Shown: positions 1-64,000 of the stretch, piece by piece
Layout of the letters: each line of letters starts with the position of its first letter
How positions within the stretch are numbered: position 1 is the first letter of the stretch
Source of the DNA: Deltaproteobacteria bacterium
GTDB taxonomy: Bacteria > Desulfobacterota > Binatia > UBA9968 > JAJDTQ01
Reading direction: 5' to 3'
Length of the DNA stretch: 64,000 nt
Assembly: GCA_028818755.1 (NCBI GenBank)
Contig: JAPPNF010000134.1
Location: 24,094 to 88,093 of the forward strand
Position numbers and translations under genes: made by a program
Notes under the pieces: generated by a model
The model's database searches: none
What the model saw: the letters and a program-made list of their open reading frames with translations, nothing else
What the model was told of the DNA's origin: nothing

Positions 1-262
1 CCCAGGGACCAGCCGCCGAAAGCCCCCGAACCGGTGAACCCTTTCGTGCCGCCCGTCATCCCCGAGAACCAGCCCGCCTCTCCCGCCGCCCGGACAGCGG
101 AAACCGCGGAACCAACGGCCGGTTCAGACTGGTGGGAAACCGGAATGCAGCATGGCCCTGCCGCTCCCGAGCCCAGGGACCAGCCGCCGAAAGCCCCCGA
201 ACCGGTGAACCCTTTCGTGCCGCCCGCGATCCCCGAGAACCAGCCCGCCTCCCCTGCCGCTG
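1..262 (+). repeat. In-frame 171-bp tandem repeat (57 codons)
   Basis: The sequence beginning at base 1 recurs at base 172. The first ~55 bases are identical and the following ~40 nearly so. The period is 171 bases, so frame is kept. The repeat codes for the proline-rich linker of the TPR protein, and more copies may lie upstream of the window. Confidence 0.85.
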
Positions 263-1353
263 AAAGAACGGAGAAATCCGCAACGGAAGACGCCCCGGCC
301 GGCGACAGGGAACCGGATCGGGAGATTTCCGCGCCGCTGGCAGGCGTGTCCGCCGAGACTGAAGCGCCTCCCGAGGGCGTACCCGTCGACATCATTCGCA
401 CGATCGTCGCCAACATCTGCCCCGGCGATCTGCTGTTGGTCGAAACCGGCGAAATCTCTTTGCCGGAGTGGACTCACACGGTCATGACCGCGGCCCGTGA
501 CGATTTGGACCGGCGTGCGGCCGAGGGCATTTCCATCGATGCGAGCGAGTTTCTTCGCTTGGCCATCGTCGAGAACGTCACGGGCTTCCACGAGGAAGCG
601 GAGGCACACCTCAAGGAGGCATTGCCGCGGAGCGACCGGTTGGGTCTTGTCCTGAACGCGCTGGCCGTCGTCAGCTTGGCGCGTGAAAAGATCGGTCCCG
701 CCATCGCCTACGGCAGGGAGGCGATCCAGGAGACCGGCGGGGACGATTCCGTCGCCGCCGCCGTTTTATCCAACCTGGGGGACTTTTATCGTCTCCAGGG
801 CCATGAAGCTCAAGCCGCCGAGGCATACGAGACAGCCATCGCCAGCCTAGGACCGCAAGGAGATTATCGCTGGGCTTCGCGGTTGCATTTGCGCGCCGGT
901 CGCCTCCATCTGCGCATGGATCAGGCGGACAAGGCGCGCCTACATCTTTCCGATTCGGTCCGGTTGTTCAAGGCCGCCCATGACGACTCCGGACACGTTC
1001 AGGCCCTTGCAGAGCTTGGCTCGGTGTTGACCGAATTGGGCTCGCACGACCTCGCCATCAGGAACCTGGAAGAGGGCATCCGTATTTGTCTGAGAACCGG
1101 GGACAGGCCCGGCTCCGCGCTGGTGCAGCAGGTAATCGGTGTGGCATACATGGCCCAGGATCAGTTGACGCGCGCCCTCGCGTACTTCGAGAGTGCCCTG
1201 TCGCTTCACCGCCAATTGGGGGACCGCACGGGCGAGGCCGACACCTTGAGTCACATGGGTAGAATCTATGATTCCCGTGGTGACGTGGAAGAGGCGCGGC
1301 GGTTACAACAAGCGGCCGCAGAGATCAACCGCGAGTTGGGCCGCGAACTCTGA
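1..1353 (+). CDS. TPR-repeat protein with proline-rich N-terminal repeats (5' end outside window)
   Basis: The reading frame is open from base 1, so the true start is probably upstream of the window. The GTG at 34 lies inside a tandem repeat and is not a convincing start. The N-terminal ~110 visible residues are proline-rich and low in complexity, with two copies of an NPFVPP/IPENQPASPAA motif. From about residue 180 onward the protein is helical tetratricopeptide repeats (ALAYFESALSLHRQLGD-type units), which normally mediate protein-protein contacts. It ends 18 bases before a membrane sensor gene and shares a strand with tadD, tadV and cpaB. A role in pilus assembly or regulation is inferred only from this position. 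Confidence 0.75.
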   Translation, partial: PRDQPPKAPEPVNPFVPPVIPENQPASPAARTAETAEPTAGSDWWETGMQHGPAAPEPRDQPPKAPEPVNPFVPPAIPENQPASPAAERTEKSATEDAPAGDREPDREISAPLAGVSAETEAPPEGVPVDIIRTIVANICPGDLLLVETGEISLPEWTHTVMTAARDDLDRRAAEGISIDASEFLRLAIVENVTGFHEEAEAHLKEALPRSDRLGLVLNALAVVSLAREKIGPAIAYGREAIQETGGDDSVAAAVLSNLGDFYRLQGHEAQAAEAYETAIASLGPQGDYRWASRLHLRAGRLHLRMDQADKARLHLSDSVRLFKAAHDDSGHVQALAELGSVLTELGSHDLAIRNLEEGIRICLRTGDRPGSALVQQVIGVAYMAQDQLTRALAYFESALSLHRQLGDRTGEADTLSHMGRIYDSRGDVEEARRLQQAAAEINRELGREL

Positions 1354-1371
1354 CGATATGAGGATCGTACG

Positions 1372-2868
1372 ATGACTCATTCTCTAGGTGTTCGTTTCGG
1401 ATTGGCCGTGTTCTCGCTGGTGTGGATTCCGCTGATCGTTGCGACGGGATGGGGAGCCCAGTGGTTGTGGCAGCGAATGGAAAGCCGCCCGTCCGCCGCT
1501 CTTCAGTCGCTTGCCTTGCGCGGCGATGCCTTGAATCTCACCGAGGCCGCTTCGAGTCTGGCGGAGACTATCGACGCGTTCCTGCTCGACCGCATCGTCG
1601 AGGTGCAGACTTGGGCAGCTTCCTCGGTGGTGGTAGACGCGGTGCACAAGGCGCGAGCTGCCCACGCGAAACAGGGGTTCGACAACCTGTCGATTCAAGA
1701 AATCGAAGACAAGTTCCGGATCAGGAAGAGCCTGGGACTCGCACCCGGGGCGCGCGCCTACCTGAGCGAACAGGTCAGGGCGTCCCCTCATTTCGCCGAG
1801 ATTTTTTTCACGGACGAGTTGGGCTTCAACGTAGCGTTGAGCAACCCGACCACAGATTTCGTTCAGTCTGATGAGAGATGGTGGCGACAGGCATGGTCGT
1901 CTGGTTTTTCCGTAGGCAGCATCGAGTTCGACGCCTCGGCCAATGTGTGGGCGGTGGATCTCTCGGTGGTCATTCGCGACAAGAGGAACAGAAACCCCAT
2001 CGGTGTCATGAAGGCGGTTCTGTCGATACGCTTTGTCCAGTTTTTGTCCGACCGTGTCGCGAGGCGTCTATCCCGGCCTGACCATCTCTTGCATGCTCAA
2101 CTGTCCGATCCGTCGCTCGACGGCAAGAATCGAGACGTTCAGTACCCGGGTGCCCACAGGACGCAATTCGTCGTGTCGACTCGCGATGGGATGTTGATCG
2201 CGGAAACGCGATCCGCGCACGCTCGCGGGCGGATCATGCAGACCGATGTCAGCATACACACGGATCCGTCGCTCGCACACCTGAACCTGTCCTATGACGG
2301 GGATCCAACGGGTTCTTTCATCGCCAACCGGAACGACACGGGGAACAGCCTGTCCGGGACACCCCCGCGGAGTCAACTGGTAGCTTACTCCCGTTCGGCG
2401 GGTACGGGGTTTTACGCACCGGCCATCGATAACTTCTCCGGTTTCAACTGGACAGTCATTGCGGAGGCGCCGAATCTGAGCGGTTACGATGTTCTGCCGG
2501 AACTCACCGGGACGCCGTTGCAGACGAAACCGAATTGGGCCAGAGACATCTTGTTGCTCGGAGCCGGGTTGTGCGGGGTGCTGCTGTTCTCCTCGATCAT
2601 ATTGTGTTGGCTGTTCGGCAAGTGGGTGCTGTCGCCCGTGCGCACATTGATCACCTGCGTGAAACGGATAGAGCAGGGGCACATCGGTGTCAGGGTCACC
2701 CTGTCGTCGAAAGGCGAGTTGGCGGATCTGGCGGCGTCCATTGATCGTATACGCACCATGATCGGGTTGATGGCGGACCGGCTGCGACAGACGAGCACCG
2801 GGCGAAGGCCACCGGGAACGCCGGAGAGCGGTATGCCTCGCCAAGGAAGTGAATCCGGCGGATCCTGA
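1372..2868 (+). CDS. Cache-type periplasmic sensor with HAMP domain and no output domain
   Basis: 498 residues. An N-terminal membrane segment (about residues 8-30) is followed by a long extracytoplasmic region with double-Cache features (DELGFNVALSNPTTDF; DERWWRQAW near 165-180). A second membrane segment (about 387-412) leads into a HAMP domain (SPVRTLITCVKRIEQGH onward). The protein stops after HAMP and a short tail, so no kinase, MCP or cyclase domain is attached. Such proteins normally sense small ligands. Here any signal must pass to a partner, perhaps the TPR proteins on either side or a separate kinase. That coupling is inference. Confidence 0.8.
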   Translation: MTHSLGVRFGLAVFSLVWIPLIVATGWGAQWLWQRMESRPSAALQSLALRGDALNLTEAASSLAETIDAFLLDRIVEVQTWAASSVVVDAVHKARAAHAKQGFDNLSIQEIEDKFRIRKSLGLAPGARAYLSEQVRASPHFAEIFFTDELGFNVALSNPTTDFVQSDERWWRQAWSSGFSVGSIEFDASANVWAVDLSVVIRDKRNRNPIGVMKAVLSIRFVQFLSDRVARRLSRPDHLLHAQLSDPSLDGKNRDVQYPGAHRTQFVVSTRDGMLIAETRSAHARGRIMQTDVSIHTDPSLAHLNLSYDGDPTGSFIANRNDTGNSLSGTPPRSQLVAYSRSAGTGFYAPAIDNFSGFNWTVIAEAPNLSGYDVLPELTGTPLQTKPNWARDILLLGAGLCGVLLFSSIILCWLFGKWVLSPVRTLITCVKRIEQGHIGVRVTLSSKGELADLAASIDRIRTMIGLMADRLRQTSTGRRPPGTPESGMPRQGSESGGS

Positions 2869-2889
2869 TCCACGGAAAAGTCCAGGAGC

Positions 2890-4284
2890 GTGGCAGCCCA
2901 ACTTACGAAATTCTTTAGAGAAACGCCCATATCCACTATGACCGCTGCCCTCGCCCTGTCTCTCGTTGTCGGCGGTTGCGCGTTAGTGAAGGGACAGGAT
3001 CGGTTCGGCGTTGGGCGGGAGCGATTGGATAACGGCCTGAGGGTGGCGTCGGCTTCCGCCGACGCGGGCCAGTTGCGGGCGGCTGAGCGGCTGTATACGG
3101 AACTCTCCCGTCATTTTCCAGACGCGCCGGAGCCCAGGATCGGGCTCGGTTATCTGGCGTTGAGAGCGGAGAACTTCACTCTCGCCGGCAAGTTCTTCAA
3201 CGAAGCAGCAGAGCGGTCCACGACGTCGGCGGCCAAGACAGAGGCTCTGTTGGGAGCGGGCCGGGCGGGGCTCGGCAAGGGAGACGCGGCCGGGTCGAAG
3301 ACGTATTTTCTGTCCGCGTCGGAGTTGGCCAAGGGTACGTCGGCGGAAGCCTGGGTGGCCAACGGCCTCGGCGTGGTGGCGACCCTCGAAGGTGATCACG
3401 CGCGGGCGCGGGCGCTTTTCGAAGAGGCTGTCAAGCTGTCCTCTTCGCATCCGATGATCACCGCAAATCTGATCCGCGCGCTGGCGGAATCGGGCGCGGC
3501 AGACGAGGCGCAACAGATCTACTCCAAATACTCCGCTTCACATTGGCTGGAGGGCGACGCGGCTGACCTGCTGCGGTTGGTCGAGGAAGCGAGAGAGACG
3601 GAAGGGACACCGATAGCTTCGGCGCAGGCGTCGAAGGCAAGTCCGGGTCCGGCCGGAGCTTCCGCCCCAGCGGAGAATGCGGGCCTTGCGATGGCATCGC
3701 GTCCTGCGGTAGCTTCGCGTTCGACCCTGGCTTCGGGCCCCGGCACCCAGGTGCAGATCTACGCGGCGCGCTCGCGGGCCGGGGCGCTGGCCGCCTGGAG
3801 ACGCCTGTCCGCAGCGGAAAAGGACCTGCTCGGCTCTTTGAGTCCTCAGGTGGTGAAGCACAGGACCGCGAAGAATATCTTCTATCGCCTGCGTGTGGGG
3901 CCGCTGGCGGACGAAGCCGCGGCCAAACGGCTCTGCGGCATACTGAAGAGTCGAGGGCGGGACTGTTTTGTCGCCGCAGGGCAACGGAGCGTGAGCGGCA
4001 GTGTCGGTGCGACCGGGAACAGAGCCGCAATGGGCTCGGGCGTCCTGGTGCAGATCTACGCGGCGCGCTCGCGGGCCGGGGCGCTGGCCGCCTGGAGACG
4101 CCTGTCCGCAGCGGAAGAGGACCTGCTCGGCTCCCTGGCTCACCTCGTGGTGAAGGTCCAGGTTCCCGAAAAGGGTGTGTTCTACCGCCTCTTCGTAGGT
4201 CCGATGGCGGACGAGGCCACGGCCAGGCGTCTGTGCGGCAAGTTGAAAGCCCACGGCCAGGACTGCTTTGTCCGGGCGCAGTGA
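2890..4284 (+). CDS. tadD: TadD-like TPR lipoprotein with two C-terminal SPOR domains
   Basis: 464 residues. The N-terminus has a hydrophobic stretch ending in a lipobox (VVGGC, cysteine near residue 30), so it is a probable outer-membrane lipoprotein. TPR units occupy about 45-225, an Ala/Ser/Pro linker about 235-285, and two SPOR domains about 287-365 and 386-464. TadD proteins act as pilotins or assembly factors for the Tad secretin. SPOR domains bind denuded peptidoglycan, so this version could anchor the machine at sites of cell-wall remodelling. The start at GTG 2890 is chosen because it gives the signal peptide a charged n-region; ATG 2938 is the alternative. Confidence 0.78.
   Translation: MAAQLTKFFRETPISTMTAALALSLVVGGCALVKGQDRFGVGRERLDNGLRVASASADAGQLRAAERLYTELSRHFPDAPEPRIGLGYLALRAENFTLAGKFFNEAAERSTTSAAKTEALLGAGRAGLGKGDAAGSKTYFLSASELAKGTSAEAWVANGLGVVATLEGDHARARALFEEAVKLSSSHPMITANLIRALAESGAADEAQQIYSKYSASHWLEGDAADLLRLVEEARETEGTPIASAQASKASPGPAGASAPAENAGLAMASRPAVASRSTLASGPGTQVQIYAARSRAGALAAWRRLSAAEKDLLGSLSPQVVKHRTAKNIFYRLRVGPLADEAAAKRLCGILKSRGRDCFVAAGQRSVSGSVGATGNRAAMGSGVLVQIYAARSRAGALAAWRRLSAAEEDLLGSLAHLVVKVQVPEKGVFYRLFVGPMADEATARRLCGKLKAHGQDCFVRAQ
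3751..4117 (+). repeat. Near-identical duplicated SPOR-coding segments
   Basis: About 69 bases beginning at 3751 are repeated identically from 4048 (offset 297 bases, 99 codons), followed by more diverged SPOR sequence. The identity at synonymous sites points to a recent duplication or gene conversion inside the tadD-like gene. Confidence 0.85.
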
Positions 4285-4339
4285 TCCACAGCGAACCGAC
4301 CACTGCCTGAGAATTTCATGCGACGAGGAAAGCCGTCAC

Positions 4340-4786
4340 TTGCCTGAACTGCTGCTGACCGTCTGTTGCGCGCTGCTGGGAGCAGCGATGGTATTCGACC
4401 TCCGTCGCCGCGAGGTCCCGAACGCGATTCCGCTCGCTCTCCTGGGTTTGTTTGCGCTCCAGTTCGCTGTCCTGGACTATCGGGGAATGAGTCCGCTGTG
4501 GGGGCATGTCATTACCGGTGCGGTGCTCTTCGCGGTAGGTTTCGCCCTGTTCCTGATGGGTGCCCTTGGCGCCGGCGACGGGAAACTCATGGCTGCGGCG
4601 GGACTGTGGATCGGACCGGCCGACATCAGCAGCTTCCTATTCGGGGTAGGCCTGCTCGGCCTCGGTTTCGCTCTAGTCTGTCTCTTGCCGCTGGACGCCA
4701 CCCGCCGGCTTCGAGACAATATACCGTTCGCGGTGGCGATCGCGCCGCCGGCCATCGCGCTCCTGGCGCAACGGGCTTTCTCGTGA
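4340..4786 (+). CDS. tadV: Prepilin peptidase TadV/CpaA (A24 family)
   Basis: Polytopic inner-membrane aspartic protease that removes the leader of Flp prepilin and TadE/F pseudopilins. Both catalytic aspartates of the family are visible: one in FDLRRREVPN near the N-terminus and one in the GxGD motif GAGDGKLM. At ~148 residues it is the short Tad type without a methyltransferase domain. TTG 4340 follows a GAGGAAA ribosome-binding site. Open frame also extends upstream into the end of the preceding gene, but that sequence does not resemble the family. Its substrate, the Flp pilin, is encoded at 12188-12367. Confidence 0.88.
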   Translation: MPELLLTVCCALLGAAMVFDLRRREVPNAIPLALLGLFALQFAVLDYRGMSPLWGHVITGAVLFAVGFALFLMGALGAGDGKLMAAAGLWIGPADISSFLFGVGLLGLGFALVCLLPLDATRRLRDNIPFAVAIAPPAIALLAQRAFS

Positions 4787-4799
4787 CCGGGAGCGATAA

Positions 4800-5759
4800 A
4801 TGGGGAGTGCCGTGATGCAAAGCGCCAGTATCGCAAAAAGTTCGCGTTCCGCGATCCTCTTCCTTCTCCTGGGCGTCGTTTCAGTCACCGCCACCCTGGG
4901 CGGCGCATGGATGTACCTCCGTCCGGCGCCCGCGCCGCCCGCGCCGCCGCCCCCCAAACCCGTGCCGGTGGTTCTCATGGCGGCCAACGACCTGAACGTC
5001 GGAAGACTGATCACCGCGAGCGATATCCTCTGGTCCCCGGTCAAGAACGGCTCCGTCCTTTCGACGCACATGCTCAAGGGCAAGACCGATGAGTCCCAGG
5101 TAATTGGATCGGTCGTGCGCCGGTCTTTGTACAAGGGCATGCCGCTGAACTGGTCGGCGATCGTGCGCCCGGGGGACCACGGCTTTCTGGCCGCAGCCCT
5201 GAGGCCCGACCACCGCGCAGTCACCATCCCGGTCGACCGCGCCACCGGCGAAGCCGCGTTGATCTATCCTGGCGATCACGTGGACGTGATCCTCACCGCA
5301 CAGGTCAGGGATCCAAACAGCCGCGAGACGAATACCATCACCGCGACGATCCTCGAGAACATCCGCGTCGTAGCCGTCAACCGACAGGTGGAGAGCAGCA
5401 GTCTGGGGGCCGGGACGAGCCGGCAGGTTTCCCGGAACGCGGCGAGCACGGTGACTCTCGAGCTCATGCCGCCGGAAGCGGAGCGCCTGGTCCTCGCCAC
5501 AACCAAGGGCAGCATCTCCCTCGCGATGCGCTCACTCACCGACATCCGCCGGCGCGAGAACCGCACACCCACCGCCTTCGAGAACCTGCTCACGCTATCG
5601 TCGGGCGACTCTGAGCCGGAAACCGCATCGGCTCCTGAAGGCGGCCCGGCCCAGCCCGTAACGCCCGCCACCGTGCCGGTGGAACCGGAGGAGATAACGG
5701 TGAAGATCTTCCGAGGCGGCAAGCGCGACGAAGTGACCCTGAAGAAGCACGCCCGATAG
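4800..5759 (+). CDS. cpaB: Flp pilus assembly protein CpaB/RcpC
   Basis: 319 residues. One N-terminal membrane anchor (about residues 18-38) and a Pro/Ala linker precede the SAF domain (about 48-115, VVLMAANDLNVGRLITASDI) and the RcpC/CpaB domain (about 125-265, including PGDHVDVILT). CpaB is a periplasmic protein that works with the secretin. ATG 4800 and in-frame ATG 4815 both have GGGAG-type ribosome-binding sites, so the start is uncertain by five codons. It converges on tadC, and no clear terminator is visible in the 131-base gap. In most Tad loci cpaB sits beside cpaC; here it is on the opposite strand. Confidence 0.88.
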   Translation: MGSAVMQSASIAKSSRSAILFLLLGVVSVTATLGGAWMYLRPAPAPPAPPPPKPVPVVLMAANDLNVGRLITASDILWSPVKNGSVLSTHMLKGKTDESQVIGSVVRRSLYKGMPLNWSAIVRPGDHGFLAAALRPDHRAVTIPVDRATGEAALIYPGDHVDVILTAQVRDPNSRETNTITATILENIRVVAVNRQVESSSLGAGTSRQVSRNAASTVTLELMPPEAERLVLATTKGSISLAMRSLTDIRRRENRTPTAFENLLTLSSGDSEPETASAPEGGPAQPVTPATVPVEPEEITVKIFRGGKRDEVTLKKHAR

Positions 5760-5890
5760 CGGGACATTCGCGTAGCGCCTCTACGGCCTGTTACCGCCAC
5801 GTCGCTACACCCGCCGACGAAGACAACTGGGAGAACGGGCAGGACGGGGAGGCCGGACAAGAGTCGGCGGCCAAGCCCATCAGAGGTTCT

Positions 5891-6886
5891 TCAGGGGCTT
5901 CCTCCCAGTCCCTTCATTGCCTCCATCGCGCGCATGAATGCGGGGCCGCCCAACAGAAGGAGAATGCCGGGGACCACGAGGACGAGCATGGGCAGGCTCA
6001 TGATCACGGGCAGGCGTCCGGCTTGGGCCTCGATGCGGGCGGCCCGTTGCGTGCGTTCGGCCGCAGCGATGTTCTGGATCGACTGACCGATGGGGGTGCC
6101 GTAGCGCTCTGCTTGAATGACGGTCGTGGCGAAATCGCGTATGCCTTCCGCTTCGGTGCGTTCGTAGAGGTTCAGCAGCACCCCTTTTCGGTCGGCGCCT
6201 ACGCGCAACTCGGCCTCCACCGAACCCAGTTCCCCGGCCAGGTCCGGCGCAATGGGCCGGAGTTCACGCGCCACCAGGGCGAGCGCGCGCTCGAAGGTGT
6301 ACCCGGCTCCAAGGCAGAGCACCATGAGGTCGAAGGCGTCAGGAAGGGCGCGCGAGAGCCTGAGCCGCCGTCGAGCCATCAGACGCCGCAGCGCGGCTTC
6401 CGGCAAGAGCCCGCCGAGGACCGCTCCGGCGAGGCCGCTCGCGCCGACGACCGCGGGGTGTCCGCCGAGGAGCGCCGTCCACCAGGCCAGAATGCCGGCG
6501 GCCGCTCCTCCGGCCAGCATCAGGACCATCTTGAGCGAGAGGAAGACGGCCAGCGCGTCGCGATGCTTGAAGCCGGCCTTCGTGATCAGCACGCCGATCT
6601 TGGCGCGCTCGGACGCGTCCACCGGCACCACCATGGCCGCCACCCGGAAGGCGCCGGCTGCGGCCAGGGAAAGGACGGACTCCGAGTCTGCCGGATTGTT
6701 CTCCGGTCGCGTCTCCGACTCGCCGTACGCGGACAGGGCCTGCCGGCGCACCGTCTGAAGGCGCCGGTCGAGGGCCAACGCCTTTCGGCTGTCGTGGAAC
6801 AGAAACCGGATGGAGGCGGCCAGCAGGGACAGCGACACGACGGCGGACAGCGCCAGCACCCACACGATGAACGGCCAGGAGGTCAT
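5891..6886 (-). CDS. tadC: Flp pilus inner-membrane platform protein TadC
   Basis: 331 residues with a T2SF/GspF-type domain. There are membrane segments near the N-terminus, a pair near 115-160 and one at the C-terminus. The cytoplasmic signature region around LMVLCLGAGYTFERALALVA is visible. TadC pairs with TadB to form the inner-membrane platform that TadA drives. Its start overlaps the end of tadB by four bases, so the two are translationally coupled. It is the last gene of the minus-strand tad operon. Confidence 0.9.
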   Translation of the reverse strand: MTSWPFIVWVLALSAVVSLSLLAASIRFLFHDSRKALALDRRLQTVRRQALSAYGESETRPENNPADSESVLSLAAAGAFRVAAMVVPVDASERAKIGVLITKAGFKHRDALAVFLSLKMVLMLAGGAAAGILAWWTALLGGHPAVVGASGLAGAVLGGLLPEAALRRLMARRRLRLSRALPDAFDLMVLCLGAGYTFERALALVARELRPIAPDLAGELGSVEAELRVGADRKGVLLNLYERTEAEGIRDFATTVIQAERYGTPIGQSIQNIAAAERTQRAARIEAQAGRLPVIMSLPMLVLVVPGILLLLGGPAFMRAMEAMKGLGGSP

Positions 6887-7824
6887 CGCGAGAACCGCGA
6901 AACGATGCCGCGGGCGACCAGCAGGCCCGCCACGATGAGGCCCACGCCCCAGCGCAACAGCGTCGCGCCCGACTCGGTTTCGAACAGCACGGCAACGCTT
7001 TCGGGGTTGATGAAGCTCTGGCCCCCCAGCACCAGCACCGGAACCGCGGTCAGCACCCAGAGCGTCATCCGGGTCTGCGCCGTGGAGGCGTAGGCCTTCG
7101 CGTCCACCTCCATGCGCGCGCGCACCGTGGCCGCAAGGTTGCCGAGCGTCGCCGCTATGCTGCCGCCGGTGGTCCGCTGGAGGGCGAGGGCCGCGGTGAA
7201 CAAGGTGAACTCCGAAACGCGGATCTGCGCCGCGGCATCGCGCAACACGGTTTCCGGGTCCAGACCGGACGAGAGCTCATCGGAGATCCGCTGCAGGATG
7301 TGCCTGGCCGGCTCCGGCGCCTCTGCGGCCACCGCCGAGATCGCCTCCACCGCCGGCAGGCCGGCGCGGGCGAAACGCACGACGTGGTCCGCAATCTCGG
7401 GAAACTGCCTGACGAACTCGGCGCGCACCCGCGAATCCCAAACCGTGAGAAAGACCCAGGCTCCCGCGGCCCACGCCGCCGGCGCCAGAAGCAGGACCAG
7501 CAGGCCGAACTGCATGAGAGCGGCCGCGATCGCGACCGCGATTGCGGCCAGGAGACCCGCCGCCGCGGCCCTGGGGTAGGTGCCGTGGTCTTCGAGCATG
7601 GAGAAACGTTGGTCGAGCCGTTCACGCAGGCGGGATTTGGTGCGGCGGTTGCGGAATACGCTGACCGTGGCGTCAGGGGCAGGTTCTTCGGCGCCGTCTC
7701 CGCCGAGCGCCGCGGCAACCCGGCCGATCCTGCGGTTCAGCGCCGCATCTTCCGACCGGGCGTTCAACCACAGATAGAGGAACGCCCCGCCCAACAGGAA
7801 CGCCCCGGCCACGGCCATCAACAT
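6883..7824 (-). CDS. tadB: Flp pilus inner-membrane platform protein TadB
   Basis: 313 residues with a T2SF/GspF domain. There is an N-terminal membrane helix (about 4-17), a pair near 85-130 and C-terminal helices near 250-305. The motif FARAGLPAVEAISAVAAEAP is the TadB equivalent of the GspF signature. It lies four bases after tadA and overlaps tadC by four bases. It works in the cytoplasmic membrane as part of the pilus extrusion platform. Confidence 0.9.
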   Translation of the reverse strand: MLMAVAGAFLLGGAFLYLWLNARSEDAALNRRIGRVAAALGGDGAEEPAPDATVSVFRNRRTKSRLRERLDQRFSMLEDHGTYPRAAAAGLLAAIAVAIAAALMQFGLLVLLLAPAAWAAGAWVFLTVWDSRVRAEFVRQFPEIADHVVRFARAGLPAVEAISAVAAEAPEPARHILQRISDELSSGLDPETVLRDAAAQIRVSEFTLFTAALALQRTTGGSIAATLGNLAATVRARMEVDAKAYASTAQTRMTLWVLTAVPVLVLGGQSFINPESVAVLFETESGATLLRWGVGLIVAGLLVARGIVSRFSR

Positions 7825-7828
7825 GGGG

Positions 7829-9205
7829 TCATCTCCGGGCTCCGTCTTCCGCCTGGTTCGCCTGCAACACCTGCATCAGCTCCGCGCGCAAACCCGCGCG
7901 GTCCACCGTCCCGATCCATGAAGGCTGTCGGCCGCTGCTCTCGAAGACAATGGACGAATCGTCTCCCGCCGCGCGCCACATCTCCTCGGTGATGATGATG
8001 TCGTTCTCCATCCCCGCCACGTCCGTGATGCTGGTCACGCAGCGTCTCCCGGAACGGAGCCTCTCCACCTGAAGGACAAGGTCGATGCCCGACGCCACCT
8101 GTTGGCGTATGACCGGAAGCGGCATTTCGGACGTCCCCATCAACAGCATGTTCTCGAGCCGCGTCAGCGCGTCGCGCGGGTTGTTGGCATGAATCGTGGA
8201 CATGGAGCCCGGGTGGCCGGTGTTCATGGCCTGCAGCATCTCCATGGCCTCGGCACCGCGCACCTCGCCGACGATGATGCGATCGGGACGCATCCGCAAC
8301 GCGTTGATGACCAGGGCCCGCATCGACACCTCTCCGGTGCCCTCGGCGCTCATGGTTCGCGTCTCCAACCGCACCACGTGAGGCTGTTGCACCTGCAGCT
8401 CGGCCGCATCCTCAATGGTGACCAGCCGCTCGTCAGGACTGACCTCGCTGGTCAGGGTGTTCATCAACGTGGTCTTGCCGGCCCCGGTTCCGCCGGAAAT
8501 CAGAATGTTGAGCCGAGCCTTGACGCAAATGCGAAGCAGCGCCGCCATGGCCGGTGACAGCATCTTCCGCGCTGCCAGGTCCTCGAGGGTCAGCCCGGTC
8601 AGCAGAAACCGCCGAATCGATATCGTGGGGCCGTCGATGGCGAGCGGCGGAATGATGATGTTGACGCGGCTGCCGTCGGGCAGCCTGAGATCGACCATGG
8701 GGCTGGCCTCGTCGACCCGCCGCCCGACCCAGCCGGCGATGCGGTGCGCGATGCGCAGCAGGTGCTGGCCGTCGCGGAACTTGACGTCCACGGGTTCCAG
8801 CCTGCCGCGGCGTTCCACGTATGTGGACCGGAGGCCGTTCACCAGAATGTCGGAGATGCTCGGGTCCTGGAACAACGGCTCGAGGGGCCCGAGCCCCTTG
8901 ATGTCGTTGATCAGGCAGGCGACCACCCGCCTCCGGTCGAAAGGGGTCAATTCCCGTGTTTCCGGAGGGCCCTCGGTCTCGATGAACGCGTTCAGTTGAA
9001 CCGCGAGTTCGTCCGGGCGGAGCTTCGCGGCCTCCGACATGTCGAGCGCCCTGGCGACGACAGGATGCACCCGCGCCGCAATGTCCGCAATCGCCGCGTC
9101 CGACGTCTGGAAGCGCGCGGGCGCCGGAATCGGAGCCGCCGCGGCCGCCTGGGCATCGCCTTCCTCGGGCCCCTTCGGGCGGCGCCCGAAAGACCTCACC
9201 GCCAT
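7829..9205 (-). CDS. tadA: Pilus assembly ATPase TadA/CpaF
   Basis: 458 residues, a VirB11/GspE-family secretion ATPase that powers Flp pilus assembly. The Walker A motif GGTGAGKTT lies near residues 237-245. The Asp box ([12 protein letters not shown]), Walker B region ([15 protein letters not shown]) and His box ([14 protein letters not shown]) follow in family order. The N-terminal ~60 residues are an Ala/Pro-rich extension. It sits between tadZ and tadB, the standard Tad order, and its start at 9205 matches the family length. Confidence 0.93.
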
Positions 9206-9239
9206 CCCGTCTCTCCCCTTTCCAACCCGACGGCCTTCA

Positions 9240-10397
9240 TCATCCCGAAGCTCTCACGGAGCCCACGGCGTCTTCAGCCAGTGATATCGTGCGTCTTGTG
9301 AGTTTCTCGATCAGCCGGTCGAGGGCCGCGCGGTACTTCTTTCCCAAGGACTCATGCGGACTGCCGCGGTCGGTGGCGGCGGGGAGCTTCGGCTCGAACG
9401 GGATGATCTGATCCGGCTCGCGCCCCGCCAGCGCGTCTCGTATCTGCCGGGGTCCGAGCGCGCTTTTTCGCGCCCGCGTGTGGTTCTCCACCAGGGTGGC
9501 GTCCGTCCTCCCGCCCATCAGCGCCAGCGTGCGCGTCAAACGGCCGAGGCTCGCCAGCGTCGGCTCGTAGACCAGCACCCGCTCGTCGGCATTCTCCAGT
9601 ACCGGGAACAGGGTGCCGGCATCCGACATTCCGTCCACCACGACCATGTGCGAGCGATTGGCAAGGTGCTCGATCAGCCACTGCACCGCGGCGGCGCTGG
9701 GCACGGCCGAAACCTGGTCGCCCGGCCGGTAGCCGTATACCGAGACTCGCGGGCCCATCGCCGCGCATACAGCCTCGATCATCTGCGACTCCGAGGACTC
9801 GTCGGCGTCCGCCACGCTCAGCAACTCGTCGAGCCCGCCCCGCGGCTCGACGTCGAGCATCCACGGCAGCGCGCCGAAGACCGGGTCGAGATCGACCGCC
9901 GACACGTAGCTGCCTTTGGCCGCGGCGGCTTGCACGGTCACCGCGGCCAGGGTCGTAGCCCCGGAGCCTCCGCACCCCGTGAACGCGATCACCCGGCCGG
10001 CGTGAAGGCGCCCCGCGCCGCCCTCGCCGTCCAGTGCCGCTCTTACGGCGTCGCGAATCTCGCGCGCGGAAACCGGTTTCGGAAGGTAGTCGCTGACGCC
10101 GCAGGAGAGCACCTCCCGAGCGAGGCGCGCCGTATCGTTCGATCCGACGGCGATCACCTTGGTGCCGAACTCGCATACCCTCGCCAACTCGTGGATGTGG
10201 CCCGCGGGGAACGGGCTGCCGTCAAGATCAACGATGACGAGACGCGGCGAGGGCGCCCCGGTGAGATGCTTGACGACCGCGGCCATGTCGCCGCGGTGGA
10301 CGGTATCGCCGTTGTCGACGCCCAGCGCCTCACGCAGCAACCGTACGGTGCCGGCATCCACTGCGAATGCGCATATCTTCTGTTTCTCCGCGTTCAT
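9240..10397 (-). CDS. tadZ: Pilus localization protein TadZ/CpaE
   Basis: 385 residues. The N-terminal ~120 residues form a receiver-like domain; LVIVDLDGSPFPAG marks its acidic loop. A MinD/ParA-type ATPase domain follows, with the P-loop variant FTGCGGSGATTLAA near residue 140-150 and SAVDLDPVFGALPW after it. CpaE/TadZ proteins direct the pilus machine to a cell pole. The gene lies between the small lipoprotein and tadA. Confidence 0.9.
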   Translation of the reverse strand: MNAEKQKICAFAVDAGTVRLLREALGVDNGDTVHRGDMAAVVKHLTGAPSPRLVIVDLDGSPFPAGHIHELARVCEFGTKVIAVGSNDTARLAREVLSCGVSDYLPKPVSAREIRDAVRAALDGEGGAGRLHAGRVIAFTGCGGSGATTLAAVTVQAAAAKGSYVSAVDLDPVFGALPWMLDVEPRGGLDELLSVADADESSESQMIEAVCAAMGPRVSVYGYRPGDQVSAVPSAAAVQWLIEHLANRSHMVVVDGMSDAGTLFPVLENADERVLVYEPTLASLGRLTRTLALMGGRTDATLVENHTRARKSALGPRQIRDALAGREPDQIIPFEPKLPAATDRGSPHESLGKKYRAALDRLIEKLTRRTISLAEDAVGSVRASG

Positions 10398-10415
10398 TGG
10401 GCAGGCACACTGCGA

Positions 10416-10739
10416 CTATTTGCCGCCTTCGGCGCTTCCTCCGGGGCCGGAAAACGAGCGCGCTTCCCCCCTGAGCCATCGCCGATAGGCTTCGTGGGAC
10501 GGGCCGCGGGAAGCGGTCGGGCGGGACGCGGCGCCCGAGGTGAGGCTCAACTCGCGGCGGGCCTGTTCCTCCGCAAGCGATAGTCGCGTCCGGGCCGTGG
10601 CGCGCGCAGCGATTCCCGCCGGGGCGATGAAATCCGACCGCTCGGCGTCAATGGACGAGCGCGCGCAACCCGACGCGGACGTCAAGCCCGCCACGGCAAG
10701 GCAGAGCGCCGCTCCGGCGAGTCCCGCATGTCCGCGCAT
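10416..10739 (-). CDS. Small lipoprotein in the CpaD position
   Basis: 107 residues from ATG 10739, which has an AGGAG ribosome-binding site. A hydrophobic signal ends in a lipobox-like GLTSASGC, followed by an Arg/Ala-rich charged region with no recognised domain. The upstream ATG at 10787 would add a non-signal N-terminus. The slot between the secretin and tadZ is where cpaD is found in many Tad loci, but this protein is shorter and I see no CpaD motif. A secretin-associated lipoprotein is a reasonable guess from position. Confidence 0.6.
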   Translation of the reverse strand: MRGHAGLAGAALCLAVAGLTSASGCARSSIDAERSDFIAPAGIAARATARTRLSLAEEQARRELSLTSGAASRPTASRGPSHEAYRRWLRGEARSFSGPGGSAEGGK

Positions 10740-10783
10740 GGCAATGTCTCCTGGAGCAGCGCCGCGGAAATCCCGCGCGGCGC

Positions 10784-12088
10784 TCAATAGTGATAGCCCC
10801 GGACACGACGGCTCGACACCCGCCTCTCCCTGGCTTCGGTGCGCGCCTGGGTCGGAGCGATCAACCGCGCCGTCACCACGACGATGAGTTCGGTGGAGTT
10901 GGAGCGCACCGTCCGGTTGCCGAACAACAGCCCCAGGGTCGGAACGTCCTTGAGTCCCGGCACGCCAGCCTCCTGGGTGTCGCTCTGGTTGCGGTAGAGC
11001 CCCGCGATGACTATGGATTCGCCGTTCCCGACTTCGACCGTGGTCTCGGCGCGGCGCACGTCGATGACCGGTATCTCCGTGTCCAGTATCCGGAGCGCGT
11101 CCGTGCCCACCCGCTGGGAGACTTCCGGACGCACCGTCAGCGAGATCCGGTTGCTGTCGATCACCGTGGGGACGAAGTCGAGCAGCACTCCGTATTTCTT
11201 GTAGTCGAACTTGACCTGCCCCTGCTCGATCCCGCTGGGCAACGGATACTCGCCACCGGAAAAAAAGCTCGCGGTCTCCCCCGACACCGCGGTGACGTTC
11301 GGCCGGGCCAGCACGGTAGCGAGCCCCGCCGTCGCGAGAGCATCGATCAGGCCCCTTATCGAGGTGGAGCCTCTCGGGGAGGCATAGGATCCGAACGCCG
11401 CCGACGCCTGCCCTTCCGGAAACGCTGCCCCAAGGGGCGCATCGCCCAGAAGACGTCCCACGCGGAAGCCGAACTGTCCCGTTGCGCGCGTGCCTATCGC
11501 CTCCCAGTTGATGCCGAGCGACTCACTCACGCTGCGCTGCACTTCGGCGATCTGGACCTCGAGGTTGACCTGCTGCGGGCCCGCTACGGAGAGCCGGTTG
11601 ATCACCACGGCGTTCTCGGGGAGGGACGCCCGCGCCAACTGCAAGGCCCGCTCCACCACGGCCGCCGACGCCACCACGCCGCTCAACTCCACCCCGCCCC
11701 TGGGCGCGGGGCGGACCTTCACGTTCCGGAGTTCCGCGTCTTCCGACAGTGCCGACCTGATCGACTCCAGCTCCACCGTCACCGTCACCGTCCACCGTCC
11801 CACAGGCATGTCGTCGGCCCCGAACACCGCCAACGAGGTCCTGCCGGCCGCCTTGCCGTACACCAGCAGGACCTCCGGCGACACCAACTGCACGTCCGCG
11901 ATGGCCGGATCGACCACGGACACAGAAGCCGCCGGGCGGGCGAGCCGGATCGTCCGGCTCGCCCCCGCATCGACGGCCAGCACATTGCCTCCGGGCACCT
12001 CCTGGCCGTAGACGTTGGCCACGGACAGGGCTGCCACGGCGACCAGTATGCCGGACGTGAGGCAGGCTAGGGCCTTCAGCGGAAACAT
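10784..12088 (-). CDS. cpaC: Tad outer-membrane secretin CpaC/RcpA
   Basis: 434 residues from ATG 12088, preceded by GGAGA at good spacing; an in-frame start at 12136 would add 16 residues. A signal peptide (about 1-28) is followed by the pilus/BON-type N-terminal domain (SRTIRLARPAASVSVVDPAI), further periplasmic N domains, and the secretin domain (about 230-415), including VLARPNVTAVSGETASFFSG and the conserved C-terminal VPGLKDVPTLGLLFGNR. It forms the outer-membrane channel for the Flp fibre and is the first large gene downstream of flp. Confidence 0.92.
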   Translation of the reverse strand: MFPLKALACLTSGILVAVAALSVANVYGQEVPGGNVLAVDAGASRTIRLARPAASVSVVDPAIADVQLVSPEVLLVYGKAAGRTSLAVFGADDMPVGRWTVTVTVELESIRSALSEDAELRNVKVRPAPRGGVELSGVVASAAVVERALQLARASLPENAVVINRLSVAGPQQVNLEVQIAEVQRSVSESLGINWEAIGTRATGQFGFRVGRLLGDAPLGAAFPEGQASAAFGSYASPRGSTSIRGLIDALATAGLATVLARPNVTAVSGETASFFSGGEYPLPSGIEQGQVKFDYKKYGVLLDFVPTVIDSNRISLTVRPEVSQRVGTDALRILDTEIPVIDVRRAETTVEVGNGESIVIAGLYRNQSDTQEAGVPGLKDVPTLGLLFGNRTVRSNSTELIVVVTARLIAPTQARTEARERRVSSRRVRGYHY

Positions 12089-12187
12089 GTGGAATCTCCG
12101 GACCGCAAACTCTCGAAAGACACGGGAAGCCCGCACCGGAGATGAGGCCCCATCCCCGGTGCGCCATCACGCAAAGCCCCGGGAACG

Positions 12188-12367
12188 TCAGGTGACAAGT
12201 TTCGAATCTATACTGGTTGCCGTGCTGTTCATATAATCCGTGATTTCGTTACGAAAATTGTTCAAGGCAACACCCAGGCCGACGATAATTAGGGCAACGA
12301 TCGCGGCGTACTCCAGGGCCGAAACCGCCTTCCTGCTGCGGAAGTATTCCCCCAAACGACCAATCAT
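12188..12367 (-). CDS. flp: Flp/Fap-type major pilin
   Basis: 59 residues from ATG 12367, with an AAGGGAG ribosome-binding site upstream and a TGA stop. A 14-residue basic leader (MIGRLGEYFRSRKA) is followed by VSALEYAAIVALIIVGL. Cleavage after Ala14 would place Glu and Tyr at +5 and +6, the Flp signature, ahead of a single hydrophobic helix. The residue before the cleavage site is Ala, where Flp pilins usually have Gly. TadV is the likely processing enzyme. The pilin lies between tadG and the secretin gene. Confidence 0.9.
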   Translation of the reverse strand: MIGRLGEYFRSRKAVSALEYAAIVALIIVGLGVALNNFRNEITDYMNSTATSIDSKLVT

Positions 12368-12469
12368 ATCAAACTCCCTTCTTCGGTTATCCTACAGTAT
12401 TTCGGCGCGCACGCACAATCGCGCCGATCCCAACCAATCTTCGTGCTCAAGGCACTCAAGGGCGTCCCC

Positions 12470-13984
12470 CTAGTTCTTCACCAACCGCACGACTCCGACC
12501 TTGCGCGCGATCTCGCGAAACGCCGCCTTCATGGTTTCCGGGGAACGGTTGTTGGCGAAGACATGGGCCTCGGATGTCGCGCAGTCGGCGAGCAGCTTGC
12601 CTACGCGCTTGGCGACCGGACTGCCGTGAGGCACGGCCGAAACCGCGAATACGGTGATGCCTTCCTCCTTCGCAAGCTTGCAGGCTTTCCTGGCAGTCCC
12701 GTCAAGGATCCGCTCTATATCGTCGATGTCTTTCGCATCGTCCAATGGATCGCCCACCCGATACCCTTCGCTGACGCTGCCCCGGCTCCCGGCCCTGCCG
12801 TACGCGGAGTATTCCGAACCAAGCGGGTGGTACCAACGCGGGGCGAGGAAGTTCGTCCCATCCGTCAGGATAACCAGGACTCTCTTCCGGTCCCCCACCC
12901 GTTTCGTAGTAAGCCCCCAGGCCTCTTCCCACTCAGGCGCCAGCAGTCGTCTTCCCCATACAACGCCAAGATGCACCATGGTGCCGGCGCCCACCACGGT
13001 TCGCAAATTCGAAATCGCCTGCTCTATCGCGGTGCGGTCAGCGGTGAGCGGAACGATCGCGTCCTCCGGGCAGCCACGGTGCGGGCCCTGGGTTCTTGAA
13101 TAATAGCCCACCTGGTACGGATAGAACCACGAAGGAAACAGTGCGTCGCCAGGCGTCGCCAGCGAGAGATCCTGGCCGTTCCCGATACGGGTTTCGACAC
13201 AACCACGCCAGGGGCCGAAACCCCCAGGGATTACCTTGTGCGCCTTGCCCAGGTCGTTCACCCAATCCGTCCGTGTGGCCCCCACATTGACGGTGGCGGC
13301 GAACGGCACCAAGCCTATGGAAACATGCTCGCCGCCCTCGGCGTACATGACACTGACGAGCGTCTTCGCGGCCTCCTTGACGGCATGGATCCGGGTGTCT
13401 TCGGGCCTCGTGGTGTTTCCCCACAACCGCCAGTTCGAAATGCTACGGCGCATCGACTCAGTGACGTCAAGCGACAGCACCAGATCAACCGGGATCAGAC
13501 TGCGCTTGGCCGCGATTTCCACGGTGACGCTTTCAACGAGGTCGCCCCATATATGCCTGCCGATAAGGGCTCCACCCAAATCGGCGGAAGCCTCGACCCG
13601 TACGGTTTCATTGTCACGATCAGACGTGATTCCGACTTTCAGCGTGTTCTTGGCCGACTCGCGAAATTTGTCCGGCAGGTTGGCCAGCAGATACCGCCTC
13701 ACCAACGGCTTCAGTTCCCCGGCCAGCTCTTCGTCGGTCGCACCGGAGTTCAAGGTGATCATCCGCTTCATGGCCGCAACGGCCGATGCATTGATGGCTT
13801 CCTGCAGGGCGTTGCGCTGGTGGAACAACCAGACGTGGTCGCCGAGCATCGCGACGCCCATCAACGACATCGAGCCGAGCATCACGGACGCGAGCCCCAC
13901 CGCGGCTCGGGCACCCCGGACAAAACCGGCCAACCCGGCAAGCACGCGCAAGCGTTTCTCCATCGGCGTACCCCGAACCCTCAC
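12470..13984 (-). CDS. tadG: TadG-like pseudopilin with von Willebrand A domain
   Basis: 504 residues. The N-terminal hydrophobic segment (about 24-50) has TadG-like character (GLASVMLGSMSLMGVAMLGDHVWLFHQRNALQEAINASA). It is followed by a VWA domain with a MIDAS-type DVTES motif near residue 175 (LVLSLDVTESMRR) and a later LVILTDGTN. GTG 13984 overlaps the stop of the upstream TadE/F gene by four bases and has GGAG upstream; ATG 13963 is possible. TadG proteins are inner-membrane or surface components required for Tad function. The VWA domain suggests metal-dependent adhesion, which is inference. Confidence 0.85.
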   Translation of the reverse strand: MRVRGTPMEKRLRVLAGLAGFVRGARAAVGLASVMLGSMSLMGVAMLGDHVWLFHQRNALQEAINASAVAAMKRMITLNSGATDEELAGELKPLVRRYLLANLPDKFRESAKNTLKVGITSDRDNETVRVEASADLGGALIGRHIWGDLVESVTVEIAAKRSLIPVDLVLSLDVTESMRRSISNWRLWGNTTRPEDTRIHAVKEAAKTLVSVMYAEGGEHVSIGLVPFAATVNVGATRTDWVNDLGKAHKVIPGGFGPWRGCVETRIGNGQDLSLATPGDALFPSWFYPYQVGYYSRTQGPHRGCPEDAIVPLTADRTAIEQAISNLRTVVGAGTMVHLGVVWGRRLLAPEWEEAWGLTTKRVGDRKRVLVILTDGTNFLAPRWYHPLGSEYSAYGRAGSRGSVSEGYRVGDPLDDAKDIDDIERILDGTARKACKLAKEEGITVFAVSAVPHGSPVAKRVGKLLADCATSEAHVFANNRSPETMKAAFREIARKVGVVRLVKN

Positions 13985-14616
13985 GACGGCTCCGCCGGCA
14001 ACAGGTGGCCTCGCACCGGCACGATCCTGTGTTGATAGACAAGCGACGGGAAGACGCCGTCCGGCAGAATGCCGCCGCTTACGAACGCCTGCGGCAGCAG
14101 CTTGACGCAGACCTCCACGACCAGGACCAACTCGCCGGGCTCGATCGCGAACTCCGTGGGTAGCGTCGTAGGCCCTCTGCTCGAACCGATCCGGCCACAG
14201 GTATCGGCCAGTGCCGCGGGAGGGGGTGGACTGTCAGGGCCGACCACGATCTTGCGATTCCACTGGACTACGGGCGAGGCGCCCTTGGTGCGGGGCCGTT
14301 CGATCGCGGATACCACGAAGGCCGCCTGCGACGGCACCGTGATCTCGTTCTGGTAGGAAAACTTCGCCAGGTCGTCGAGGTGTGCCCCTGTCGGGGCCGT
14401 CTCCAACGAAATGTAGTCCGCCATCGTGTTCGCGGCGCGCGACCCTATCGACCGCGCGTCGATAATCCGGTAAAGGTCGATGCCGCCTGCCATCACCGTA
14501 AGGAGAAGGATGGAGCCGATCACGAACTCGACGCTCACGGAGGCGCGTGTGCTCCGCAACCAGGAGGGGAGACCCATCAAGGGCCCGGCAGGAATGGCGC
14601 GCATCAAGACGCTCAC
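13981..14616 (-). CDS. TadE/TadF-like minor pseudopilin
   Basis: 211 residues from GTG 14616, which lies 10 bases after a GGAGG. The open frame extends upstream into the previous gene, but that part is not family-like. After a short basic leader comes STRASVSVEFVIGSILLLTVMAGGIDLYRI, a prepilin-like segment with Glu at the +5-like position ahead of the hydrophobic core. The rest is periplasmic. TadE/F pseudopilins are processed by TadV and are needed for pilus biogenesis. It is coupled to tadG by a four-base overlap. Confidence 0.75.
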   Translation of the reverse strand: MSVLMRAIPAGPLMGLPSWLRSTRASVSVEFVIGSILLLTVMAGGIDLYRIIDARSIGSRAANTMADYISLETAPTGAHLDDLAKFSYQNEITVPSQAAFVVSAIERPRTKGASPVVQWNRKIVVGPDSPPPPAALADTCGRIGSSRGPTTLPTEFAIEPGELVLVVEVCVKLLPQAFVSGGILPDGVFPSLVYQHRIVPVRGHLLPAEPS

Positions 14617-14690
14617 CGAACCGTCGCCTCCGTCGTGATCGTTTCCATGGTGCTGGCCTCCAGTGAACCGTCGTCCGCGGGAACGGCTGC

Positions 14691-15251
14691 CTATCTCCCG
14701 GAGAATGCGAGTTCGTTTCGCGCCATCGCCAATGCCTGGAAGGCGACAGAACCCGCCTGCAACTGCTGTCGCAGCCACGCAAACCCCGTCCGGGGCTCGT
14801 AGCGGAGGCGCACTACCACTATATCGCCGGGACCTCCGCCAACCAGGCCGTGTTTGCCGGTGGACGCCACATTCCGCAACATCGCCGAAGGATTGTCGTA
14901 GGCCTTGATGTCCACCGTTACCAGACTCCGATCCAACCCGGCCCCGACCTCAGCCTGTATGGCGTCCCAGGCCCGGTCGATCAACTGCGCGCGCCCGGCC
15001 GGAACCTCGTCCTGCAACGCATGGTCCCGTGCCACCGCGTGGGCCGCGCGGTCCAGGATGTCGCCGGCGTTGTGCGTGGTCACGATTTCAAACACGGTGC
15101 CGACCATGCCGACCATGAAGGTGAGGTAGGCGACGCTCTCCAGCGCCACCGAGGCGCGCCGGACGGAGAGAAAAGGCCGCAGATGCTTCGCCGCATCTCG
15201 AAACCATCGACAAAACACGGCCTGAGTTTCATGATGAATTGTCAACGTCAA
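14691..15251 (-). CDS. tadE: TadE-like minor pseudopilin, first gene of the tad operon
   Basis: 186 residues. After a basic leader (FLSVRRASVALESVAYLT) comes a prepilin-like hydrophobic segment with the expected Glu in ALESV. The remainder is periplasmic. The start is unsure: TTG 15251 and TTG 15245 both follow an AGAGGGG site, and GTG 15218 would still keep the leader. It begins about 45 bases downstream of the predicted start site of a sigma54-type promoter and appears to open the ten-gene minus-strand tad operon. Confidence 0.72.
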   Translation of the reverse strand: MTLTIHHETQAVFCRWFRDAAKHLRPFLSVRRASVALESVAYLTFMVGMVGTVFEIVTTHNAGDILDRAAHAVARDHALQDEVPAGRAQLIDRAWDAIQAEVGAGLDRSLVTVDIKAYDNPSAMLRNVASTGKHGLVGGGPGDIVVVRLRYEPRTGFAWLRQQLQAGSVAFQALAMARNELAFSGR

Positions 15252-15305
15252 CCCCTCTGATCTTCAATACCGGCCCTTGATCGCCAAAAGTCGTAGAATC
15301 TACTA

Positions 15306-15323
15306 AGCACGAAGCGTGCCAAG
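15306..15323 (-). promoter_or_regulatory. Sigma54 (-24/-12) promoter of the tad operon
   Basis: On the minus strand the sequence reads TTGGCACG-N4-GTGC. The GG and GC dinucleotides are separated by exactly 10 bases, as sigma54 requires; only one base of the TTGC element differs from consensus. Transcription should begin near 15295, leaving a ~45-base leader before the TadE-like gene. A sigma54-dependent activator is encoded immediately upstream. Confidence 0.72.
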
Positions 15324-15349
15324 GGAAAAAATGCGGAATATCCAGTTAC

Positions 15350-15363
15350 GATTTGCGCAAATC
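15350..15363. promoter_or_regulatory. 14-bp perfect palindrome, candidate activator site
   Basis: GATTTGCGCAAATC is a perfect inverted repeat 30-43 bases upstream of the -24 element of the tad promoter. It is a candidate operator, though closer to the promoter than typical sigma54 enhancer sites. Confidence 0.4.
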
Positions 15364-15387
15364 AGGAGGATGCGTGCTTGGTTGGGC

Positions 15388-15398
15388 GGGGGGGGGGG
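15388..15398. repeat. 11-base G homopolymer in the tad promoter region
   Basis: Eleven consecutive G (plus strand) lie about 70 bases upstream of the -24 element. The tract abuts an inverted repeat, GGTGT...ACACC, at 15397-15414. Tracts this long are prone to slippage, and in a non-coding promoter region length changes could alter the spacing between activator sites and promoter. Confidence 0.7.
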
Positions 15399-15561
15399 TG
15401 TGCAAAAATACACCGGTCAAACGGAAGGGAACGGCGTGATCAACTCCATAGAATCGTCATAAGCAGTTGATTTGATTTGGTTTTGTCCAGGCTCCCGGTG
15501 AATGAGCCGCAAACTGCAACACATGTTCAGAATTGCAACAGACTGGACGCGACGTACCGGG

Positions 15562-17457
15562 TCAATTCTCGGCCGTCAGGCCGTATTTCTTCAATTTCCT
15601 GTGCAGGGTCCCTCGGTTGATGCCCAATGCCCGCGCCGCCTGGGTGATGTTGTTGCCCGAGGCCCGAAACGCCTGGATCAGCGCCCGCCGCTCGACTTCC
15701 GCCAAGGGCAGGCTTGACACCGTCGTGGAGGAATCGTCTGTGGGAGTACCGGGCCGCAAGAGCCGCTCCGGGAGGTTTTGCGCTTGCAGTACGCCGGTCT
15801 TCTCCAGAAGGACGGCGCGCGCGATGGCATGTTCGAGCTCGCGCACATTGCCGGGCCAATCGTACTGGATCAGCAGACGCGCCGCCGCCGTGGAGATGCC
15901 GGTCACGGAACTGTCCGCCTTGCTGGCGTGCTTGTTCAGAAAATGGTCGGCTAGCGGAACAATGTCCGTGCGACGCTGCCTGAGTGGCGGAATCTCGATG
16001 GGAAACGCTGCGATGCGATACAACAAGTCATCGCGGAAATCCCCGTTCCTGACTGCGGCATCCAGGTTCTTATTGCTTGCCACGATCACGCGGACATCGA
16101 TGGGGACCGGGACGCTCCCGCCCACTCGCTGGACTTCCCGCTCCTGCAGCACCCGCAACAGCTTTGCTTGAAGGTTCGGCCGCATTTCGCTGATCTCGTC
16201 GAGGAAGATCGTACCCCCGTCGGCGCGCTCGAAGGCGCCGATTCTCTGGCTGGTCGCCCCGGTGAAGGCCCCCCGCTCATGGCCGAACAACTCGCTCTCC
16301 ATGAGCGTCTCGGGAATGGCCGCGCAGTTGATGGCCACGAACGGCGCGGCCTTCCGCGCGCTGTTGGAGTGAAGCAACTGCGTCACCAACTCCTTGCCGG
16401 TCCCGCTCTCGCCCTGGAGCAACACGGTGATGTCGCTTTCCGCGGCCTGCCTCATCAACGCGTAGACCCGCTTCATGGCAGGGCTGTTGCCTACGATGCC
16501 CTCGAAGGAGTCGTCCGTGTCCATTGTGGCGCGCAAGGACGACAACTCGGCCTTCGTCTGCTCCAACTCCAACTCCCTGGATACGTCCCGGTACACGTAG
16601 AGCTTGCCCAGAACCTCGCCCGCACTGTCGCGTACCGGTGCGGTTCCTCGGTAGAACAGACGTTTCTCCGACCCCGCATCCGCGGCGGCTTGCTCCAGGA
16701 GTTCGCCGCCGCTCCCGGGAATGCCGGTCCCCACGATGTCGGTCAGGTACGACGTACGGAACCGTTCCTTGAAATGCGCCTCCAGAGCTTCCGGCGACAG
16801 CTTCTTCAATTCACTCTCCCGCAGCCCGGACACCTGCTCGTAACGTTGATTGGCGAACGTCAGCCGCCCGGCGGGGTCGTACATGGCCATGGCCTCTCCG
16901 GTAGCGTCGAGCACGGCTTCCAGCCTTTGGTAGCCGACGGCGAGTTCCAAGCGGTTCCTCTTCAACTCCTGCTCGGCGTTCCACTTGCCGATCAGAGACA
17001 GCGTGATCTGCTGGATCTCGTCGCTCGCGAAAGGCTTTCGGATATAGAGGACCTTGTGAAGCCGCTCCAGACTTCCGATGATCTCGGACACGGGCTTGTC
17101 GGTAAAAGCCGTCATGATGACGATCTCGATGTCGGCGTCGATCTCTCTCATGCGACAGGTCGTTTCGACGCCGTCCATGCCCGGAGGCATGCGTATGTCG
17201 ACGTAGGCGACGGCAACAGGACGACCACGCTGCTTTCCAGCCTTCACGATGTCGCAGCCTGCCTCTCCACTCCTCGCGTGCAGCAGTTCCAAATCCGGAA
17301 AAACCTGGGACTCCTCATCGTCGAGAAACGCGGTCGCCGGATCATCCAGCCACGTCGAGAACCGTCGTGCATTCAGCGTCTCTGCAAAGTCGTCGTGGAT
17401 CTCTTTCTGGTCATCGACGATCAGCACGCGCCTGTTTGTCAATTCCTCGAAATCCAT
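15562..17457 (-). CDS. Sigma54-dependent response regulator (REC-PAS-AAA+-Fis)
   Basis: 631 residues. The REC domain (about 10-160) has acidic pair DD15-16 and phosphoacceptor Asp87 in YVDIRMPPG, with a longer-than-usual loop before it. A PAS domain (about 175-300, AMYDPAGRLTFANQRYE) is followed by an AAA+ sigma54-interaction domain with Walker A GESGTGKE and the sigma54-contacting GAFTGA loop. A Fis-type helix-turn-helix closes the protein (NITQAARALGINRGTLHRKL). It is an enhancer-binding activator, presumably phosphorylated by the kinase encoded 19 bases upstream. Sigma54-like promoters before tad and before its own operon make both likely targets. Confidence 0.92.
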   Translation of the reverse strand: MDFEELTNRRVLIVDDQKEIHDDFAETLNARRFSTWLDDPATAFLDDEESQVFPDLELLHARSGEAGCDIVKAGKQRGRPVAVAYVDIRMPPGMDGVETTCRMREIDADIEIVIMTAFTDKPVSEIIGSLERLHKVLYIRKPFASDEIQQITLSLIGKWNAEQELKRNRLELAVGYQRLEAVLDATGEAMAMYDPAGRLTFANQRYEQVSGLRESELKKLSPEALEAHFKERFRTSYLTDIVGTGIPGSGGELLEQAAADAGSEKRLFYRGTAPVRDSAGEVLGKLYVYRDVSRELELEQTKAELSSLRATMDTDDSFEGIVGNSPAMKRVYALMRQAAESDITVLLQGESGTGKELVTQLLHSNSARKAAPFVAINCAAIPETLMESELFGHERGAFTGATSQRIGAFERADGGTIFLDEISEMRPNLQAKLLRVLQEREVQRVGGSVPVPIDVRVIVASNKNLDAAVRNGDFRDDLLYRIAAFPIEIPPLRQRRTDIVPLADHFLNKHASKADSSVTGISTAAARLLIQYDWPGNVRELEHAIARAVLLEKTGVLQAQNLPERLLRPGTPTDDSSTTVSSLPLAEVERRALIQAFRASGNNITQAARALGINRGTLHRKLKKYGLTAEN

Positions 17458-17476
17458 CAGCCGTCCTTTCCGTCGC

Positions 17477-19609
17477 TCATGCTAGCCGGGGCGCCCTTTC
17501 CCCGTAAGGCGGGGGGGGGGGGAGCCGCAACGAGATGCGCACGGTCGCACCCTTGCCGATGCCGTCGCTCGAAAGGTCGATGCGCCCACCCGATCCAAGG
17601 ACAAAATTGGCGGCCGAATGGAGACCCAGCCCGGTGCCCGATTGTCTTGTGCTGTAACCGGCGGCAAAGAACACCCGTGTGTCTTTCCTGGCGAACCCGA
17701 TGCCGTTGTCGCTCACTTCAATGTTGACGCAATCCTCACCGGTGCCGGCGTGTATCCGAATGTGAGGCGCTTCCTCGTGTTCCTCCTCCTTTGCACGCGC
17801 TTGAATCGCTTGCACCGCATTACTGATTACATTGACCAGCGTCTGAAAAAACGGATTCTCCCGAACCTTGATCTTTCTCGGCGCGTTCGCGCAGTCCAGG
17901 GTGAACCGGATCCCGCCAGCGTCCATCGACTCCCGCACGACGTTGACGGCATCCGCGATCGCGCCCTTGAGGTTGACGTCTCCTGGGCTCACAGTCGAAG
18001 CGCGGGGAACCCTTTGGGTGCGCACAATTTCGGCGATGTGATGCGCCCTGCTCCGAACGCGATCAACCGTCCTTACCAACCTCTTGTTGTGCCGGGCAGC
18101 GTCTTCGGCGAGCTTGATAATGAACGGCAGCATCTTCTGGCCTTGTGGGTCGTTCTCGATATAGTTGATCCAGTCTTCCCTGTGCGATCTTAGGGCGTTG
18201 GCAATGACGTCGAGCCCGCGGACCAACCGATCGCTACTGAGACTCCGGTAAAGGGTGTCGGCGCCGGTGGTTACCGAGTTGATGGCGTTGCCGATGTTGT
18301 GCAGGACCGTATCGACGATCTCCAGCCGTCCTTGCGTGAATGCCTGCGTCAATGTCTCCTGGGCGAGCATCCAATCGGTAACGTCGCGGAAAATGATGAC
18401 ACCCCCGCGGACCTCGCCGGTTCCTCTCCGGAGCGGCCGCGCGCTCGTCCACAGGAAAACGCCGCCGTTCGGGTCGGCCGGCCTGCGCAAGAAGATATTC
18501 ATGTCGTCTGTGGCCTCGCCCTGGAAGATGGCGCGGGGAAGCGGCAGATCCTCGTTCTTGATGGGCGTCACGCGATCGGGATGATAGAACACCGCATTGG
18601 GCTTTTCTTTCCATGGGGCCTGGCGCCTGACAAGGTATTCGTGGTCGAGTATGTCCTTGGCCGCGGGATTGGCGTACAGGAACTCTCCGCTCTGGTCGCT
18701 GACCAGGATGCCTTCATGGATACTGTCGAAAACGGCTTGCAGCAGCTCTCTCTCTTCTCTCAGATCATCTATGGCTCCTCGCAGATGGCGTTCTGCCGCC
18801 TTCTCCTTCGTAACGTCCTTGAAAACGACGAGGCCTCCCCGATGCCCGCCACAGGCGTCCCTCAGGGGCCGGCCGTTGACGCTGACATGGAGCCCCTGCG
18901 GGTGCTGCTTATTGCGCACGAAGACCTCAGCCCCGTCCGTCTCCTGACCGCACATGGCGAGCACGAGCGGGTTCTCATCCACCGGCAGGAGCGTTTCTTC
19001 GTCGAGACGGTAGACGCCATGCATCGCGGCCCATTCATTGACGTTGTTGTTGGGTTCACGCAGGCCGCCGATCCGTACCGCGCCGGCATTGAAAGCCAGG
19101 CGGTCCCCGTTATGATCCACGGCGATGACGCCCTCTTCCATGCTGTCGAAGATAACGTCCATCATATGGACGCGTTCCCGCAACTCGTCGATCACGCCCT
19201 CCAACCGGGCCCTGGTCTCTCTGTGCCTGCTTTCCCGCTCGCGCAGGGCGAGAGCGGTCGTGAGGCTCATGCGCAGTTGCCGCGCGTCGAACGGCTTCAG
19301 CACGTAACCGAACGGCAAGACCGTTCGCGCGGGCTGCAACGGAATTACGTCAGCGCTGTCCGTCAGGCAGACCACGGGAATGTCGAGTTCGCTCCCGATC
19401 CGTCCGGCCGCTTCGAACCCGCTCACGTCCGCTTCAAGCTCGAGATCGACCAAGGCCGCATCGGGAGTTGCGTCCGCCGCTCTTTCGATGGCCTGAGCCG
19501 CTGACGCCGCCACCGCGCACACCCGGTAACCCAGACCTTGCAGGCATTGCTCCAGATCCTCGGCCTCGGGACCGTCGTTCCGAACCACCAGTATCCTTGC
19601 ATGCGTCAT
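17477..19609 (-). CDS. REC-PAS-PAS histidine kinase
   Basis: 710 residues from ATG 19609, with a GAGAGA site upstream; no membrane segment, so cytoplasmic. A receiver domain (about 1-120, with ALVDLEL and a conserved Lys in LKPFD) is followed by two PAS domains (about 155-270 and 290-420). The H-box LEIVDTVLHNIGNAIN has His near 437. The catalytic domain has DNGIGFARKD and GTGLGLHS boxes. It has a close paralogue at 30511-32604. It precedes the sigma54 regulator in the same operon. A 12-base C tract near the 3' end encodes consecutive prolines; slippage there would change only the last dozen residues. Confidence 0.9.
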   Translation of the reverse strand: MTHARILVVRNDGPEAEDLEQCLQGLGYRVCAVAASAAQAIERAADATPDAALVDLELEADVSGFEAAGRIGSELDIPVVCLTDSADVIPLQPARTVLPFGYVLKPFDARQLRMSLTTALALRERESRHRETRARLEGVIDELRERVHMMDVIFDSMEEGVIAVDHNGDRLAFNAGAVRIGGLREPNNNVNEWAAMHGVYRLDEETLLPVDENPLVLAMCGQETDGAEVFVRNKQHPQGLHVSVNGRPLRDACGGHRGGLVVFKDVTKEKAAERHLRGAIDDLREERELLQAVFDSIHEGILVSDQSGEFLYANPAAKDILDHEYLVRRQAPWKEKPNAVFYHPDRVTPIKNEDLPLPRAIFQGEATDDMNIFLRRPADPNGGVFLWTSARPLRRGTGEVRGGVIIFRDVTDWMLAQETLTQAFTQGRLEIVDTVLHNIGNAINSVTTGADTLYRSLSSDRLVRGLDVIANALRSHREDWINYIENDPQGQKMLPFIIKLAEDAARHNKRLVRTVDRVRSRAHHIAEIVRTQRVPRASTVSPGDVNLKGAIADAVNVVRESMDAGGIRFTLDCANAPRKIKVRENPFFQTLVNVISNAVQAIQARAKEEEHEEAPHIRIHAGTGEDCVNIEVSDNGIGFARKDTRVFFAAGYSTRQSGTGLGLHSAANFVLGSGGRIDLSSDGIGKGATVRISLRLPPPPPYGERAPRLA
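17511..17522. repeat. 12-base G/C homopolymer inside the kinase gene
   Basis: Twelve consecutive G on the plus strand (C on the coding strand) encode a proline run just before the stop of the kinase gene. It is the second long G tract in this locus. Confidence 0.75.
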
Positions 19610-19766
19610 CGCGTTCTCTCGTCTCTTCCATGCCTCCCGCGCCCAAGCCCCTCCAAGCCTACAACGGCCAGGGGAGACGGGCAATGGCATGTCCCGGTCG
19701 AACCCGGTATCCCCCCTTCCCCTGGCCTTGGGGACCCGGAATCAACCCTCCACCACCCATTTTGAA

Positions 19767-19783
19767 GCAACTATCGTGCCACT
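19767..19783 (-). promoter_or_regulatory. Sigma54 (-24/-12) promoter of the kinase-regulator operon
   Basis: The minus strand reads TGGCACG-N4-TTGCT, a full match to the sigma54 core consensus with GG-N10-GC spacing. It overlaps the last codons of the upstream glycosyltransferase gene. The predicted start is near 19755, giving a ~145-base leader before the kinase ATG at 19609. Because the operon encodes a sigma54 activator, autoregulation is likely. Confidence 0.78.
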
Positions 19784-22395
19784 CTTGGGGGCCCTTCCGG
19801 CACCCCGGGCTTGACCGGGCCTGCAGAGGGTCCGGAAGCCGCGGGCGGCGCAGCCGACGCCAGCGCCCCGCGCACCCGCTCTCGCAGATCCCGCGCGGCC
19901 TCCAGTCCGGGGGCCAACTCCAGCGCGCGCTCCAGAGCGGGAAGCGCGTCCGCGAGACGTCCCAGTTGATGCAGGGTCCTCCCGAGTTGAAGATGGGCCT
20001 GCGCCACGAAGGGACTGGCCTTGACGAGCCGGCGATACAGCGGAAGGGCGTCCCGATGCCGCGCCTCCCGAAGACGAAGATCGGCCAGGCGCTCCAAGGC
20101 CGTGGCGTCGAGAGGGTAGATGTCGAGCGCCCTTTGGTAGTGCCGGGCCGCGTCCCCGCTCCGCCCCTGCTTCTCGCGGACCTCGCCCAGTACCCGGTGC
20201 GCCTCGCGGGCCACCGGACGGCTCGGAGCGAGGGCGAACGCCTCGTCGAGGGCCGCCGCCGCGGCACTGTGTTCCTGCATCCGCAGGAGCACGGAGCCGA
20301 GCAGGACCCGGGCGAGGGGATGTTCCGGCTCCTGCTCGATCAGGGCGCTACACCGCTTTCGCGCTTCCGCGAGCCAGGCGCCCGCCCCGGACGCGCCTGC
20401 GTCTGCTGACGCGGCCGGGCCTTGTGCACCAGCAACCTCGCCGGCGCCGGTCGAAGGGTCGGACGTGCGTTGCCGGTCGAGTTCCAGATCGGCCCGGGCA
20501 ACCAGTATCCTGACGTGACCGGGCCTTAGCGCAAGGCCTTGGTCCAGGTGTGCCGCCGCGGCATCGAAACGCCCAAGCCTGCGCAGTGCCTCTCCCGTCA
20601 GGGCGTGCAGGGCCGGCTCGTTTGCGGGATCGCGCACCACGGCGAGCGCCCGGCCGAACGACTCCACCGCAGGCTCGTAGCGGCCCGACTTGAGTAGGGC
20701 GCGGCCTGCGTAAAGGTGTGCCAGGTCGTTCCCTGGATCATCCGCCAGGAGCTCCCGGTAGAGTTCCAGGCCGTCCTCATAGCGCGCTTGCCGCGCCAGA
20801 GACAGGGCCAGGTAAAGTCGAATGCTAGCCGACCGTCTGACAATGGGCGAGAGCCGGAGAGCGCGACGAAACGCTGCCTCGGCCTGAACGGGGCGATCCA
20901 GCGAGAGTAGGGCATGACCCAGGGCCGCGTAGGCCCGGGACGGGTCGATCCCTCTGAGACCCTTGGAGAGGTCAACCGCTCGCCGGGCCGCGGCAAGGGC
21001 CTCTTCGTGGCGGCCCTCGTAGTTCAGTACGAGGCTCAGGTAAGTCTGTCCGAAATCGTGTTGCGGGTTGAGCCTGACGGTGTGACGGGCGAACGTAAGC
21101 TCGTCGCGGTATATCTCTGACTGCCGCCAACTGAGTGCGCCCAGCAACACGAGGACGGCGGCGGCAACGACCGTCGCTCCGGCGCGGCCCCGTGGTTGAA
21201 GTCGTCCCGCGCAGTGAACCGCGGCGCCCAGCAGCACAGCCAGCGGACCGGCGCACGCCACGTATTGGAAGCGGTCCGCGACGAAGGCGATGTCCATGAA
21301 GCCGAAGTCGACGAACCCCAGGACCGGGCTGAGGGTCAGGACGAAGAACAGCCCTCCGGCGAAAGGCCCACGCCCGATCCGGTGCCGCCCAAGCCATAGC
21401 GCGGCGCCGAGGGCCACGAGGGCGCCGAGGGCAAACCATCCGACAAGGTCGTTCACGTGCACTTCCCAGCGAGGATAGAAAACCGGCAGGTGCGCGGGCC
21501 AAACGAGCTGGCGGGAATAGATCCACAAGGCCCTTGCTGCTATCAGGACACGCTCCACCACCGAGTAATCGAAACTGTGGCCGACACGATCGCGATAGAA
21601 GGCAAGATCAGCAAGCGTCACGCCCAGGGCCAAGACCATGAACGGCGTGAGCCGGACGACGTCGCGCCACGCCACTCGGCCTCCCCGCCACCACTGAAGC
21701 ACCAGGACGGCAGCCGGCAGGGTCACCGCGATGGACTTCGAGAGCAGCGCCGCGGCAAAGAGCGCAAGGCAGAGTACGTAGCGCCCCGCCCTCGGAGTGT
21801 CCGTGAACCGCAGCCACACATGGAACGCCCAAAGATAGAAGAGCGCGGAGAGGAGATCCTTCCGCTCGATGATCCAGGCCACCGACTCCACGTGAACCGG
21901 GTGGACCGCAAACACCGCGGCCACCAGCCACGCGCCCGGCACCGCAAGGCGTAGCAGCAGACGCCATAACAGCAACGAGTTGAACGCATGCAGGACTATG
22001 TTGACCGCGTGGTAGCCAGCCGGGTGAAGGCCCCAGAGCTTGTGCTCGATCCAGAAGCTTGTGTAGACTACGGGCCAGTAATGACCCTCGTGCCTGATCT
22101 CCGAAGGTGAGAGCCAGATAGACACGATCCCGTCGAGGCGGCGGACCAGCGGTTCGGTCACCAGTATCCAGTCGTCCCAGACGAACCCGCCAGAGAACGC
22201 AGGAAGGTAGACGACGAGGGCCAAGAAAACCAGTCCCCGTCCCTTGCGGCCCTCCGAAGCCTGCGCCCACAGCGCCAGGCGCCGAAACCCGGCTGCGAAA
22301 GGCGAGGATGGCCGAGCATCCGATGTTAAGCGTTCCGGACCTGTAGTACAGGGATGCTGCGGACTCGTGGCGAGTCCCTCTGGTTGACGGGTCAT
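19771..22395 (-). CDS. TMTC-like GT-C glycosyltransferase with C-terminal TPR repeats
   Basis: 874 residues from ATG 22395; open frame also runs upstream to 22563, without family-like sequence. The N-terminal ~430 residues are polytopic, with the GT-C hallmark FVWDDWILV in the first periplasmic loop, then WPVVYTSFWIEHKLWGLHPAGYHAVN and AVFAVHPVHVESVAWIIERKDLLSALF, the pattern of TMTC/DUF1736-type proteins. The C-terminal half is TPR repeats. Eukaryotic TMTC proteins are protein O-mannosyltransferases that use lipid-linked mannose. A donor-forming GT2 is encoded two genes upstream. Substrate here is unknown; the neighbouring pilus is a candidate. Confidence 0.82.
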   Translation of the reverse strand: MTRQPEGLATSPQHPCTTGPERLTSDARPSSPFAAGFRRLALWAQASEGRKGRGLVFLALVVYLPAFSGGFVWDDWILVTEPLVRRLDGIVSIWLSPSEIRHEGHYWPVVYTSFWIEHKLWGLHPAGYHAVNIVLHAFNSLLLWRLLLRLAVPGAWLVAAVFAVHPVHVESVAWIIERKDLLSALFYLWAFHVWLRFTDTPRAGRYVLCLALFAAALLSKSIAVTLPAAVLVLQWWRGGRVAWRDVVRLTPFMVLALGVTLADLAFYRDRVGHSFDYSVVERVLIAARALWIYSRQLVWPAHLPVFYPRWEVHVNDLVGWFALGALVALGAALWLGRHRIGRGPFAGGLFFVLTLSPVLGFVDFGFMDIAFVADRFQYVACAGPLAVLLGAAVHCAGRLQPRGRAGATVVAAAVLVLLGALSWRQSEIYRDELTFARHTVRLNPQHDFGQTYLSLVLNYEGRHEEALAAARRAVDLSKGLRGIDPSRAYAALGHALLSLDRPVQAEAAFRRALRLSPIVRRSASIRLYLALSLARQARYEDGLELYRELLADDPGNDLAHLYAGRALLKSGRYEPAVESFGRALAVVRDPANEPALHALTGEALRRLGRFDAAAAHLDQGLALRPGHVRILVARADLELDRQRTSDPSTGAGEVAGAQGPAASADAGASGAGAWLAEARKRCSALIEQEPEHPLARVLLGSVLLRMQEHSAAAAALDEAFALAPSRPVAREAHRVLGEVREKQGRSGDAARHYQRALDIYPLDATALERLADLRLREARHRDALPLYRRLVKASPFVAQAHLQLGRTLHQLGRLADALPALERALELAPGLEAARDLRERVRGALASAAPPAASGPSAGPVKPGVPEGPPRVAR

Positions 22396-22559
22396 CCCGC
22401 CAGTGTTTATCACATCCTCGTGTCCCGGTTGAGTGGCCCTCCTACCACATCTGAACGCCGCACAAAGCACCAGTCGGACGATGGCGCGGCAGACCGATTC
22501 TTTGATCCAGCGTTGCGGACGAAGATGATCCCTACCGGGAGGCCCCGGGCCCCGGAAGA

Positions 22560-24407
22560 TCACCTTGCCGCAACAGCCGGATGGACCTCATAGAGGCCCA
22601 TGCCGTCCTTTCGCACCACGGGGACAAGCCACCAGGGCGGATCGCCCGAGGCAAGCCGGTCATTGAGGAAAGCCGGACGGTCTCCATAGGCCGACACGAA
22701 CGTGTATTTCCGGCAGAAGAGGATCGCACCCACGCCGCGCGCCTTTACGGTCGCAAGCGCCTGCTCCTCGGTGCCGGCGAAGATGCGGCGGTTGTCGGAC
22801 AGCCCCCCGATGTTGCGGTGGTAGGGCGCGGCGAGAACCGAGTGGCGCGTGAGGAACAGGATGCTTGGCCCCGAGTCGATGGGCGCGGCCAGAATCCGGG
22901 CCACGCCGCCCAAGCCCGCGGGATCGGTGAGCGCTTCGACCACGGACGGGACATTGCATTCGGTGTCCGTCGGATCGGCCTCACCGGCCGAGTTCCCCTG
23001 TACCTGCAGCGGCAGGACGACGGCCAAGAGGCACAGCACCGGGATGCAGAGCCGCAGCCCGATTCTCCTCAACATCCGCTCCGAACGCTCGGCCCGCGCG
23101 TCGGCCGCCGCGGTCAGCGGAACCAGGGCCATGCCGGCCACCAGTCCCGCATAGGGCGCCCCTCGGACCTGCCAGGCCGTTAACGCCACGCCCGACAGCA
23201 CCAGCAACGCAAGGGCGGGCCAACGCGGATCCGTCCGCTCGGAGGTCCGCGCCCAGTGCCAGCCCACGGCGACTAGCGCGGCCAGAGGCAGGATGATCAT
23301 GGAAACGGCACGACCCGGTTCCCGTTCGAAGACATCGGGAAGCGATTGCGCTTCCTTCACCCGAACGAGCCAGAAACGTATCTCGCCGGGAAGTTCGGCA
23401 TAGGGGCTACCCGCGCATTGGGGAAACGCAGCCGCCACCATCGCGAGACCGACAATGCCCACACCCCCAACCGCCGCCAATCGCAGGCGCCATCCCGCCG
23501 CCGGCCGCAGGCGCCCGAGAGCAAGAGCTGCGCCTCCCGCCGCCAGGACGATGCCGGCCAGAGCTACATGGACAAGCGACAAGCGATCACATGACGCTGC
23601 GGTTAACGCCGTCCGTCCGGGCAGGGTGAGGAAAAGCAGAGCGAGCGAGGTCGCCGCCAAGGCCGCGCCGAAACGTATCAACGTCGTCGCCGGCCCGCCG
23701 CGTAACACCCAGGCCAGACACAGTACAAACGCTGCCGTGCCCAGGAACGGCAACGTCTCCAGGCCCACGGCCAACGACACCCCCCCGGCGATGCCGAGCC
23801 CCACCGCCGCCCGCTGCCTTCCCGGCGCCAGTGACCGGATCAGGAATCCAACGGCACAGGCGGTCAGCACCAATTGCAGGCCGTGATGGTCTACCCGTCC
23901 CGGCAGCATCTGCTGCAAGGGTAAGATCAGAGCTGCAATCATGCCTATGGGCAACGCGACCCGCCGGTCTTCGATCAGGGAGGCGGCGCCCCAGACAAAC
24001 AGCACGCCAAACAAACCGCCCAGGATGGGAGGGACCAGCAAGGCCGCAAGATGGACGGCGCCCGGGCGGCCGAACCACGGCTCGACGAGCGCAATGACGG
24101 CCGCGAGAGGCACATCGGCCAGACGCGACCAGTGCATGACCACGCCGGCCGGCGGATTGAGCCGCCGCTGCACCGTGTCGTTCCAACCCTGCCCGTCGAT
24201 CCAGTCGAGCACCTGCACCATGCGCATGAAGTCATCCGTGTCCAGCAGCAGCCCCGCGACCCCACCCTCCCGGCCAAGGCCGAAAGACAGCAGGACAGCG
24301 AAGCAAGTCGCGGCCATCAGGGAATAGGGAAACAGCCGGGAAACGCCGCGCTCCGGCGGCGCTCCGGAAACGGACGTTGATGAACGCTCCGGGGCATCAG
24401 CCATCAT
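22560..24407 (-). CDS. STT3/AglB-like GT-C membrane glycosyltransferase
   Basis: 615 residues with about 12 membrane segments. The first external loop carries LLLDTDDFMRMVQVLDWIDG with acidic residues in the GT-C catalytic position, followed by NPPAGVVMHWSRLADVPLAA. LPGRVDHHGLQLVLTA resembles the second acidic motif region of oligosaccharyltransferase-type proteins. It begins directly after the stop codon of the GT2 gene. A lipid-linked sugar as donor is expected from the fold family. Acceptor and sugar are not predictable from sequence. Confidence 0.75.
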   Translation of the reverse strand: MMADAPERSSTSVSGAPPERGVSRLFPYSLMAATCFAVLLSFGLGREGGVAGLLLDTDDFMRMVQVLDWIDGQGWNDTVQRRLNPPAGVVMHWSRLADVPLAAVIALVEPWFGRPGAVHLAALLVPPILGGLFGVLFVWGAASLIEDRRVALPIGMIAALILPLQQMLPGRVDHHGLQLVLTACAVGFLIRSLAPGRQRAAVGLGIAGGVSLAVGLETLPFLGTAAFVLCLAWVLRGGPATTLIRFGAALAATSLALLFLTLPGRTALTAASCDRLSLVHVALAGIVLAAGGAALALGRLRPAAGWRLRLAAVGGVGIVGLAMVAAAFPQCAGSPYAELPGEIRFWLVRVKEAQSLPDVFEREPGRAVSMIILPLAALVAVGWHWARTSERTDPRWPALALLVLSGVALTAWQVRGAPYAGLVAGMALVPLTAAADARAERSERMLRRIGLRLCIPVLCLLAVVLPLQVQGNSAGEADPTDTECNVPSVVEALTDPAGLGGVARILAAPIDSGPSILFLTRHSVLAAPYHRNIGGLSDNRRIFAGTEEQALATVKARGVGAILFCRKYTFVSAYGDRPAFLNDRLASGDPPWWLVPVVRKDGMGLYEVHPAVAAR

Positions 24408-25499
24408 CTACGGGGCAACGGGATTTTGCTCGGCAGGTTCCCGGTCTGCTCGCCGGCCGTCGGCCGAGGATCGGGCGCGGTGAACCGGCAGGCCAGGCAG
24501 GGAGAGATAGCGAAGGCGTTTGGTTTCCCTGCGTCCGAGGGTTACGGTGTCCAGGATAAGGCTGCATGCCAAGCTCAGGAAGCCCAGCAGCGCAAGGCCG
24601 GTGGAAAGCACGGCGGTCGGAAGGCGCGGCACCAATCCGGTTTCCAGATATTCCGTGAGGAGGGGCCAAGAGAGGATGACGGCGGCCGCCTCAAGCAGTA
24701 CGAACACGAGAAAGAAGACCTCCAGAGGGCGCTCCTCTTTGATCAGCAAAAGGATCGTCTTGACGATTGAGATGCCGTCGCGAATGGTCCTGAGCTTGCT
24801 GGGCGATCCGTGGGGGCGTTCGGAGTACGGAACCTCCACCTCGGCGCAGGGCAGACGCATCTCAAGCGCATGCACGGCAATCTCGGTTTCTATCTCGAAT
24901 CCCTTGGAGAGCGCGGGGAAGGACTTCACGAAACGGCGCGTCAGGATCCTGTAGCCCGACAGGACATCGGAGAACCGTCTGCCGAAGATCAGCCCCACCA
25001 TGAAGGTGATCGCACGATTGCCGAGTCGATGACCCGGCCGGTAGGCGGCCTTGTGGTTTGGCACCCTCGCGCCACTGACCATGTCCAACTGGCCGTCGAT
25101 CAGGCTTGCGATCATTTCCGGCGCCCGGTCCGCGGGATAAGTGCCGTCGCCGTCCACCATGACGAAGATATCCGCCTCGATATCGCCGAACATTCGGCGC
25201 ACCACGTTGCCCTTGCCGCGCGCCGGCTCGGAGCAGACCAGAGCGCCGGCCTTGGCTGCGGCCTCCATGGTGCCGTCCGTGGATGCGTTGTCGTAGACAT
25301 GGATACGTGACGTCGGAAGGGCCGTCCTGAAGTCGTTCACCACCCCGGCGATGGCGACCTCCTCGTCCCGGCATGGAATCACCACGGCAATCGAAAGACC
25401 GCCGAAATCGTACCCGGCGACGGTCATGGAAGTAGAGAGGGATCCGAGGTCCGAAGAACCGGCCAGCGGACTTGCCGCACATTCGGGTTTACGGGTCAT
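24408..25499 (-). CDS. GT2 polyprenyl-phosphate mannosyl/glucosyltransferase (DPM1-like)
   Basis: 363 residues from ATG 25499, which has AGGTGGA five bases upstream. The GT-A domain has IAVVIPCRDEEVAIAGVV, NASTDGT and the metal-binding DGDGTYPAD, typical of dolichyl-phosphate mannose synthase-like enzymes. Two C-terminal membrane segments (about 275-300 and 310-335) hold it at the membrane. It would transfer a sugar from a nucleotide donor to a polyprenyl phosphate, supplying the two GT-C enzymes downstream on the same strand. Confidence 0.85.
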   Translation of the reverse strand: MTRKPECAASPLAGSSDLGSLSTSMTVAGYDFGGLSIAVVIPCRDEEVAIAGVVNDFRTALPTSRIHVYDNASTDGTMEAAAKAGALVCSEPARGKGNVVRRMFGDIEADIFVMVDGDGTYPADRAPEMIASLIDGQLDMVSGARVPNHKAAYRPGHRLGNRAITFMVGLIFGRRFSDVLSGYRILTRRFVKSFPALSKGFEIETEIAVHALEMRLPCAEVEVPYSERPHGSPSKLRTIRDGISIVKTILLLIKEERPLEVFFLVFVLLEAAAVILSWPLLTEYLETGLVPRLPTAVLSTGLALLGFLSLACSLILDTVTLGRRETKRLRYLSLPGLPVHRARSSADGRRADREPAEQNPVAP

Positions 25500-25786
25500 G
25501 CAGTCCACCTGTTTTAACATTCTGCGTGTCGGGTTGACCCGGCACAAAGACCAGAGTATTTCCGCACTCTTGTGTAAGCAACGCCGTGGGCATACGCTTT
25601 CCAGCCTCGGCCCTTTGTGGGCGGGAAGCGATCCTCTAAAAAGGATCGGAATTAAATTGCCCCATGGCAGCGGTCCAGTCAACAGAGCGGCGCCAGCGGA
25701 CCCCGGCGTTACGGATGGCCAGGAGCAGCAGCTTTGACATGCCCCGTCGAGGGGAAGACTTCCCGACTTCCCCGGGTCGAGGGACG

Positions 25787-26308
25787 ATGAAGTTCACGAT
25801 CCGTGGCGCACTGGCGCGATCCGCGACCCGGCGCTTGGGGCTTGCCGCGCTCGCCGGGGTAATCGCCTGCGTGGCTGGCTTGGTGTGGCGGCACGACCGG
25901 CTGGGCGGCCTGACCCTTCTCGACGGCCGGGGCTGGTACACGCCACAGGAGGCGGCGGCGCTGTTCGACGCGCTCGACGCCCTGGATGCGAACGCGCGGC
26001 TGGTCTACGCCGCGACCGGGCTCACCATCGACATGGCCTTTCCCCTCGCCTACGGGCTGCTGTTCGCGATCGTGCTGTTCCGTCTCTTCCGCGCGCCGCT
26101 CTTCGTACTGCCGCTCGCGCTCGCGGGGGCGGACGCGCTGGAGAACCTCACGGTCGCGGCGCTGGCGCTGGGCCATGCAGGTCCGCCTTCTCCGTTGGCA
26201 TGGCTCGCCGGGGGCTTCACCCTGGTCAAGACGGTTCTCATCTGCGCGACCCTGCCGGCGATCGGCGCCGGAGCGATCCGTTGGCTTTGGGGTCGCATCA
26301 GGCGCTGA
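25787..26308 (+). CDS. Small four-helix membrane protein, function unknown
   Basis: 173 residues from ATG 25787; open frame extends back to 25664, but that part is not membrane-like. Four hydrophobic segments are visible (about 17-35, 77-97, 101-121 and 142-166). The loop DGRGWYTPQEAAALFDALDALDANAR lies between the first two. No enzymatic motif is recognised. It is followed at once by a broken GT22-like gene on the same strand, so it may once have been co-transcribed with a glycosylation gene. Confidence 0.6.
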   Translation: MKFTIRGALARSATRRLGLAALAGVIACVAGLVWRHDRLGGLTLLDGRGWYTPQEAAALFDALDALDANARLVYAATGLTIDMAFPLAYGLLFAIVLFRLFRAPLFVLPLALAGADALENLTVAALALGHAGPPSPLAWLAGGFTLVKTVLICATLPAIGAGAIRWLWGRIRR

Positions 26309-26315
26309 CCCGACG

Positions 26316-26840
26316 GGGCCTTCGGCTCCGCAACCCTCCTGTCCACCGACTTCGCGCTCCACCGCTCCACCCTGACGAGATCATGCAGTACCTGGAGCCA
26401 GCTCACCGTCTGGCCTTCGGCAACGGCGTGAACCACTGGGAGCAGTTCTACGGCGCTCGTTCGTGGCTCGTTCCGGGGCTCATCTCCGGCATCCTGAAGC
26501 TCTTTGACGCCTTTCGGTCTGGGCCGACCGTTCTGGTACGTGGGCGGCGTCGAACTGGTACTGTGCGCGATCTCTCTGGCGATTCCCGCATCCATGTGCG
26601 TCTTCGCGCGCCGGCACGTCGGCGAAAGCACGGCGAGGGTTGCCTTGGTGGCGGGGGCCTTATGGTACGAATTGGCAGGGGTTGCACACAAGCCTATGGC
26701 CGAGTTCCTCGCCACCGCGCCGTTCATGGGACTTCTTGCGTTGGCGATGCGACCCTCCGTGGATGACAGGGTCTGGACGCCCGTCCTCGCGGCGCTAGCA
26801 GCAGCCTTGCGAATACAGTACGCGCCGCTGGCGATGGTCC
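26316..26840 (+). pseudogene. Frameshifted N-terminal fragment of a GT22 (ALG9/PIG-B-like) mannosyltransferase
   Basis: The first part reads LHPDEIMQYLEPAHRLAFG...HWEQFYGARSWLVPG, the typical first-loop HPDE motif of GT22 enzymes. Near 26515 the frame shifts, and the homologous sequence continues in the next frame as FGLGRPFWYVGGVELVLCAI, followed by hydrophobic helices to about 26840. After that the similarity stops, well short of the usual ~500 residues. Both a frameshift and a 3' truncation are present, so this is a decayed gene. Confidence 0.7.
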
Positions 26841-27100
26841 ATCAGGCAAGTGGACGGACCTTACGACACGTGGCAAGCGAGACGACGCGCCCAAATTCCA
26901 GATGGAGGAAGAAGGAGCGCCGCATCCGGCCGAGAGGATGACAGTCGGTCACGAGCCCGAGGGGACTCCACGGACACCCGGATTGAGAGCTGGCCGGTGA
27001 TCCTTTCGGACGTCCAGTCCGGGCCTTCCGGACCACGGCATCCAGTGCCGTGACCGGTTCCCAGGTGCGTGCGCGGGGCCGGAGCGCCGGTGTACGAGTG

Positions 27101-29434
27101 TCAGAAGCGGTGGCGATGCGAGAAGTTGATCCCGGGTGATCGACCGCCGGGATCGTCGTGGACTTCGATCTTGATTCGCCAATCCGACGTGTCGCCGATG
27201 TCGAGCCCCAGGATTCGTTGGACGGAACCGTCGCCGGGACGACGAATCAAACCGACGTACGGCCGCATCGTTCCAGGGAAGGAGCCACCCCGCAGGCCGT
27301 ATCCAACCTCGCCTCGAACGCCCACGTCGGATGGTCCTCCCTCGTCGAGAGACACAAGCCGTGTGTCCAGATCCATACCGAAGCCTTGACCGAGGCTGTC
27401 CGGGACGAAGCGGACTCCGCCGCCAAGACGCCAGTGTTCGTGTTCATAGTCCCCAAGGCCGACCGTGCCTTCGGCGTTTCCGGTGAGCGCAAGGCGCGGA
27501 TGGAAGATACCTTCCACGGAAAAGGAGCCTCTCGCCTCCAACTGACCACCCTCGGGGCCATCCCCGGTGGCGTGCCTGTAGGCCAACGAAACCGAAGGCG
27601 AACCACGAACCGGCGCACTCCACGTCAAGCCGGCGCGATAGTCGACGCCGCGCATCGTGGGCAGCGAGGACGAAATCCGCCCACCTCCCTTGATGTCGAA
27701 GGTGAACGAGTCGATGCCGGCTTCGGCTTGAAGCTCTCCGGACAGCATCTCGGTCAAGGGCACCGAGGCGCCCGCGGCGTAAGCGCGAAGGCTTATGTCG
27801 GAGCCGGACCATGACGGGAAGCCCAGGTCGTCACGGTGGCGCAGGCGGCCGCTTCCCACTCCCAGGGACGCCCAGAGGTGTCCGCCGGTCGGCGCGTGCC
27901 AGGCGGCGAAGGGATGCAGCGACAGAATATCGGTGTCGTGCTCGCCGGTGCGGTAGCCGAGTCCGGCGAGGGCCGCCTCGGCCCGGTAGCGGAGCTCTGT
28001 GCGGGTCAACGAGGCGACCAATCCCGCCTGCCAGGCGCCGGCTCCCGTCTCCGCGCCGAAGGTGGCCGACTGGCTGTTGCCGGTGTAGTCGAAGCCGTCA
28101 CTCTGCCCTGAAAGTGAAGCGAGGCTGACCTCCGGCGCAGCTGCGAACGACGCCTGTTCGGAGCCGGACGCCCACCGGTGGACGCGGTCGCGGACGGCGG
28201 CGTGGGCCATCGTGGCGGCGCGCCTTGCATGCACCGGTCCCAGCGCGTCGTGGACCGGGTTGGAGACTGTCGGCGCACTTGGGCGAGGCGGCGGTTCGGT
28301 GGCGTCCGGGCACCGGTACTCGCCCGCATTGCCGTCCCAGAACGCGTCGTCGCGCACTTGAAGCTGGATGTGAACAAATTGATCGGGTCGGAGGGGAGGG
28401 TCGACACTGTCGTCCTCGGGACAAATATCGGCGCCGCTATCAACTCGGAAATCGAGGCAAAGAGCGTCCTCCGCATTCGTCGCGTTGACGTTAGTTCCGG
28501 TGCCGACCAGATAGCGGTAGGTGTTGGGGGTACCGAGGACCGGTGGCGCGCTTGGGTTGGCGAACGTAAGTACTCGGTTGCGAGGATTGAAAGACAACAG
28601 GTTGGGAGAAGCAAGCGGATGGGGCGCTCCAGGCACTCTGTATCCTTCTTGGCCTTCTCCACCATGGGCGCGCGGCAATGTCGCAACCTGTATCGATCTG
28701 ATGCCGGGAACTACGCATAACCCCTGCCCAGGCTCGTCCGTCCTGGTCCTGAAGCGCCAGTCGTTGGCTTCGAGAGGTGCGACCACAAGGACGAACGAAC
28801 GGGAGATGGACACTGCCGGTGACGAACTGTCCGTGACCCGGTAGGTGCAGTTCGGTCCACGGTACTCCGCATTGGGTGTCCCCGACAGAACGCGCGTGCT
28901 GGCGTGAAAGTCGACGCCGGCGGGGAGCATACAGTCGACCAGTTCGTAGGTGTACGGCGCTACGCCGCCCGAGGCCTCCTGGAACGTCGTCTGGCTGAAC
29001 CTTCCGGTCCTGAGAGTGAGTTCTTCGTCGGGTCTATCCGCGAATATCTGGGTGAGTTCCAGCGGTGGTGTAACGGTGGTCACCACAAGCCGGAGGCCAT
29101 GAGAAACGCTCCGCGCGGGCCGAAACCCGGGGTCGGACTCGGTAACGCGGAAGGTGCAGAAGAAAGTGTTGCCGCTTTCAGCCACCGGGGCAGTCCCAGC
29201 CAGGACTCCCTGGTCCGGGAAAAGCGTTACCCAGTCGGGACAGTCTTCGATACTCGATTCATAGGGACGCAACCCGCCGGAGATACGAAACGGAAGCGGA
29301 TGCTCACGAACTTCGCCCGGAGGAAAGTATAGCCTGAGCCCCCCCTTCCCGGGAGAGCTAACGGAAAGATGGCTTCCGCAGGCAGCGAGCGAAAGAGTCA
29401 CGCAGACAACGATGATTGCCCCAACACACTTCAT
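27101..29434 (-). CDS. Surface lipoprotein with Ig-like repeats and autotransporter-type C-terminal barrel
   Basis: 777 residues. The signal sequence ends in a lipobox (SLAACG, Cys near 19). Residues ~35-225 hold putative Ig-like (He_PIG-type) repeats, e.g. ISGGLRPYESSI...GVLAGTAP and ASGGVAPYTYEL...VLSGTP. A proline-rich linker near 380-400 leads to a glycine- and aromatic-rich C-terminal region (about 440-777) that ends in Phe, as outer-membrane barrels do. This fits an adhesin-like type V autotransporter. A lipobox on such a protein is unusual. It borders mobile-element debris and may have been acquired. Confidence 0.72.
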   Translation of the reverse strand: MKCVGAIIVVCVTLSLAACGSHLSVSSPGKGGLRLYFPPGEVREHPLPFRISGGLRPYESSIEDCPDWVTLFPDQGVLAGTAPVAESGNTFFCTFRVTESDPGFRPARSVSHGLRLVVTTVTPPLELTQIFADRPDEELTLRTGRFSQTTFQEASGGVAPYTYELVDCMLPAGVDFHASTRVLSGTPNAEYRGPNCTYRVTDSSSPAVSISRSFVLVVAPLEANDWRFRTRTDEPGQGLCVVPGIRSIQVATLPRAHGGEGQEGYRVPGAPHPLASPNLLSFNPRNRVLTFANPSAPPVLGTPNTYRYLVGTGTNVNATNAEDALCLDFRVDSGADICPEDDSVDPPLRPDQFVHIQLQVRDDAFWDGNAGEYRCPDATEPPPRPSAPTVSNPVHDALGPVHARRAATMAHAAVRDRVHRWASGSEQASFAAAPEVSLASLSGQSDGFDYTGNSQSATFGAETGAGAWQAGLVASLTRTELRYRAEAALAGLGYRTGEHDTDILSLHPFAAWHAPTGGHLWASLGVGSGRLRHRDDLGFPSWSGSDISLRAYAAGASVPLTEMLSGELQAEAGIDSFTFDIKGGGRISSSLPTMRGVDYRAGLTWSAPVRGSPSVSLAYRHATGDGPEGGQLEARGSFSVEGIFHPRLALTGNAEGTVGLGDYEHEHWRLGGGVRFVPDSLGQGFGMDLDTRLVSLDEGGPSDVGVRGEVGYGLRGGSFPGTMRPYVGLIRRPGDGSVQRILGLDIGDTSDWRIKIEVHDDPGGRSPGINFSHRHRF

Positions 29435-29772
29435 TCTGCAAATCTCGAAATCTCAGGGCGCAGGTTCACATTTCACATTTCCGTATTGGAAAAACTGGAA
29501 AACTGCCTCATGTCAGTCGTCACCACCTGTAGGAGATAGCCAGTACCAGTTGATTTTGTCAAGATTGGCGAAAGGTCGAGGGTATGAGGGAATCGTGCTC
29601 TCAATGCGCATGTGGACGAACACCCTTGACCTGGCGTGTCGAGGTCAATGCGACTGGGTTGTCCGGCCTCGACCTTGCGCTCGACATCTCCGCTCCAGCG
29701 GCTCGCCGGACCTGGTCTCCTCGGCTCGAACGATGCCGCGCTCCAGGTCGATGCGGCTGGCTTCTCCATCCA
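29435..29772. other. Intergenic stretch without recognised gene
   Basis: 338 bases between the start of the barrel lipoprotein gene and the recombinase remnant. The part next to the lipoprotein gene is AT-richer and probably holds its promoter. I see no supported coding sequence. Confidence 0.4.
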
Positions 29773-30157
29773 TCAACCGGCGACCTCGGCGATTCTGCTC
29801 GCAAAGCGGTTGGCGGCGGACTTGACGGAATCGTTGGCGAGTTGGGCGTAGCGGGCGGCGGTCTGGTGGTCTGCACCTTGCTGTGGCCGAGCAGCTTGTC
29901 GATCACCTGCAAGCCTTCGTCCAACAGCAACCCGCCGCTGGCAGAGCTGTGACGCAGGTCATGGATCCGCAGGTTCCCGATTCCGGCCCCGCCACGATGC
30001 GATGCCAGGGGCCGTGCAGAAAGGCGAGATGGGCGTCTCGCTTCTGGCCGGGATCACCCAAGGGCTGTCTTCACGTCGCTGCGGTACCCGGTCAGCATCA
30101 GGAGCCGTATGGCGGTAATCGTCTCGGGCGAAGCGAACCCCTCGCGTTCACCTAGGC
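29773..30157 (-). pseudogene. Decayed tyrosine recombinase/integrase (C-terminal remnant)
   Basis: In pieces on the minus strand one can read FASPETITAIRLLMLTGYR (around the catalytic Arg region), then IGNLRIHDLRHSSASGGLLL (HxLRH box) and LQVIDKLLGHSKVQTT (LGH box). After a one-base shift, ARYAQLANDSVKSAANRFAS and a stop follow at 29773. A stop after TALG and the frameshift within the last box inactivate it. The catalytic Tyr survives in the ARYAQL segment. The N-terminal half is missing. It marks an old phage or genomic-island insertion. Confidence 0.8.
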
Positions 30158-30510
30158 CATTCGCAGGAGCCAGTCAGTGCGCGCGTCGCTCGCTTCCCGA
30201 CCGGTAGCAGCCTTCCCCGTTACACGGGCGGGTCGGCTTCCGCATTGACCGTTTCGAGGGCTGCTCGACGTTCACTCGTGTTGCGGCCCGCATGGTCGCT
30301 GAGCCACCCAAGGCGGCCCGTTACATCGAATCGCTTCAGCCGAAGTCGTTACCTCCTCCAGCCGCTCCGATTGCTACCGGCTGGAGCGACAGTTGCCGGG
30401 CAGGGTTCGCACCCGCTGGGAGTCGGCGCCTTTCCACGGCGCATGCTCAGATTGACATTGACATGGTACGCAACATATTTCTATTTCTCTAGGTCTGGGA
30501 CGGGAACCGG
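30158..30510. other. Unassigned stretch between recombinase remnant and second kinase
   Basis: About 350 bases. Short open frames on the plus strand do not resemble a family I can name. The 3' part holds a candidate sigma54 promoter for the kinase gene. The composition suggests leftover mobile DNA. Confidence 0.35.
30381..30397 (+). promoter_or_regulatory. Candidate sigma54 promoter of the second kinase gene
   Basis: CTGGAGCG-N4-TTGC matches the -24/-12 consensus except for two bases in the -24 element, and keeps GG-N10-GC spacing. The predicted start is near 30408, about 100 bases before the kinase ATG. It is weaker than the promoter of the paralogous kinase operon. Confidence 0.4.
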
Positions 30511-32604
30511 ATGACGAACACGAAGATACTGATCGTCGGGGACGCGGCATACCTCGAACAGCCCCTGCGGCGCCTTGGATACGCGGTGTGCGCCACCGTT
30601 CAGTCCGCGTCGCGGGCCATCGAGGAAGCCGCCGGGACGGAGCCCGACCTTGCCCTGGTCGATCTCGGTCCCGAAGGCGGCGCAGACGGTCTGGAAGCGG
30701 CGGAGCGGATCGGGAGCGAGTTCGGGGTCCCGGTGGTCCTCCTCGCGGCCGGCGAGGAGGAGGCCGGGCAGGGCCTGTTCGAGGGGGCCTGGACGGCCTC
30801 TACGTTCGGCTGCGTGCCGAAGCCCATCGAGGAGAAGCCACTGCACCGGAACATCCAGGCCGCCCTTGCCCTGCACCGGAGGGAAACCCGGCACAGGGAA
30901 ACGGCGTGCGAACTGGAAAGAAGGGTCACCGCTCTACAAGAGCAGGTCGCGCTCATGAAGGACGTTTTCGACACCATGAAGGAGGGTGTGTTCGCCAACG
31001 ACGAAACCGGCCGCCGTCTGCTTGTCAACGCGGCCGCGCTGGATGTCGCCGGAACCGAGGAACCGCGCGAAATAGCGGATTGGGCCGAACAGTACGGCAT
31101 CTACCTTCCTGACAAGGAAACACTCGTGCGGGTGGAGCAGAATCCCCTCGTGCGCTGCTTCCATGGTGAGACGACGGAGTGGGCCGAATTCTTCGTGCGC
31201 AACCGGCAGAAGCCGGAGGGGATCCATGTCGGCGCCAGCGCGCGGCCCTTGCCGACCAAGGTCAACGGGCTCGCCGCGGGCGTTGTGGTCTTTCAGGACA
31301 TCACCGAGAGCAAGGCGGCACAGGCCCGGCTGAACGAGAGCCTGAACGACCTGCGAGAACAGGCAGAGGTGATGGAGGCCATTTTCGACAGCGTCCGGGA
31401 CGGTATCATCGTCTCCGATGTCGGGGGGAAGTTCCTGTACGCCAATCCAGCGGCCAAGGAGATGCTCGGCGACGCCTACGTCGCCAGGAAGGACGGCCTG
31501 TGGTCTGAGAAGCCCACACCGTACTACTACTATTCCGACCGCGAGACCCCCATCAGGAACGAGGATCTGCCGCTTCCGCGCGCCGTCTTCCAGGGCATGG
31601 CCACGGACGACCTGGATATATTCGTACCCGGCGGGCGCGCCGGGCAGGGCATTTTCATCCAGGTAAACGGGCGGCCGCTCCGCGACAGGAGCGGCAGATC
31701 CCGCGGAGGGGTGATCACCTTTCACGACGTCACCAGGCAGGTGCTCGCCGATGAAGCCCTAGCGCAGGCCTTCGCGTACGGGCGGCTGGAGATCGTCGAC
31801 ACCATCCTCCACAACATCGGCAACGCCATCAACAGCGTCACCGTAGGAATCGAGACCGTTCACCGAGGGATCGCGGACCATCGGCTCATCCGCCGCCTGA
31901 ACGCGCTCGCCGAGGCCGTCGGGGCGCATCGGGACGACTGGGCCGATTACATCGAGAACGACCCGCAGGGGCAGCAGGTGATGCCGTTCATCACCGCCCT
32001 CGCCGGGGAATTCGTTCAAGAGAAAAGGAGGCTCACGGCGACGGTCGACCGCGTGAGGGAGAGGGCGCAGTACATCGCCGACATCGTCCGCAACCAGAGT
32101 CCGGGCGGCGTTGGGAGGCTGAACCTGAAGGACATCGACCCCAGGGACACGATTGCGAGGGCCATCCGGTTGGTGAAGGACTCGAACCGCGCACCATCGA
32201 CAAGGGTGGACATCGACTGCGACAAGGCGCCGAAGGAGATCCGTATCGACGAGAGCCGGTTTGAGCAGATGATGGTCAACCTGATCAAGAATGCGATGGA
32301 AGCCATCGAGCAGCTTGCCGCATCGGGCGGGCTCGAAGAAGAGCCCCGCATTTCGGTCCGGGCCTGCGCCGACGGGGATTTTCTCGACATCGAGGTGAGC
32401 GACAACGGCATCGGCACCGCCGAGAGAGACACCCGGATGCTGTTTGCCGCTGGCTACACGACGAAAGGCGACGGGACCGGGCTGGGTCTCCATTCGGCTG
32501 CCAATTTCGTGATCTCGTCGGGTGGGCAGATCCGCCTGCTGAGCGACGGCATCGGCAAGGGCGCAACCGCCCATGTCAGGCTGAGACTCCCCGGTCAGGG
32601 ATGA
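30511..32604 (+). CDS. REC-PAS-PAS histidine kinase, paralogue of the tad-linked kinase
   Basis: 697 residues with the same architecture as the kinase at 17477-19609 and strong similarity throughout. REC is about 1-120, PAS domains about 150-265 and 285-410. The H-box LEIVDTILHNIGNAIN has His434. The catalytic domain has DNGIGTAERD and GTGLGLHSAANF. The REC domain keeps Asp in ALVDLG and Lys in VPKP, but the conserved Thr/Ser position is Ala (VLLAAGE), so its switching may be impaired. No response regulator is adjacent. It may feed into the sigma54 regulator at 15562-17457. Confidence 0.9.
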   Translation: MTNTKILIVGDAAYLEQPLRRLGYAVCATVQSASRAIEEAAGTEPDLALVDLGPEGGADGLEAAERIGSEFGVPVVLLAAGEEEAGQGLFEGAWTASTFGCVPKPIEEKPLHRNIQAALALHRRETRHRETACELERRVTALQEQVALMKDVFDTMKEGVFANDETGRRLLVNAAALDVAGTEEPREIADWAEQYGIYLPDKETLVRVEQNPLVRCFHGETTEWAEFFVRNRQKPEGIHVGASARPLPTKVNGLAAGVVVFQDITESKAAQARLNESLNDLREQAEVMEAIFDSVRDGIIVSDVGGKFLYANPAAKEMLGDAYVARKDGLWSEKPTPYYYYSDRETPIRNEDLPLPRAVFQGMATDDLDIFVPGGRAGQGIFIQVNGRPLRDRSGRSRGGVITFHDVTRQVLADEALAQAFAYGRLEIVDTILHNIGNAINSVTVGIETVHRGIADHRLIRRLNALAEAVGAHRDDWADYIENDPQGQQVMPFITALAGEFVQEKRRLTATVDRVRERAQYIADIVRNQSPGGVGRLNLKDIDPRDTIARAIRLVKDSNRAPSTRVDIDCDKAPKEIRIDESRFEQMMVNLIKNAMEAIEQLAASGGLEEEPRISVRACADGDFLDIEVSDNGIGTAERDTRMLFAAGYTTKGDGTGLGLHSAANFVISSGGQIRLLSDGIGKGATAHVRLRLPGQG

Positions 32605-32620
32605 GGAAGAGAGCTGAAGA

Positions 32621-32989
32621 GTGCGTGCGCCAGGCTAACTGGTGCCAGTGCAGCCGGTGGAAGTCCGGCAGGAGGGAGAAGGCAAGCCACCACTTCCACC
32701 CCGAGTCATGGGCAACCGCTCGCGAGGGCGGGGGCAAGCGTTGACAGGGGCTGCGTTACGTGAACGTGGCCCTCGCCCGCTGGGCGCGACGGAAGTACAA
32801 ACCGTTCAAACGCCGGGAGCGTGCGTCCATGCATTGGCTGGGATGCATTGCGCGACGGGACCCCAACCTGTTCGTCCTGTAGCAACTCGGCGTCCGACCG
32901 GAGGCTGGAGGGTAGGAGCCGGATGAGGCGAGAGTCTCACGTCCGGTTCTGGGAGGGCCGAGGGGTGAAACTCCCCTCGGCTACTCGAC
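32621..32989 (+). mobile_element. Group II intron remnant A (5' end, IEP tail, domains V-VI)
   Basis: The element starts with a GTGCG-type 5' end at 32621 or 32625, 17-21 bases after the kinase stop. It carries an intron-encoded protein C-terminus (about 32757-32880: ALARWARRKYKPFKRRE, HWLGCIARRDPNLFVL, ending at TAG where these proteins have Trp). Domain V lies at 32916-32950 (GAGCCGGATGAGG...CTCACGTCCGGTTC). Domain VI (GGGCCGAGGGG-GAAA-type hairpin) ends CTACTCGAC at 32989. At ~370 bases it has lost most of the ribozyme core and nearly all of the reverse transcriptase, so it cannot move by itself. Confidence 0.75.
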
Positions 32990-33549
32990 TTGTCATCGCC
33001 CTCGAAGACCGCCACAGCGGCAAGCGGCTGCTTGACGTTCTTGGCAAACGTCTCGGTCGATACGGGCTTACGCTCCATGAAACCAAGACGCGCTATGTGG
33101 ACTTCCGCCGGAGACGCCCCTACGGGCGTCACTGGATGGCGTCGGCCACGACGTTCGACTTCCTCGGCTTCACCCACGTGTGGGGACGGTCGATGCAGGG
33201 CAAGGACGTCGTTCGCCAGATCACGGCGAAGGGCCGCTTCGCCCGTGCGCTGAAATCCGTGCATGACTGGTGCAAGAAAAACAGGCACCTGCCGGTCAAG
33301 GCGCAGCAGGAGTATCTTGCTCGGGTGATCCGGGGCCACTGCGCGTACTATGGTGTGACAGGGAATGGCAAACGTCTGGGGTGGTTCCGCTACCAGGTCG
33401 TCCGCATCTGGAGGATGTGGCTCGCACGCCGCAGCCGCCTGCGGCGCCTGAACTGGGACCGGATGAACGCACTCCTCAAGAAATATCCTCTGCCGTACGT
33501 CACCTTCATGCGCTCATGGCAACATTCATTGAGCGAACCTGTCAGGTGA
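32990..33549 (+). pseudogene. Group II intron reverse transcriptase/maturase, C-terminal fragment (intron B)
   Basis: The sequence begins exactly at the codon that follows the YADD box in these reverse transcriptases (LVIALEDRHSGKRLLDVLG; YGLTLHETKTRYVDF). It continues through RT domains 6-7 and the maturase domain (HWMASATTFDFLGFTHVWGR; YYGVTGNGKRLGWFRYQVVRIW) to a natural C-terminus (LKKYPLPYVTFMRSW...PVR). The palm residues and the N-terminal half are missing because remnant A sits immediately upstream. It is non-functional. Confidence 0.8.
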
Positions 33550-33550
33550 G

Positions 33551-33623
33551 GAACCGAGTGCGTCAGTCGCGCACGCTCGGCTCTGTGGGGGGAGGGGCTC
33601 GGTGACGACCCCTCCTACCCGAC
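33551..33623 (+). ncRNA. Group II intron B domains V and VI
   Basis: A domain V hairpin (GAACCGAGTGCG...CGCACGCTCGGCTC, 33551-33585) is followed by a domain VI hairpin (GGGGAGGGG...CCCCTCC). It ends in CTACCCGAC at 33623, the usual 3' terminus of this intron type. It follows the reverse transcriptase fragment at the expected distance. Confidence 0.75.
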
Positions 33624-33725
33624 CCGTGGCCCGTTCCCTCCGCCATTCGCGCCGGCGCACGTCCCACCCACCAGCCTCTCCGTCGACCCCCTCGAACCCC
33701 ATGTCTCAACGAACCCTCTGCCTCA

Positions 33726-35375
33726 GTGTTTTCCAATACGGAGATGAGCCTGAAAGGAGGCGCGGGCGAGGGGTGCCTGGAACGGGCTCGGGGTGTTGAA
33801 ATGGGGAGAGGATAGGCGGGGATGAGGGGGAGGTCAAGAGGGGAGAGGGGTTCATTCAAGAGGTGGGGTCCGAAGGGTGAAGGAGAGGGGAGGTGGGTGG
33901 GACGTGCGCCGGCACGAATGGAAGTCAGGGCATGAGAGAGCAACGGCATGGGCTCACGCCACGGAGGGAGCGGAGAGGCGATGGATGAGACGGAAGAGCT
34001 GGTCACGGGCTTGGTTGAGGGCGTGAGCGGCCTGGAGGTCGGAGGCGGCGTAGGCAGTGGCGTCGAGTTGAGCGAAAGAGAGGCCGGGGCGGAGGAACTG
34101 GGCTGAGTCGGGCAGGGACTTGAGCTTTTCGTAGGGGGTAGTGACCGGGTCGTGGGGATAGCGCTTCTTGATGCGGCCCTTGGCGTCCGGGATGTCGACG
34201 GGGTAAAGGCATGGGCGGTGGTAGTTGAGGAAGGGCGAGAGGACGTCCTGGGTGAAGGCGTTGACCTGTGAGGCGAAGCGCTTGGGGATGTGGGCGTAGC
34301 CCAGGTACTTGCGCACCACCGCGGCGTTCTTGCCCTCCACCAAGGCGTTGTCGTTGGTCCTGCGGGAGCGTCCCTTGGTGAACTGGCCGATGTGGAGCTT
34401 GTTGAGCAGGTTGGCGACGCGGTGGTTGATGTACTCCGAGCCGTTGTCGGAGTGGAAGCCCTGCACCACGAAGGGATAGGACTGGAGCAGGGCCTCCAGC
34501 ACGGGCACCAGGAAGCGCTCGGAAATGGCCTCCACACAGCCCACGTGCTGCCACTGGGTGACCTCGTCGACGAGGTTCACGTGGTAGACGCCCTTGTGGC
34601 CGTCGCGATCGCCCTGGTGGACGGTGTCCACGCGGATGTAGCCCGGGCGACCGTCGGGACAGGGCCTTCGGCGCTCGCCGATGGCCACGGGAGTCGGGCG
34701 GGTGTGGGTCAAGGTGGTGCGCCGGCGCCGGTAGGACAGCGAGTGACGCAGGTTGTAGAGATGGCCGTTGGAGATCCCCGCCAGGCGCTCGAAACGCCGG
34801 TCTCCGAAAAGCTCGTACTGCCGCCGCATCAGCGCCCGCGTGGCCGGCCCTGACATCTGCCCCAGGGCCGTGTCCACCTGCGCCAACAGCTCGATGTCCG
34901 TCTTCCGGTAGCGGCGCTCGAACGGCACAGCCGGCGCCTTCCCACGCCCATCCTCCACACGCCCCGTCTCCCGGTGCTGCCGGATCAGACGCGTCATCTG
35001 CGCCCGCGACATCCCCGTCACCTTCCCCATGTACCGCCGCACAAGCCCCTTCTCCGCCTTCCCCAACCCGTGATACCCGAACTGCGCCAGCGTCCGCCGC
35101 ACGAACCTGTACGCCGACCCCCGCTCCGCCAACTGATACTCTACCGCCGCGTTCCCCTCCAGAAGTCCCCGTACCTGTTCCAGCGTCTCCAGCCGTTCCG
35201 TCTGCATCGCCACGATCATCCTCCCATTCTCCCCTACCCGCAGACTTCAGGCTCATCTCTCGTTGGATTCCACCTCCTCCTTCAGGCTCATGTCTCGTTG
35301 GAAAACTCTGCCTCTTGACCTCCCCCTCCACCCCGCCTATCCTTTCCTCTTTCCTCATCTCAACCCCCTGAGCCC
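33726..35375 (-). mobile_element. Insertion sequence with DDE transposase and complex inverted ends
   Basis: A single transposase gene is flanked by two sets of inverted repeats. Set 1 is 33726-33760 (GTGTTTTCCAA...ATGAGCCTGAA) against 35273-35306. A second copy of its core lies at 35246-35266. Set 2 is 33784-33841 against 35311-35375 (AGGATAGGCGGGG...GAGGTCAAGAGG). The set order differs between ends, so exact boundaries and target duplication cannot be fixed by eye. Confidence 0.65.
33954..35219 (-). CDS. DDE (rve integrase-core) transposase
   Basis: 421 residues. An N-terminal HTH region (about 60-105, YMGKVTGMSRAQMTRLIRQH) is followed by an integrase core with catalytic residues visible in RVDTVHQGDRDGHKG (Asp), FHSDNGSEYINH (Asp) and NDNALVEGKNAAVVRKYLGY (Glu). 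The reading frame is intact and of normal length, so the element may still be active. The family looks IS481/ISNCY-like; I do not assign a named IS. The ATG at 35219 sits tight behind GGGAGG, and ATG 35207 is possible. Confidence 0.85.
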   Translation of the reverse strand: MIVAMQTERLETLEQVRGLLEGNAAVEYQLAERGSAYRFVRRTLAQFGYHGLGKAEKGLVRRYMGKVTGMSRAQMTRLIRQHRETGRVEDGRGKAPAVPFERRYRKTDIELLAQVDTALGQMSGPATRALMRRQYELFGDRRFERLAGISNGHLYNLRHSLSYRRRRTTLTHTRPTPVAIGERRRPCPDGRPGYIRVDTVHQGDRDGHKGVYHVNLVDEVTQWQHVGCVEAISERFLVPVLEALLQSYPFVVQGFHSDNGSEYINHRVANLLNKLHIGQFTKGRSRRTNDNALVEGKNAAVVRKYLGYAHIPKRFASQVNAFTQDVLSPFLNYHRPCLYPVDIPDAKGRIKKRYPHDPVTTPYEKLKSLPDSAQFLRPGLSFAQLDATAYAASDLQAAHALNQARDQLFRLIHRLSAPSVA

Positions 35376-35466
35376 GACCCAGTGCCCCTCCATGGTGCTG
35401 GGGTCGTGACATACTGGCTGTGTCCGGCGCGTCCGGGCGCCCGCTGGAGGAGCCTCGCATGTCACC

Positions 35467-35958
35467 GTGGTGGTCGTCATCGCCGCCTTCGCAGCAGCGC
35501 CCGTGTCCAAGGCTGCGGCCGGGACGGTGCCCACCCCGCAGGCACGGGCCTTCGCGCCCGTGCACGACACGCCCGGGGAACTCGCATACGCCTTCGGCGA
35601 ACCGCTCCCCGGAGGGAGCGACCGGATCGGCGTGTTCGTACGCTGCCGCCGCTCGAGCGGCGTGCTCGACGCAGGGCTCTTCTTCGGCGTCTTCCCCGAA
35701 GGCGTACCGGTGCAGGCGGCGGTGCACACCGCCGCCGGGGCCGTCGAGCGCTTCGGCCCCGTAGTGCGCCTCGGGCCCGCCCACGGCTTCCACGACACAC
35801 ACATCGTGGGGCGCGCTGACGTGCTGCGCCTTCTCCATGTTGCGTTCAGCGAGGGAGCGCTCATCTCGAACGGACATAATTCGGTCTGGAACCGCATCCC
35901 CGAGGCCAAAAACCGCGCCGCCCGCGAGGCGCTCGCCGCCTGTGCCGGCGTGCCCTGA
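35467..35958 (+). CDS. Small secreted protein of unknown function
   Basis: 163 residues from GTG 35467. The first ~20 residues are a short signal-like hydrophobic stretch (VVVIAAFAAAPVSKAAA). The mature part has two Cys and a VFPEGVPVQAAVHTAAG segment, with no domain I can name. It lies between an insertion sequence and an IS110 fragment, so it is probably cargo of an integrated element. The start is not secure: a GGAGGA lies 15 bases upstream. Codon pattern and length support a real gene. Confidence 0.5.
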   Translation: MVVVIAAFAAAPVSKAAAGTVPTPQARAFAPVHDTPGELAYAFGEPLPGGSDRIGVFVRCRRSSGVLDAGLFFGVFPEGVPVQAAVHTAAGAVERFGPVVRLGPAHGFHDTHIVGRADVLRLLHVAFSEGALISNGHNSVWNRIPEAKNRAAREALAACAGVP

Positions 35959-36429
35959 GCCAGCTTGCCAGCGACTGCCTGTCCAGACATTGACACGTGC
36001 ACCGCACGAGCCGGCGGAACGCCGCTTTCGAACCCGGCGGCACATCCGCCAAGCGCGCTGTCAACGGGGCTTCGCCCGCCGGACCATTGAAAGGGCGCCA
36101 TCAGGATGGCGCCGAGCGCATCCCGGCCCCGGTCGGCATGCTGGCGTCTGGCCCCGGCAGGTAACGGAACCGTCTGTTTCAGCCTGCGATGGCGATGGCG
36201 CCGTTGGCGAGGCGGGCGGGATCGCGCGGCGGGTGGCGTACGTGAACCCCACAACCCCCTCCTCGCAGGTGAAGTCGCCCACATAGGGAGACGGGGGTTC
36301 CGTATACCGGTGGTCGCCGCATATGGTAGTAGTTGTGATCGAATCGACGCCCCGCCCGACGGTAGACCGAAGTGTGTGTAACAAAGTGGCGCAAGATGAA
36401 CGCCCCGATGAAGGGTAGGAGAGGAGCCC
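35959..36429. other. Non-coding stretch before the IS110-like remnant
   Basis: About 470 bases in which I see no supported gene. The last ~100 bases probably belong to the non-coding left end of the IS110-type element whose transposase starts at 36430. Confidence 0.35.
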
Positions 36430-36520
36430 ATGAGCATGGCTACCTTGATGGGGATCGATTCGGGAAAACCTAGCCTTCAGTTCCATGGCGCACGGGCTGA
36501 TGGACTCGTGCCGTTCCGGA
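36430..36520 (+). pseudogene. IS110-family transposase, N-terminal scrap
   Basis: After a GGAGAGGAG ribosome-binding site, ATG 36430 opens a frame reading MGIDSGKPSLQFHGARADGL. This matches the first conserved block of IS110-type transposases (GIDxxKxxFQxHG...G), including the first catalytic Asp. Similarity ends after ~30 residues. Confidence 0.5.
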
Positions 36521-36605
36521 ATCGACCTCGGTCTACTGGATCGCGGTGTGCCACGTGGCCACGAAGGTTGCAATTTCTGCGGCAGTGCCGCAGAATATCT
36601 TCTTG

Positions 36606-36938
36606 ATGAACCTTTATGCCACCCGGACGTATGAACGCGTAATTCGCAAGTTGCTGTCCGAAGATGCCCGGAGCGACATGGAGGCGGCCATCGTCGCCGC
36701 TCCGGATGCCGCGCCGGTGATCCCGGGAACAGGCGGTATCCGCAAGCTGCGCTGGCGCGGGTCCGGTCGGGGCAAGCGAGGCGGCATCCGCGCAATCTAT
36801 TTCTGGCACGCTGGCCCGGAGGCGATCTACATGCTGACGGCCTATGCAAAGGCCGAGCGCGACGACCTGACGGCGGCGGACCGCAAGGCGCTGTCGCGGC
36901 TGGTGGAGAGCATCGAATGGGGAGGATGGGAACGATGA
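36606..36938 (+). CDS. RelE/HigB-type toxin
   Basis: 110 residues from ATG 36606; open frame continues upstream to 36546 but is unlike the family. The sequence MNLYATRTYERVIRKLL...IRKLRWRGSGRGKRGGIRAIYFW...AYAKAERDDLTAADRKAL has the RelE/HigB order: N-terminal helices, then the basic RGG-IRAIYFW strand. Such toxins are ribosome-dependent mRNases. The stop overlaps the antitoxin ATG (ATGA), so the pair is co-translated with the toxin first. Confidence 0.85.
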   Translation: MNLYATRTYERVIRKLLSEDARSDMEAAIVAAPDAAPVIPGTGGIRKLRWRGSGRGKRGGIRAIYFWHAGPEAIYMLTAYAKAERDDLTAADRKALSRLVESIEWGGWER

Positions 36939-37249
36939 CGACCGAACGCACCGAGATCGGCCTTGAAATCGAGACGGCACTGGGCGAGGTTCTCGCCCAT
37001 GTGCGGGGCGCGGTGGCGTTGTCCTCCCGGATCGTGGATGATCCCGCCGCCACGCGGATCCTCGCCCTGCGCAAACGCATGAAGCTGAGTCGGCAGAAGT
37101 TTGCCGACCGATTCGGCCTTGATCCGCGTGCGGTTCAGGACTGGGAACAGGGTCGCCGGGTTCCCGACCGGGCGGCGCGGGTGTTGCTGACGGTGATCGA
37201 CCGCGACCCGGAAGCGGTCATACGTGCACTCGCGCCGCCGACAAGTTGA
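36935..37249 (+). CDS. XRE-family antitoxin (HigA-like)
   Basis: 104 residues from ATG 36935, chosen because GGAGG lies nine bases upstream; ATG 36917 also exists. The helix-turn-helix is about 47-95 (LRKRMKLSRQKFADRFGLDPRAVQDWEQGRRVPDRAARVLLTVI). It should bind the toxin and repress the operon promoter. The operon is probably mobile, as it lies in a stretch of IS remnants. Confidence 0.87.
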   Translation: MTTERTEIGLEIETALGEVLAHVRGAVALSSRIVDDPAATRILALRKRMKLSRQKFADRFGLDPRAVQDWEQGRRVPDRAARVLLTVIDRDPEAVIRALAPPTS

Positions 37250-37404
37250 TCCGATCCAGTTGCGAACCGATTACGGCGCTGATAGATTAACACATAACTT
37301 ACTGATAAATAACAAATAAAATCTATCGCGTGGCATAAAAGACCCGCAGATTATCGTGCGAATTAACCGGACAGGACACTGGCCAGAGACAGTGAGCCCG
37401 GAGG

Positions 37405-39441
37405 CTATCCTCCCAACCATTGCAGCAGGACTTCCTGGGGGCCTGCCACTACGCCCTGCGGCCAGGGGATGTGGAGGGTGTAGTGGAACACGCCCAGAAG
37501 CACGGCGAGGGCGAGCGCGGTATAACCGAAAGAGAGGCGCCACCCTGCGCGGGCCCGGAGCGCGAGATAGAGCCACATGAAGAGCGGCACGCTCAGCAGG
37601 AAGCCGATCACCCAGATGGACGCCAGCAGCCCCAGTATCCAGCCGAAGATGTCCGCGGCCCGGCGCGCGATGAGCTGCCCCGGAACGCCGCGCTCCGCTT
37701 CCAGGTCCATGATCCGGGCCGATCCTCCTTCGGAGACCCGGAACAGGTCGAGGAACAGTTGCGCCGCGCACATGCCGGCGGCAGACAACCCTACCACAAG
37801 GGGGAAGAGCCGGGCCTGGTCCGGCCACCCGCGGGCGGTCACGACTCCGCTGAGCACCAGAACCAGGATGGCCAGGCTGAAAACCGCCGGGAGGCTGAGG
37901 TGGAACCGGAACCGCCACCGCGCGGCCGTGGGGGCCGGCTCGTCCTCGGGCATGCCCGTCCGGGTCCACCTTTGGCCGTAGACCAGGCTGGCGACGATGA
38001 GCGCGCCGATGACGAGCACGATGGGGCGCCAGAGCCAGCTCACCCCGTAGTGGCTGGCGGCGATAAAGAAGTAGTTCTCCAGCACGCTGCTCAGCACCAG
38101 CCCCAGGATGAGCGGCGGCCTGGGCCAGCCGAAGCGCTTCATGAGCCATCCGAGAAAGCCGAACGACAAGAGCAGAATCAGGTCGCCGAAGTGACGCTTT
38201 GCCTGGAACGCCGCGAGGAACACCACCACGATCACCAGCGGCGCCAGCAGGTGGACCCGCACGTTGGCCAGCCGGGCCAAGTGGTTGGTGAGGAGCAGGC
38301 ACAGGCCGGTGCCGAAGATGTTGGCGATGGCGATGCTCCAGACCATGGTGTAGGTGACGTCCAGGTGCTTGGTGAGCATGTCCGGACCCGGGCTGATGCC
38401 CTGGATCAGGAACACCCCGAGCAAAATGGCCATGGCGGCGCTGCCGGGAACGCCGAAGGCCAGCGTCGGAATCAGCGAACCACCCTCCTTGGCGTTGTTG
38501 GCGCTCTCCGGCGCGATGACGCCGCGCACGTCGCCCGTGCCGAAGGAGTCCCGGGCGCCGCGCTCGGTCTGCACCGCGTGCCCGTAGGCGAACCAGTCCA
38601 CCACCGCGCCGCCCAGGCCGGGCGTGGCGCCCACCCACACCCCCACGGCGCTGGAGCGAAGCACCAGGAACCAGTGGCGGAAGGCATCGCGGATGCCCAC
38701 GGTCACGCCCCTCAACGCGTCCCTGGGCACGTCCGCGATGCGGGTGCCCCGGATCACGAGGTCCACCATCTCCGGAATCGCGAAGATCCCCAGCGCCACG
38801 GGCACCAGCGGGACCCCCTCCCAGAGGTAGAGCTGCCCGAAGGTCCAGCGCATCTCCCCGACCTGGTAGTCCATGCCCACCATGCCCACCATGAGCCCGA
38901 GGGCGCCCACCACGAGCCCCTTGAGGGGCGCGCCGCCGCTCAGCACCGCCACCATGGAGATGCCCAGCATTCCCATCATGAAGAATTCCGGCGCGCTGAA
39001 CGCGAGCACGATGGGCCGGAGCACGGGGATGGAGACGGCCAGGATCAGCGCACCGAACAGGCCTCCCATCATCGACGCCATGTAGGCGGCGCCGAAGGCC
39101 CGGCCCGCCTCGCCCTTCTTGGCCATGGGATGGCCGTCCAGGATGGTGGCCTGCGACGCCGCGGTGCCCGGCACCCCGAACAGCACCGACGGGATGGTGT
39201 CCGAGGTGGTGGTCACCGAGATGAGCCCGATCATCACGGCGAACGCACTCAGGGTGTCGAGGTCCAGGGTGAACGGCAGCAGGATGGCGAGGCCCACGAG
39301 CCCGCCGAGGCCGGGGATGGCGCCCAGGGAGAGCCCCATGAGGACGCCAAGGACCAGGAAGACGAGGCTACGCGGGATCACCTCGGCGACACACGGACAG
39401 CCGAAAATGTTCTCCACCGCGGTGAGGGCCGCTTCCCACAT
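37405..39441 (-). CDS. Tripartite tricarboxylate transporter, TctA-TctB fusion
   Basis: 678 residues. Residues ~1-490 are the large TctA subunit with about 12 membrane helices, including GAIPGLGGLVGLAILLPFT and PSVLFGVPGTAASQATILDGHPMAKKGEAGRA. After a linker (~490-510) the C-terminus (~515-675) is a four-helix TctB domain. TctA and TctB are usually separate genes. The complex imports carboxylates in a cation-driven way with a periplasmic Bug/TctC receptor. Two Bug receptors are encoded at 45142 and 50613, but none is adjacent. Confidence 0.87.
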   Translation of the reverse strand: MWEAALTAVENIFGCPCVAEVIPRSLVFLVLGVLMGLSLGAIPGLGGLVGLAILLPFTLDLDTLSAFAVMIGLISVTTTSDTIPSVLFGVPGTAASQATILDGHPMAKKGEAGRAFGAAYMASMMGGLFGALILAVSIPVLRPIVLAFSAPEFFMMGMLGISMVAVLSGGAPLKGLVVGALGLMVGMVGMDYQVGEMRWTFGQLYLWEGVPLVPVALGIFAIPEMVDLVIRGTRIADVPRDALRGVTVGIRDAFRHWFLVLRSSAVGVWVGATPGLGGAVVDWFAYGHAVQTERGARDSFGTGDVRGVIAPESANNAKEGGSLIPTLAFGVPGSAAMAILLGVFLIQGISPGPDMLTKHLDVTYTMVWSIAIANIFGTGLCLLLTNHLARLANVRVHLLAPLVIVVVFLAAFQAKRHFGDLILLLSFGFLGWLMKRFGWPRPPLILGLVLSSVLENYFFIAASHYGVSWLWRPIVLVIGALIVASLVYGQRWTRTGMPEDEPAPTAARWRFRFHLSLPAVFSLAILVLVLSGVVTARGWPDQARLFPLVVGLSAAGMCAAQLFLDLFRVSEGGSARIMDLEAERGVPGQLIARRAADIFGWILGLLASIWVIGFLLSVPLFMWLYLALRARAGWRLSFGYTALALAVLLGVFHYTLHIPWPQGVVAGPQEVLLQWLGG

Positions 39442-39550
39442 GGGTTCCCTTCCCTTGAAATTCCGGTGCGATTTCCCTAGTGTCGTGCGTCACGGAGTCT
39501 TGCAAGTACCAAGTACTATCATATCGGAACCTACCAGATGAGGACGGAAC

Positions 39551-39973
39551 ATGGGCATCGCAGCCATTGATCATTGGGTCCTGGTGGTCAAGGACCTGGA
39601 AGAGACCTTCGCGTTCTACCGCAAGCTCGGCCTGGACGCGGGCTGGCAGGAGCGTCCCGGCGGGCGCGGCAAGCGGCCGATCATCCGCATCAGCGAGACG
39701 CAGAAGCTGAACCTGTACGTGGTGGACCGCTACACCACGGAGAGCCCCACGCACGCGCCCAACTACGCCACCGGAAGCGCGGACCTTTGCCTGCGCTGGG
39801 AAGGCACCGTCCAGGAAGCCCAGGACTTCCTGGAGCAGGCGGGCATTGCCGTCATCTCCGGGCCCGTGGCACGCACCGGTTCCGAAGGCGTCGGCACGAG
39901 CCTCTACGTCCGTGACCCCGACGACAACCTGATAGAGCTGATGACCTACGGCGACCCCGCGTATGCGGAGTAG
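39551..39973 (+). CDS. VOC-family (glyoxalase/extradiol dioxygenase-like) protein
   Basis: 140 residues, one vicinal-oxygen-chelate unit with paired beta-alpha-beta-beta-beta modules. The N-terminal strand AAIDHWVLVVKDLEETFAFYRKLGL carries a metal-ligand His. LYVRDPDDNLIELMTYGD near the C-terminus carries the matching Glu. VOC enzymes handle metal-bound substrates such as lactoylglutathione, catechols or fosfomycin; the substrate cannot be told here. It is divergent from tctAB and followed by a convergent amidohydrolase gene. Confidence 0.85.
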   Translation: MGIAAIDHWVLVVKDLEETFAFYRKLGLDAGWQERPGGRGKRPIIRISETQKLNLYVVDRYTTESPTHAPNYATGSADLCLRWEGTVQEAQDFLEQAGIAVISGPVARTGSEGVGTSLYVRDPDDNLIELMTYGDPAYAE

Positions 39974-39993
39974 CCCGACGGCGTTGTCCGGGG

Positions 39994-41196
39994 CTATGCG
40001 GCCTCGGGCCGGGGTCCTACGGTGATGGGGCCCGGCTCATAGAGTGGCTGGTCGATTCCGGACTCGTCCACGTCGAGCTTGTAAAGCCCGATGGCGTTGT
40101 CCATCAGGATCTTCTTGCGCTCGTCCGCCGACGTGACGTCCTGAAGTGAATGGGTCCGGCACCACACCGATTTCGGCCATGTAGTGGTGCCGTGGGGGTA
40201 GTCCACCGAGTACATGATCTTGTCCACGCCGATCTCGTCGCGGCTGCGGATGCCGTGGCGCTCGTGCCAGAAGGTGGCCCACATGTTGGTCTGGAAAACG
40301 TCGCTGGGCTTGCGCGTGAGGGAGGAATTCTCGGCAACCTTGCGCTCCTCGAACTCGTGGTCCAGCTCCTCCAGCAGGTAGGGCAGCCAGCCCACGCCAC
40401 TCTCCACGCTGATGGTCTTGAGCCTGGGGAATTTCTCGAACACGCCCGAATAGAGGACGTTGGAGACTATCTCCATGTGGCTCACGAAGCTCATGGAAAC
40501 GCCGAGAGCAAACTGGGCCTGTTTCTCGAGTGACTCCCACGATGGCAGCGCGGGCAGCGCGGTGGAGTGCAGGCAAATGGGCACGTCCAGGTCGCAGCAG
40601 GCCTGATAGACCGGGTACCAGTAGGGATCGTTGAAGTGCTTGAGCCCCAGGATATGGGGAGCGCCGTGCCATACCAGCGCCTTGTGGCCGCGCTTCACCG
40701 CGCGATGGATCTCGGCCACGCTCAGGTCCACGTCCCACATGGGGGCGACGCACTGGGCGATGAACCGGGGGGTGACGTCCTGCCACTCGTCGATGAGCCA
40801 GTCGTTGTAGGCCTGGATGCAGGCCAGCCGGAAGGCCTCGCTGCCCTCCTTCTGGAAGTTCTGGTTGGTGATGCCGATGATGTTGGGGAAGAGCACCGAG
40901 GCGTCCAGCTCTTCCTGGTCCAGGACCTTCAGGCGCTCCGAAACCTCGTACGTGGAGCGAGGCACGTCCTCCCACCTCTTCACGTTGGGGTTGACGCCGG
41001 AAACACGAGCCAGCCCGCCGAATCCCTTGGCGTTGCCGCCCAGGGACCAAGTCTGGGTGCCGTCCGGCAGCTCCACGATGTGGGGGATGTCGTCGCCGAA
41101 CTTCGCCTTCGACATCCTGTTGGTCCAGACATCCGGGGCCTCCTGGATGTGATCGTCCGCGGAGACGACGCCGTACTTCATCTTGAGCGTTGCCAT
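39994..41196 (-). CDS. Amidohydrolase-2 family metal-dependent hydrolase
   Basis: 400 residues from ATG 41196, with GGAG five bases upstream. The TIM-barrel family motif near the N-terminus is GVVSADDHIQEAPDVW. Later landmarks are LVWHGAPHILGLKHFNDPYWYPVYQACCDLDVPICLHS (His ligand) and MYSVDYPHGTTTWPKS (catalytic Asp). Members include decarboxylases and hydrolases of aromatic or dicarboxylic acids. It follows an ABC substrate-binding gene on the same strand and has a paralogue at 46232-47278, which suggests catabolism of imported organic acids. Confidence 0.85.
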   Translation of the reverse strand: MATLKMKYGVVSADDHIQEAPDVWTNRMSKAKFGDDIPHIVELPDGTQTWSLGGNAKGFGGLARVSGVNPNVKRWEDVPRSTYEVSERLKVLDQEELDASVLFPNIIGITNQNFQKEGSEAFRLACIQAYNDWLIDEWQDVTPRFIAQCVAPMWDVDLSVAEIHRAVKRGHKALVWHGAPHILGLKHFNDPYWYPVYQACCDLDVPICLHSTALPALPSWESLEKQAQFALGVSMSFVSHMEIVSNVLYSGVFEKFPRLKTISVESGVGWLPYLLEELDHEFEERKVAENSSLTRKPSDVFQTNMWATFWHERHGIRSRDEIGVDKIMYSVDYPHGTTTWPKSVWCRTHSLQDVTSADERKKILMDNAIGLYKLDVDESGIDQPLYEPGPITVGPRPEAA

Positions 41197-41299
41197 AGAA
41201 CTCCGGCCCTCCAGTCGAGCCTGATCGGTTCCCACGCCGAGTACGAATCGAACTTGTTCTCGGTGTACTCCCGGCTCAAGGCCGTGTCAAACCGGACCC

Positions 41300-42910
41300 T
41301 TACGGCTCCAGCCACGTCCTCCAAAGCCCGCCCTTGGCGTGCCAGTACTCCTGCGTGGGACCCCGCTCCCAGTTCTTGACCTCGTCGCGCCACACGTAGT
41401 TCCGGATGTTGGACCAGCCGATGATGTAGTGGACCACGTCGTCGACGAAGTATGTCTGGGCGAACTTCTTCCAGATGGCGAGCCGCTTGGCCCGGTCCGG
41501 CTCTTCCAGGTACTGCGTCACGAGCTTTTCCAGCTCGGGAGTGCAGTAGCGAGTGACGTTGCTGACGCCGTGCTTGCCCTCGGCGCAGCCGAGGTGCTGG
41601 ATGTTGGCCACGAACGGCTCACCGGTCCCGCCTCCCCCGTAGACGGAGACGTGAAGCTCACCCGCGATGGTCTTCTTGATGAGCTCGGCTCCGCCCAGGT
41701 TCTGCAGCGAGAACTTGATGCCCGCCTCGGCCGCCTGCCGCATGATGGGCTCGGTCCAGGGATCGCCCTGGCCGCGGGTGGCTCCCAGGGTGATGGGCTG
41801 GCCCTTGTAACCGGCCTCCTTGAGCAGGCGCTTGGCCTCGGCCACGTTCCGCTTCCACTTGAAGCCGAGGGAGGTCTCCCAGTCGGTGTTCGGGACGCCC
41901 CAGGTCTCCACCGGGACGCCGAGCCCGAAGGTGGCCTCGTCGAGGATCGCGCCCTTGTCCAGCGAGAGCGCGATGGCCTTGCGCACGCGCGGATCGGAAA
42001 CGGGCGCCGACTGGGTGTTGAAGACGAGAAGCCTGAGCCCGGCGGCGCCGATGGGCATGTACCGCAGCCCCTTGATGCGCTTGCTGTCGATGCGCTGCAC
42101 AAAGGTCGGCCCCAGGCGCTCCGTCAGGTGCACGTCGCCCGCCTGGACCGCGGCGGCCCGGGCCGCCTTCTGGCGGATCACGATGAAGCGGACGCCGTCG
42201 AGGTACGCGGCCCCGCCCCAGTAGCCGTCATGACGGACCACGTGCAGCTCCTGCCCCGGGGTCCAGGACTTGAACTTGAACGGGCCCGTGCCCGCCGGCG
42301 GCGCGCCGCCCTTTATCTTCTGCTGGCCCTTGGCCAGAGACCCGGCCGGGGCGATGTGAAGGGTCGACGTGTTGGCGAGAATCTCGGGCAAGAGGCCGCG
42401 CGGCCCGGGTGCCTTGAACCTCACGGTGTGCTGGTCCACGGCCGTGGCCTCGGCGACGTTGTCGGCCAACTGCCCCTGGCCCGCCGCGCCGTTGGCCGGG
42501 TCCCGGATGTGGTTGACGGACCAGACCACGTCCTCGGCCGTCAACTCCTTGCCGTTGTGGAACTTGACCCCCTTGCGGAGCTTGAACGTCCACTCGCTGG
42601 AATCGGCGTTGGGCGACCAGCTCTCCGCCAGCCACGGATGGATGTCGCCCTTCTGGTCGTACATCACCAGGGGCTCGTACATGTTGTTCTTGATGTACTC
42701 GGGGATGGAGGTGAAGGCCACGAAGGGAATGGGCGTGCCGATGCCCTTGGCGTTGCCCAGCTTCAGGGTTCCTCCGATGCGGGGCTTGTCCGCGGCTTCG
42801 GCCGTGGAGAGGCCCGGCGGGCCGACGGCGAGCGCGACCCAACCGGCCAACAAAAATGCCACGCCCACCAATGAACCGCGCACAATATCTCTTCGGGTGC
42901 TGCCTGTCAT
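41300..42910 (-). CDS. ABC transporter substrate-binding protein, family 5 (peptide/nickel/opine type)
   Basis: 536 residues, a periplasmic solute receptor with an N-terminal signal (RRDIVRGSLVGVAFLLAGWVALAV; the RR may indicate Tat export). The family-5 core includes ESWSPNADSSEWTFKLRKGVKFHNGKELTAEDVVWSVNH and DPRVRKAIALSLDKGAILDEA. GGAGGAG precedes the ATG at 42910. It is downstream of two permease genes on the same strand; no ATPase genes accompany them. Confidence 0.88.
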   Translation of the reverse strand: MTGSTRRDIVRGSLVGVAFLLAGWVALAVGPPGLSTAEAADKPRIGGTLKLGNAKGIGTPIPFVAFTSIPEYIKNNMYEPLVMYDQKGDIHPWLAESWSPNADSSEWTFKLRKGVKFHNGKELTAEDVVWSVNHIRDPANGAAGQGQLADNVAEATAVDQHTVRFKAPGPRGLLPEILANTSTLHIAPAGSLAKGQQKIKGGAPPAGTGPFKFKSWTPGQELHVVRHDGYWGGAAYLDGVRFIVIRQKAARAAAVQAGDVHLTERLGPTFVQRIDSKRIKGLRYMPIGAAGLRLLVFNTQSAPVSDPRVRKAIALSLDKGAILDEATFGLGVPVETWGVPNTDWETSLGFKWKRNVAEAKRLLKEAGYKGQPITLGATRGQGDPWTEPIMRQAAEAGIKFSLQNLGGAELIKKTIAGELHVSVYGGGGTGEPFVANIQHLGCAEGKHGVSNVTRYCTPELEKLVTQYLEEPDRAKRLAIWKKFAQTYFVDDVVHYIIGWSNIRNYVWRDEVKNWERGPTQEYWHAKGGLWRTWLEP

Positions 42911-43025
42911 CGTGATCTCCTCCTCTCGGGTTGGGCTCGATCAGGGTGATGATTCGGCCGCGACGCTAGCACCGCGGCCGGACGAGTGTCAACTTGCGCC
43001 GCGCGTTGGGAGGGCCCTCCGTGGC

Positions 43026-43940
43026 CTACCGCCCCCGCCGGTTCAAGGGCAGGCGCGTGCGCGGATCCATGCGGTCCCGCAGGCTGTCGCCCAACAGGGT
43101 GAAGCCCAGGATAACGCCGGCCAGGGCGATGCCCGGAAACACCGCCAGCCAGGGCGCCACCTCCAGAAAGTCCTGCGCCTCCCGGACCATCAGGCCCCAA
43201 CTGATGTACGGCACCGACAAGCCCAGGCCCAGGTAGCTGAGGGCCGCCTCCACGCCGATGGCGCGGGCGAAGTCCAGGGTGATCTGCACCGCGATGGGCG
43301 CCATGATGTTGGGCAGGATCTGCTTCATCAGGACGCCCATGGGCCGCTGTCCCATGGCCCGGGCGGCCTCGACATACTCCCGTTCCTTGTGCGTCAGCAC
43401 GCCGCTACGGACGATGCGGGCGTAGCGCGGGATGGAGCTGAAGGCGATGGCGAACCACAGCATCGGGACGCTGGGCCCGGCCAGCGCCACCAACGCCAAC
43501 GCCAGCACCAGCGACGGGAAGGCCATGATGCCCTCCATCACGCGCTGGACCAGCGCATCGAAGGCCCCGCCCACGTAGCTCGACAGGGCGCCCAGCGGCG
43601 CCCCCAGCAGCAGCGCCACGATGACCGCGCCCGCGGCCACGTGCAGGCTCACGCGCGAGCCGGCGATGATGCGGGTGGCGACGTCCCGGCCGATGCGGTC
43701 GGTGCCGAAAGGGTGCTCCCAACTCGGTCCTTGCATGCGCACCTTGATGTTGGGCGTGGTGGTATCGTAGGGAGAGAAGCTCGCCCCCACCAGGGCGATC
43801 AGGATGTAGAGAAAGAGCAGCGTGACGCCCACCGCGGCCCGCGGATCGTTGCGGGTCGCGCTGACCGCGCGGCCGGACGCGCGCCACAAACGGTACCCCG
43901 GCCCGGAGGTTGTCGACGGATAGGGGGCTTGGAGTTCCAC
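43026..43940 (-). CDS. ABC transporter permease, DppC-like
   Basis: 304 residues with six predicted membrane segments. N-terminal OppC-N region: NDPRAAVGVTLLFLYILIALVG. The EAA loop EYVEAARAMGQRPMGVLMKQILPNIMAPI is the contact site for the ATPase. GTDRIGRDVATRIIAGSRVSL is typical of DppC/OppC. It lies 13 bases after the DppB-like gene and pairs with it to import peptides or similar solutes. Confidence 0.88.
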   Translation of the reverse strand: MELQAPYPSTTSGPGYRLWRASGRAVSATRNDPRAAVGVTLLFLYILIALVGASFSPYDTTTPNIKVRMQGPSWEHPFGTDRIGRDVATRIIAGSRVSLHVAAGAVIVALLLGAPLGALSSYVGGAFDALVQRVMEGIMAFPSLVLALALVALAGPSVPMLWFAIAFSSIPRYARIVRSGVLTHKEREYVEAARAMGQRPMGVLMKQILPNIMAPIAVQITLDFARAIGVEAALSYLGLGLSVPYISWGLMVREAQDFLEVAPWLAVFPGIALAGVILGFTLLGDSLRDRMDPRTRLPLNRRGR

Positions 43941-43953
43941 CCGGCGTTCCTCC

Positions 43954-44913
43954 CTACTTGTAGCGGACCCGCGGATCCAGCACCGCGTAGAGAATGTCCA
44001 CCACCAGGTTGACGCCGATGGCGAGGAAGACCATGAACAGCACCACTCCCTGAACCACCACGAAATCCCGCGTGTGAATGGAGTTCAACAGCAGAAAACC
44101 GATGCCGGGATAGTTGAAGACGTTCTCGACGACGGTCACCAAGCCGCTCAGGTAGGCCATCTGCAGGCCCACCACCGTCACCGTCGTCATCAGCGAGTTG
44201 CGCAGGACGTGCTTCCACAGCACCAGCCTCTCGCTCAGGCCCTTGGCCCTGGCGGTGCGCACGTAATCCAGGTTCATCTGCTCGAGAAAGTCCTGGCGCT
44301 GGAAGCGCAAGACCGTGGCGGCCACGTTCAGGGCGACCACGGTCATGGGCAGGATCAGGTGCCGCAGGAACGCCACGATGTCCTTCTGCGGGGGCGCGTA
44401 GCCGATGGCCGGGAGCCAGCCCAGGTACACCGCGAAGACGAGGATGGCGACCAGCGCCAGCCAGAAGGTCGGCACCGTGATGCCCAGGATCACGAAACCG
44501 GTGGCGAAGTGGTCCCACTTGGTGTTGTTGTGGATGGCGGCGAGCACGCCGCCGGGCACGGCGATGGCCACGGCCATGATCACGCCGCCGACCATCAGAT
44601 ACGCGGTGGGCACCAAGCGTTGCAGGATGACGTCCAGGGCGGGGGTCCGGTAGGTGATGGAGTCGCCCAGGTTGCCCCGCAGCATCTCCCACAGCCAGTC
44701 GAGATACTGGACGATCAGCGGTCGGTCCAGGCCGAGTCGCAGGCGCATGGCGTCATAGACGTCCTGGGAGATCGGCGCCCCCTCCACCGCCCCCAGCATC
44801 ACCAGGACGGGATCCCCCGGGATGATCCTCATGACGAAGAAGACCACCATGGTGACGACCAGCACCATGGGGACCAATTGCACGAGGCGCATGGCGACGT
44901 ACTTTATGAGCAC
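43954..44913 (-). CDS. ABC transporter permease, DppB-like
   Basis: 319 residues from GTG 44913, seven bases after GGAGGA. An ATG further upstream at 45081 would add an unrelated N-terminus. The start LIKYVAMRLVQLVPMVLVVTMVVFFVMRIIPGDPV is the usual DppB signature. The EAA loop is DYVRTARAKGLSERLVLWKHVLRNSLM. Six membrane helices. It is the first gene of the permease-permease-receptor cassette. Confidence 0.88.
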   Translation of the reverse strand: MLIKYVAMRLVQLVPMVLVVTMVVFFVMRIIPGDPVLVMLGAVEGAPISQDVYDAMRLRLGLDRPLIVQYLDWLWEMLRGNLGDSITYRTPALDVILQRLVPTAYLMVGGVIMAVAIAVPGGVLAAIHNNTKWDHFATGFVILGITVPTFWLALVAILVFAVYLGWLPAIGYAPPQKDIVAFLRHLILPMTVVALNVAATVLRFQRQDFLEQMNLDYVRTARAKGLSERLVLWKHVLRNSLMTTVTVVGLQMAYLSGLVTVVENVFNYPGIGFLLLNSIHTRDFVVVQGVVLFMVFLAIGVNLVVDILYAVLDPRVRYK

Positions 44914-45065
44914 CGCCGTTTCCTCCTGGACCTGCTTCGCCGGCAACCGCTCCGTGGCGACAGCGCGCGGTCGGCACCGGAGACATTGCCACAATTCGTC
45001 CCGCCGCACAAAACTCGATCCCCCGCCAGGGGTTGGTGTCCTCACCGGTGCGCTGTGCCCGGCTT

Positions 45066-45098
45066 GACAAATGAAGGACAAGTGGAGGACAAGTCACA
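45066..45098. repeat. Three 11-bp direct repeats upstream of the first Bug receptor
   Basis: GACAAATGAAG, GACAAGTGGAG and GACAAGTCACA follow each other at 45066, 45077 and 45088, exactly one helical turn apart. They lie 44-76 bases before the ATG of the receptor gene, where an operator would be expected. Confidence 0.5.
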
Positions 45099-45141
45099 TG
45101 GAAGACTTCACGGAATACGGCGCAACAGAAGGAGGACAACG

Positions 45142-46161
45142 ATGACGTTTCTTCGCAACTTCCTCGTGGCTTCGATGGTGCTCGGATTTTTCGCGCAGGC
45201 CGCGCTTGCCGACGAATCCGTCTACAAGGGCAAGCAGGTGGTGATCGTCGTGTCCGCGGACGCGGGCACGTCCTATGACCTCTACCCGCGGACCGCCGCG
45301 CGGCATCTCTCGAAGCACATTCCCGGAAACCCCAGGATCGTGGTCAAGAACATGCCCGGCGCCTCGGGCATGGTGGCGGCCAACTGGCTCTACAACATCG
45401 CCAAGAAGGACGGCCTTACCATGGGCGCCATCCACCGGACCCTGCCGCTGACCCAGGCCCTGGGCGTGAAACAGGCGCGGTTCGACCCGGTGAAGTTCAA
45501 CTGGATCGGCACGCCGGTGCAGGAAACCGCGTCCTGCTTCGTCCGCTCCGACAGCAAGTACAAGACCGCCGAGGACCTGGTCAACGCCAAGGAGCCGGTG
45601 AAGATGGCGGCCACCCAGCCGCGCTCCGACATCTTCATCGTGCCCCTGATGCTCAACAACGTCATGGGCGCCAACATGAAGGTGACCTCCGGCTACCGCG
45701 GCATCATGGCCACCGCCCTGGCCGTGGACAAGGGCGAAGTGGACGGCATCTGCGGCTGGGGCTACGCCTCGCTGCGGGCGCTCAAGAAGGACTGGTTCGA
45801 GAAGAAGGCCATCCGCATCCTGGTGCAGGTCGGGCGCGAGAAGCACCCCGGCCTCAAGGACGTGCCGCTGGCGTCCGACCTCGCCAAGGGGGACAAGAAG
45901 GCCATCCTGGAGGTCTACAACAAGCAGCTCTCCGTGGGACGCCCCTGGACCATGCCTCCCGATGTGCCGGCGGAACGGGTGGAAACCATGCGCCAGGCCT
46001 TTGCCAAGGTGATGAAGGACCCGGCGTTTCTCAAGGACGCCGCGAAGGTGCGGATACAGATAAACCCGCTCCACGGCAAGGAGCTGCAGACGCTGGTGGC
46101 GCAGATGGTGGATATCCCGGCGGCGAACAAGCCGGTGCTGAAGAAGACCTTCAACTACTGA
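45142..46161 (+). CDS. Bug/TctC-type tripartite transporter receptor
   Basis: 339 residues from ATG 45142, with GGAGGA upstream; longer open frame upstream is antisense to the permease genes. Signal peptide about 1-23 (cleavage after QAALA). The Bug fold shows YKGKQVVIVVSADAGTSYDLYPRTAARHL and NPRIVVKNMPGASGMVAANWLY. These periplasmic proteins present carboxylates to TctAB systems; the fused TctAB is encoded about 6 kb away. Confidence 0.87.
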   Translation: MTFLRNFLVASMVLGFFAQAALADESVYKGKQVVIVVSADAGTSYDLYPRTAARHLSKHIPGNPRIVVKNMPGASGMVAANWLYNIAKKDGLTMGAIHRTLPLTQALGVKQARFDPVKFNWIGTPVQETASCFVRSDSKYKTAEDLVNAKEPVKMAATQPRSDIFIVPLMLNNVMGANMKVTSGYRGIMATALAVDKGEVDGICGWGYASLRALKKDWFEKKAIRILVQVGREKHPGLKDVPLASDLAKGDKKAILEVYNKQLSVGRPWTMPPDVPAERVETMRQAFAKVMKDPAFLKDAAKVRIQINPLHGKELQTLVAQMVDIPAANKPVLKKTFNY

Positions 46162-46171
46162 GACTGCAAAA

Positions 46172-46199
46172 GCAGGGGCGACCGGACGGTCGCCCCTGC
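46172..46199. terminator. Strong hairpin between convergent genes
   Basis: A perfect 12-bp stem (GCAGGGGCGACC with its complement) and a GGAC loop lie between the Bug gene and the convergent amidohydrolase. No T run follows, so termination, if any, may be Rho-assisted. Confidence 0.55.
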
Positions 46200-46231
46200 C
46201 ACGAACATCACTCCCTGACGCCTGTCCTCCG

Positions 46232-47278
46232 CTAGTTCAGATCGAACAACCGCTGCGCGTTCTTGCGCAGGATCTTCTCCTTCACCTCGTCCGACAGGTC
46301 CGGGTGGTTCCTGAGGTGGTGCAGGTTCTCCGGGAACTCGTTGTCCCAGTGCGGGATGTCCGAGGCGTAGACGAAGTGGTCGCTGCCCATGTAGTCCACG
46401 GTGGCGGCCAACTGGGACTCGCCGGACTCCAGGCTGAAGTACATGTTGGACTCCCGCACCACGTCGCTGGGCTTCTGTTTCAAGAGCGGCATCTCGTGGG
46501 CGCCGCGCTTTTCCCAATGCTCGTCGAGCCGGTCCATGTAGTAGGGAAGCCAGGTGGCGCCGATCTCGAGGAAGGCGATCTTGAGTTTCGGGAACCGCTC
46601 GGTGATGCCCTGGCAGACCATGCTGGTGAATTGCAATAGGATGCCGGCGGTGAAGGCGTAGGAGTGGACCTCGGCGAAGGTGCTCAGGATGGAGGCTCCG
46701 AGCTCCCGTGACGTGTTGCGCGTGCCGTGGACGCCGAGCACGACGCCCTCCTCCTCGGCCGCCTTGTAGATGGGATCGTAGTAGGTCTCGCCGAGAGCAA
46801 TGGGGAGGCCCGTAGGCAGGATCTCGAAGCCCTTGAGCCCGAGCTCGTTGACCGCGCGCCGTAGCTCCTTGGCCGCCTCCTCCGGCGCCCTCATGGGCAG
46901 CACGCCCACGCAGCTCAGCCGGTTGGACAGCGCGTTGTATTCCTTGGCGAAGTGCGTGTTGGCCGCCCTGGCCGCGGCCACCTGGAAGGGCACTTCCTGG
47001 TTCTTGGCGATGTTGCCCGAGCCCGTGGGGAAGCAGATGGCCACCTCCATGTCCTGCTTGTCCATGAGCGTGTGCCAGCGCCGCACCTGCTCCTCGGGCG
47101 ACAGGCCTTCCCAGTTCACGGACATCTTGAAGCCGTTGAACAGGTTCGGGTCCCAGGGCTGATCTCCGGGCCACAGCGGCGTCGGGCGCTCGTTCCAGGG
47201 AGCCTCCAGGTACTTGCGGATGTCTGCCTGACGTTCGAGGACATGTCCATCCGTATCGACACACGTTGCGCTACCCAT
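46232..47278 (-). CDS. Amidohydrolase-2 family metal-dependent hydrolase
   Basis: 348 residues. The N-terminus has CVDTDGHVLERQADIRKYL (metal-ligand D-x-H). Later landmarks are VLGVHGTRNTSRELG and VDYMGSDHFVYASDIPHWDNEFP with the catalytic Asp. It ends KILRKNAQRLFDLN, a standard end for this family (NAxRLF). It is a distant paralogue of the protein at 39994. The Bug receptor gene converges on it. Substrate is not predictable. Confidence 0.87.
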   Translation of the reverse strand: MGSATCVDTDGHVLERQADIRKYLEAPWNERPTPLWPGDQPWDPNLFNGFKMSVNWEGLSPEEQVRRWHTLMDKQDMEVAICFPTGSGNIAKNQEVPFQVAAARAANTHFAKEYNALSNRLSCVGVLPMRAPEEAAKELRRAVNELGLKGFEILPTGLPIALGETYYDPIYKAAEEEGVVLGVHGTRNTSRELGASILSTFAEVHSYAFTAGILLQFTSMVCQGITERFPKLKIAFLEIGATWLPYYMDRLDEHWEKRGAHEMPLLKQKPSDVVRESNMYFSLESGESQLAATVDYMGSDHFVYASDIPHWDNEFPENLHHLRNHPDLSDEVKEKILRKNAQRLFDLN

Positions 47279-47379
47279 GGTTCCACCTCCATTCGGGTTT
47301 GATTCCCCTGTATTGTGTTTTGACCTCGTTTGTCAATGAGCGTACAAGTGGCAAAGGCGACGGAAACGGAGGTCCGAAC

Positions 47380-48402
47380 ATGTCCACGCAAGCGTACCGT
47401 GCCGTATCGAAATGGCTGGCTGTGGCCGTGCTCTGCGCACTGGCCGCGCCGGCGGGATCCCCTGCCCTGGCGGCGGACGCGAAACCCGCGAGCGAGTGGG
47501 GCAAACGCGGAGACCTGGTGGAGCCCAACTCCGAGATGGCGGTGGCCTATCTCGACGGGAAGATCTACGTCGTCGGCGGCTACCCTTCCACCCGGGTGAG
47601 CGTCGACACCGTGCAGGTGTACGACGTGGCAACGGACAAGTGGGAGCTCACCACGCCCTACCCCACCACCATCAACCACGCGTCGGCGATAGGGTTCGAC
47701 GGCCTCCTCTACGTCATCGGCGGGCAGACCAACGCCGGCGGACGGAGGGAGCGCTCCCGCTATACCGACGCGGTCCACACCTACGATCCCAAGACCAAAA
47801 AGTGGACGCCGCGGGCGCCAATGCCCACCAAGCGCAGCGCCATGGCCCATGACGTCATCGACGGCAAGTTCTACGTAGCCGGAGGACGTCCGCCGCAAGG
47901 GCACGACTTCGCCGTCTACGATCCCAAGGCGGACAAGTGGACGACGCTGCCGGACCTGCCCACCCAGCGCAACCACATTGCCGCCGCCAACATCGACGGG
48001 AAGCTCTACGTGGCCGGAGGGCGTTTCGGCGGAGGCTTCCGCAGCGAGATCACCCCGGCCCTGGAAGTCTACGACCCCAAGACCAACCAGTGGGCCACGC
48101 GGCGGCCCATGTCCGAAGCTCGTGGCGGACTCAACGGCATCGCCGTGGAGGGCTGCTTCCACACCTTCGGCGGCGAGCATCCGTCCGCGGGTCCGTCGGG
48201 CGTGTTCCCGCACCACGAGGTCTACAACCCCAAGACGGACACCTGGACACGCCTGCCCGATATGCCCATACCGGTCCACGGGGTCACCGGCCTGGTCTAT
48301 CTGAACGGCTGGATTCACCTGCCCGGCGGCGGCATCCGGCGGGGCGGCAGCAGCGGCACGACGCATCACCAAGTCGTGCGCACCAACATGCAGTGCCGTT
48401 GA
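47380..48402 (+). CDS. Secreted kelch-repeat beta-propeller protein
   Basis: 340 residues from ATG 47380; a longer frame to 47266 lacks a signal sequence. Signal peptide about 1-31 (ending PALAADA). Six kelch repeats follow at ~50-residue spacing, with typical cores DGKIYVVGGY, DGLLYVIGGQTN, DGKFYVAGGRP and DGKLYVAGGRFGG. Kelch propellers bind ligands or proteins; the enzyme subtype cannot be told. Its stop overlaps the next small gene, so the two are probably coupled. Confidence 0.87.
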   Translation: MSTQAYRAVSKWLAVAVLCALAAPAGSPALAADAKPASEWGKRGDLVEPNSEMAVAYLDGKIYVVGGYPSTRVSVDTVQVYDVATDKWELTTPYPTTINHASAIGFDGLLYVIGGQTNAGGRRERSRYTDAVHTYDPKTKKWTPRAPMPTKRSAMAHDVIDGKFYVAGGRPPQGHDFAVYDPKADKWTTLPDLPTQRNHIAAANIDGKLYVAGGRFGGGFRSEITPALEVYDPKTNQWATRRPMSEARGGLNGIAVEGCFHTFGGEHPSAGPSGVFPHHEVYNPKTDTWTRLPDMPIPVHGVTGLVYLNGWIHLPGGGIRRGGSSGTTHHQVVRTNMQCR

Positions 48403-48614
48403 GGGCCGGCGCCGCCAAGACCGCCGGCGCCGCGGTTTCGGCCCTCGGCCTCCTGTCCCTGCTCCCCGACCCGGTGTGGGCGCATGCCGTGGTCCAGCGC
48501 TACGAACTGCCGGTGCCCCTCTGGTACTACCTCACGGGGGCGGGGCTGGTGGTGGCCTTGACCTTCGTGGTGCTGATGGCGTTTCGCCGGGAAGCGGCCC
48601 CGGCGCCGCCGTGA
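48393..48614 (+). CDS. Small membrane protein, N-terminal part of an interrupted gene
   Basis: 73 residues from GTG 48393, overlapping the kelch stop. A signal-like segment (TAGAAVSALGLLSLLPDPVWA) is followed by VVQRYELPVPLWYYLTGAGLVVALTFVVLMAFRRE with one membrane helix. It ends at TGA 48612-48614. The same frame continues beyond the TGA into the next membrane protein. The RYELPVPLW...-helix pattern is what I recall at the N-terminus of longer polytopic proteins of that kind, so the two pieces look like one gene split by a stop. Confidence 0.6.
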   Translation: MPLRAGAAKTAGAAVSALGLLSLLPDPVWAHAVVQRYELPVPLWYYLTGAGLVVALTFVVLMAFRREAAPAPP

Positions 48615-48674
48615 AGCCGCGACATCTCCCGGACGTGGCCCGGGCGCCTGATCACCAACGATGGACTCGGGAGG

Positions 48675-49862
48675 GTGCTGGGCGGCCTCTCCGTAGCCGT
48701 TTTCGTGTTCCTGATCGCCGCCGGATTGCTCGGGACGCAGCAGGACCAGTTGGCGAACATCCTGCCCGCCTTCGTGTGGGTGGCCTGGTGGGTCGGTCTG
48801 GGTTTCGTGTGCGCGCTGGTCGGCAATATCTGGCCCGCCCTGAACCCCTGGGCCGCGGCGCCGGCGCTGCTGCCCGAAGGCCTGCGCCGGCGCGCCGTGC
48901 GGCCGCTGCCTTCATGGCTGGGCGTCTGGCCGGCGGTGTTCCTCTACCTCTGCTTCGCCTGGGCCGAGCTGGTGTGGCCGGACAACACGGCTCCCGCGAA
49001 GCTGGCTTCCCTCATCCTCGTCTACAGCGCCATCACATGGGCCGCCATGGCCCGTTACGGCGTCGAACCGTGGCTGCGGTGCGGCGAGACCTTCTCCCTC
49101 GTCTTCGGACTCTTCGGCCGTTTCGCCCCCTTCGCCCGGACGCCCGCGAGTGCGCTGGTGCTGCGGCACTACGGGTCCGGCTTGGCCGCGGGCGAGAAAG
49201 TCCCTGCCTCCATGGTGGTCCTGGTGATAACGCTGCTCGCCACCGTGAGCTTCGACGGCTTTCTCCACACGCCGAGTTGGGCACGGCTCTACGCCGCCGC
49301 GGCGCACGCACTCTACGATCTCGGCTGGACCCATCTGCTGGGCAACACCGGAGCCCGCACCCTGGTCTTCACCACGGGGCTCGTGCTGGCGCCGCTCTGC
49401 TTCCTGGCCCTGTTCCTGGCCACCTGCAAGCTCACGGCGCACCTGGAGAGCCGCGGAAGCGACGAGCGGCGCGGAGCCGCGGACTTGGCCTCATCATACG
49501 TGCTCACGCTGGTGCCCATCGCCGTCGCCTATCACGTGGCACACTACCTGCTGCTGTTGATGATCGAGGGTCAACTCCTCTACGGGCACATCTCCGACCC
49601 GTTCGGCGTGGGCTGGGATCTCTTCGGCACCGCGGGGACGACGCCGGACCCCACCGTGGTGGATGCCCGGTTCCTGTGGCTGTTCTCCCTCTTCGTCATC
49701 GTCGCCGGCCACGTCATCGCCGTGTGGCTGGCCCACAGGGCAGCCCGCGACGAACACCCCGGCAACGCGGCCGTGGCGCCTCAGCTCCCCATGCTGGTTC
49801 TGATGGTCGGCTACACGATCTTCAGCCTGTGGATCATCGGCCAGCCCATCGTGGAAGTGTGA
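48675..49862 (+). CDS. Polytopic membrane protein, C-terminal part of an interrupted gene
   Basis: 395 residues if translated from GTG 48675, with about 9-10 membrane segments, including WVAWWVGLGFVCALVGNIWPALNPWAA, TLVPIAVAYHVAHYLLLLMI and MVGYTIFSLWIIGQP. No transport motif is recognised. The reading frame is open back to 48615, directly after the TGA that ends the 73-residue gene, and lies in the same frame. A well-placed ribosome-binding site before GTG 48675 is not evident (GGAG lies only a few bases upstream). Function unknown. Confidence 0.65.
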   Translation: MLGGLSVAVFVFLIAAGLLGTQQDQLANILPAFVWVAWWVGLGFVCALVGNIWPALNPWAAAPALLPEGLRRRAVRPLPSWLGVWPAVFLYLCFAWAELVWPDNTAPAKLASLILVYSAITWAAMARYGVEPWLRCGETFSLVFGLFGRFAPFARTPASALVLRHYGSGLAAGEKVPASMVVLVITLLATVSFDGFLHTPSWARLYAAAAHALYDLGWTHLLGNTGARTLVFTTGLVLAPLCFLALFLATCKLTAHLESRGSDERRGAADLASSYVLTLVPIAVAYHVAHYLLLLMIEGQLLYGHISDPFGVGWDLFGTAGTTPDPTVVDARFLWLFSLFVIVAGHVIAVWLAHRAARDEHPGNAAVAPQLPMLVLMVGYTIFSLWIIGQPIVEV

Positions 49863-49865
49863 AAA

Positions 49866-49899
49866 GAAAAAGGGGCCTCTCTTTCGAGAGGCCCCTTTC
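49866..49899. terminator. Bidirectional intrinsic terminator
   Basis: AAAAAGGGGCCTCTC-TTTC-GAGAGGCCCCTTT forms an 11-bp GC-rich stem with A and T runs on the two sides. It serves the plus-strand membrane gene and the convergent Hsp20 gene. Confidence 0.88.
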
Positions 49900-49932
49900 G
49901 TGCCTGTTCCGACTTCCCGGCGAGCCCGTGGC

Positions 49933-50391
49933 TCAGCCGGCGTGGGGCTCGGTGCCCTCCGCTTCGCCGGCATCGCTCAGCACCGGGACCTTGCGCCCCA
50001 CCGCCTTGGCGGGCAGCGGCACCGAAACCTCGATCACGCCGTTCTTGTAGCGGGCCTCGATCTTGTCGGCGTCGACGCCGTTGGGCAACCTCACCGCGCG
50101 CTCGAACCTGCCGCGGAAAGTCTCCTTGTAGTAGTGGTCCTTCTCCTCCGCCTTCCGCTCGCCCTTGATGGTCAGGACTCTGCCTTCCACCTTGATGTCC
50201 AGATCCTTCGGGTCCACTCCCGGCAGATCGATCCGGAAGACATAGTGTCCGTCTTTCGCGTACGCGTCCATCGGAGGCGTCCAGCCGGCGTCCGGCTCAC
50301 GGCGCCCCAGGAATCGGTCGAGTACGGCATCCAGGTCACGATGTCCGCCGAATACGAACGGATGCCATCTTGTCACTTCATGTCCCAACAT
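49933..50391 (-). CDS. Small heat shock protein Hsp20
   Basis: 152 residues from ATG 50391, eight bases after GGAGG; an in-frame ATG at 50457 lacks such a site. The alpha-crystallin domain is about 45-140. It includes YVFRIDLPGVDPKDLDIKVEGRVLTIKGERKAEEK and RYKNGVIEVSVPLP. Such proteins form oligomers that hold unfolding proteins for refolding by other chaperones. It shares a bidirectional terminator with the upstream membrane gene. Confidence 0.93.
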   Translation of the reverse strand: MLGHEVTRWHPFVFGGHRDLDAVLDRFLGRREPDAGWTPPMDAYAKDGHYVFRIDLPGVDPKDLDIKVEGRVLTIKGERKAEEKDHYYKETFRGRFERAVRLPNGVDADKIEARYKNGVIEVSVPLPAKAVGRKVPVLSDAGEAEGTEPHAG

Positions 50392-50448
50392 GTTCCATGC
50401 CTCCTTCCCTGAAACCCTTTGCAATGCTTCCCTGAATTCTGTGGAGCT

Positions 50449-50466
50449 CCTTGTCACAGGACAAGG
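50449..50466. promoter_or_regulatory. Inverted repeat upstream of hsp20
   Basis: CCTTGTC-ACAG-GACAAGG, a perfect 7-bp inverted repeat, lies 58-75 bases upstream of the Hsp20 start. It may be a repressor operator. It is not a CIRCE element. Confidence 0.35.
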
Positions 50467-50539
50467 TAAGCATCGAAACAGCCTACGTCAATGGTGTATC
50501 GAGCGCATTTTTTTCAACGGCACCCGCGCAGCGGCATCG

Positions 50540-50569
50540 TTGACACGGCGGTTGGCGCGACCCTATAAT
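50540..50569 (+). promoter_or_regulatory. Sigma70 promoter of the second Bug receptor
   Basis: Consensus TTGACA (50540-50545) and TATAAT (50564-50569) are separated by 18 bases, 44 bases before the ATG of the Bug receptor gene. Confidence 0.8.
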
Positions 50570-50612
50570 GCGGCCCGTTTCGCTTAGCACACACGCCGTA
50601 CAGGAGGGTGAC

Positions 50613-51587
50613 ATGAAAAGAACTCTTGCCGCCGTTATCGCCGCCTTCGGCCTCATCGTATTCGCCAACACCGTTCATGCCGATTTCCCCAACCGGACCG
50701 TCACGATTCTCGTGCACGCTTCGCCCGGAGGCGGGTTCGATGCCATCGCCCGGGCCCTGGGCCGCTACATGAAACCCTTCATACCCAAGAACGTCGACAT
50801 CGTCGTCAAGAACGTCGTCGGCGCCGGCGGCATCACCGGCACCGTCGCCATGTACCGCGCCAAGCCCGACGGCTACACCATCGGCCACATCTACGCCGAC
50901 GGGATGCTGGGAACCCAGATGATCCGGGACAACGTCGGCTACGACATCGACAAGTTCACCTGGCTCGCGGTGGTGAGCTCACAGGAGGCGGAGGCGCTGC
51001 TGGTTCGCAAACAATCGCCCTACCGCACCGTCGAGGACCTGCAGAAGGCCAAGCGGGTGACCTGGGGGGTCGAGGGCATCGGCATCGCGCGCTGGGTCCA
51101 TGCGTTTCTGGCCGCCAACGAGTTGAAGATCCCGTTCGACGTGGTGGCCGGCTACGGCGGCACCGGCGAGACGCTGCCGGGCCTGCTTCGGGGCGACTTC
51201 GACGTGTTCACGCAGCCCATCGACCACCCCTCCACGCTGCCGTACATCCGCTCGGGCGAAATCGTGCCGATTGTCAACCTGGGCGAGAGCCGCGCCAAGA
51301 ACGCGCCGGACACACCCACGGCCATCGAACTGGGCTACAAGAACCTTATCGTCAAGGTGTTTCGCGCCATGGTCGGACCTCCCGGGCTGTCCAAGGACCT
51401 CCACAAGCAGTGGGAGAGCCTGCTGTTGAAGACCATGAACAGCAAGCCTTACAAGGACTGGGCGGCTTCGTTCGGTATCCCGCTGGTGCCGGGGAACGCC
51501 GCGGCGGCGGCCGGCGACATGAAGGTGTTCGTGGACCTGTACAGCAAGTACCGTCAGCCCATGCTGGACGCGCTCAAGAAGAAATAG
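50613..51587 (+). CDS. Bug/TctC-type tripartite transporter receptor
   Basis: 324 residues from ATG 50613, preceded by AGGAGGG. Signal peptide about 1-24 (ending TVHA). Bug fold: FPNRTVTILVHASPGGGFDAIARALGRYM, KNVVGAGGITGTVAMYRAKPDGYTIG. The ligand is probably a carboxylate. It is the second such receptor here and lacks adjacent TctA/B genes. The DUF3891 gene follows 62 bases later and may be co-transcribed. Confidence 0.88.
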   Translation: MKRTLAAVIAAFGLIVFANTVHADFPNRTVTILVHASPGGGFDAIARALGRYMKPFIPKNVDIVVKNVVGAGGITGTVAMYRAKPDGYTIGHIYADGMLGTQMIRDNVGYDIDKFTWLAVVSSQEAEALLVRKQSPYRTVEDLQKAKRVTWGVEGIGIARWVHAFLAANELKIPFDVVAGYGGTGETLPGLLRGDFDVFTQPIDHPSTLPYIRSGEIVPIVNLGESRAKNAPDTPTAIELGYKNLIVKVFRAMVGPPGLSKDLHKQWESLLLKTMNSKPYKDWAASFGIPLVPGNAAAAAGDMKVFVDLYSKYRQPMLDALKKK

Positions 51588-51649
51588 CCGCGTGCGGCCG
51601 ACCACGGATGCCGGAAGACACCGCTGGGGGGCCGAGGAGAAGATTCGCC

Positions 51650-52495
51650 ATGATGGTCAATCCTTACAACGATTCGCAGTTGATGCTGGCGCTCCAGTTC
51701 GACCACTCACGGGTGGCGGGCTTCTTCGCGGCCCACTGGGGCAACGATGAGTTCGACCGCCCCGAGCCGTATGCGTCGGTGGTGCTGGCGGCCCAGGAGC
51801 ACGACCACGGCTGGTGGGAATGGGAGATGCGGCCGTCCACGCTGAACGACAGGAACTTCCCCATGGACTACCACGACGGCAGCTTCAAGTTCCTCGGCCA
51901 GCTCCGGCTGGACTTCTACAAGAACGTCGTGGACAACGTGCTCCAGCGGGACCCCTACGCGGCCATGCTGATCGCGATGCACGGGGTGGCGCTCATGAAC
52001 GCCGGCTACGGCAAGTACACCCATCCGCCCGATCGCACCGCCGACCCGCGGGTGCGCGCCTACGTCGACCACCAGGAAGCGTTGAGAAAGCGGCTGGCCG
52101 CCGAGTTGGCCGAATCCCAAGAGTTCGGCGACTACTGCTCCGAGGACCAGATCTGGACCAACTACGACTACATCGAGGTGTTCGACCAGCTCGCCCAGTA
52201 CGTCTGCAACCGCTACCCCCTGAACAGCAAGAAGCGGAAGCTGGGCCCCAGCGACACGCTCAACGACGTGAACGTGCCGACAAGGAAGGGCGCGCCTCCC
52301 GTGCGCATCCACGTCGATACCGTGGCCGAGCACCGCGCCGTCGTCGACCCTTACCCGTTTTCGGTGGACCCGCTGGTGTTCAGCTTCCCCGCCCGGCTGG
52401 TGCCCAACCGGCGCTACGACGGTCCGGATGATTTCCTGAACGAGTTCTACCGGGCGGAGCGGATCACCGTCACCCACACGCTCTGTTCAAGCTGA
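51650..52495 (+). CDS. DUF3891 family protein
   Basis: 281 residues from ATG 51650, with GAGGAGA upstream; ATG 51608 is also in frame. The DUF3891 pattern is visible: LMLALQFDHSRVAGFFAAHWGN, AAQEHDHGWWEWEMRPSTLN and MLIAMHGVALMNAGYGKY. The many His residues in conserved positions (DHS, EHDHGW, MHG) resemble an HD-like metal site, but no activity is established. It follows the Bug receptor gene and is followed by a hairpin. Confidence 0.85.
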   Translation: MMVNPYNDSQLMLALQFDHSRVAGFFAAHWGNDEFDRPEPYASVVLAAQEHDHGWWEWEMRPSTLNDRNFPMDYHDGSFKFLGQLRLDFYKNVVDNVLQRDPYAAMLIAMHGVALMNAGYGKYTHPPDRTADPRVRAYVDHQEALRKRLAAELAESQEFGDYCSEDQIWTNYDYIEVFDQLAQYVCNRYPLNSKKRKLGPSDTLNDVNVPTRKGAPPVRIHVDTVAEHRAVVDPYPFSVDPLVFSFPARLVPNRRYDGPDDFLNEFYRAERITVTHTLCSS

Positions 52496-52505
52496 GAAAC
52501 CTGGC

Positions 52506-52533
52506 GAACCGGACGGGGAACCCCGTCCGGTTC
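52506..52533. terminator. Hairpin between convergent genes
   Basis: A perfect 12-bp stem (GAACCGGACGGG with its complement) and a 4-base loop lie between the DUF3891 gene and the convergent BNR-repeat gene. There is no clear T run. Confidence 0.55.
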
Positions 52534-52545
52534 GTTCGGGGCGGA

Positions 52546-53706
52546 TCAGGAAGCGGACAGCAGCCGCACGCCGTATAGCCGGGTCTCCGGCAAATCCAGC
52601 TTCTCCCACGCTTCGCCCGCGTCGTGGCTGGCGTACACCGACCCGTCGGTGTAGCCGATGACCACCGTTTCGGGATCATCCGGATGCACCGTGACGCAGC
52701 TCGTCATATGGGCGTGCCCGTGGGGCAAACCGCCTTCCAGCTTGCGCCACGTCGTTCCGCGGTCATCGCTGCGCAGGATGGCGGACTTTGCGCCGCCCAG
52801 CTCTTCCGAGGTATCGCGGCTGAAGCGGATGGTGTTGTACGGCCCCGGACGGACCGTGCGATGACCCTTCCAGGATGTAGGTCCATTCTCCGCGGCGCCC
52901 AGAAAGATACGCTCCGGAACGTTGGGGTGTATGTCGAAGGGAATGGCGTAGGAACGCCCCATGTCGTATTCCAGCTTGCGCCAGGACGCGCCGCCATCGT
53001 CCGTGCGGTAGGTGCCGATGCCCGTGGTGGCGTACAGGGTATCGAGGCTCGCGGGATCCCGCATCACCCAGTGCACGTCCCGGTAGACCCGGCCGTCCTC
53101 GTGGGCGCCCATCTGGTAGGGCACCACGCCCGACGGATCGTTCACCTCCGGGTAGGCCGCGCCGCTCCCCGGGCCGCTGATGTCCTCCCAGGTCTCGCCG
53201 CGGTCGCGGCTCCGCACCACGCCGCCCTCCTCGACCCCGACCACGATCTCGTCCGGCACCCGCCCGTCCAGCACGATGCAGCGGATGTGCGGCGTGTGGG
53301 GCGGCGGTGGAAAGGTCCAACGGGTGTAGTCCTCGAGCTTCCGAAAGGCCGTAAGCTCGCGGAACGAACGGCCGCCGTTGTCGCTCATGTACACCGCGGC
53401 GGGCAGCGTGCCCACGTAGATCTCTCCGGCCCGTGTCGGATGCGGCTGCATGGTCCAGATGTCCCGGTAGTCCAGTCCGCCGGACGGAATCCACTTCCAG
53501 CTCTCCCCGCCGTCCTCGCTCACGTGCATCTCCGTGCTGGTGGCGGCATACAGCCGGTCCGGGTCCCCCGCGTCCCGCGCCACCTCCCGCAGCACCTCGC
53601 CCTCCAGCACGCGGTCCAGCACCTCCACCTGTCTGGTACGGCCGTCCCAATGGCAGCGGACCAGGTTGTCGGCGGTCAACAGAAACATCTTGAGATCTGA
53701 TCTCAT
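52546..53706 (-). CDS. BNR/sialidase-like beta-propeller protein
   Basis: 386 residues from ATG 53706, six bases after GGAGGG. Several Asp-box/BNR repeats (S-x-D-x-G-x-x-W): SEDGGESWKWI, SRDRGETWEDI, TDDGGASWRKL, SDDRGTTWRKL and SHDAGEAWEKL. There is no signal peptide, so it is probably cytoplasmic. The repeats form a six- or seven-bladed propeller like those of exo-alpha-sialidases and VPS10-type proteins. Catalytic residues of true sialidases are not evident, so I call only the fold. Confidence 0.85.
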   Translation of the reverse strand: MRSDLKMFLLTADNLVRCHWDGRTRQVEVLDRVLEGEVLREVARDAGDPDRLYAATSTEMHVSEDGGESWKWIPSGGLDYRDIWTMQPHPTRAGEIYVGTLPAAVYMSDNGGRSFRELTAFRKLEDYTRWTFPPPPHTPHIRCIVLDGRVPDEIVVGVEEGGVVRSRDRGETWEDISGPGSGAAYPEVNDPSGVVPYQMGAHEDGRVYRDVHWVMRDPASLDTLYATTGIGTYRTDDGGASWRKLEYDMGRSYAIPFDIHPNVPERIFLGAAENGPTSWKGHRTVRPGPYNTIRFSRDTSEELGGAKSAILRSDDRGTTWRKLEGGLPHGHAHMTSCVTVHPDDPETVVIGYTDGSVYASHDAGEAWEKLDLPETRLYGVRLLSAS

Positions 53707-53755
53707 ATCGTTCCCTCCATTGTCTCTAGAGCCATTTGCCGGTCGGGCGACGTGC

Positions 53756-54079
53756 TCACGATTTCGCCAACCGGGCGTTGATCAGCCGATTCAGGCTGAC
53801 ACCTTCTTCTGCCGCCTGCAAGGCGAGCTCGCGATGTGTTTCGGGTGTCACCCGCACCACGAATTTTCCACTATAGATGCGGGCCGCCAATGGCTCCGGA
53901 GGTTTCTCTCCGTTGGATCGCATGTCCTCCAGCACATCAACTACCAGCCGTCGGATGCCTGACAACGCCTTGGCCGGGGTCGGCGCAAGCCAGCTCAACG
54001 ATGGGAACTCAACGCATAGAGCGACATGCTCGCCGTCTTCCGGGGACCATGTGATCCGGTACGTATAGTGATCAACCAT
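53756..54079 (-). CDS. hicB: HicB-type antitoxin
   Basis: 107 residues from ATG 54079. The HicB RNase-H-like fold is about 1-55 (YTYRITWSPEDGEHVALCVEFPSLSWLAPTPAKALSGI). A C-terminal ribbon-helix-helix is about 70-105 (GKFVVRVTPETHRELALQAAEEGVSLNRLINARL). It overlaps the toxin gene by eight bases. It should neutralise HicA and repress the operon, for which a palindrome over the -10 box is a candidate operator. Confidence 0.88.
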   Translation of the reverse strand: MVDHYTYRITWSPEDGEHVALCVEFPSLSWLAPTPAKALSGIRRLVVDVLEDMRSNGEKPPEPLAARIYSGKFVVRVTPETHRELALQAAEEGVSLNRLINARLAKS

Positions 54080-54311
54080 CTTGAGCCTCCAGCTTCTCAA
54101 TCGCTTTGATTACCTGACGAACCTGATACGCCTTGGCCATGCCTTTGTCGTTCTGGATGTTCACTCTGGGGTCTCCAGGCCACGGGGTGCGGTACACCCG
54201 ATGACTTGTCCCCTTCTGCCGCGGCTCGCCGAAATAGTGGTCACAAAGTTTGACCAAGTCGGCGTACCTGACCCCCTTCGGGTTCTGGCGAAGCGTTTCC
54301 AGAAGCGACAC
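54072..54311 (-). CDS. hicA: HicA-type toxin
   Basis: 79 residues from GTG 54311. The HicA motif KGTSHRVYRTPW contains the catalytic His of this mRNA-cleaving, dsRBD-like family. GMAKAYQVRQVIKAIEKLE is the usual C-terminus. Its promoter puts the transcription start within about two bases of the GTG, so the mRNA may be leaderless. The sequence before it has no ribosome-binding site. Confidence 0.88.
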   Translation of the reverse strand: MSLLETLRQNPKGVRYADLVKLCDHYFGEPRQKGTSHRVYRTPWPGDPRVNIQNDKGMAKAYQVRQVIKAIEKLEAQDG

Positions 54312-54317
54312 ACAGTT

Positions 54318-54348
54318 AGTATCTATAATAGTACTAAACAGTTGTCAA
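54318..54348 (-). promoter_or_regulatory. hicAB promoter with palindromic operator
   Basis: On the minus strand TTGACA (54343-54348) and TAGATA (54320-54325) are 17 bases apart. An imperfect palindrome, AGTATCTATAATAGTACT (54318-54335), overlaps the -10 box and fits autorepression by the ribbon-helix-helix of HicB. Confidence 0.6.
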
Positions 54349-54437
54349 GTGCCACGAACCGGGGCGTATCCGGTGGAGGCGACCGAACCGCCTTCATTCG
54401 CGGCGTCAATGCCACGATCATCCGGTCTTCCGCCAAG

Positions 54438-55514
54438 CTAACCGATCCTGCGTTCGGTCGCGGGGTCAAAGAATCGAAGAACCTCCACGGGGCAAGTCAG
54501 ATGCAACGTGCCGTCGCCGAAGGGAACGTCGGCGGGCAGCCGGCAGGTGAGCTCGTTGGAGCCGGCCTCCAGGTAGAGAATGAGTTCGCTGCCGAGCGGC
54601 TCGACTCGCGTGAGCGCGGCCTCGAACTGGCCCTCTTGCGGCGGTGCGGGGCGCAGGTGCTCCGGCCGAACGCCGAGGACGATGTCCCGGCCGGCGTACG
54701 CGTCCAGGGCCGGCGGCACGCGGCACGCAACCGCACCGTCCTTGCTGACGAAGCTCAACCCGTTGTCGCGCCGGATCACGCCGGGGACGAAGTTCATCGG
54801 CGGGCTGCCGATGAAACCGGCTACGAACATGTTTGCGGGCTCGTTGAACAACTCAAGGGGACGCGCCACCTGCTGCACGGTGCCGTCCAGCATGACCGCG
54901 ATGCGGCTGCCCAGCGTCATCGCCTCGACCTGATCGTGGGTGACATAGATCATTGTAGCGCCTAGGCGCGCGTGCAGCGCGCCTAGCTCCGTACGCATCT
55001 GCACGCGGAGCTGCGCATCGAGGTTGCTCAACGGCTCGTCGAACAGGAAGACCTTGGGCTCCCTGACGATGGCGCGGCCCACAGCCACGCGTTGCTTCTG
55101 TCCGCCGGAGAGCTCCGAAGGGCGCCGCTCCAGAAGCGCTTCGATGCCGAGAATGCGGGCGGCGTGGTCCAGCCGCCGGGTGATCTCGTCGCGCGGCACG
55201 CCGCGAACCTTCAGATTCAGCGCCATGTTCTGGCGCACGCTCATGTGGGGATAGAGCGCGTAGTTCTGGAACACCATCGCCACGTCGCGGTCACGCGGAT
55301 GCAACTCGTTGACGCGCCGGCCATCGATCAACACCTCCCCGTCGGTGATGGTCTCGAGGCCCGCCAGCATGCGCAAGGTCGTCGACTTGCCGCAGCCCGA
55401 CGGTCCCACCAGCACGAGAAGCTCGCCGTGAGCGATGGTGAGGCTCAGTTCGCGAATCACGTAGGGTGACCGCCCGAAGCGTTTGGAGACATTCCTGAAC
55501 TCGACCTCCGCCAC
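54438..55514 (-). CDS. Sugar ABC transporter ATP-binding protein (UgpC/MalK-like)
   Basis: 358 residues from GTG 55514, with GGGGAG upstream; open frame extends far upstream through the permease gene but is antiparallel noise. Walker A GPSGCGKST is at about 37-45. Signature LSGGQKQRVAVGRA, Walker B VFLFDEPLSNLD and the H-loop (VTHDQVEAMTLG) follow. The C-terminal ~110 residues are the TOBE/regulatory domain of the MalK group. It is the last gene of a receptor-permease-permease-ATPase operon. Confidence 0.92.
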   Translation of the reverse strand: MAEVEFRNVSKRFGRSPYVIRELSLTIAHGELLVLVGPSGCGKSTTLRMLAGLETITDGEVLIDGRRVNELHPRDRDVAMVFQNYALYPHMSVRQNMALNLKVRGVPRDEITRRLDHAARILGIEALLERRPSELSGGQKQRVAVGRAIVREPKVFLFDEPLSNLDAQLRVQMRTELGALHARLGATMIYVTHDQVEAMTLGSRIAVMLDGTVQQVARPLELFNEPANMFVAGFIGSPPMNFVPGVIRRDNGLSFVSKDGAVACRVPPALDAYAGRDIVLGVRPEHLRPAPPQEGQFEAALTRVEPLGSELILYLEAGSNELTCRLPADVPFGDGTLHLTCPVEVLRFFDPATERRIG

Positions 55515-55531
55515 GCTGTCTCCCCCCGTCC

Positions 55532-56392
55532 TTAACCCTTGATGCCGACCATGGCGATGCCACTCAGCAGCCGCCTGCGCAGGAACGCGAACAGGACGAC
55601 CGTGGGCAGGACGGCGACCACGGACATGGCGAAGATGTAGTTGAGCGGTCGGGCGAACTCGCTCTCGAAGGCCACCAGGCCCACGGGGATCGTCCACAGA
55701 TCCTGCCGGGTGGCGACGATCAGGGGCCAGATCAGGCTGTTCCAGTTGCTCATGAAGGTGAAGATCGCCAGCGCGCCGAGGCCGGGCACGCACATCGGAA
55801 AAATGATCCGCCAGAAGATCTGGAACTCGTTCAGGCCGTCGATTCTGGCCGCCTCGGCATAGTCGTCGGGAATCGTCATGATGAACTGGCGCATCCAGAA
55901 GACGCCGAACGGCGTGATCATTACCGGAACGATCAGGCCCCAGTAGGAGTTGTTCATTCCCAGTTCGCGGACGATGATCAGCATTGGAATGAAGATCACC
56001 TCCAGAGGAATCATCAGGGTAATCAGAATGACCATGAAAAAGGCGTCGCGGCCGAAATAGGTGAACTTGGAGAGGCTGTAGCCGGCCATCGTGCAAAAGA
56101 TCACCGACGAAATCGTCACGGTGCCGCTGACGAACATGCTGTTGGCGAGATAGCGGGCGAAGTTGGCGCGGGCCAGGGGCTCGGTGAAATTGCCGAACCG
56201 CAGGCTGGCCAAGCTCTCCGGGAGCCACTGCAAGGGGACCTTGGTGATCTCCTCCAGGGGCTTGAACGAAGAAAGAACGGTGTAGAGCATCGGCAATACG
56301 AACGCCGCCGCCAGCATGGTCGCGGCGACGAAGATGACGAGCCGGCCCATGGAGAAGCGGAGTCTTGTGCGGGCGAGGGTCACGGCCTTCAA
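55532..56392 (-). CDS. Sugar ABC transporter permease (MalG/UgpE-like)
   Basis: 286 residues with six membrane helices. The EAA loop EAARIDGLNEFQIFWRIIFPMCVPGL is visible. The start is TTG 56392, overlapping the upstream permease stop by four bases, or GTG 56383. It forms the carbohydrate channel with the MalF-like protein. Confidence 0.9.
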   Translation of the reverse strand: MKAVTLARTRLRFSMGRLVIFVAATMLAAAFVLPMLYTVLSSFKPLEEITKVPLQWLPESLASLRFGNFTEPLARANFARYLANSMFVSGTVTISSVIFCTMAGYSLSKFTYFGRDAFFMVILITLMIPLEVIFIPMLIIVRELGMNNSYWGLIVPVMITPFGVFWMRQFIMTIPDDYAEAARIDGLNEFQIFWRIIFPMCVPGLGALAIFTFMSNWNSLIWPLIVATRQDLWTIPVGLVAFESEFARPLNYIFAMSVVAVLPTVVLFAFLRRRLLSGIAMVGIKG

Positions 56393-57279
56393 ACCTTCCA
56401 GCGCAGCAGCCGGTGCTGCACCAGCGTCAGCGCGAATATGATCAGCAGGACGATCACCGACATCGCCGATGCCAGGCCCATGCGGAAGTTGACGACGCCC
56501 TGCTTGAAGATCAGCAGGCCGATGACCTCGGTGGCGTTGCCGGGGCCGCCGTCGGTCATGACCAGGAACGGGTCGAAGCCCTGGATCGTGTTCACCGTGC
56601 CGACCACGAGCATGTAGAAGAGCGTCGGCCTCAGCATCGGCAGCGTCACGTAGATGAACCGCTGCGGCGCGGTCAGCCCGTCGACGATCGCCGCTTCCCA
56701 GACGCTCTTGGGAATGGTCTGCAAGCCGGCCAGCAGGATGATCGAGTAGTAGCCTACGCCCGACCAGACGGTGGTGATGAGAATGGCGACCAGCGCCCAG
56801 TCACCGTCCGTCAGCCAGCTGATGGGAGCGATGCCCAGGAGGTCGGTCAGACTCTCCATGAGGCCGCGCGCCTGGAAGAAGATCTTCCAGACGACGGAGG
56901 TCACGGCCAGCGGGAATACGTACGGCAGGAAGTAGATGGATTGAAAGATCCCCGCGCCCAGGATGCGCGTCTGCACGATGTGCGCCATGAAGAAGGCGAT
57001 GACGAATATCACGGCGAGCCGCAGGAAGATGTACTTGCCGGTCACCCACAGGGCTTCCCAGAACGCCGGCATCTGGGCGATGGCGAGATAGTTGGCGCCG
57101 CCGTTGAAACGGGGCGCGGAGAGCATGCTGAACTTGGTAAAGCTGTAGACCACCGCCACGGCGATGGGCCCGATCAGAAAGACCACCGCGAACAGCAGGG
57201 TCGGCAACAGAAACAGGACGCCGGCGAGGTGCAGGCGCAGGACGTAGCCCGGGGGCCGGACCCTGAAGAACCGTCGCAT
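56389..57279 (-). CDS. Sugar ABC transporter permease (MalF/UgpA-like)
   Basis: 296 residues with six membrane helices and the EAA loop EAAIVDGLTAPQRFIYVTLPMLRPTL. The N-terminal loop KFSMLSAPRFNGGANYLAIAQ is typical of MalF/UgpA. It follows the receptor gene by 76 bases and overlaps the next permease. Confidence 0.9.
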   Translation of the reverse strand: MRRFFRVRPPGYVLRLHLAGVLFLLPTLLFAVVFLIGPIAVAVVYSFTKFSMLSAPRFNGGANYLAIAQMPAFWEALWVTGKYIFLRLAVIFVIAFFMAHIVQTRILGAGIFQSIYFLPYVFPLAVTSVVWKIFFQARGLMESLTDLLGIAPISWLTDGDWALVAILITTVWSGVGYYSIILLAGLQTIPKSVWEAAIVDGLTAPQRFIYVTLPMLRPTLFYMLVVGTVNTIQGFDPFLVMTDGGPGNATEVIGLLIFKQGVVNFRMGLASAMSVIVLLIIFALTLVQHRLLRWKV

Positions 57280-57355
57280 GAAGGCGAAACCCCTTCACGC
57301 CGGCGCCGGCCCCGGTGTGTCACGATCCGGGTACGGCGCCGGCGCTTCGGCCCGC

Positions 57356-58654
57356 TCAACCGCGCTTGAGCACGGCGTCGATATCGGCTTTGGCGCGGTC
57401 GAGCGTCGCCTTGATGTCCTTACCGGAGAGGAGGATCTCCTCCATCGCCTTCTTGAGGATCTCCGAGACCTCCGAGTAATTCCTGATCTTGGCGAGCGGC
57501 TGGGAGTACTGCAGCATGTCTTCCCAGAACGCTGCCTGCGGGATGCTCTTTGCGGCCTCCGATTCCGACCAGCCGGCGCGTGGAATGATGTCGCCGGTCT
57601 CCTTCAGGTGACGGGCCGGCTGCGACGTGAGGAAGTCAGCCAGCTTCCAGGCCGCGCTCTTGTTCTTGCTGTTGTTGAATACGGCCCAGGCCCAGCCCGT
57701 GGTGCTGGTGGCGGTCTTCCGGCCCGCGAACGTCGGCGTCGGAATCGCCAGGAAATCGCTTTCCTTGACCACGCCCTTGAAGTTCTTCACCCAGCGCGGG
57801 ATGCCCCAGTTGCCGCCGATGGTCATGGAGAACTTGCCGGTGGGAAAACCCTCCCGGTAGTAGTCCAGGCTGGCGGCGATGTCCTTGTCGGATACGCCCA
57901 GATCGAACCGCTTCCGGATGGTCTCCATGGTCTTGATCGCGGCCTCGCTGTTGACCAGGGACTCGGTCTGGTCCGCGTTCAGGATGGAGCCGCCAAGCTC
58001 CCGCAGCACGGGTTCGAACTCGAGCAGGTACCACGCGGCGGAGGCGACGAACGGGAATGATATCGCCTGGCGGGTGATGCGCCCCTTGTCGTCCTTCTTG
58101 ACGAGCTTCTTGGCTACGGCATGGGCGTCGTCCCATGTCTTCGGCGCGTCCTTGACCGGGTCGAGCCCGGCCTCGCGGAAATGCTTGGCATTGATGATCC
58201 ACGCATAGATGTTGAACTGGAGCGGCACTCCGTAAAGCCTGTCGCCGACCTGGTAGGATTCGAGCGAGCCGGGCGCCCAGGCCTTGCGCAGCGCATCGAC
58301 CGAGGCGTGGCCCATACTCTTGGCCGCCCCGGCGTCGATGGGAGAGATGACGCCGTTGGCCTCGAAGTCCAACAGACGGCGATAGGTGAGGGCGAACGCG
58401 TCCGGTCCCTCGCCCGCCGCGATTGCGGCCGCCAACCGCTGGAAGTAGTTCTTGTGCGGCGTGACGACGACCTCCACCTTGACGCCGGGATTGGCCGCCT
58501 CGAACTCCTTGACATACTCCTGGTAGATCTTTCCCTGAGCGGCGTTGGGGTCCCAGATGTGCCAGAGCGACACCTTGGTCTGTGCAGTAGCGGAGGTGGC
58601 CACGAACCCGAGCGCCACGACTGCCAGCATTGCATTTCGCAGGATTGGCTTCAT
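57356..58654 (-). CDS. Extracellular sugar-binding protein, family 1
   Basis: 432 residues from ATG 58654. Signal peptide about 1-24 (ATSATAQT). Family-1 pattern: KVSLWHIWDPNAAQGKIYQEYVKEFEAANPGVKVEVV at the N-terminus, then GRKTATSTTGWAWAVFNNSKNKSAAWKLADFLTS. It is the first gene of the sugar ABC operon. Ligand is probably an oligosaccharide or glycerol-phosphate-like solute, as for other UgpB/MalE-group proteins. Confidence 0.9.
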   Translation of the reverse strand: MKPILRNAMLAVVALGFVATSATAQTKVSLWHIWDPNAAQGKIYQEYVKEFEAANPGVKVEVVVTPHKNYFQRLAAAIAAGEGPDAFALTYRRLLDFEANGVISPIDAGAAKSMGHASVDALRKAWAPGSLESYQVGDRLYGVPLQFNIYAWIINAKHFREAGLDPVKDAPKTWDDAHAVAKKLVKKDDKGRITRQAISFPFVASAAWYLLEFEPVLRELGGSILNADQTESLVNSEAAIKTMETIRKRFDLGVSDKDIAASLDYYREGFPTGKFSMTIGGNWGIPRWVKNFKGVVKESDFLAIPTPTFAGRKTATSTTGWAWAVFNNSKNKSAAWKLADFLTSQPARHLKETGDIIPRAGWSESEAAKSIPQAAFWEDMLQYSQPLAKIRNYSEVSEILKKAMEEILLSGKDIKATLDRAKADIDAVLKRG

Positions 58655-58878
58655 GTCATAGTCCTCCATGGCGCGCTCCTCGGGCGATGTTGCATTCGCG
58701 CGGACGCATCGCCGCCTGCCTCTGGAGATGAATCCGACACCCGCGTGGGAGCTTGAAATGAGTCTACGCCCGCGCCCGTTCCGGCAGGCTGCGCGTACGA
58801 TAGGCCCGCGCGGACGAAGCTGTCAAGGCATACGCGGGCTGGCTTGTGGTGCCGTGGCCCGGCAACGGGCCGGATGGA

Positions 58879-58955
58879 TGGTGGTCGCAGCAGGACTCGA
58901 ACCTGCGACCTCTTGCATGTGAGGCAAGCGCTCTAGCCGACTGAGCTATGCGACC
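58879..58955 (-). tRNA. tRNA-Val (anticodon CAC)
   Basis: On the minus strand a complete cloverleaf is present. The acceptor GGTCGCA pairs with TGCGACC, the D arm is GCTC/GAGC, the anticodon stem CTTGC/GCAAG carries loop CTCACAT, and the T arm is GCAGG-TTCGAGT-CCTGC. The discriminator is A and CCA is encoded. The anticodon is CAC, hence valine. Confidence 0.95.
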
Positions 58956-59024
58956 ACTTTGGGACCTTGACGTTTACCACCTCGGCGGGCGGGTTTCAAC
59001 AACGCCGTGACGACCTCGGGTGGA

Positions 59025-59291
59025 TCACTCCCGCTCCTTGTGCCGCTGCTTGATGCGCTGGTTCAGCGACTGCAGGATGCCGGCGTCGACAGCGGCGATG
59101 ACGTCCACCGCGGCGTCGAGATCCCCCTCCGCGATTCCCGCTTTCCTTGCGTCCGCAAGGCGCCGGTCCACTCAGGGATCGCAGTTACGCGTCATGGCCA
59201 CGGCGAGGCCGAGGAAGATCTTCTCGCGCTCGCTGAGGCACTCGACGGCGTGGGCGTCACGGTAGAACTGGCGGAAGTCTGCCTTCTTCAT
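59025..59291 (-). CDS. AhpD/CMD-like selenoprotein with CxxU motif
   Basis: 88 residues from ATG 59291, directly behind a near-ideal AGGAGGAG ribosome-binding site. The sequence is AhpD/carboxymuconolactone-decarboxylase-like: LSEREKIFLGLAVAMTRNCDP, then in-frame TGA at 59174-59172, then VDRRLADARKAGIAEGDLDAAV and a natural stop at 59025. The TGA sits at residue 40, exactly where the second Cys of the CxxC redox pair belongs (Cys37-Asp-Pro-TGA). A hairpin with the features of a bacterial SECIS follows. I read the TGA as selenocysteine. The alternative is a recent nonsense mutation. It lies 44 bases downstream of an EVE-domain gene on the same strand. AhpD-like proteins are small thiol peroxidases or oxidoreductases. 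Confidence 0.72.
59138..59166 (-). promoter_or_regulatory. SECIS-like hairpin directly after the in-frame TGA
   Basis: Eleven bases after the TGA (minus strand) a perfect 6-bp stem, CCTTGC/GCAAGG, closes a GGAC tetraloop (59160-59145). A short lower CCG/CGG helix lies beneath. The apical loop begins with G and lies 17 bases from the TGA, within the range described for bacterial SECIS elements that bind SelB. Confidence 0.65.
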
Positions 59292-59335
59292 GGATCTCCT
59301 CCTGACACGTCATGGCGACCGCACCGGGGATGCGC

Positions 59336-59743
59336 TCAGCCCTTGGCCATCTCCAGGATCTCGTCGTAGTGGGCGTCGCTCACCGGGACGAAGGAAAGCC
59401 GGCCCAGCCGAAACAGGTCGAAGCCTTCGAGCTTGGGGTTGAGCTTCATCTCGGCCAGCGACACCTCGCGCTTCAACGCCTTGCCCACCTTGATGTCGAA
59501 CACCAGCAGCCTGGGGTCGTCCTTCTCGGGGTCGGCATAGGCGCCGGTGGTGGCGGTGCCGAGGCCGACGCACACCCTCTCGCCGCCAGTGTGGTAGACG
59601 ATGCAGCGATCGCCCTTCTTCACGGTCTTGAGGTGCTTGAGCGCAAGATTGTTCTTGATGCCGTCCCAGATCGTCGACTTGTCCCGTTGCAGGTCGGCGA
59701 AGGAATAGACGCTGGGTTCGGTCTTGAGCAGCCAGTTTGCCAT
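59336..59743 (-). CDS. EVE-domain protein
   Basis: 135 residues from ATG 59743, behind AGGAGG; an upstream ATG at 59782 is not needed. The EVE (PUA-like) domain fills the protein: NWLLKTEPSVYSFADLQRDK at the start, WDGIKNNLALKHLKTVKKGDRCIVYHTG in the middle and the pocket region KEDDPRLLVFDI-type sequence after it. EVE proteins bind modified bases in DNA or RNA. It is upstream of the probable selenoprotein gene and may be co-transcribed with it. Confidence 0.9.
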   Translation of the reverse strand: MANWLLKTEPSVYSFADLQRDKSTIWDGIKNNLALKHLKTVKKGDRCIVYHTGGERVCVGLGTATTGAYADPEKDDPRLLVFDIKVGKALKREVSLAEMKLNPKLEGFDLFRLGRLSFVPVSDAHYDEILEMAKG

Positions 59744-59856
59744 GGAATCCTCCTTGTTCGGCGTGGTCTTGAAATACTGCAATCCGGTCCGCGTGGCAAC
59801 ATTCCGCGCGCGCGGCGGGGTGAACCGAGGCGTGTCCTTGTGGTAATAGTCCAGCC

Positions 59857-60747
59857 ATGGCGTCCACGCCGCGCAAGAAGAAGCCTGAGGACCGTCCGCT
59901 GCTGGGCGCCCACATGTCCATCGCCGGCGGCGCCCACAACGCGCTGCACGCCGGCGACAGCGTCGGCTGCGAAGCCATCCAGATCTTCACCAAGTCCTCG
60001 CGGCAGTGGGCCGCGAAACCCCTGAGTGAGGAAGACATCCTGACTTTCAGGGCGACGCAGAAGGCCAGCGGGGTCCACACGGTGGTGGCCCACGACTCCT
60101 ATCTGCTGAACCTTGGCGCGCCCGACCGGGAGCTGCGGGACAAGTCGATCAACGCCTTCATCGACGAGATGGAACGGTGCGAGGCTCTGGGTATCCCGTG
60201 CCTGATCGCCCATCCCGGCGCCCACACCGGCGCGGGCGAGCGCGCGGGCCTGCGCACCATCGCGCGTTCGCTGGACGCGATCCACCGGCGTTGCGCGGGC
60301 TTCAAGGTGCGGGTCGCGCTGGAGATCACCGCCGGCCAGGGCAGCAACCTGGGCTATCGCTTCGAGCACATCCGCAACATCATCGACAGCGCCAGGGAGA
60401 GCGACCGGCTCAGGGTGTGCTTCGACACCCAGCACGCGTTCGCCGCCGGATACGACATCCGCACCCGCGAAGGCTACGAACGGACCTTTACGGAGTTCGA
60501 CGAGACCATCGGCGTCAAGCTTCTCGCCGCCTTCCACCTGAACGACTCGAAGAAAGAGCTTGACTGCCGCGTGGACCGCCACGAGCTCATCGGCAAGGGA
60601 CACATCGACGTGGAGCCGTTCCGGCTGCTGATGAACGACAAGCGTTTCTTTGGACTGCCCATGTGCCTTGAAACCCCCAAGGGCAAGGACCTGAAGGAGG
60701 ATCGCGAGACGCTGGAGTTGCTGCGGTCCTTCCGCGGCGAGGCATGA
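59857..60747 (+). CDS. nfo: Endonuclease IV (AP endonuclease)
   Basis: 296 residues, full length for the AP2EC TIM-barrel family. Landmarks: LLGAHMSIAGGAHNAL, AHDSYLLNLGAPD, CLIAHPGAHTGAG (metal His), VALEITAGQGSNLGYRFEHI (metal Glu), VCFDTQHAFAAGYD (Asp, His) and AFHLNDSKKELDCRVDRHELIGKGHID (His, Asp, His). It cleaves DNA 5' of abasic sites in base-excision repair using zinc ions. The gene is divergent from the EVE/selenoprotein pair. Confidence 0.95.
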   Translation: MASTPRKKKPEDRPLLGAHMSIAGGAHNALHAGDSVGCEAIQIFTKSSRQWAAKPLSEEDILTFRATQKASGVHTVVAHDSYLLNLGAPDRELRDKSINAFIDEMERCEALGIPCLIAHPGAHTGAGERAGLRTIARSLDAIHRRCAGFKVRVALEITAGQGSNLGYRFEHIRNIIDSARESDRLRVCFDTQHAFAAGYDIRTREGYERTFTEFDETIGVKLLAAFHLNDSKKELDCRVDRHELIGKGHIDVEPFRLLMNDKRFFGLPMCLETPKGKDLKEDRETLELLRSFRGEA

Positions 60748-60918
60748 GGATGCGTGAACCTACGGGCAGTCGCGTCGCCACTTTCATCCAGACGCGAATC
60801 GTGAACTGCATCGCGCTTCGTTGATTCGCAGGTGATTGCGCGCTAATCTTCGTAAAGTCGTCTTCCACACGGCCGGGGATCCCCGGCGAATCGAGCATCG
60901 GGAAAGCGAGGGCCGCTT

Positions 60919-62247
60919 GTGAGCACGCATGGTCCTACCGGAAGAGACAGTCGGGTGCTTGGGGCTGAGGGCGCACGGCTGACGCGCAGAACGGTCATTC
61001 ACGCCGGGCTGGCAGCGGTCCTCGCGCCGCCCTGGCTCCACTCCCCGCGCCCGGCCGACGCGTCCGCCGTCCGAGGGATCGGACCCGACGGCGAGATCGT
61101 GCTGGGCGTGTCCGCCGCCTTCTCCGGCCCTTCCCGCGGCCTCGGCACCGAGCTCTACCGCGGCGCCAAGTCGTACTTCAACCACGTCAACGAGAACGGC
61201 GGCGTCAACGGCCGCAAGATCGTCCTGAAGCTCTACGACGACGGCTACCAGCCGGATCCCTGCGTCGAGAACACAGTCAAGCTGATGCTGGAGGACCAGG
61301 TCTTCCTGCTCTTCGGCTACGTGGGCACCCCCACCGTCACCCGCGTTCTGCCGATGTTGAAGAAGTTCCAGGCCCAGCGGGTCTACCTGTTCTTCCCCTT
61401 CACCGGCGCCCAGCCCCAGCGGGAGCCGCCTTACGGGGAGTTCGCCTTCAATTTGCGGGCGTCCTACCGCCAGGAAACCGCCGGCCTCGTGAACAACTTC
61501 GTGCGCATCGGCCGGGAACGCATCGGCATGTTCTACCAGGCCGATGCCTACGGCCGCAGCGGCTGGGCGGGGGTGCGGGCAGCCTTGGCGAAGCACGGCA
61601 TCGAGATGGTCGGCGAGGCCACGTACCGCCGGGGGTCGCGGTTCACGGGCAGCTTCCGGGCCCAGGTGGAGATCCTGAAGAAGGCCTCTCCCGACGCCGT
61701 AATCTGCGTCGGCGCCTACGCCGCCTGCGCCGGCTTCGCCCGCGACGCCGTGGACCTGGGCCTGCGCGTCCCCATCGCCAACCTCTCCTTCGTCGGCAGC
61801 GAAAACCTGCTCAACCTGCTGTCGGAAGGGCAGGACGACCCCGATACCTACGCCCGGTACCTGGTGAACTCGCAGGTGGTGCCCAGCTACGAGGACACCT
61901 CGATCGCGGCCGTCAAGGAGTACCGCGAGCTGATGGCGCGCTACGATCCCCAGGTGCCCAAGGAGCTGGTGAAGGAGGCCTACAAGCCGTTTCCCCACAG
62001 CTTCGTGAGCCTGGAAGGGTTCCTGGACGCCAAGTTGCTGGTGGAGATTCTCCGGCGTCTCAAGGGCAGACCGGACAGAAGCGGCCTGGAGGAGGCCGTT
62101 TTCTCGGTGCGCGACTACGACCTGGGCATCGGCGAGGCCGTGTCCTTCGGGCCGGAGCGCCGGCAGGGGCTGCAGAAGGTTTACTACACGGTCGTCGAGG
62201 GAGGCCGGTTCGTCACCCTGGACGACTGGAAAGCCAAGTTCGGGTGA
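60919..62247 (+). CDS. LivK-like periplasmic binding protein (type 1 fold)
   Basis: 442 residues from GTG 60919. The N-terminus has a twin-arginine segment (RLTRRTVIHAGLAAVLAPPWL), so it is a Tat candidate. The type-1 receptor pattern follows: EIVLGVSAAFSGPSRGLGTELYRGAKSYFNHVNENGGVNGRKI, then GMFYQADAYGRSGWAGVRAALAKHG. Such receptors bind branched-chain amino acids, amides or related solutes. No Liv permease genes are near. Instead it overlaps a membrane sensor gene, so it may act as a sensory receptor. Confidence 0.88.
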   Translation: MSTHGPTGRDSRVLGAEGARLTRRTVIHAGLAAVLAPPWLHSPRPADASAVRGIGPDGEIVLGVSAAFSGPSRGLGTELYRGAKSYFNHVNENGGVNGRKIVLKLYDDGYQPDPCVENTVKLMLEDQVFLLFGYVGTPTVTRVLPMLKKFQAQRVYLFFPFTGAQPQREPPYGEFAFNLRASYRQETAGLVNNFVRIGRERIGMFYQADAYGRSGWAGVRAALAKHGIEMVGEATYRRGSRFTGSFRAQVEILKKASPDAVICVGAYAACAGFARDAVDLGLRVPIANLSFVGSENLLNLLSEGQDDPDTYARYLVNSQVVPSYEDTSIAAVKEYRELMARYDPQVPKELVKEAYKPFPHSFVSLEGFLDAKLLVEILRRLKGRPDRSGLEEAVFSVRDYDLGIGEAVSFGPERRQGLQKVYYTVVEGGRFVTLDDWKAKFG

Positions 62248-62249
62248 TC

Positions 62250-62993
62250 ATGAAGATCAGGAAGCTCTTTCAGAAGACCCAGTTCGGCATCTTCGGGCTC
62301 TTCGGCCTGATCGTGCTGTCCACCTCGGCGCTGACCATCTACACGGTGCAGACCCACCTGTCGGCGGAGTACGAGAGCAACAGCCGCAACATCGCCAAGA
62401 CCATCGCCGACGCCAGCGTGGACATCCTGCTCAACCGCAACCTCGCCACGCTCCAGTCGCTCATCGACCAGTTCGTGGAGATCCAGGGCATCCGCTACGT
62501 CTACATCACCAGCGACAACGGCGAATACCTGGCACACACCTTCGTTCCCGGAATTCCCGAAGCGATCCTGGAGAGCGATCCGTTCGAGACCGCCACGGTC
62601 AAGCGGACGCTGCCTGGAATGGGCGAGTTCGTGGAAGTGGCCAGCCCGATCCTGGCAGGGTTCGGCGGCGTCGTGCACGTGGGCATGGACCTCGACACCA
62701 TCGGCCTCAAGATACAACGGGCCATCGGCCAACAGGTGTATCTCATCTCGGTCCTGCTGGTGGTGGGAGTGCTGGGGGCAATCTGGTTCGTCAATCTCGC
62801 CGCCAAGCCTTTGGGGGAACTCCTGGCCTTCGCCGTGAAGTTGGCCAAGGAGGAGGACGCCGACGGCGCCGGCGACGAGAAGATCCTCGCACGCGACGAC
62901 GAGGCCGGAGAGCTGGCGCGCCTGCTCCTCCACGTGGCGCAACGCAAGAACGGCACCGAAGAGCCGCCGCCGTCGACGGAACGGACCGGATAG
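62250..62993 (+). CDS. Membrane sensor with extracytoplasmic domain and HAMP, no output domain
   Basis: 247 residues from ATG 62250; GTG 62244 overlaps the stop of the receptor gene. The first membrane helix is about 12-35, an extracytoplasmic single-Cache-like domain about 36-160 (LLNRNLATLQSLIDQFVEIQGIRYVYITSDNGEYLAHT), the second helix about 165-188. A HAMP-like coil follows (AAKPLGELLAFAVKLAKEED...EAGELARLLLHVAQ) and then the protein ends. The gene couple suggests that the upstream receptor presents ligand to this sensor. An effector must be elsewhere. Confidence 0.78.
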   Translation: MKIRKLFQKTQFGIFGLFGLIVLSTSALTIYTVQTHLSAEYESNSRNIAKTIADASVDILLNRNLATLQSLIDQFVEIQGIRYVYITSDNGEYLAHTFVPGIPEAILESDPFETATVKRTLPGMGEFVEVASPILAGFGGVVHVGMDLDTIGLKIQRAIGQQVYLISVLLVVGVLGAIWFVNLAAKPLGELLAFAVKLAKEEDADGAGDEKILARDDEAGELARLLLHVAQRKNGTEEPPPSTERTG

Positions 62994-63015
62994 CAGGCAA
63001 CGGGAGGCGCCGCGG

Positions 63016-64000
63016 GTGCGTATCCACAGAGTCGCCATCGCATTCTTCTGCACCATGCTGCAGATCTGCTTCGGCACGGTCTACGCCTGGAGCTTCTTCC
63101 AGACCATGCTGGTGCGCCAGTCCGGATGGACCCACACCGAGACCGCCTGGGCCTTCAGCATCGCCATCTTCTGCCTCGGCACCTCCGCGGCCTGGGCCGG
63201 CTCGGCGCTGGGAAGGCTGGGACCCAGACGGTTGGCGCTGGCCGGCAGCTTCATGTTCGCCGGCGGCTACGTGATCGCCAGCGCCGCGCTGTGGCTGGAT
63301 TTCCTTCCGCTGTTCTACGTAGGCTACGGTGTCATCGGCGGCGCCGGCATCGGCCTCGGCTACGTGACCCCGGTGGCGACGGTGGCCAAGTGGTTCCCGG
63401 ACAAGAAGGGGCTGGTCACCGGCATCGTGGTGATGGGTTTCGGGATAGGCGCGCTGCTCCTGAGCAAGGGGCTGGCGCCGTTCCTGGTGGTGCGCACGGA
63501 GGGCGACCTGTCGCTGGTCTTCCTGTGGCTCGGCATCATATTCGCGGGAATACTGATCCCCTGCAGCCTGGCTTTGAGCGATCCCGTGGCGCCGGTCAAG
63601 CCTCCGAGCGGCAGTCCGGCTGCGGCGACACCGCTTGACGCCACCGAGCCGGACTCCACCCTGCCCTACCTCACGTCCGGCCAGTTCATCATCATGTGGA
63701 CGGTCTTCTTCTTCAACATCGCCGCCGGCATCTCGGTCATCAGCTTTCAGTCGGAGCTGCTGCAGGAGGTCTGGGGTCTGGCCGACCCCTCCGTCGAGCC
63801 CGCGGTGCTGGCGGAATACGGCGCCACGCTGATCGCCGCCAGCTCCGTGTGCAACGGCGTCGGACGGCTGTTCTGGGGCCTGTTGTCGGACCGCATCGGC
63901 CGGGTCAAGGTCTTCCGTATCCTGCTGGCCAGCCAGATGGTGGTGTTCGGGGTGCTCATGACCGAGGAGAACCCGTGGGTCTTCTCGGTGCTGGTGTGCT
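63016..64000 (+). CDS. MFS transporter, oxalate/formate antiporter (OFA) type, 3' end outside window
   Basis: 328 codons visible from GTG 63016, with GGGAGG upstream; the frame is open to the window edge. The OFA pattern is clear: the start VAIAFFCTMLQICFGTVYAWSFFQ, then GYGVIGGAGIGLGYVTPVATVAKWFPDKKGLVTGIVVMGFGIGALL, and the second half NGVGRLFWGLLSDRIGRVKVF (MFS loop motif). It is a 12-helix transporter for organic acids. It follows the LivK-like/HAMP pair on the same strand by 22 bases. Confidence 0.9.
   Translation, partial: MRIHRVAIAFFCTMLQICFGTVYAWSFFQTMLVRQSGWTHTETAWAFSIAIFCLGTSAAWAGSALGRLGPRRLALAGSFMFAGGYVIASAALWLDFLPLFYVGYGVIGGAGIGLGYVTPVATVAKWFPDKKGLVTGIVVMGFGIGALLLSKGLAPFLVVRTEGDLSLVFLWLGIIFAGILIPCSLALSDPVAPVKPPSGSPAAATPLDATEPDSTLPYLTSGQFIIMWTVFFFNIAAGISVISFQSELLQEVWGLADPSVEPAVLAEYGATLIAASSVCNGVGRLFWGLLSDRIGRVKVFRILLASQMVVFGVLMTEENPWVFSVLVC

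Follow-up and report, generated by a model that had tools for sequence, protein, structure and literature searches.

An 88-codon reading frame broken by a single in-frame TGA raises the question of whether that TGA is read as selenocysteine (Sec) and, if it is, what the resulting protein would do for the cell. The frame lies in a 64,000-nucleotide stretch of DNA from a bacterium of the class Binatia, referred to here as the window. It had been noticed from the letters alone, in an initial annotation that proposed a new-type selenoprotein of AhpD/CMD character next to an EVE-domain gene.

A CMD-type frame with an in-frame TGA

The coding sequence runs from 59025 to 59291 on the minus strand, with its start ATG at 59291 and its stop TGA at 59027–59025. 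With the TGA taken as Sec, its product has 88 residues, Sec40 included, carries the motif C37-D-P-U40 and belongs to the Pfam CMD domain family PF02627 (31.5 bits, cut-off 23); 22 close copies support the frame. Codon 40 is the TGA at 59172–59174, and its partner in the CxxU motif, Cys37, is encoded at 59181–59183 by a TGC kept in 22/22 copies. A ribosome-binding site, AGGAGGA (59297–59303), stands 5 nt before the ATG. A plain list of open reading frames with a minimum of 40 amino acids makes only a 48-residue piece 3′ of the TGA visible at this locus. The EVE-domain gene (59336–59743, minus strand; Pfam EVE, 111.8 bits) precedes the selenoprotein gene on this strand at a distance of 44 nt, and both genes end in TGA. 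A tRNA-Val(CAC) gene (58879–58955, same strand) lies 69 nt beyond the stop of the selenoprotein gene. The initial annotation had named no strand; its AhpD/CMD-type frame of 88 codons, its strong ribosome-binding site and its in-frame TGA at the second Cys of a CxxC were all recovered here.

Conservation of the TGA codon

A family profile search of 148 genomes of the class returned 20 close copies (>150 bits) in 19 genomes, while the remaining 16 rows all scored <35 bits. A scan of named genome contigs gave 16 loci, of which 14 were already among these copies and two (L069 and L070) were further ones, making a set of 22 distinct close copies. The near copies in the named-contig scan belong to records labelled Candidatus Binatia, Deltaproteobacteria, Proteobacteria and "bacterium", and the assignment of the window's genome to Binatota follows that of its closest relatives (L056–L060). 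Residue 40 is encoded by TGA in 22/22 copies, and neither Cys nor another stop takes its place in any (0/22 each). In CMD proteins of the phylum that are less closely related, the Sec position is part of CxxC or, in another group, of CxPU. The conserved in-frame TGA is thereby aligned with the Cys or Sec of homologues, so that a lack of such homologues at residue 40, one of the failings that the initial annotation had foreseen for its own claim, did not occur. Another was a sequencing error at 59172–59174, which is ruled out because 19 genomes of the class, plus two additional records, all show this TGA. The continuation of family-like sequence beyond the TGA also holds, with equal protein constraint on both sides of the codon (pooled pN/pS in the 22 copies, 0.22 before and 0.20 after).

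The hairpin downstream of the TGA

A 6-bp hairpin, CCTTGC-GGAC-GCAAGG (59160–59145, minus strand), starts 11 nt after the TGA, placing its loop GGAC 17 nt after that codon. The rules for bacterial SECIS elements in the accessible part of PMC13188914 specify a loop of 3 to 9 nt with a G in the first two places, a spacing of 16 to 37 nt and a minimum free energy of at most -7.5; the loop and the spacing of the window hairpin fit them. The strength of the hairpin alone was rejected as evidence, as its fold z-score is -1.91, a fold as good arises in 8 of 200 shuffles, and a lax SECIS rule is passed by 48 of the 246 window TGAs that are flanked by open frame before and after. Furthermore, an Rfam SECIS_1 search of the own genome gave no match, a silence that is uninformative because none of 14 control genomes matched either.

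The 16 hairpin letters are identical in 21 of the 22 close copies. In the sole exception (L070), an A to G change converts a T-A pair into a T-G wobble and the pairing is kept. Codon freezing was examined over codons 1–83 of the 22 copies, where 35 sites were invariant in amino acid and degenerate. A single codon is used at 5/6 such sites in the hairpin (codons 44–49) versus 1/29 elsewhere, namely Cys37 (Fisher p 1.1e-4); since hairpin and other sites share one tree, relatedness favours neither set in this comparison, and the sites are not fully independent. With fused relatives included, 150/150 cells paired across 25 distinct rows, of which 19 were close copies and six fused. At one of the six positions in the stem both partners change, T-A becoming C-G, in five rows of fused relatives, which may represent few events; the other five pairs never vary. 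Minimum-energy folding of the 45 nt that follow the TGA gives all six pairs in 18/22 close copies, five in L021, and another fold in L019, L024 and L078. The SECIS-like hairpin is thus present at the right spacing and kept by selection. The initial annotation was correct about the 6-bp hairpin, its G-first loop and its distance of 11 bases from the TGA. On the evidence of the alignments, the signal above chance is the conservation of the TGA, the hairpin letters and the codons rather than the fold of a single hairpin.

Selenocysteine-decoding genes

In the own genome, selA (586 bits), selB (387 bits) and selD (369 bits) are clustered on the minus strand of contig C9, and there is a tRNA-Sec (73 bits, cut-off 47) that ARAGORN calls as tRNA-SeC(tca). 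An absence of selA, selB and selC, the remaining weakness anticipated at the outset, was therefore not encountered. The selD gene (G000:C9 57403–58329) has one in-frame TGA, in KAAG-U-AAKLG, a position at which SelD proteins are known to carry Sec, and is itself a selenoprotein gene within the selA-selB-selD cluster.

Across the class, selA passes its cut-off in 18/19 genomes carrying the TGA gene; its presence is a weak correlate of the gene because 123/148 genomes of the class have selA over the cut-off anyway. The exception is G206 (L025/L067), a MAG scored as 100% complete, which has the TGA gene and no selA, selB or selD over cut-off. Its copy of the TGA gene sits at a contig end, and a missing contig may explain the conflict.

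Fold and family placement

An AlphaFold2 model, built on a 27-row alignment of the window protein and locus proteins, reached a pLDDT of 91.5 and a pTM of 0.74 and shows four helices, with helix 38–50 beginning at the CxxU. The best Foldseek match was 3bey (TM 0.77, rmsd 1.4 Å, 33% identity), followed by RclX and other CMD/AhpD proteins; no match passes an E value of 0.001 (best 0.0025, probability 1.00), and these best matches place the predicted fold with CMD. The solved CMD proteins 3bey (O27018) and 7y4r (RclX) share the fold of the window protein (TM 0.77 and 0.79–0.80) and match it by sequence profile (E 3.7e-8 and 0.0034), but carry Cys in place of its Sec. We know of no methyltransferase link for either of them.

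The window protein passes no NCBIfam cut-off. Its best match there is TIGR04169 (arsenosugar biosynthesis-associated peroxidase-like, the Cys form), with 36.6 bits over residues 5–73 against a cut-off of 120, which leaves it outside that family; a scanned TIGR04169 member, L030 (116.9 bits), has Cys instead of Sec. The GSU3128 family (NF041047), described as "distant AhpD homolog" with CxxU, likewise consists of short stand-alone CxxU proteins, yet the window protein scores 22.4 bits against its cut-off of 110 and falls outside. MduS (NF045649) has in common with the Binatia operon described below the pairing of a class I methyltransferase with a Sec-containing CMD part (CMD-U). Against MduS, the window protein scores 34.8 bits (cut-off 380), aligning with the C-terminal part, and again falls outside; the stem is in the same register in MduS, in ArsM-AhpD (NF041537) and in the window system. 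However, MduS is one chain with two Sec, whereas the Binatia system comprises two genes with no second Sec after the CMD part, and its methyltransferase matches that of MduS with 24.6 bits at best. Judged by these sequence scores, the window gene is a separate subfamily lying below every NCBIfam cut-off.

The published CMD-like selenoprotein (accessible passages of PMC1088965; Table 1 of PMC13188914) has a small CMD domain, Sec in the second place of CxxU and a hairpin just 3′ of the UGA, as here, and "AhpD-like 2" of the GOS set (accessible part of PMC2398784) shares domain and motif with the window protein. By its CMD domain and the Sec in its CxxU, the window protein falls under the published CMD-like definition. 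The available passages on the CMD-like sets make no mention of an operon with EVE and a methyltransferase. In our tree, the 20 class rows do not form one side of a branch (3 changes), and a branch of 1.75 changes per column with a support of 100/97 separates the fused rows and those of a second stand-alone group, CxPUM, from the rest. A PHROGs search gave no match at 0.01.

Gene neighbourhood in Binatia

In the window's genus, the EVE gene is directly upstream in 9/9 copies, no methyltransferase is present there, and a divergent nfo-like gene lies near all nine. One chromosome of the set carries two EVE, CMD-U and nfo-like copies about 21 kb apart (L021/L058 and L024/L060; G007:C1 1621037 and 1641816), both with the TGA.

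Outside the genus there are 13 copies, of which L025/L067 is cut by its contig, leaving 12 assessable. Ten of these 12 have a class I methyltransferase gene before the selenoprotein gene in the same orientation, within about 260 nt of it in nine of the ten and about 1 kb away in L061. In L061, a Phd/YefM-type antitoxin gene and a PIN-domain gene, resembling a toxin-antitoxin pair, occupy 3155–3876 between methyltransferase and CMD-U. EVE precedes the methyltransferase in 9/10 operons outside the genus; L065/L076 has methyltransferase and CMD-U with no EVE in the flanking stretch examined. L069 and L070 have neither neighbour in up to 10 kb, and no nfo-like gene was seen in the stretches examined around the copies outside the genus. 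Overlap of the EVE and methyltransferase frames was measured in three loci and amounts to 34 nt, given the assumed methyltransferase start; the methyltransferase and CMD-U frames of L068 share 4 nt.

The window's genus keeps the methyltransferase elsewhere in 6/9 genomes (G000 C93:27688–28476, 52% identity). G003 has only a 41-residue piece of it, and no methyltransferase above 36 bits was found in G006 or G008, with no copy above 33 bits in the latter. Among the 148 genomes of the class, 16 have both genes, 3 only CMD-U, 5 only the methyltransferase and 124 neither; within the order of 35 genomes the corresponding counts are 16, 3, 5 and 11 (Fisher p 0.002, without correction for kinship). 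In the five genomes with the methyltransferase only, it is followed by a degraded CMD gene in G501, the contig breaks off in G509, and the 750 nt after the methyltransferase contain no CMD in G499, G500 or G515. At the G501 locus (L082/L129; G501:C122) the CMD gene has decayed to about its first 18 residues, and the genome retains selA and selB. The initial annotation had remarked that the pairing with EVE was unfamiliar. The pairing itself is present in every copy of the genus, but it looks like a remnant, the wider EVE - methyltransferase - selenoprotein operon without its methyltransferase.

Fused and stand-alone relatives

Fusions of a methyltransferase with CMD-U are known as MduS and ArsM-AhpD (Table 1 of PMC13188914). 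Eight loci with long frames were fetched and scored here; six exceed the MduS cut-off (493.6–642.8 bits versus 380), and the other two, incomplete at the 5′ side, match ArsM-AhpD with 393.9 and 473.2 bits, below its cut-off of 510. The second stand-alone CMD-U group (L026, L029, L033, L034, L038, L041, L044, L047 and L081) has the motif CxPUM[ED][HY]Y and a hairpin shifted by one nucleotide. Three of its nine members were scanned, and all fall below every NCBIfam cut-off; assignment to the GSU3128-like family was rejected for these three (31.2–32.8 bits versus 110). L038 and L047 lie just downstream of an arsM (343.5 and 360 bits, over the cut-off), and no arsM-type neighbour was seen by eye at the other seven loci. 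The L047 locus (151–3069, minus strand) reads as an arsenic operon, arsM - CMD-U - ACR3, with the selenoprotein inside; a small upstream gene there looks like ArsR and has no NCBIfam match at 1e-20. The fused and arsM-adjacent relatives support a redox-partner role in general rather than for the Binatia pair in particular.

The upstream methyltransferase

Six of the methyltransferases were scanned, and their best NCBIfam match was the UbiE/MenG subfamily, with 57.7–79.5 bits below its cut-off of 158. ArsM has conserved cysteines. Among 22 aligned methyltransferase rows no conserved Cys was found, and the six score 27.7–38.1 bits against the arsenite methyltransferase model NF008823 (cut-off 263), so that identity of the partner with ArsM was rejected. 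A PDB sequence search with one methyltransferase at 1e-10 gave no match. The N-terminal tails before the FHD motif are His-rich in some members, reaching 27–28 of 70 residues in L125–L128, and contain almost no His in L092 and L132. It is because of the His-rich tails of some members that a metal link is proposed below, as a guess.

Discussion

The present study concerns a gene whose TGA, conserved hairpin, decoding genes, predicted fold and gene order are all direct products of the computation. From the conserved TGA and hairpin, the frozen codons, the equal constraint on both sides and the presence of selA, selB, selD and tRNA-Sec, we conclude that Sec is almost certainly inserted at codon 40 and that this is a selenoprotein gene, as the initial annotation had held. 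Decoding of the UGA would use SelA, SelB, SelD and tRNA-Sec from the same genome, and the hairpin beginning 11 nt downstream would direct it. C37 and U40 would sit at the helix start, where CMD-fold redox proteins carry CxxC, and would form a selenenylsulfide; the protein would most likely be a thiol/selenol oxidoreductase or a peroxidase. Its redox activity is very likely. That the gene encodes a selenoprotein with CMD-type redox chemistry is, leaving partner and substrate aside, highly probable.

Were the UGA a plain stop, the locus would yield a 39-residue peptide or be a decaying gene, and G206, with the gene and no sel genes over cut-off, as well as G501, with only a degraded CMD remnant behind its methyltransferase, could be taken in that sense. 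This is very improbable, as constraint on the protein is as strong after the TGA as before, the TGA is never swapped for another stop or Cys in 22 copies, and selA accompanies the gene in all genomes but one. An in-frame TGA inside a conserved frame would also be expected if TGA were read genome-wide as another amino acid, e.g., Trp. The chance of this is practically nil; TGA acts as an ordinary stop in the window, at the end of both the selenoprotein and the EVE gene, which refutes such a reading, and the residue moreover occupies the Cys position of a CxxC while a tRNA-Sec and a SECIS-like hairpin are present.

Given a redox-active selenoprotein, the most likely cell role in Binatia would be that of a redox partner of the class I SAM methyltransferase, possibly in metal or metalloid handling. 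We infer this role because CMD-U follows the methyltransferase and the EVE gene in related Binatia, and it is further suggested by the MduS fusions and the arsM neighbours of relatives. The partnership has close to an even chance, and a metal or metalloid substrate is doubtful. Weighing on the other side are the L069 and L070 copies, which have no such methyltransferase nearby, G008 with its selenoprotein and no methyltransferase, G499, G500 and G515 with a methyltransferase that no CMD gene follows, and the poor match of the methyltransferase to both ArsM and the methyltransferase part of MduS. The L069, L070 and G008 cases, together with the CMD/AhpD fold and the unlinked methyltransferase of the window's genus, would suit a general peroxide or hydroperoxide scavenger whose methyltransferase and EVE neighbours are incidental. 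We regard such a scavenger as a serious possibility that falls somewhat short of even; it has against it the same-strand methyltransferase in most assessable copies outside the genus, the order-level co-occurrence (uncorrected for kinship) and the same pairing in relatives as a fusion and beside arsM. Alternatively, the partner of CMD-U could be EVE instead of the methyltransferase, in the recognition or repair of modified nucleic acid. The constant EVE neighbour in the genus, its place before the methyltransferase in nearly all operons outside and the nfo-like gene near every genus copy agree with this, but L065/L076 keeps methyltransferase and CMD-U with no EVE in its stretch, and nfo was not seen around the copies outside the genus. 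To our knowledge, no CMD redox protein is linked to nucleic acid. A role with EVE is accordingly improbable.

Returning to the methyltransferase partnership, CMD-U selenoproteins might form a general redox module for SAM methyltransferases, occurring fused (MduS, ArsM-AhpD), beside arsM and an arsenite exporter (L047), and in the EVE - methyltransferase - CMD-U operon. The Binatia methyltransferase, not ArsM-like and with a His-rich tail in several genomes, would then act on an as yet undescribed metal or metalloid, and the sponge-type genus would have unlinked the pair and mostly kept both. This broader scheme is tentative and, taken as a whole, rather unlikely.

With the term "new-type" the initial annotation went too far. 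Lists that include CMD-like CxxU selenoproteins are given in the accessible passages of PMC1088965 (2005, Sargasso Sea), where a CMD-domain CxxU protein appears only as a candidate redox protein, of PMC2398784 (AhpD-like 2, pfam02627, CxxU; more abundant in non-marine samples) and of PMC13188914 (CMD-like and AhpD families). The part of PMC9312934 available repeats the list, and the Geobacter table of PMC1242214 includes a homologue of 4-carboxymuconolactone decarboxylase. The open literature searched held no paper combining "Binatota" and "selenoprotein" and nothing combining EVE domain and selenoprotein; for Binatota and selenocysteine, the word was met only in the reference list of one paper, and MduS turned up in one review alone. 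Nor did that literature, as far as its text was accessible, report the Binatia CMD-U subfamily or the EVE - methyltransferase - CMD-U operon. Thus, the kind of protein is already known, and its gene context with a methyltransferase seems unreported in the open literature searched.

Our study adds a well-supported selenoprotein subfamily in Binatota. A gene caller taking TGA as a stop would probably miss or split the gene, and its product stays below the cut-off of every NCBIfam model. The methyltransferase neighbour offers a testable role for small CMD-U selenoproteins.
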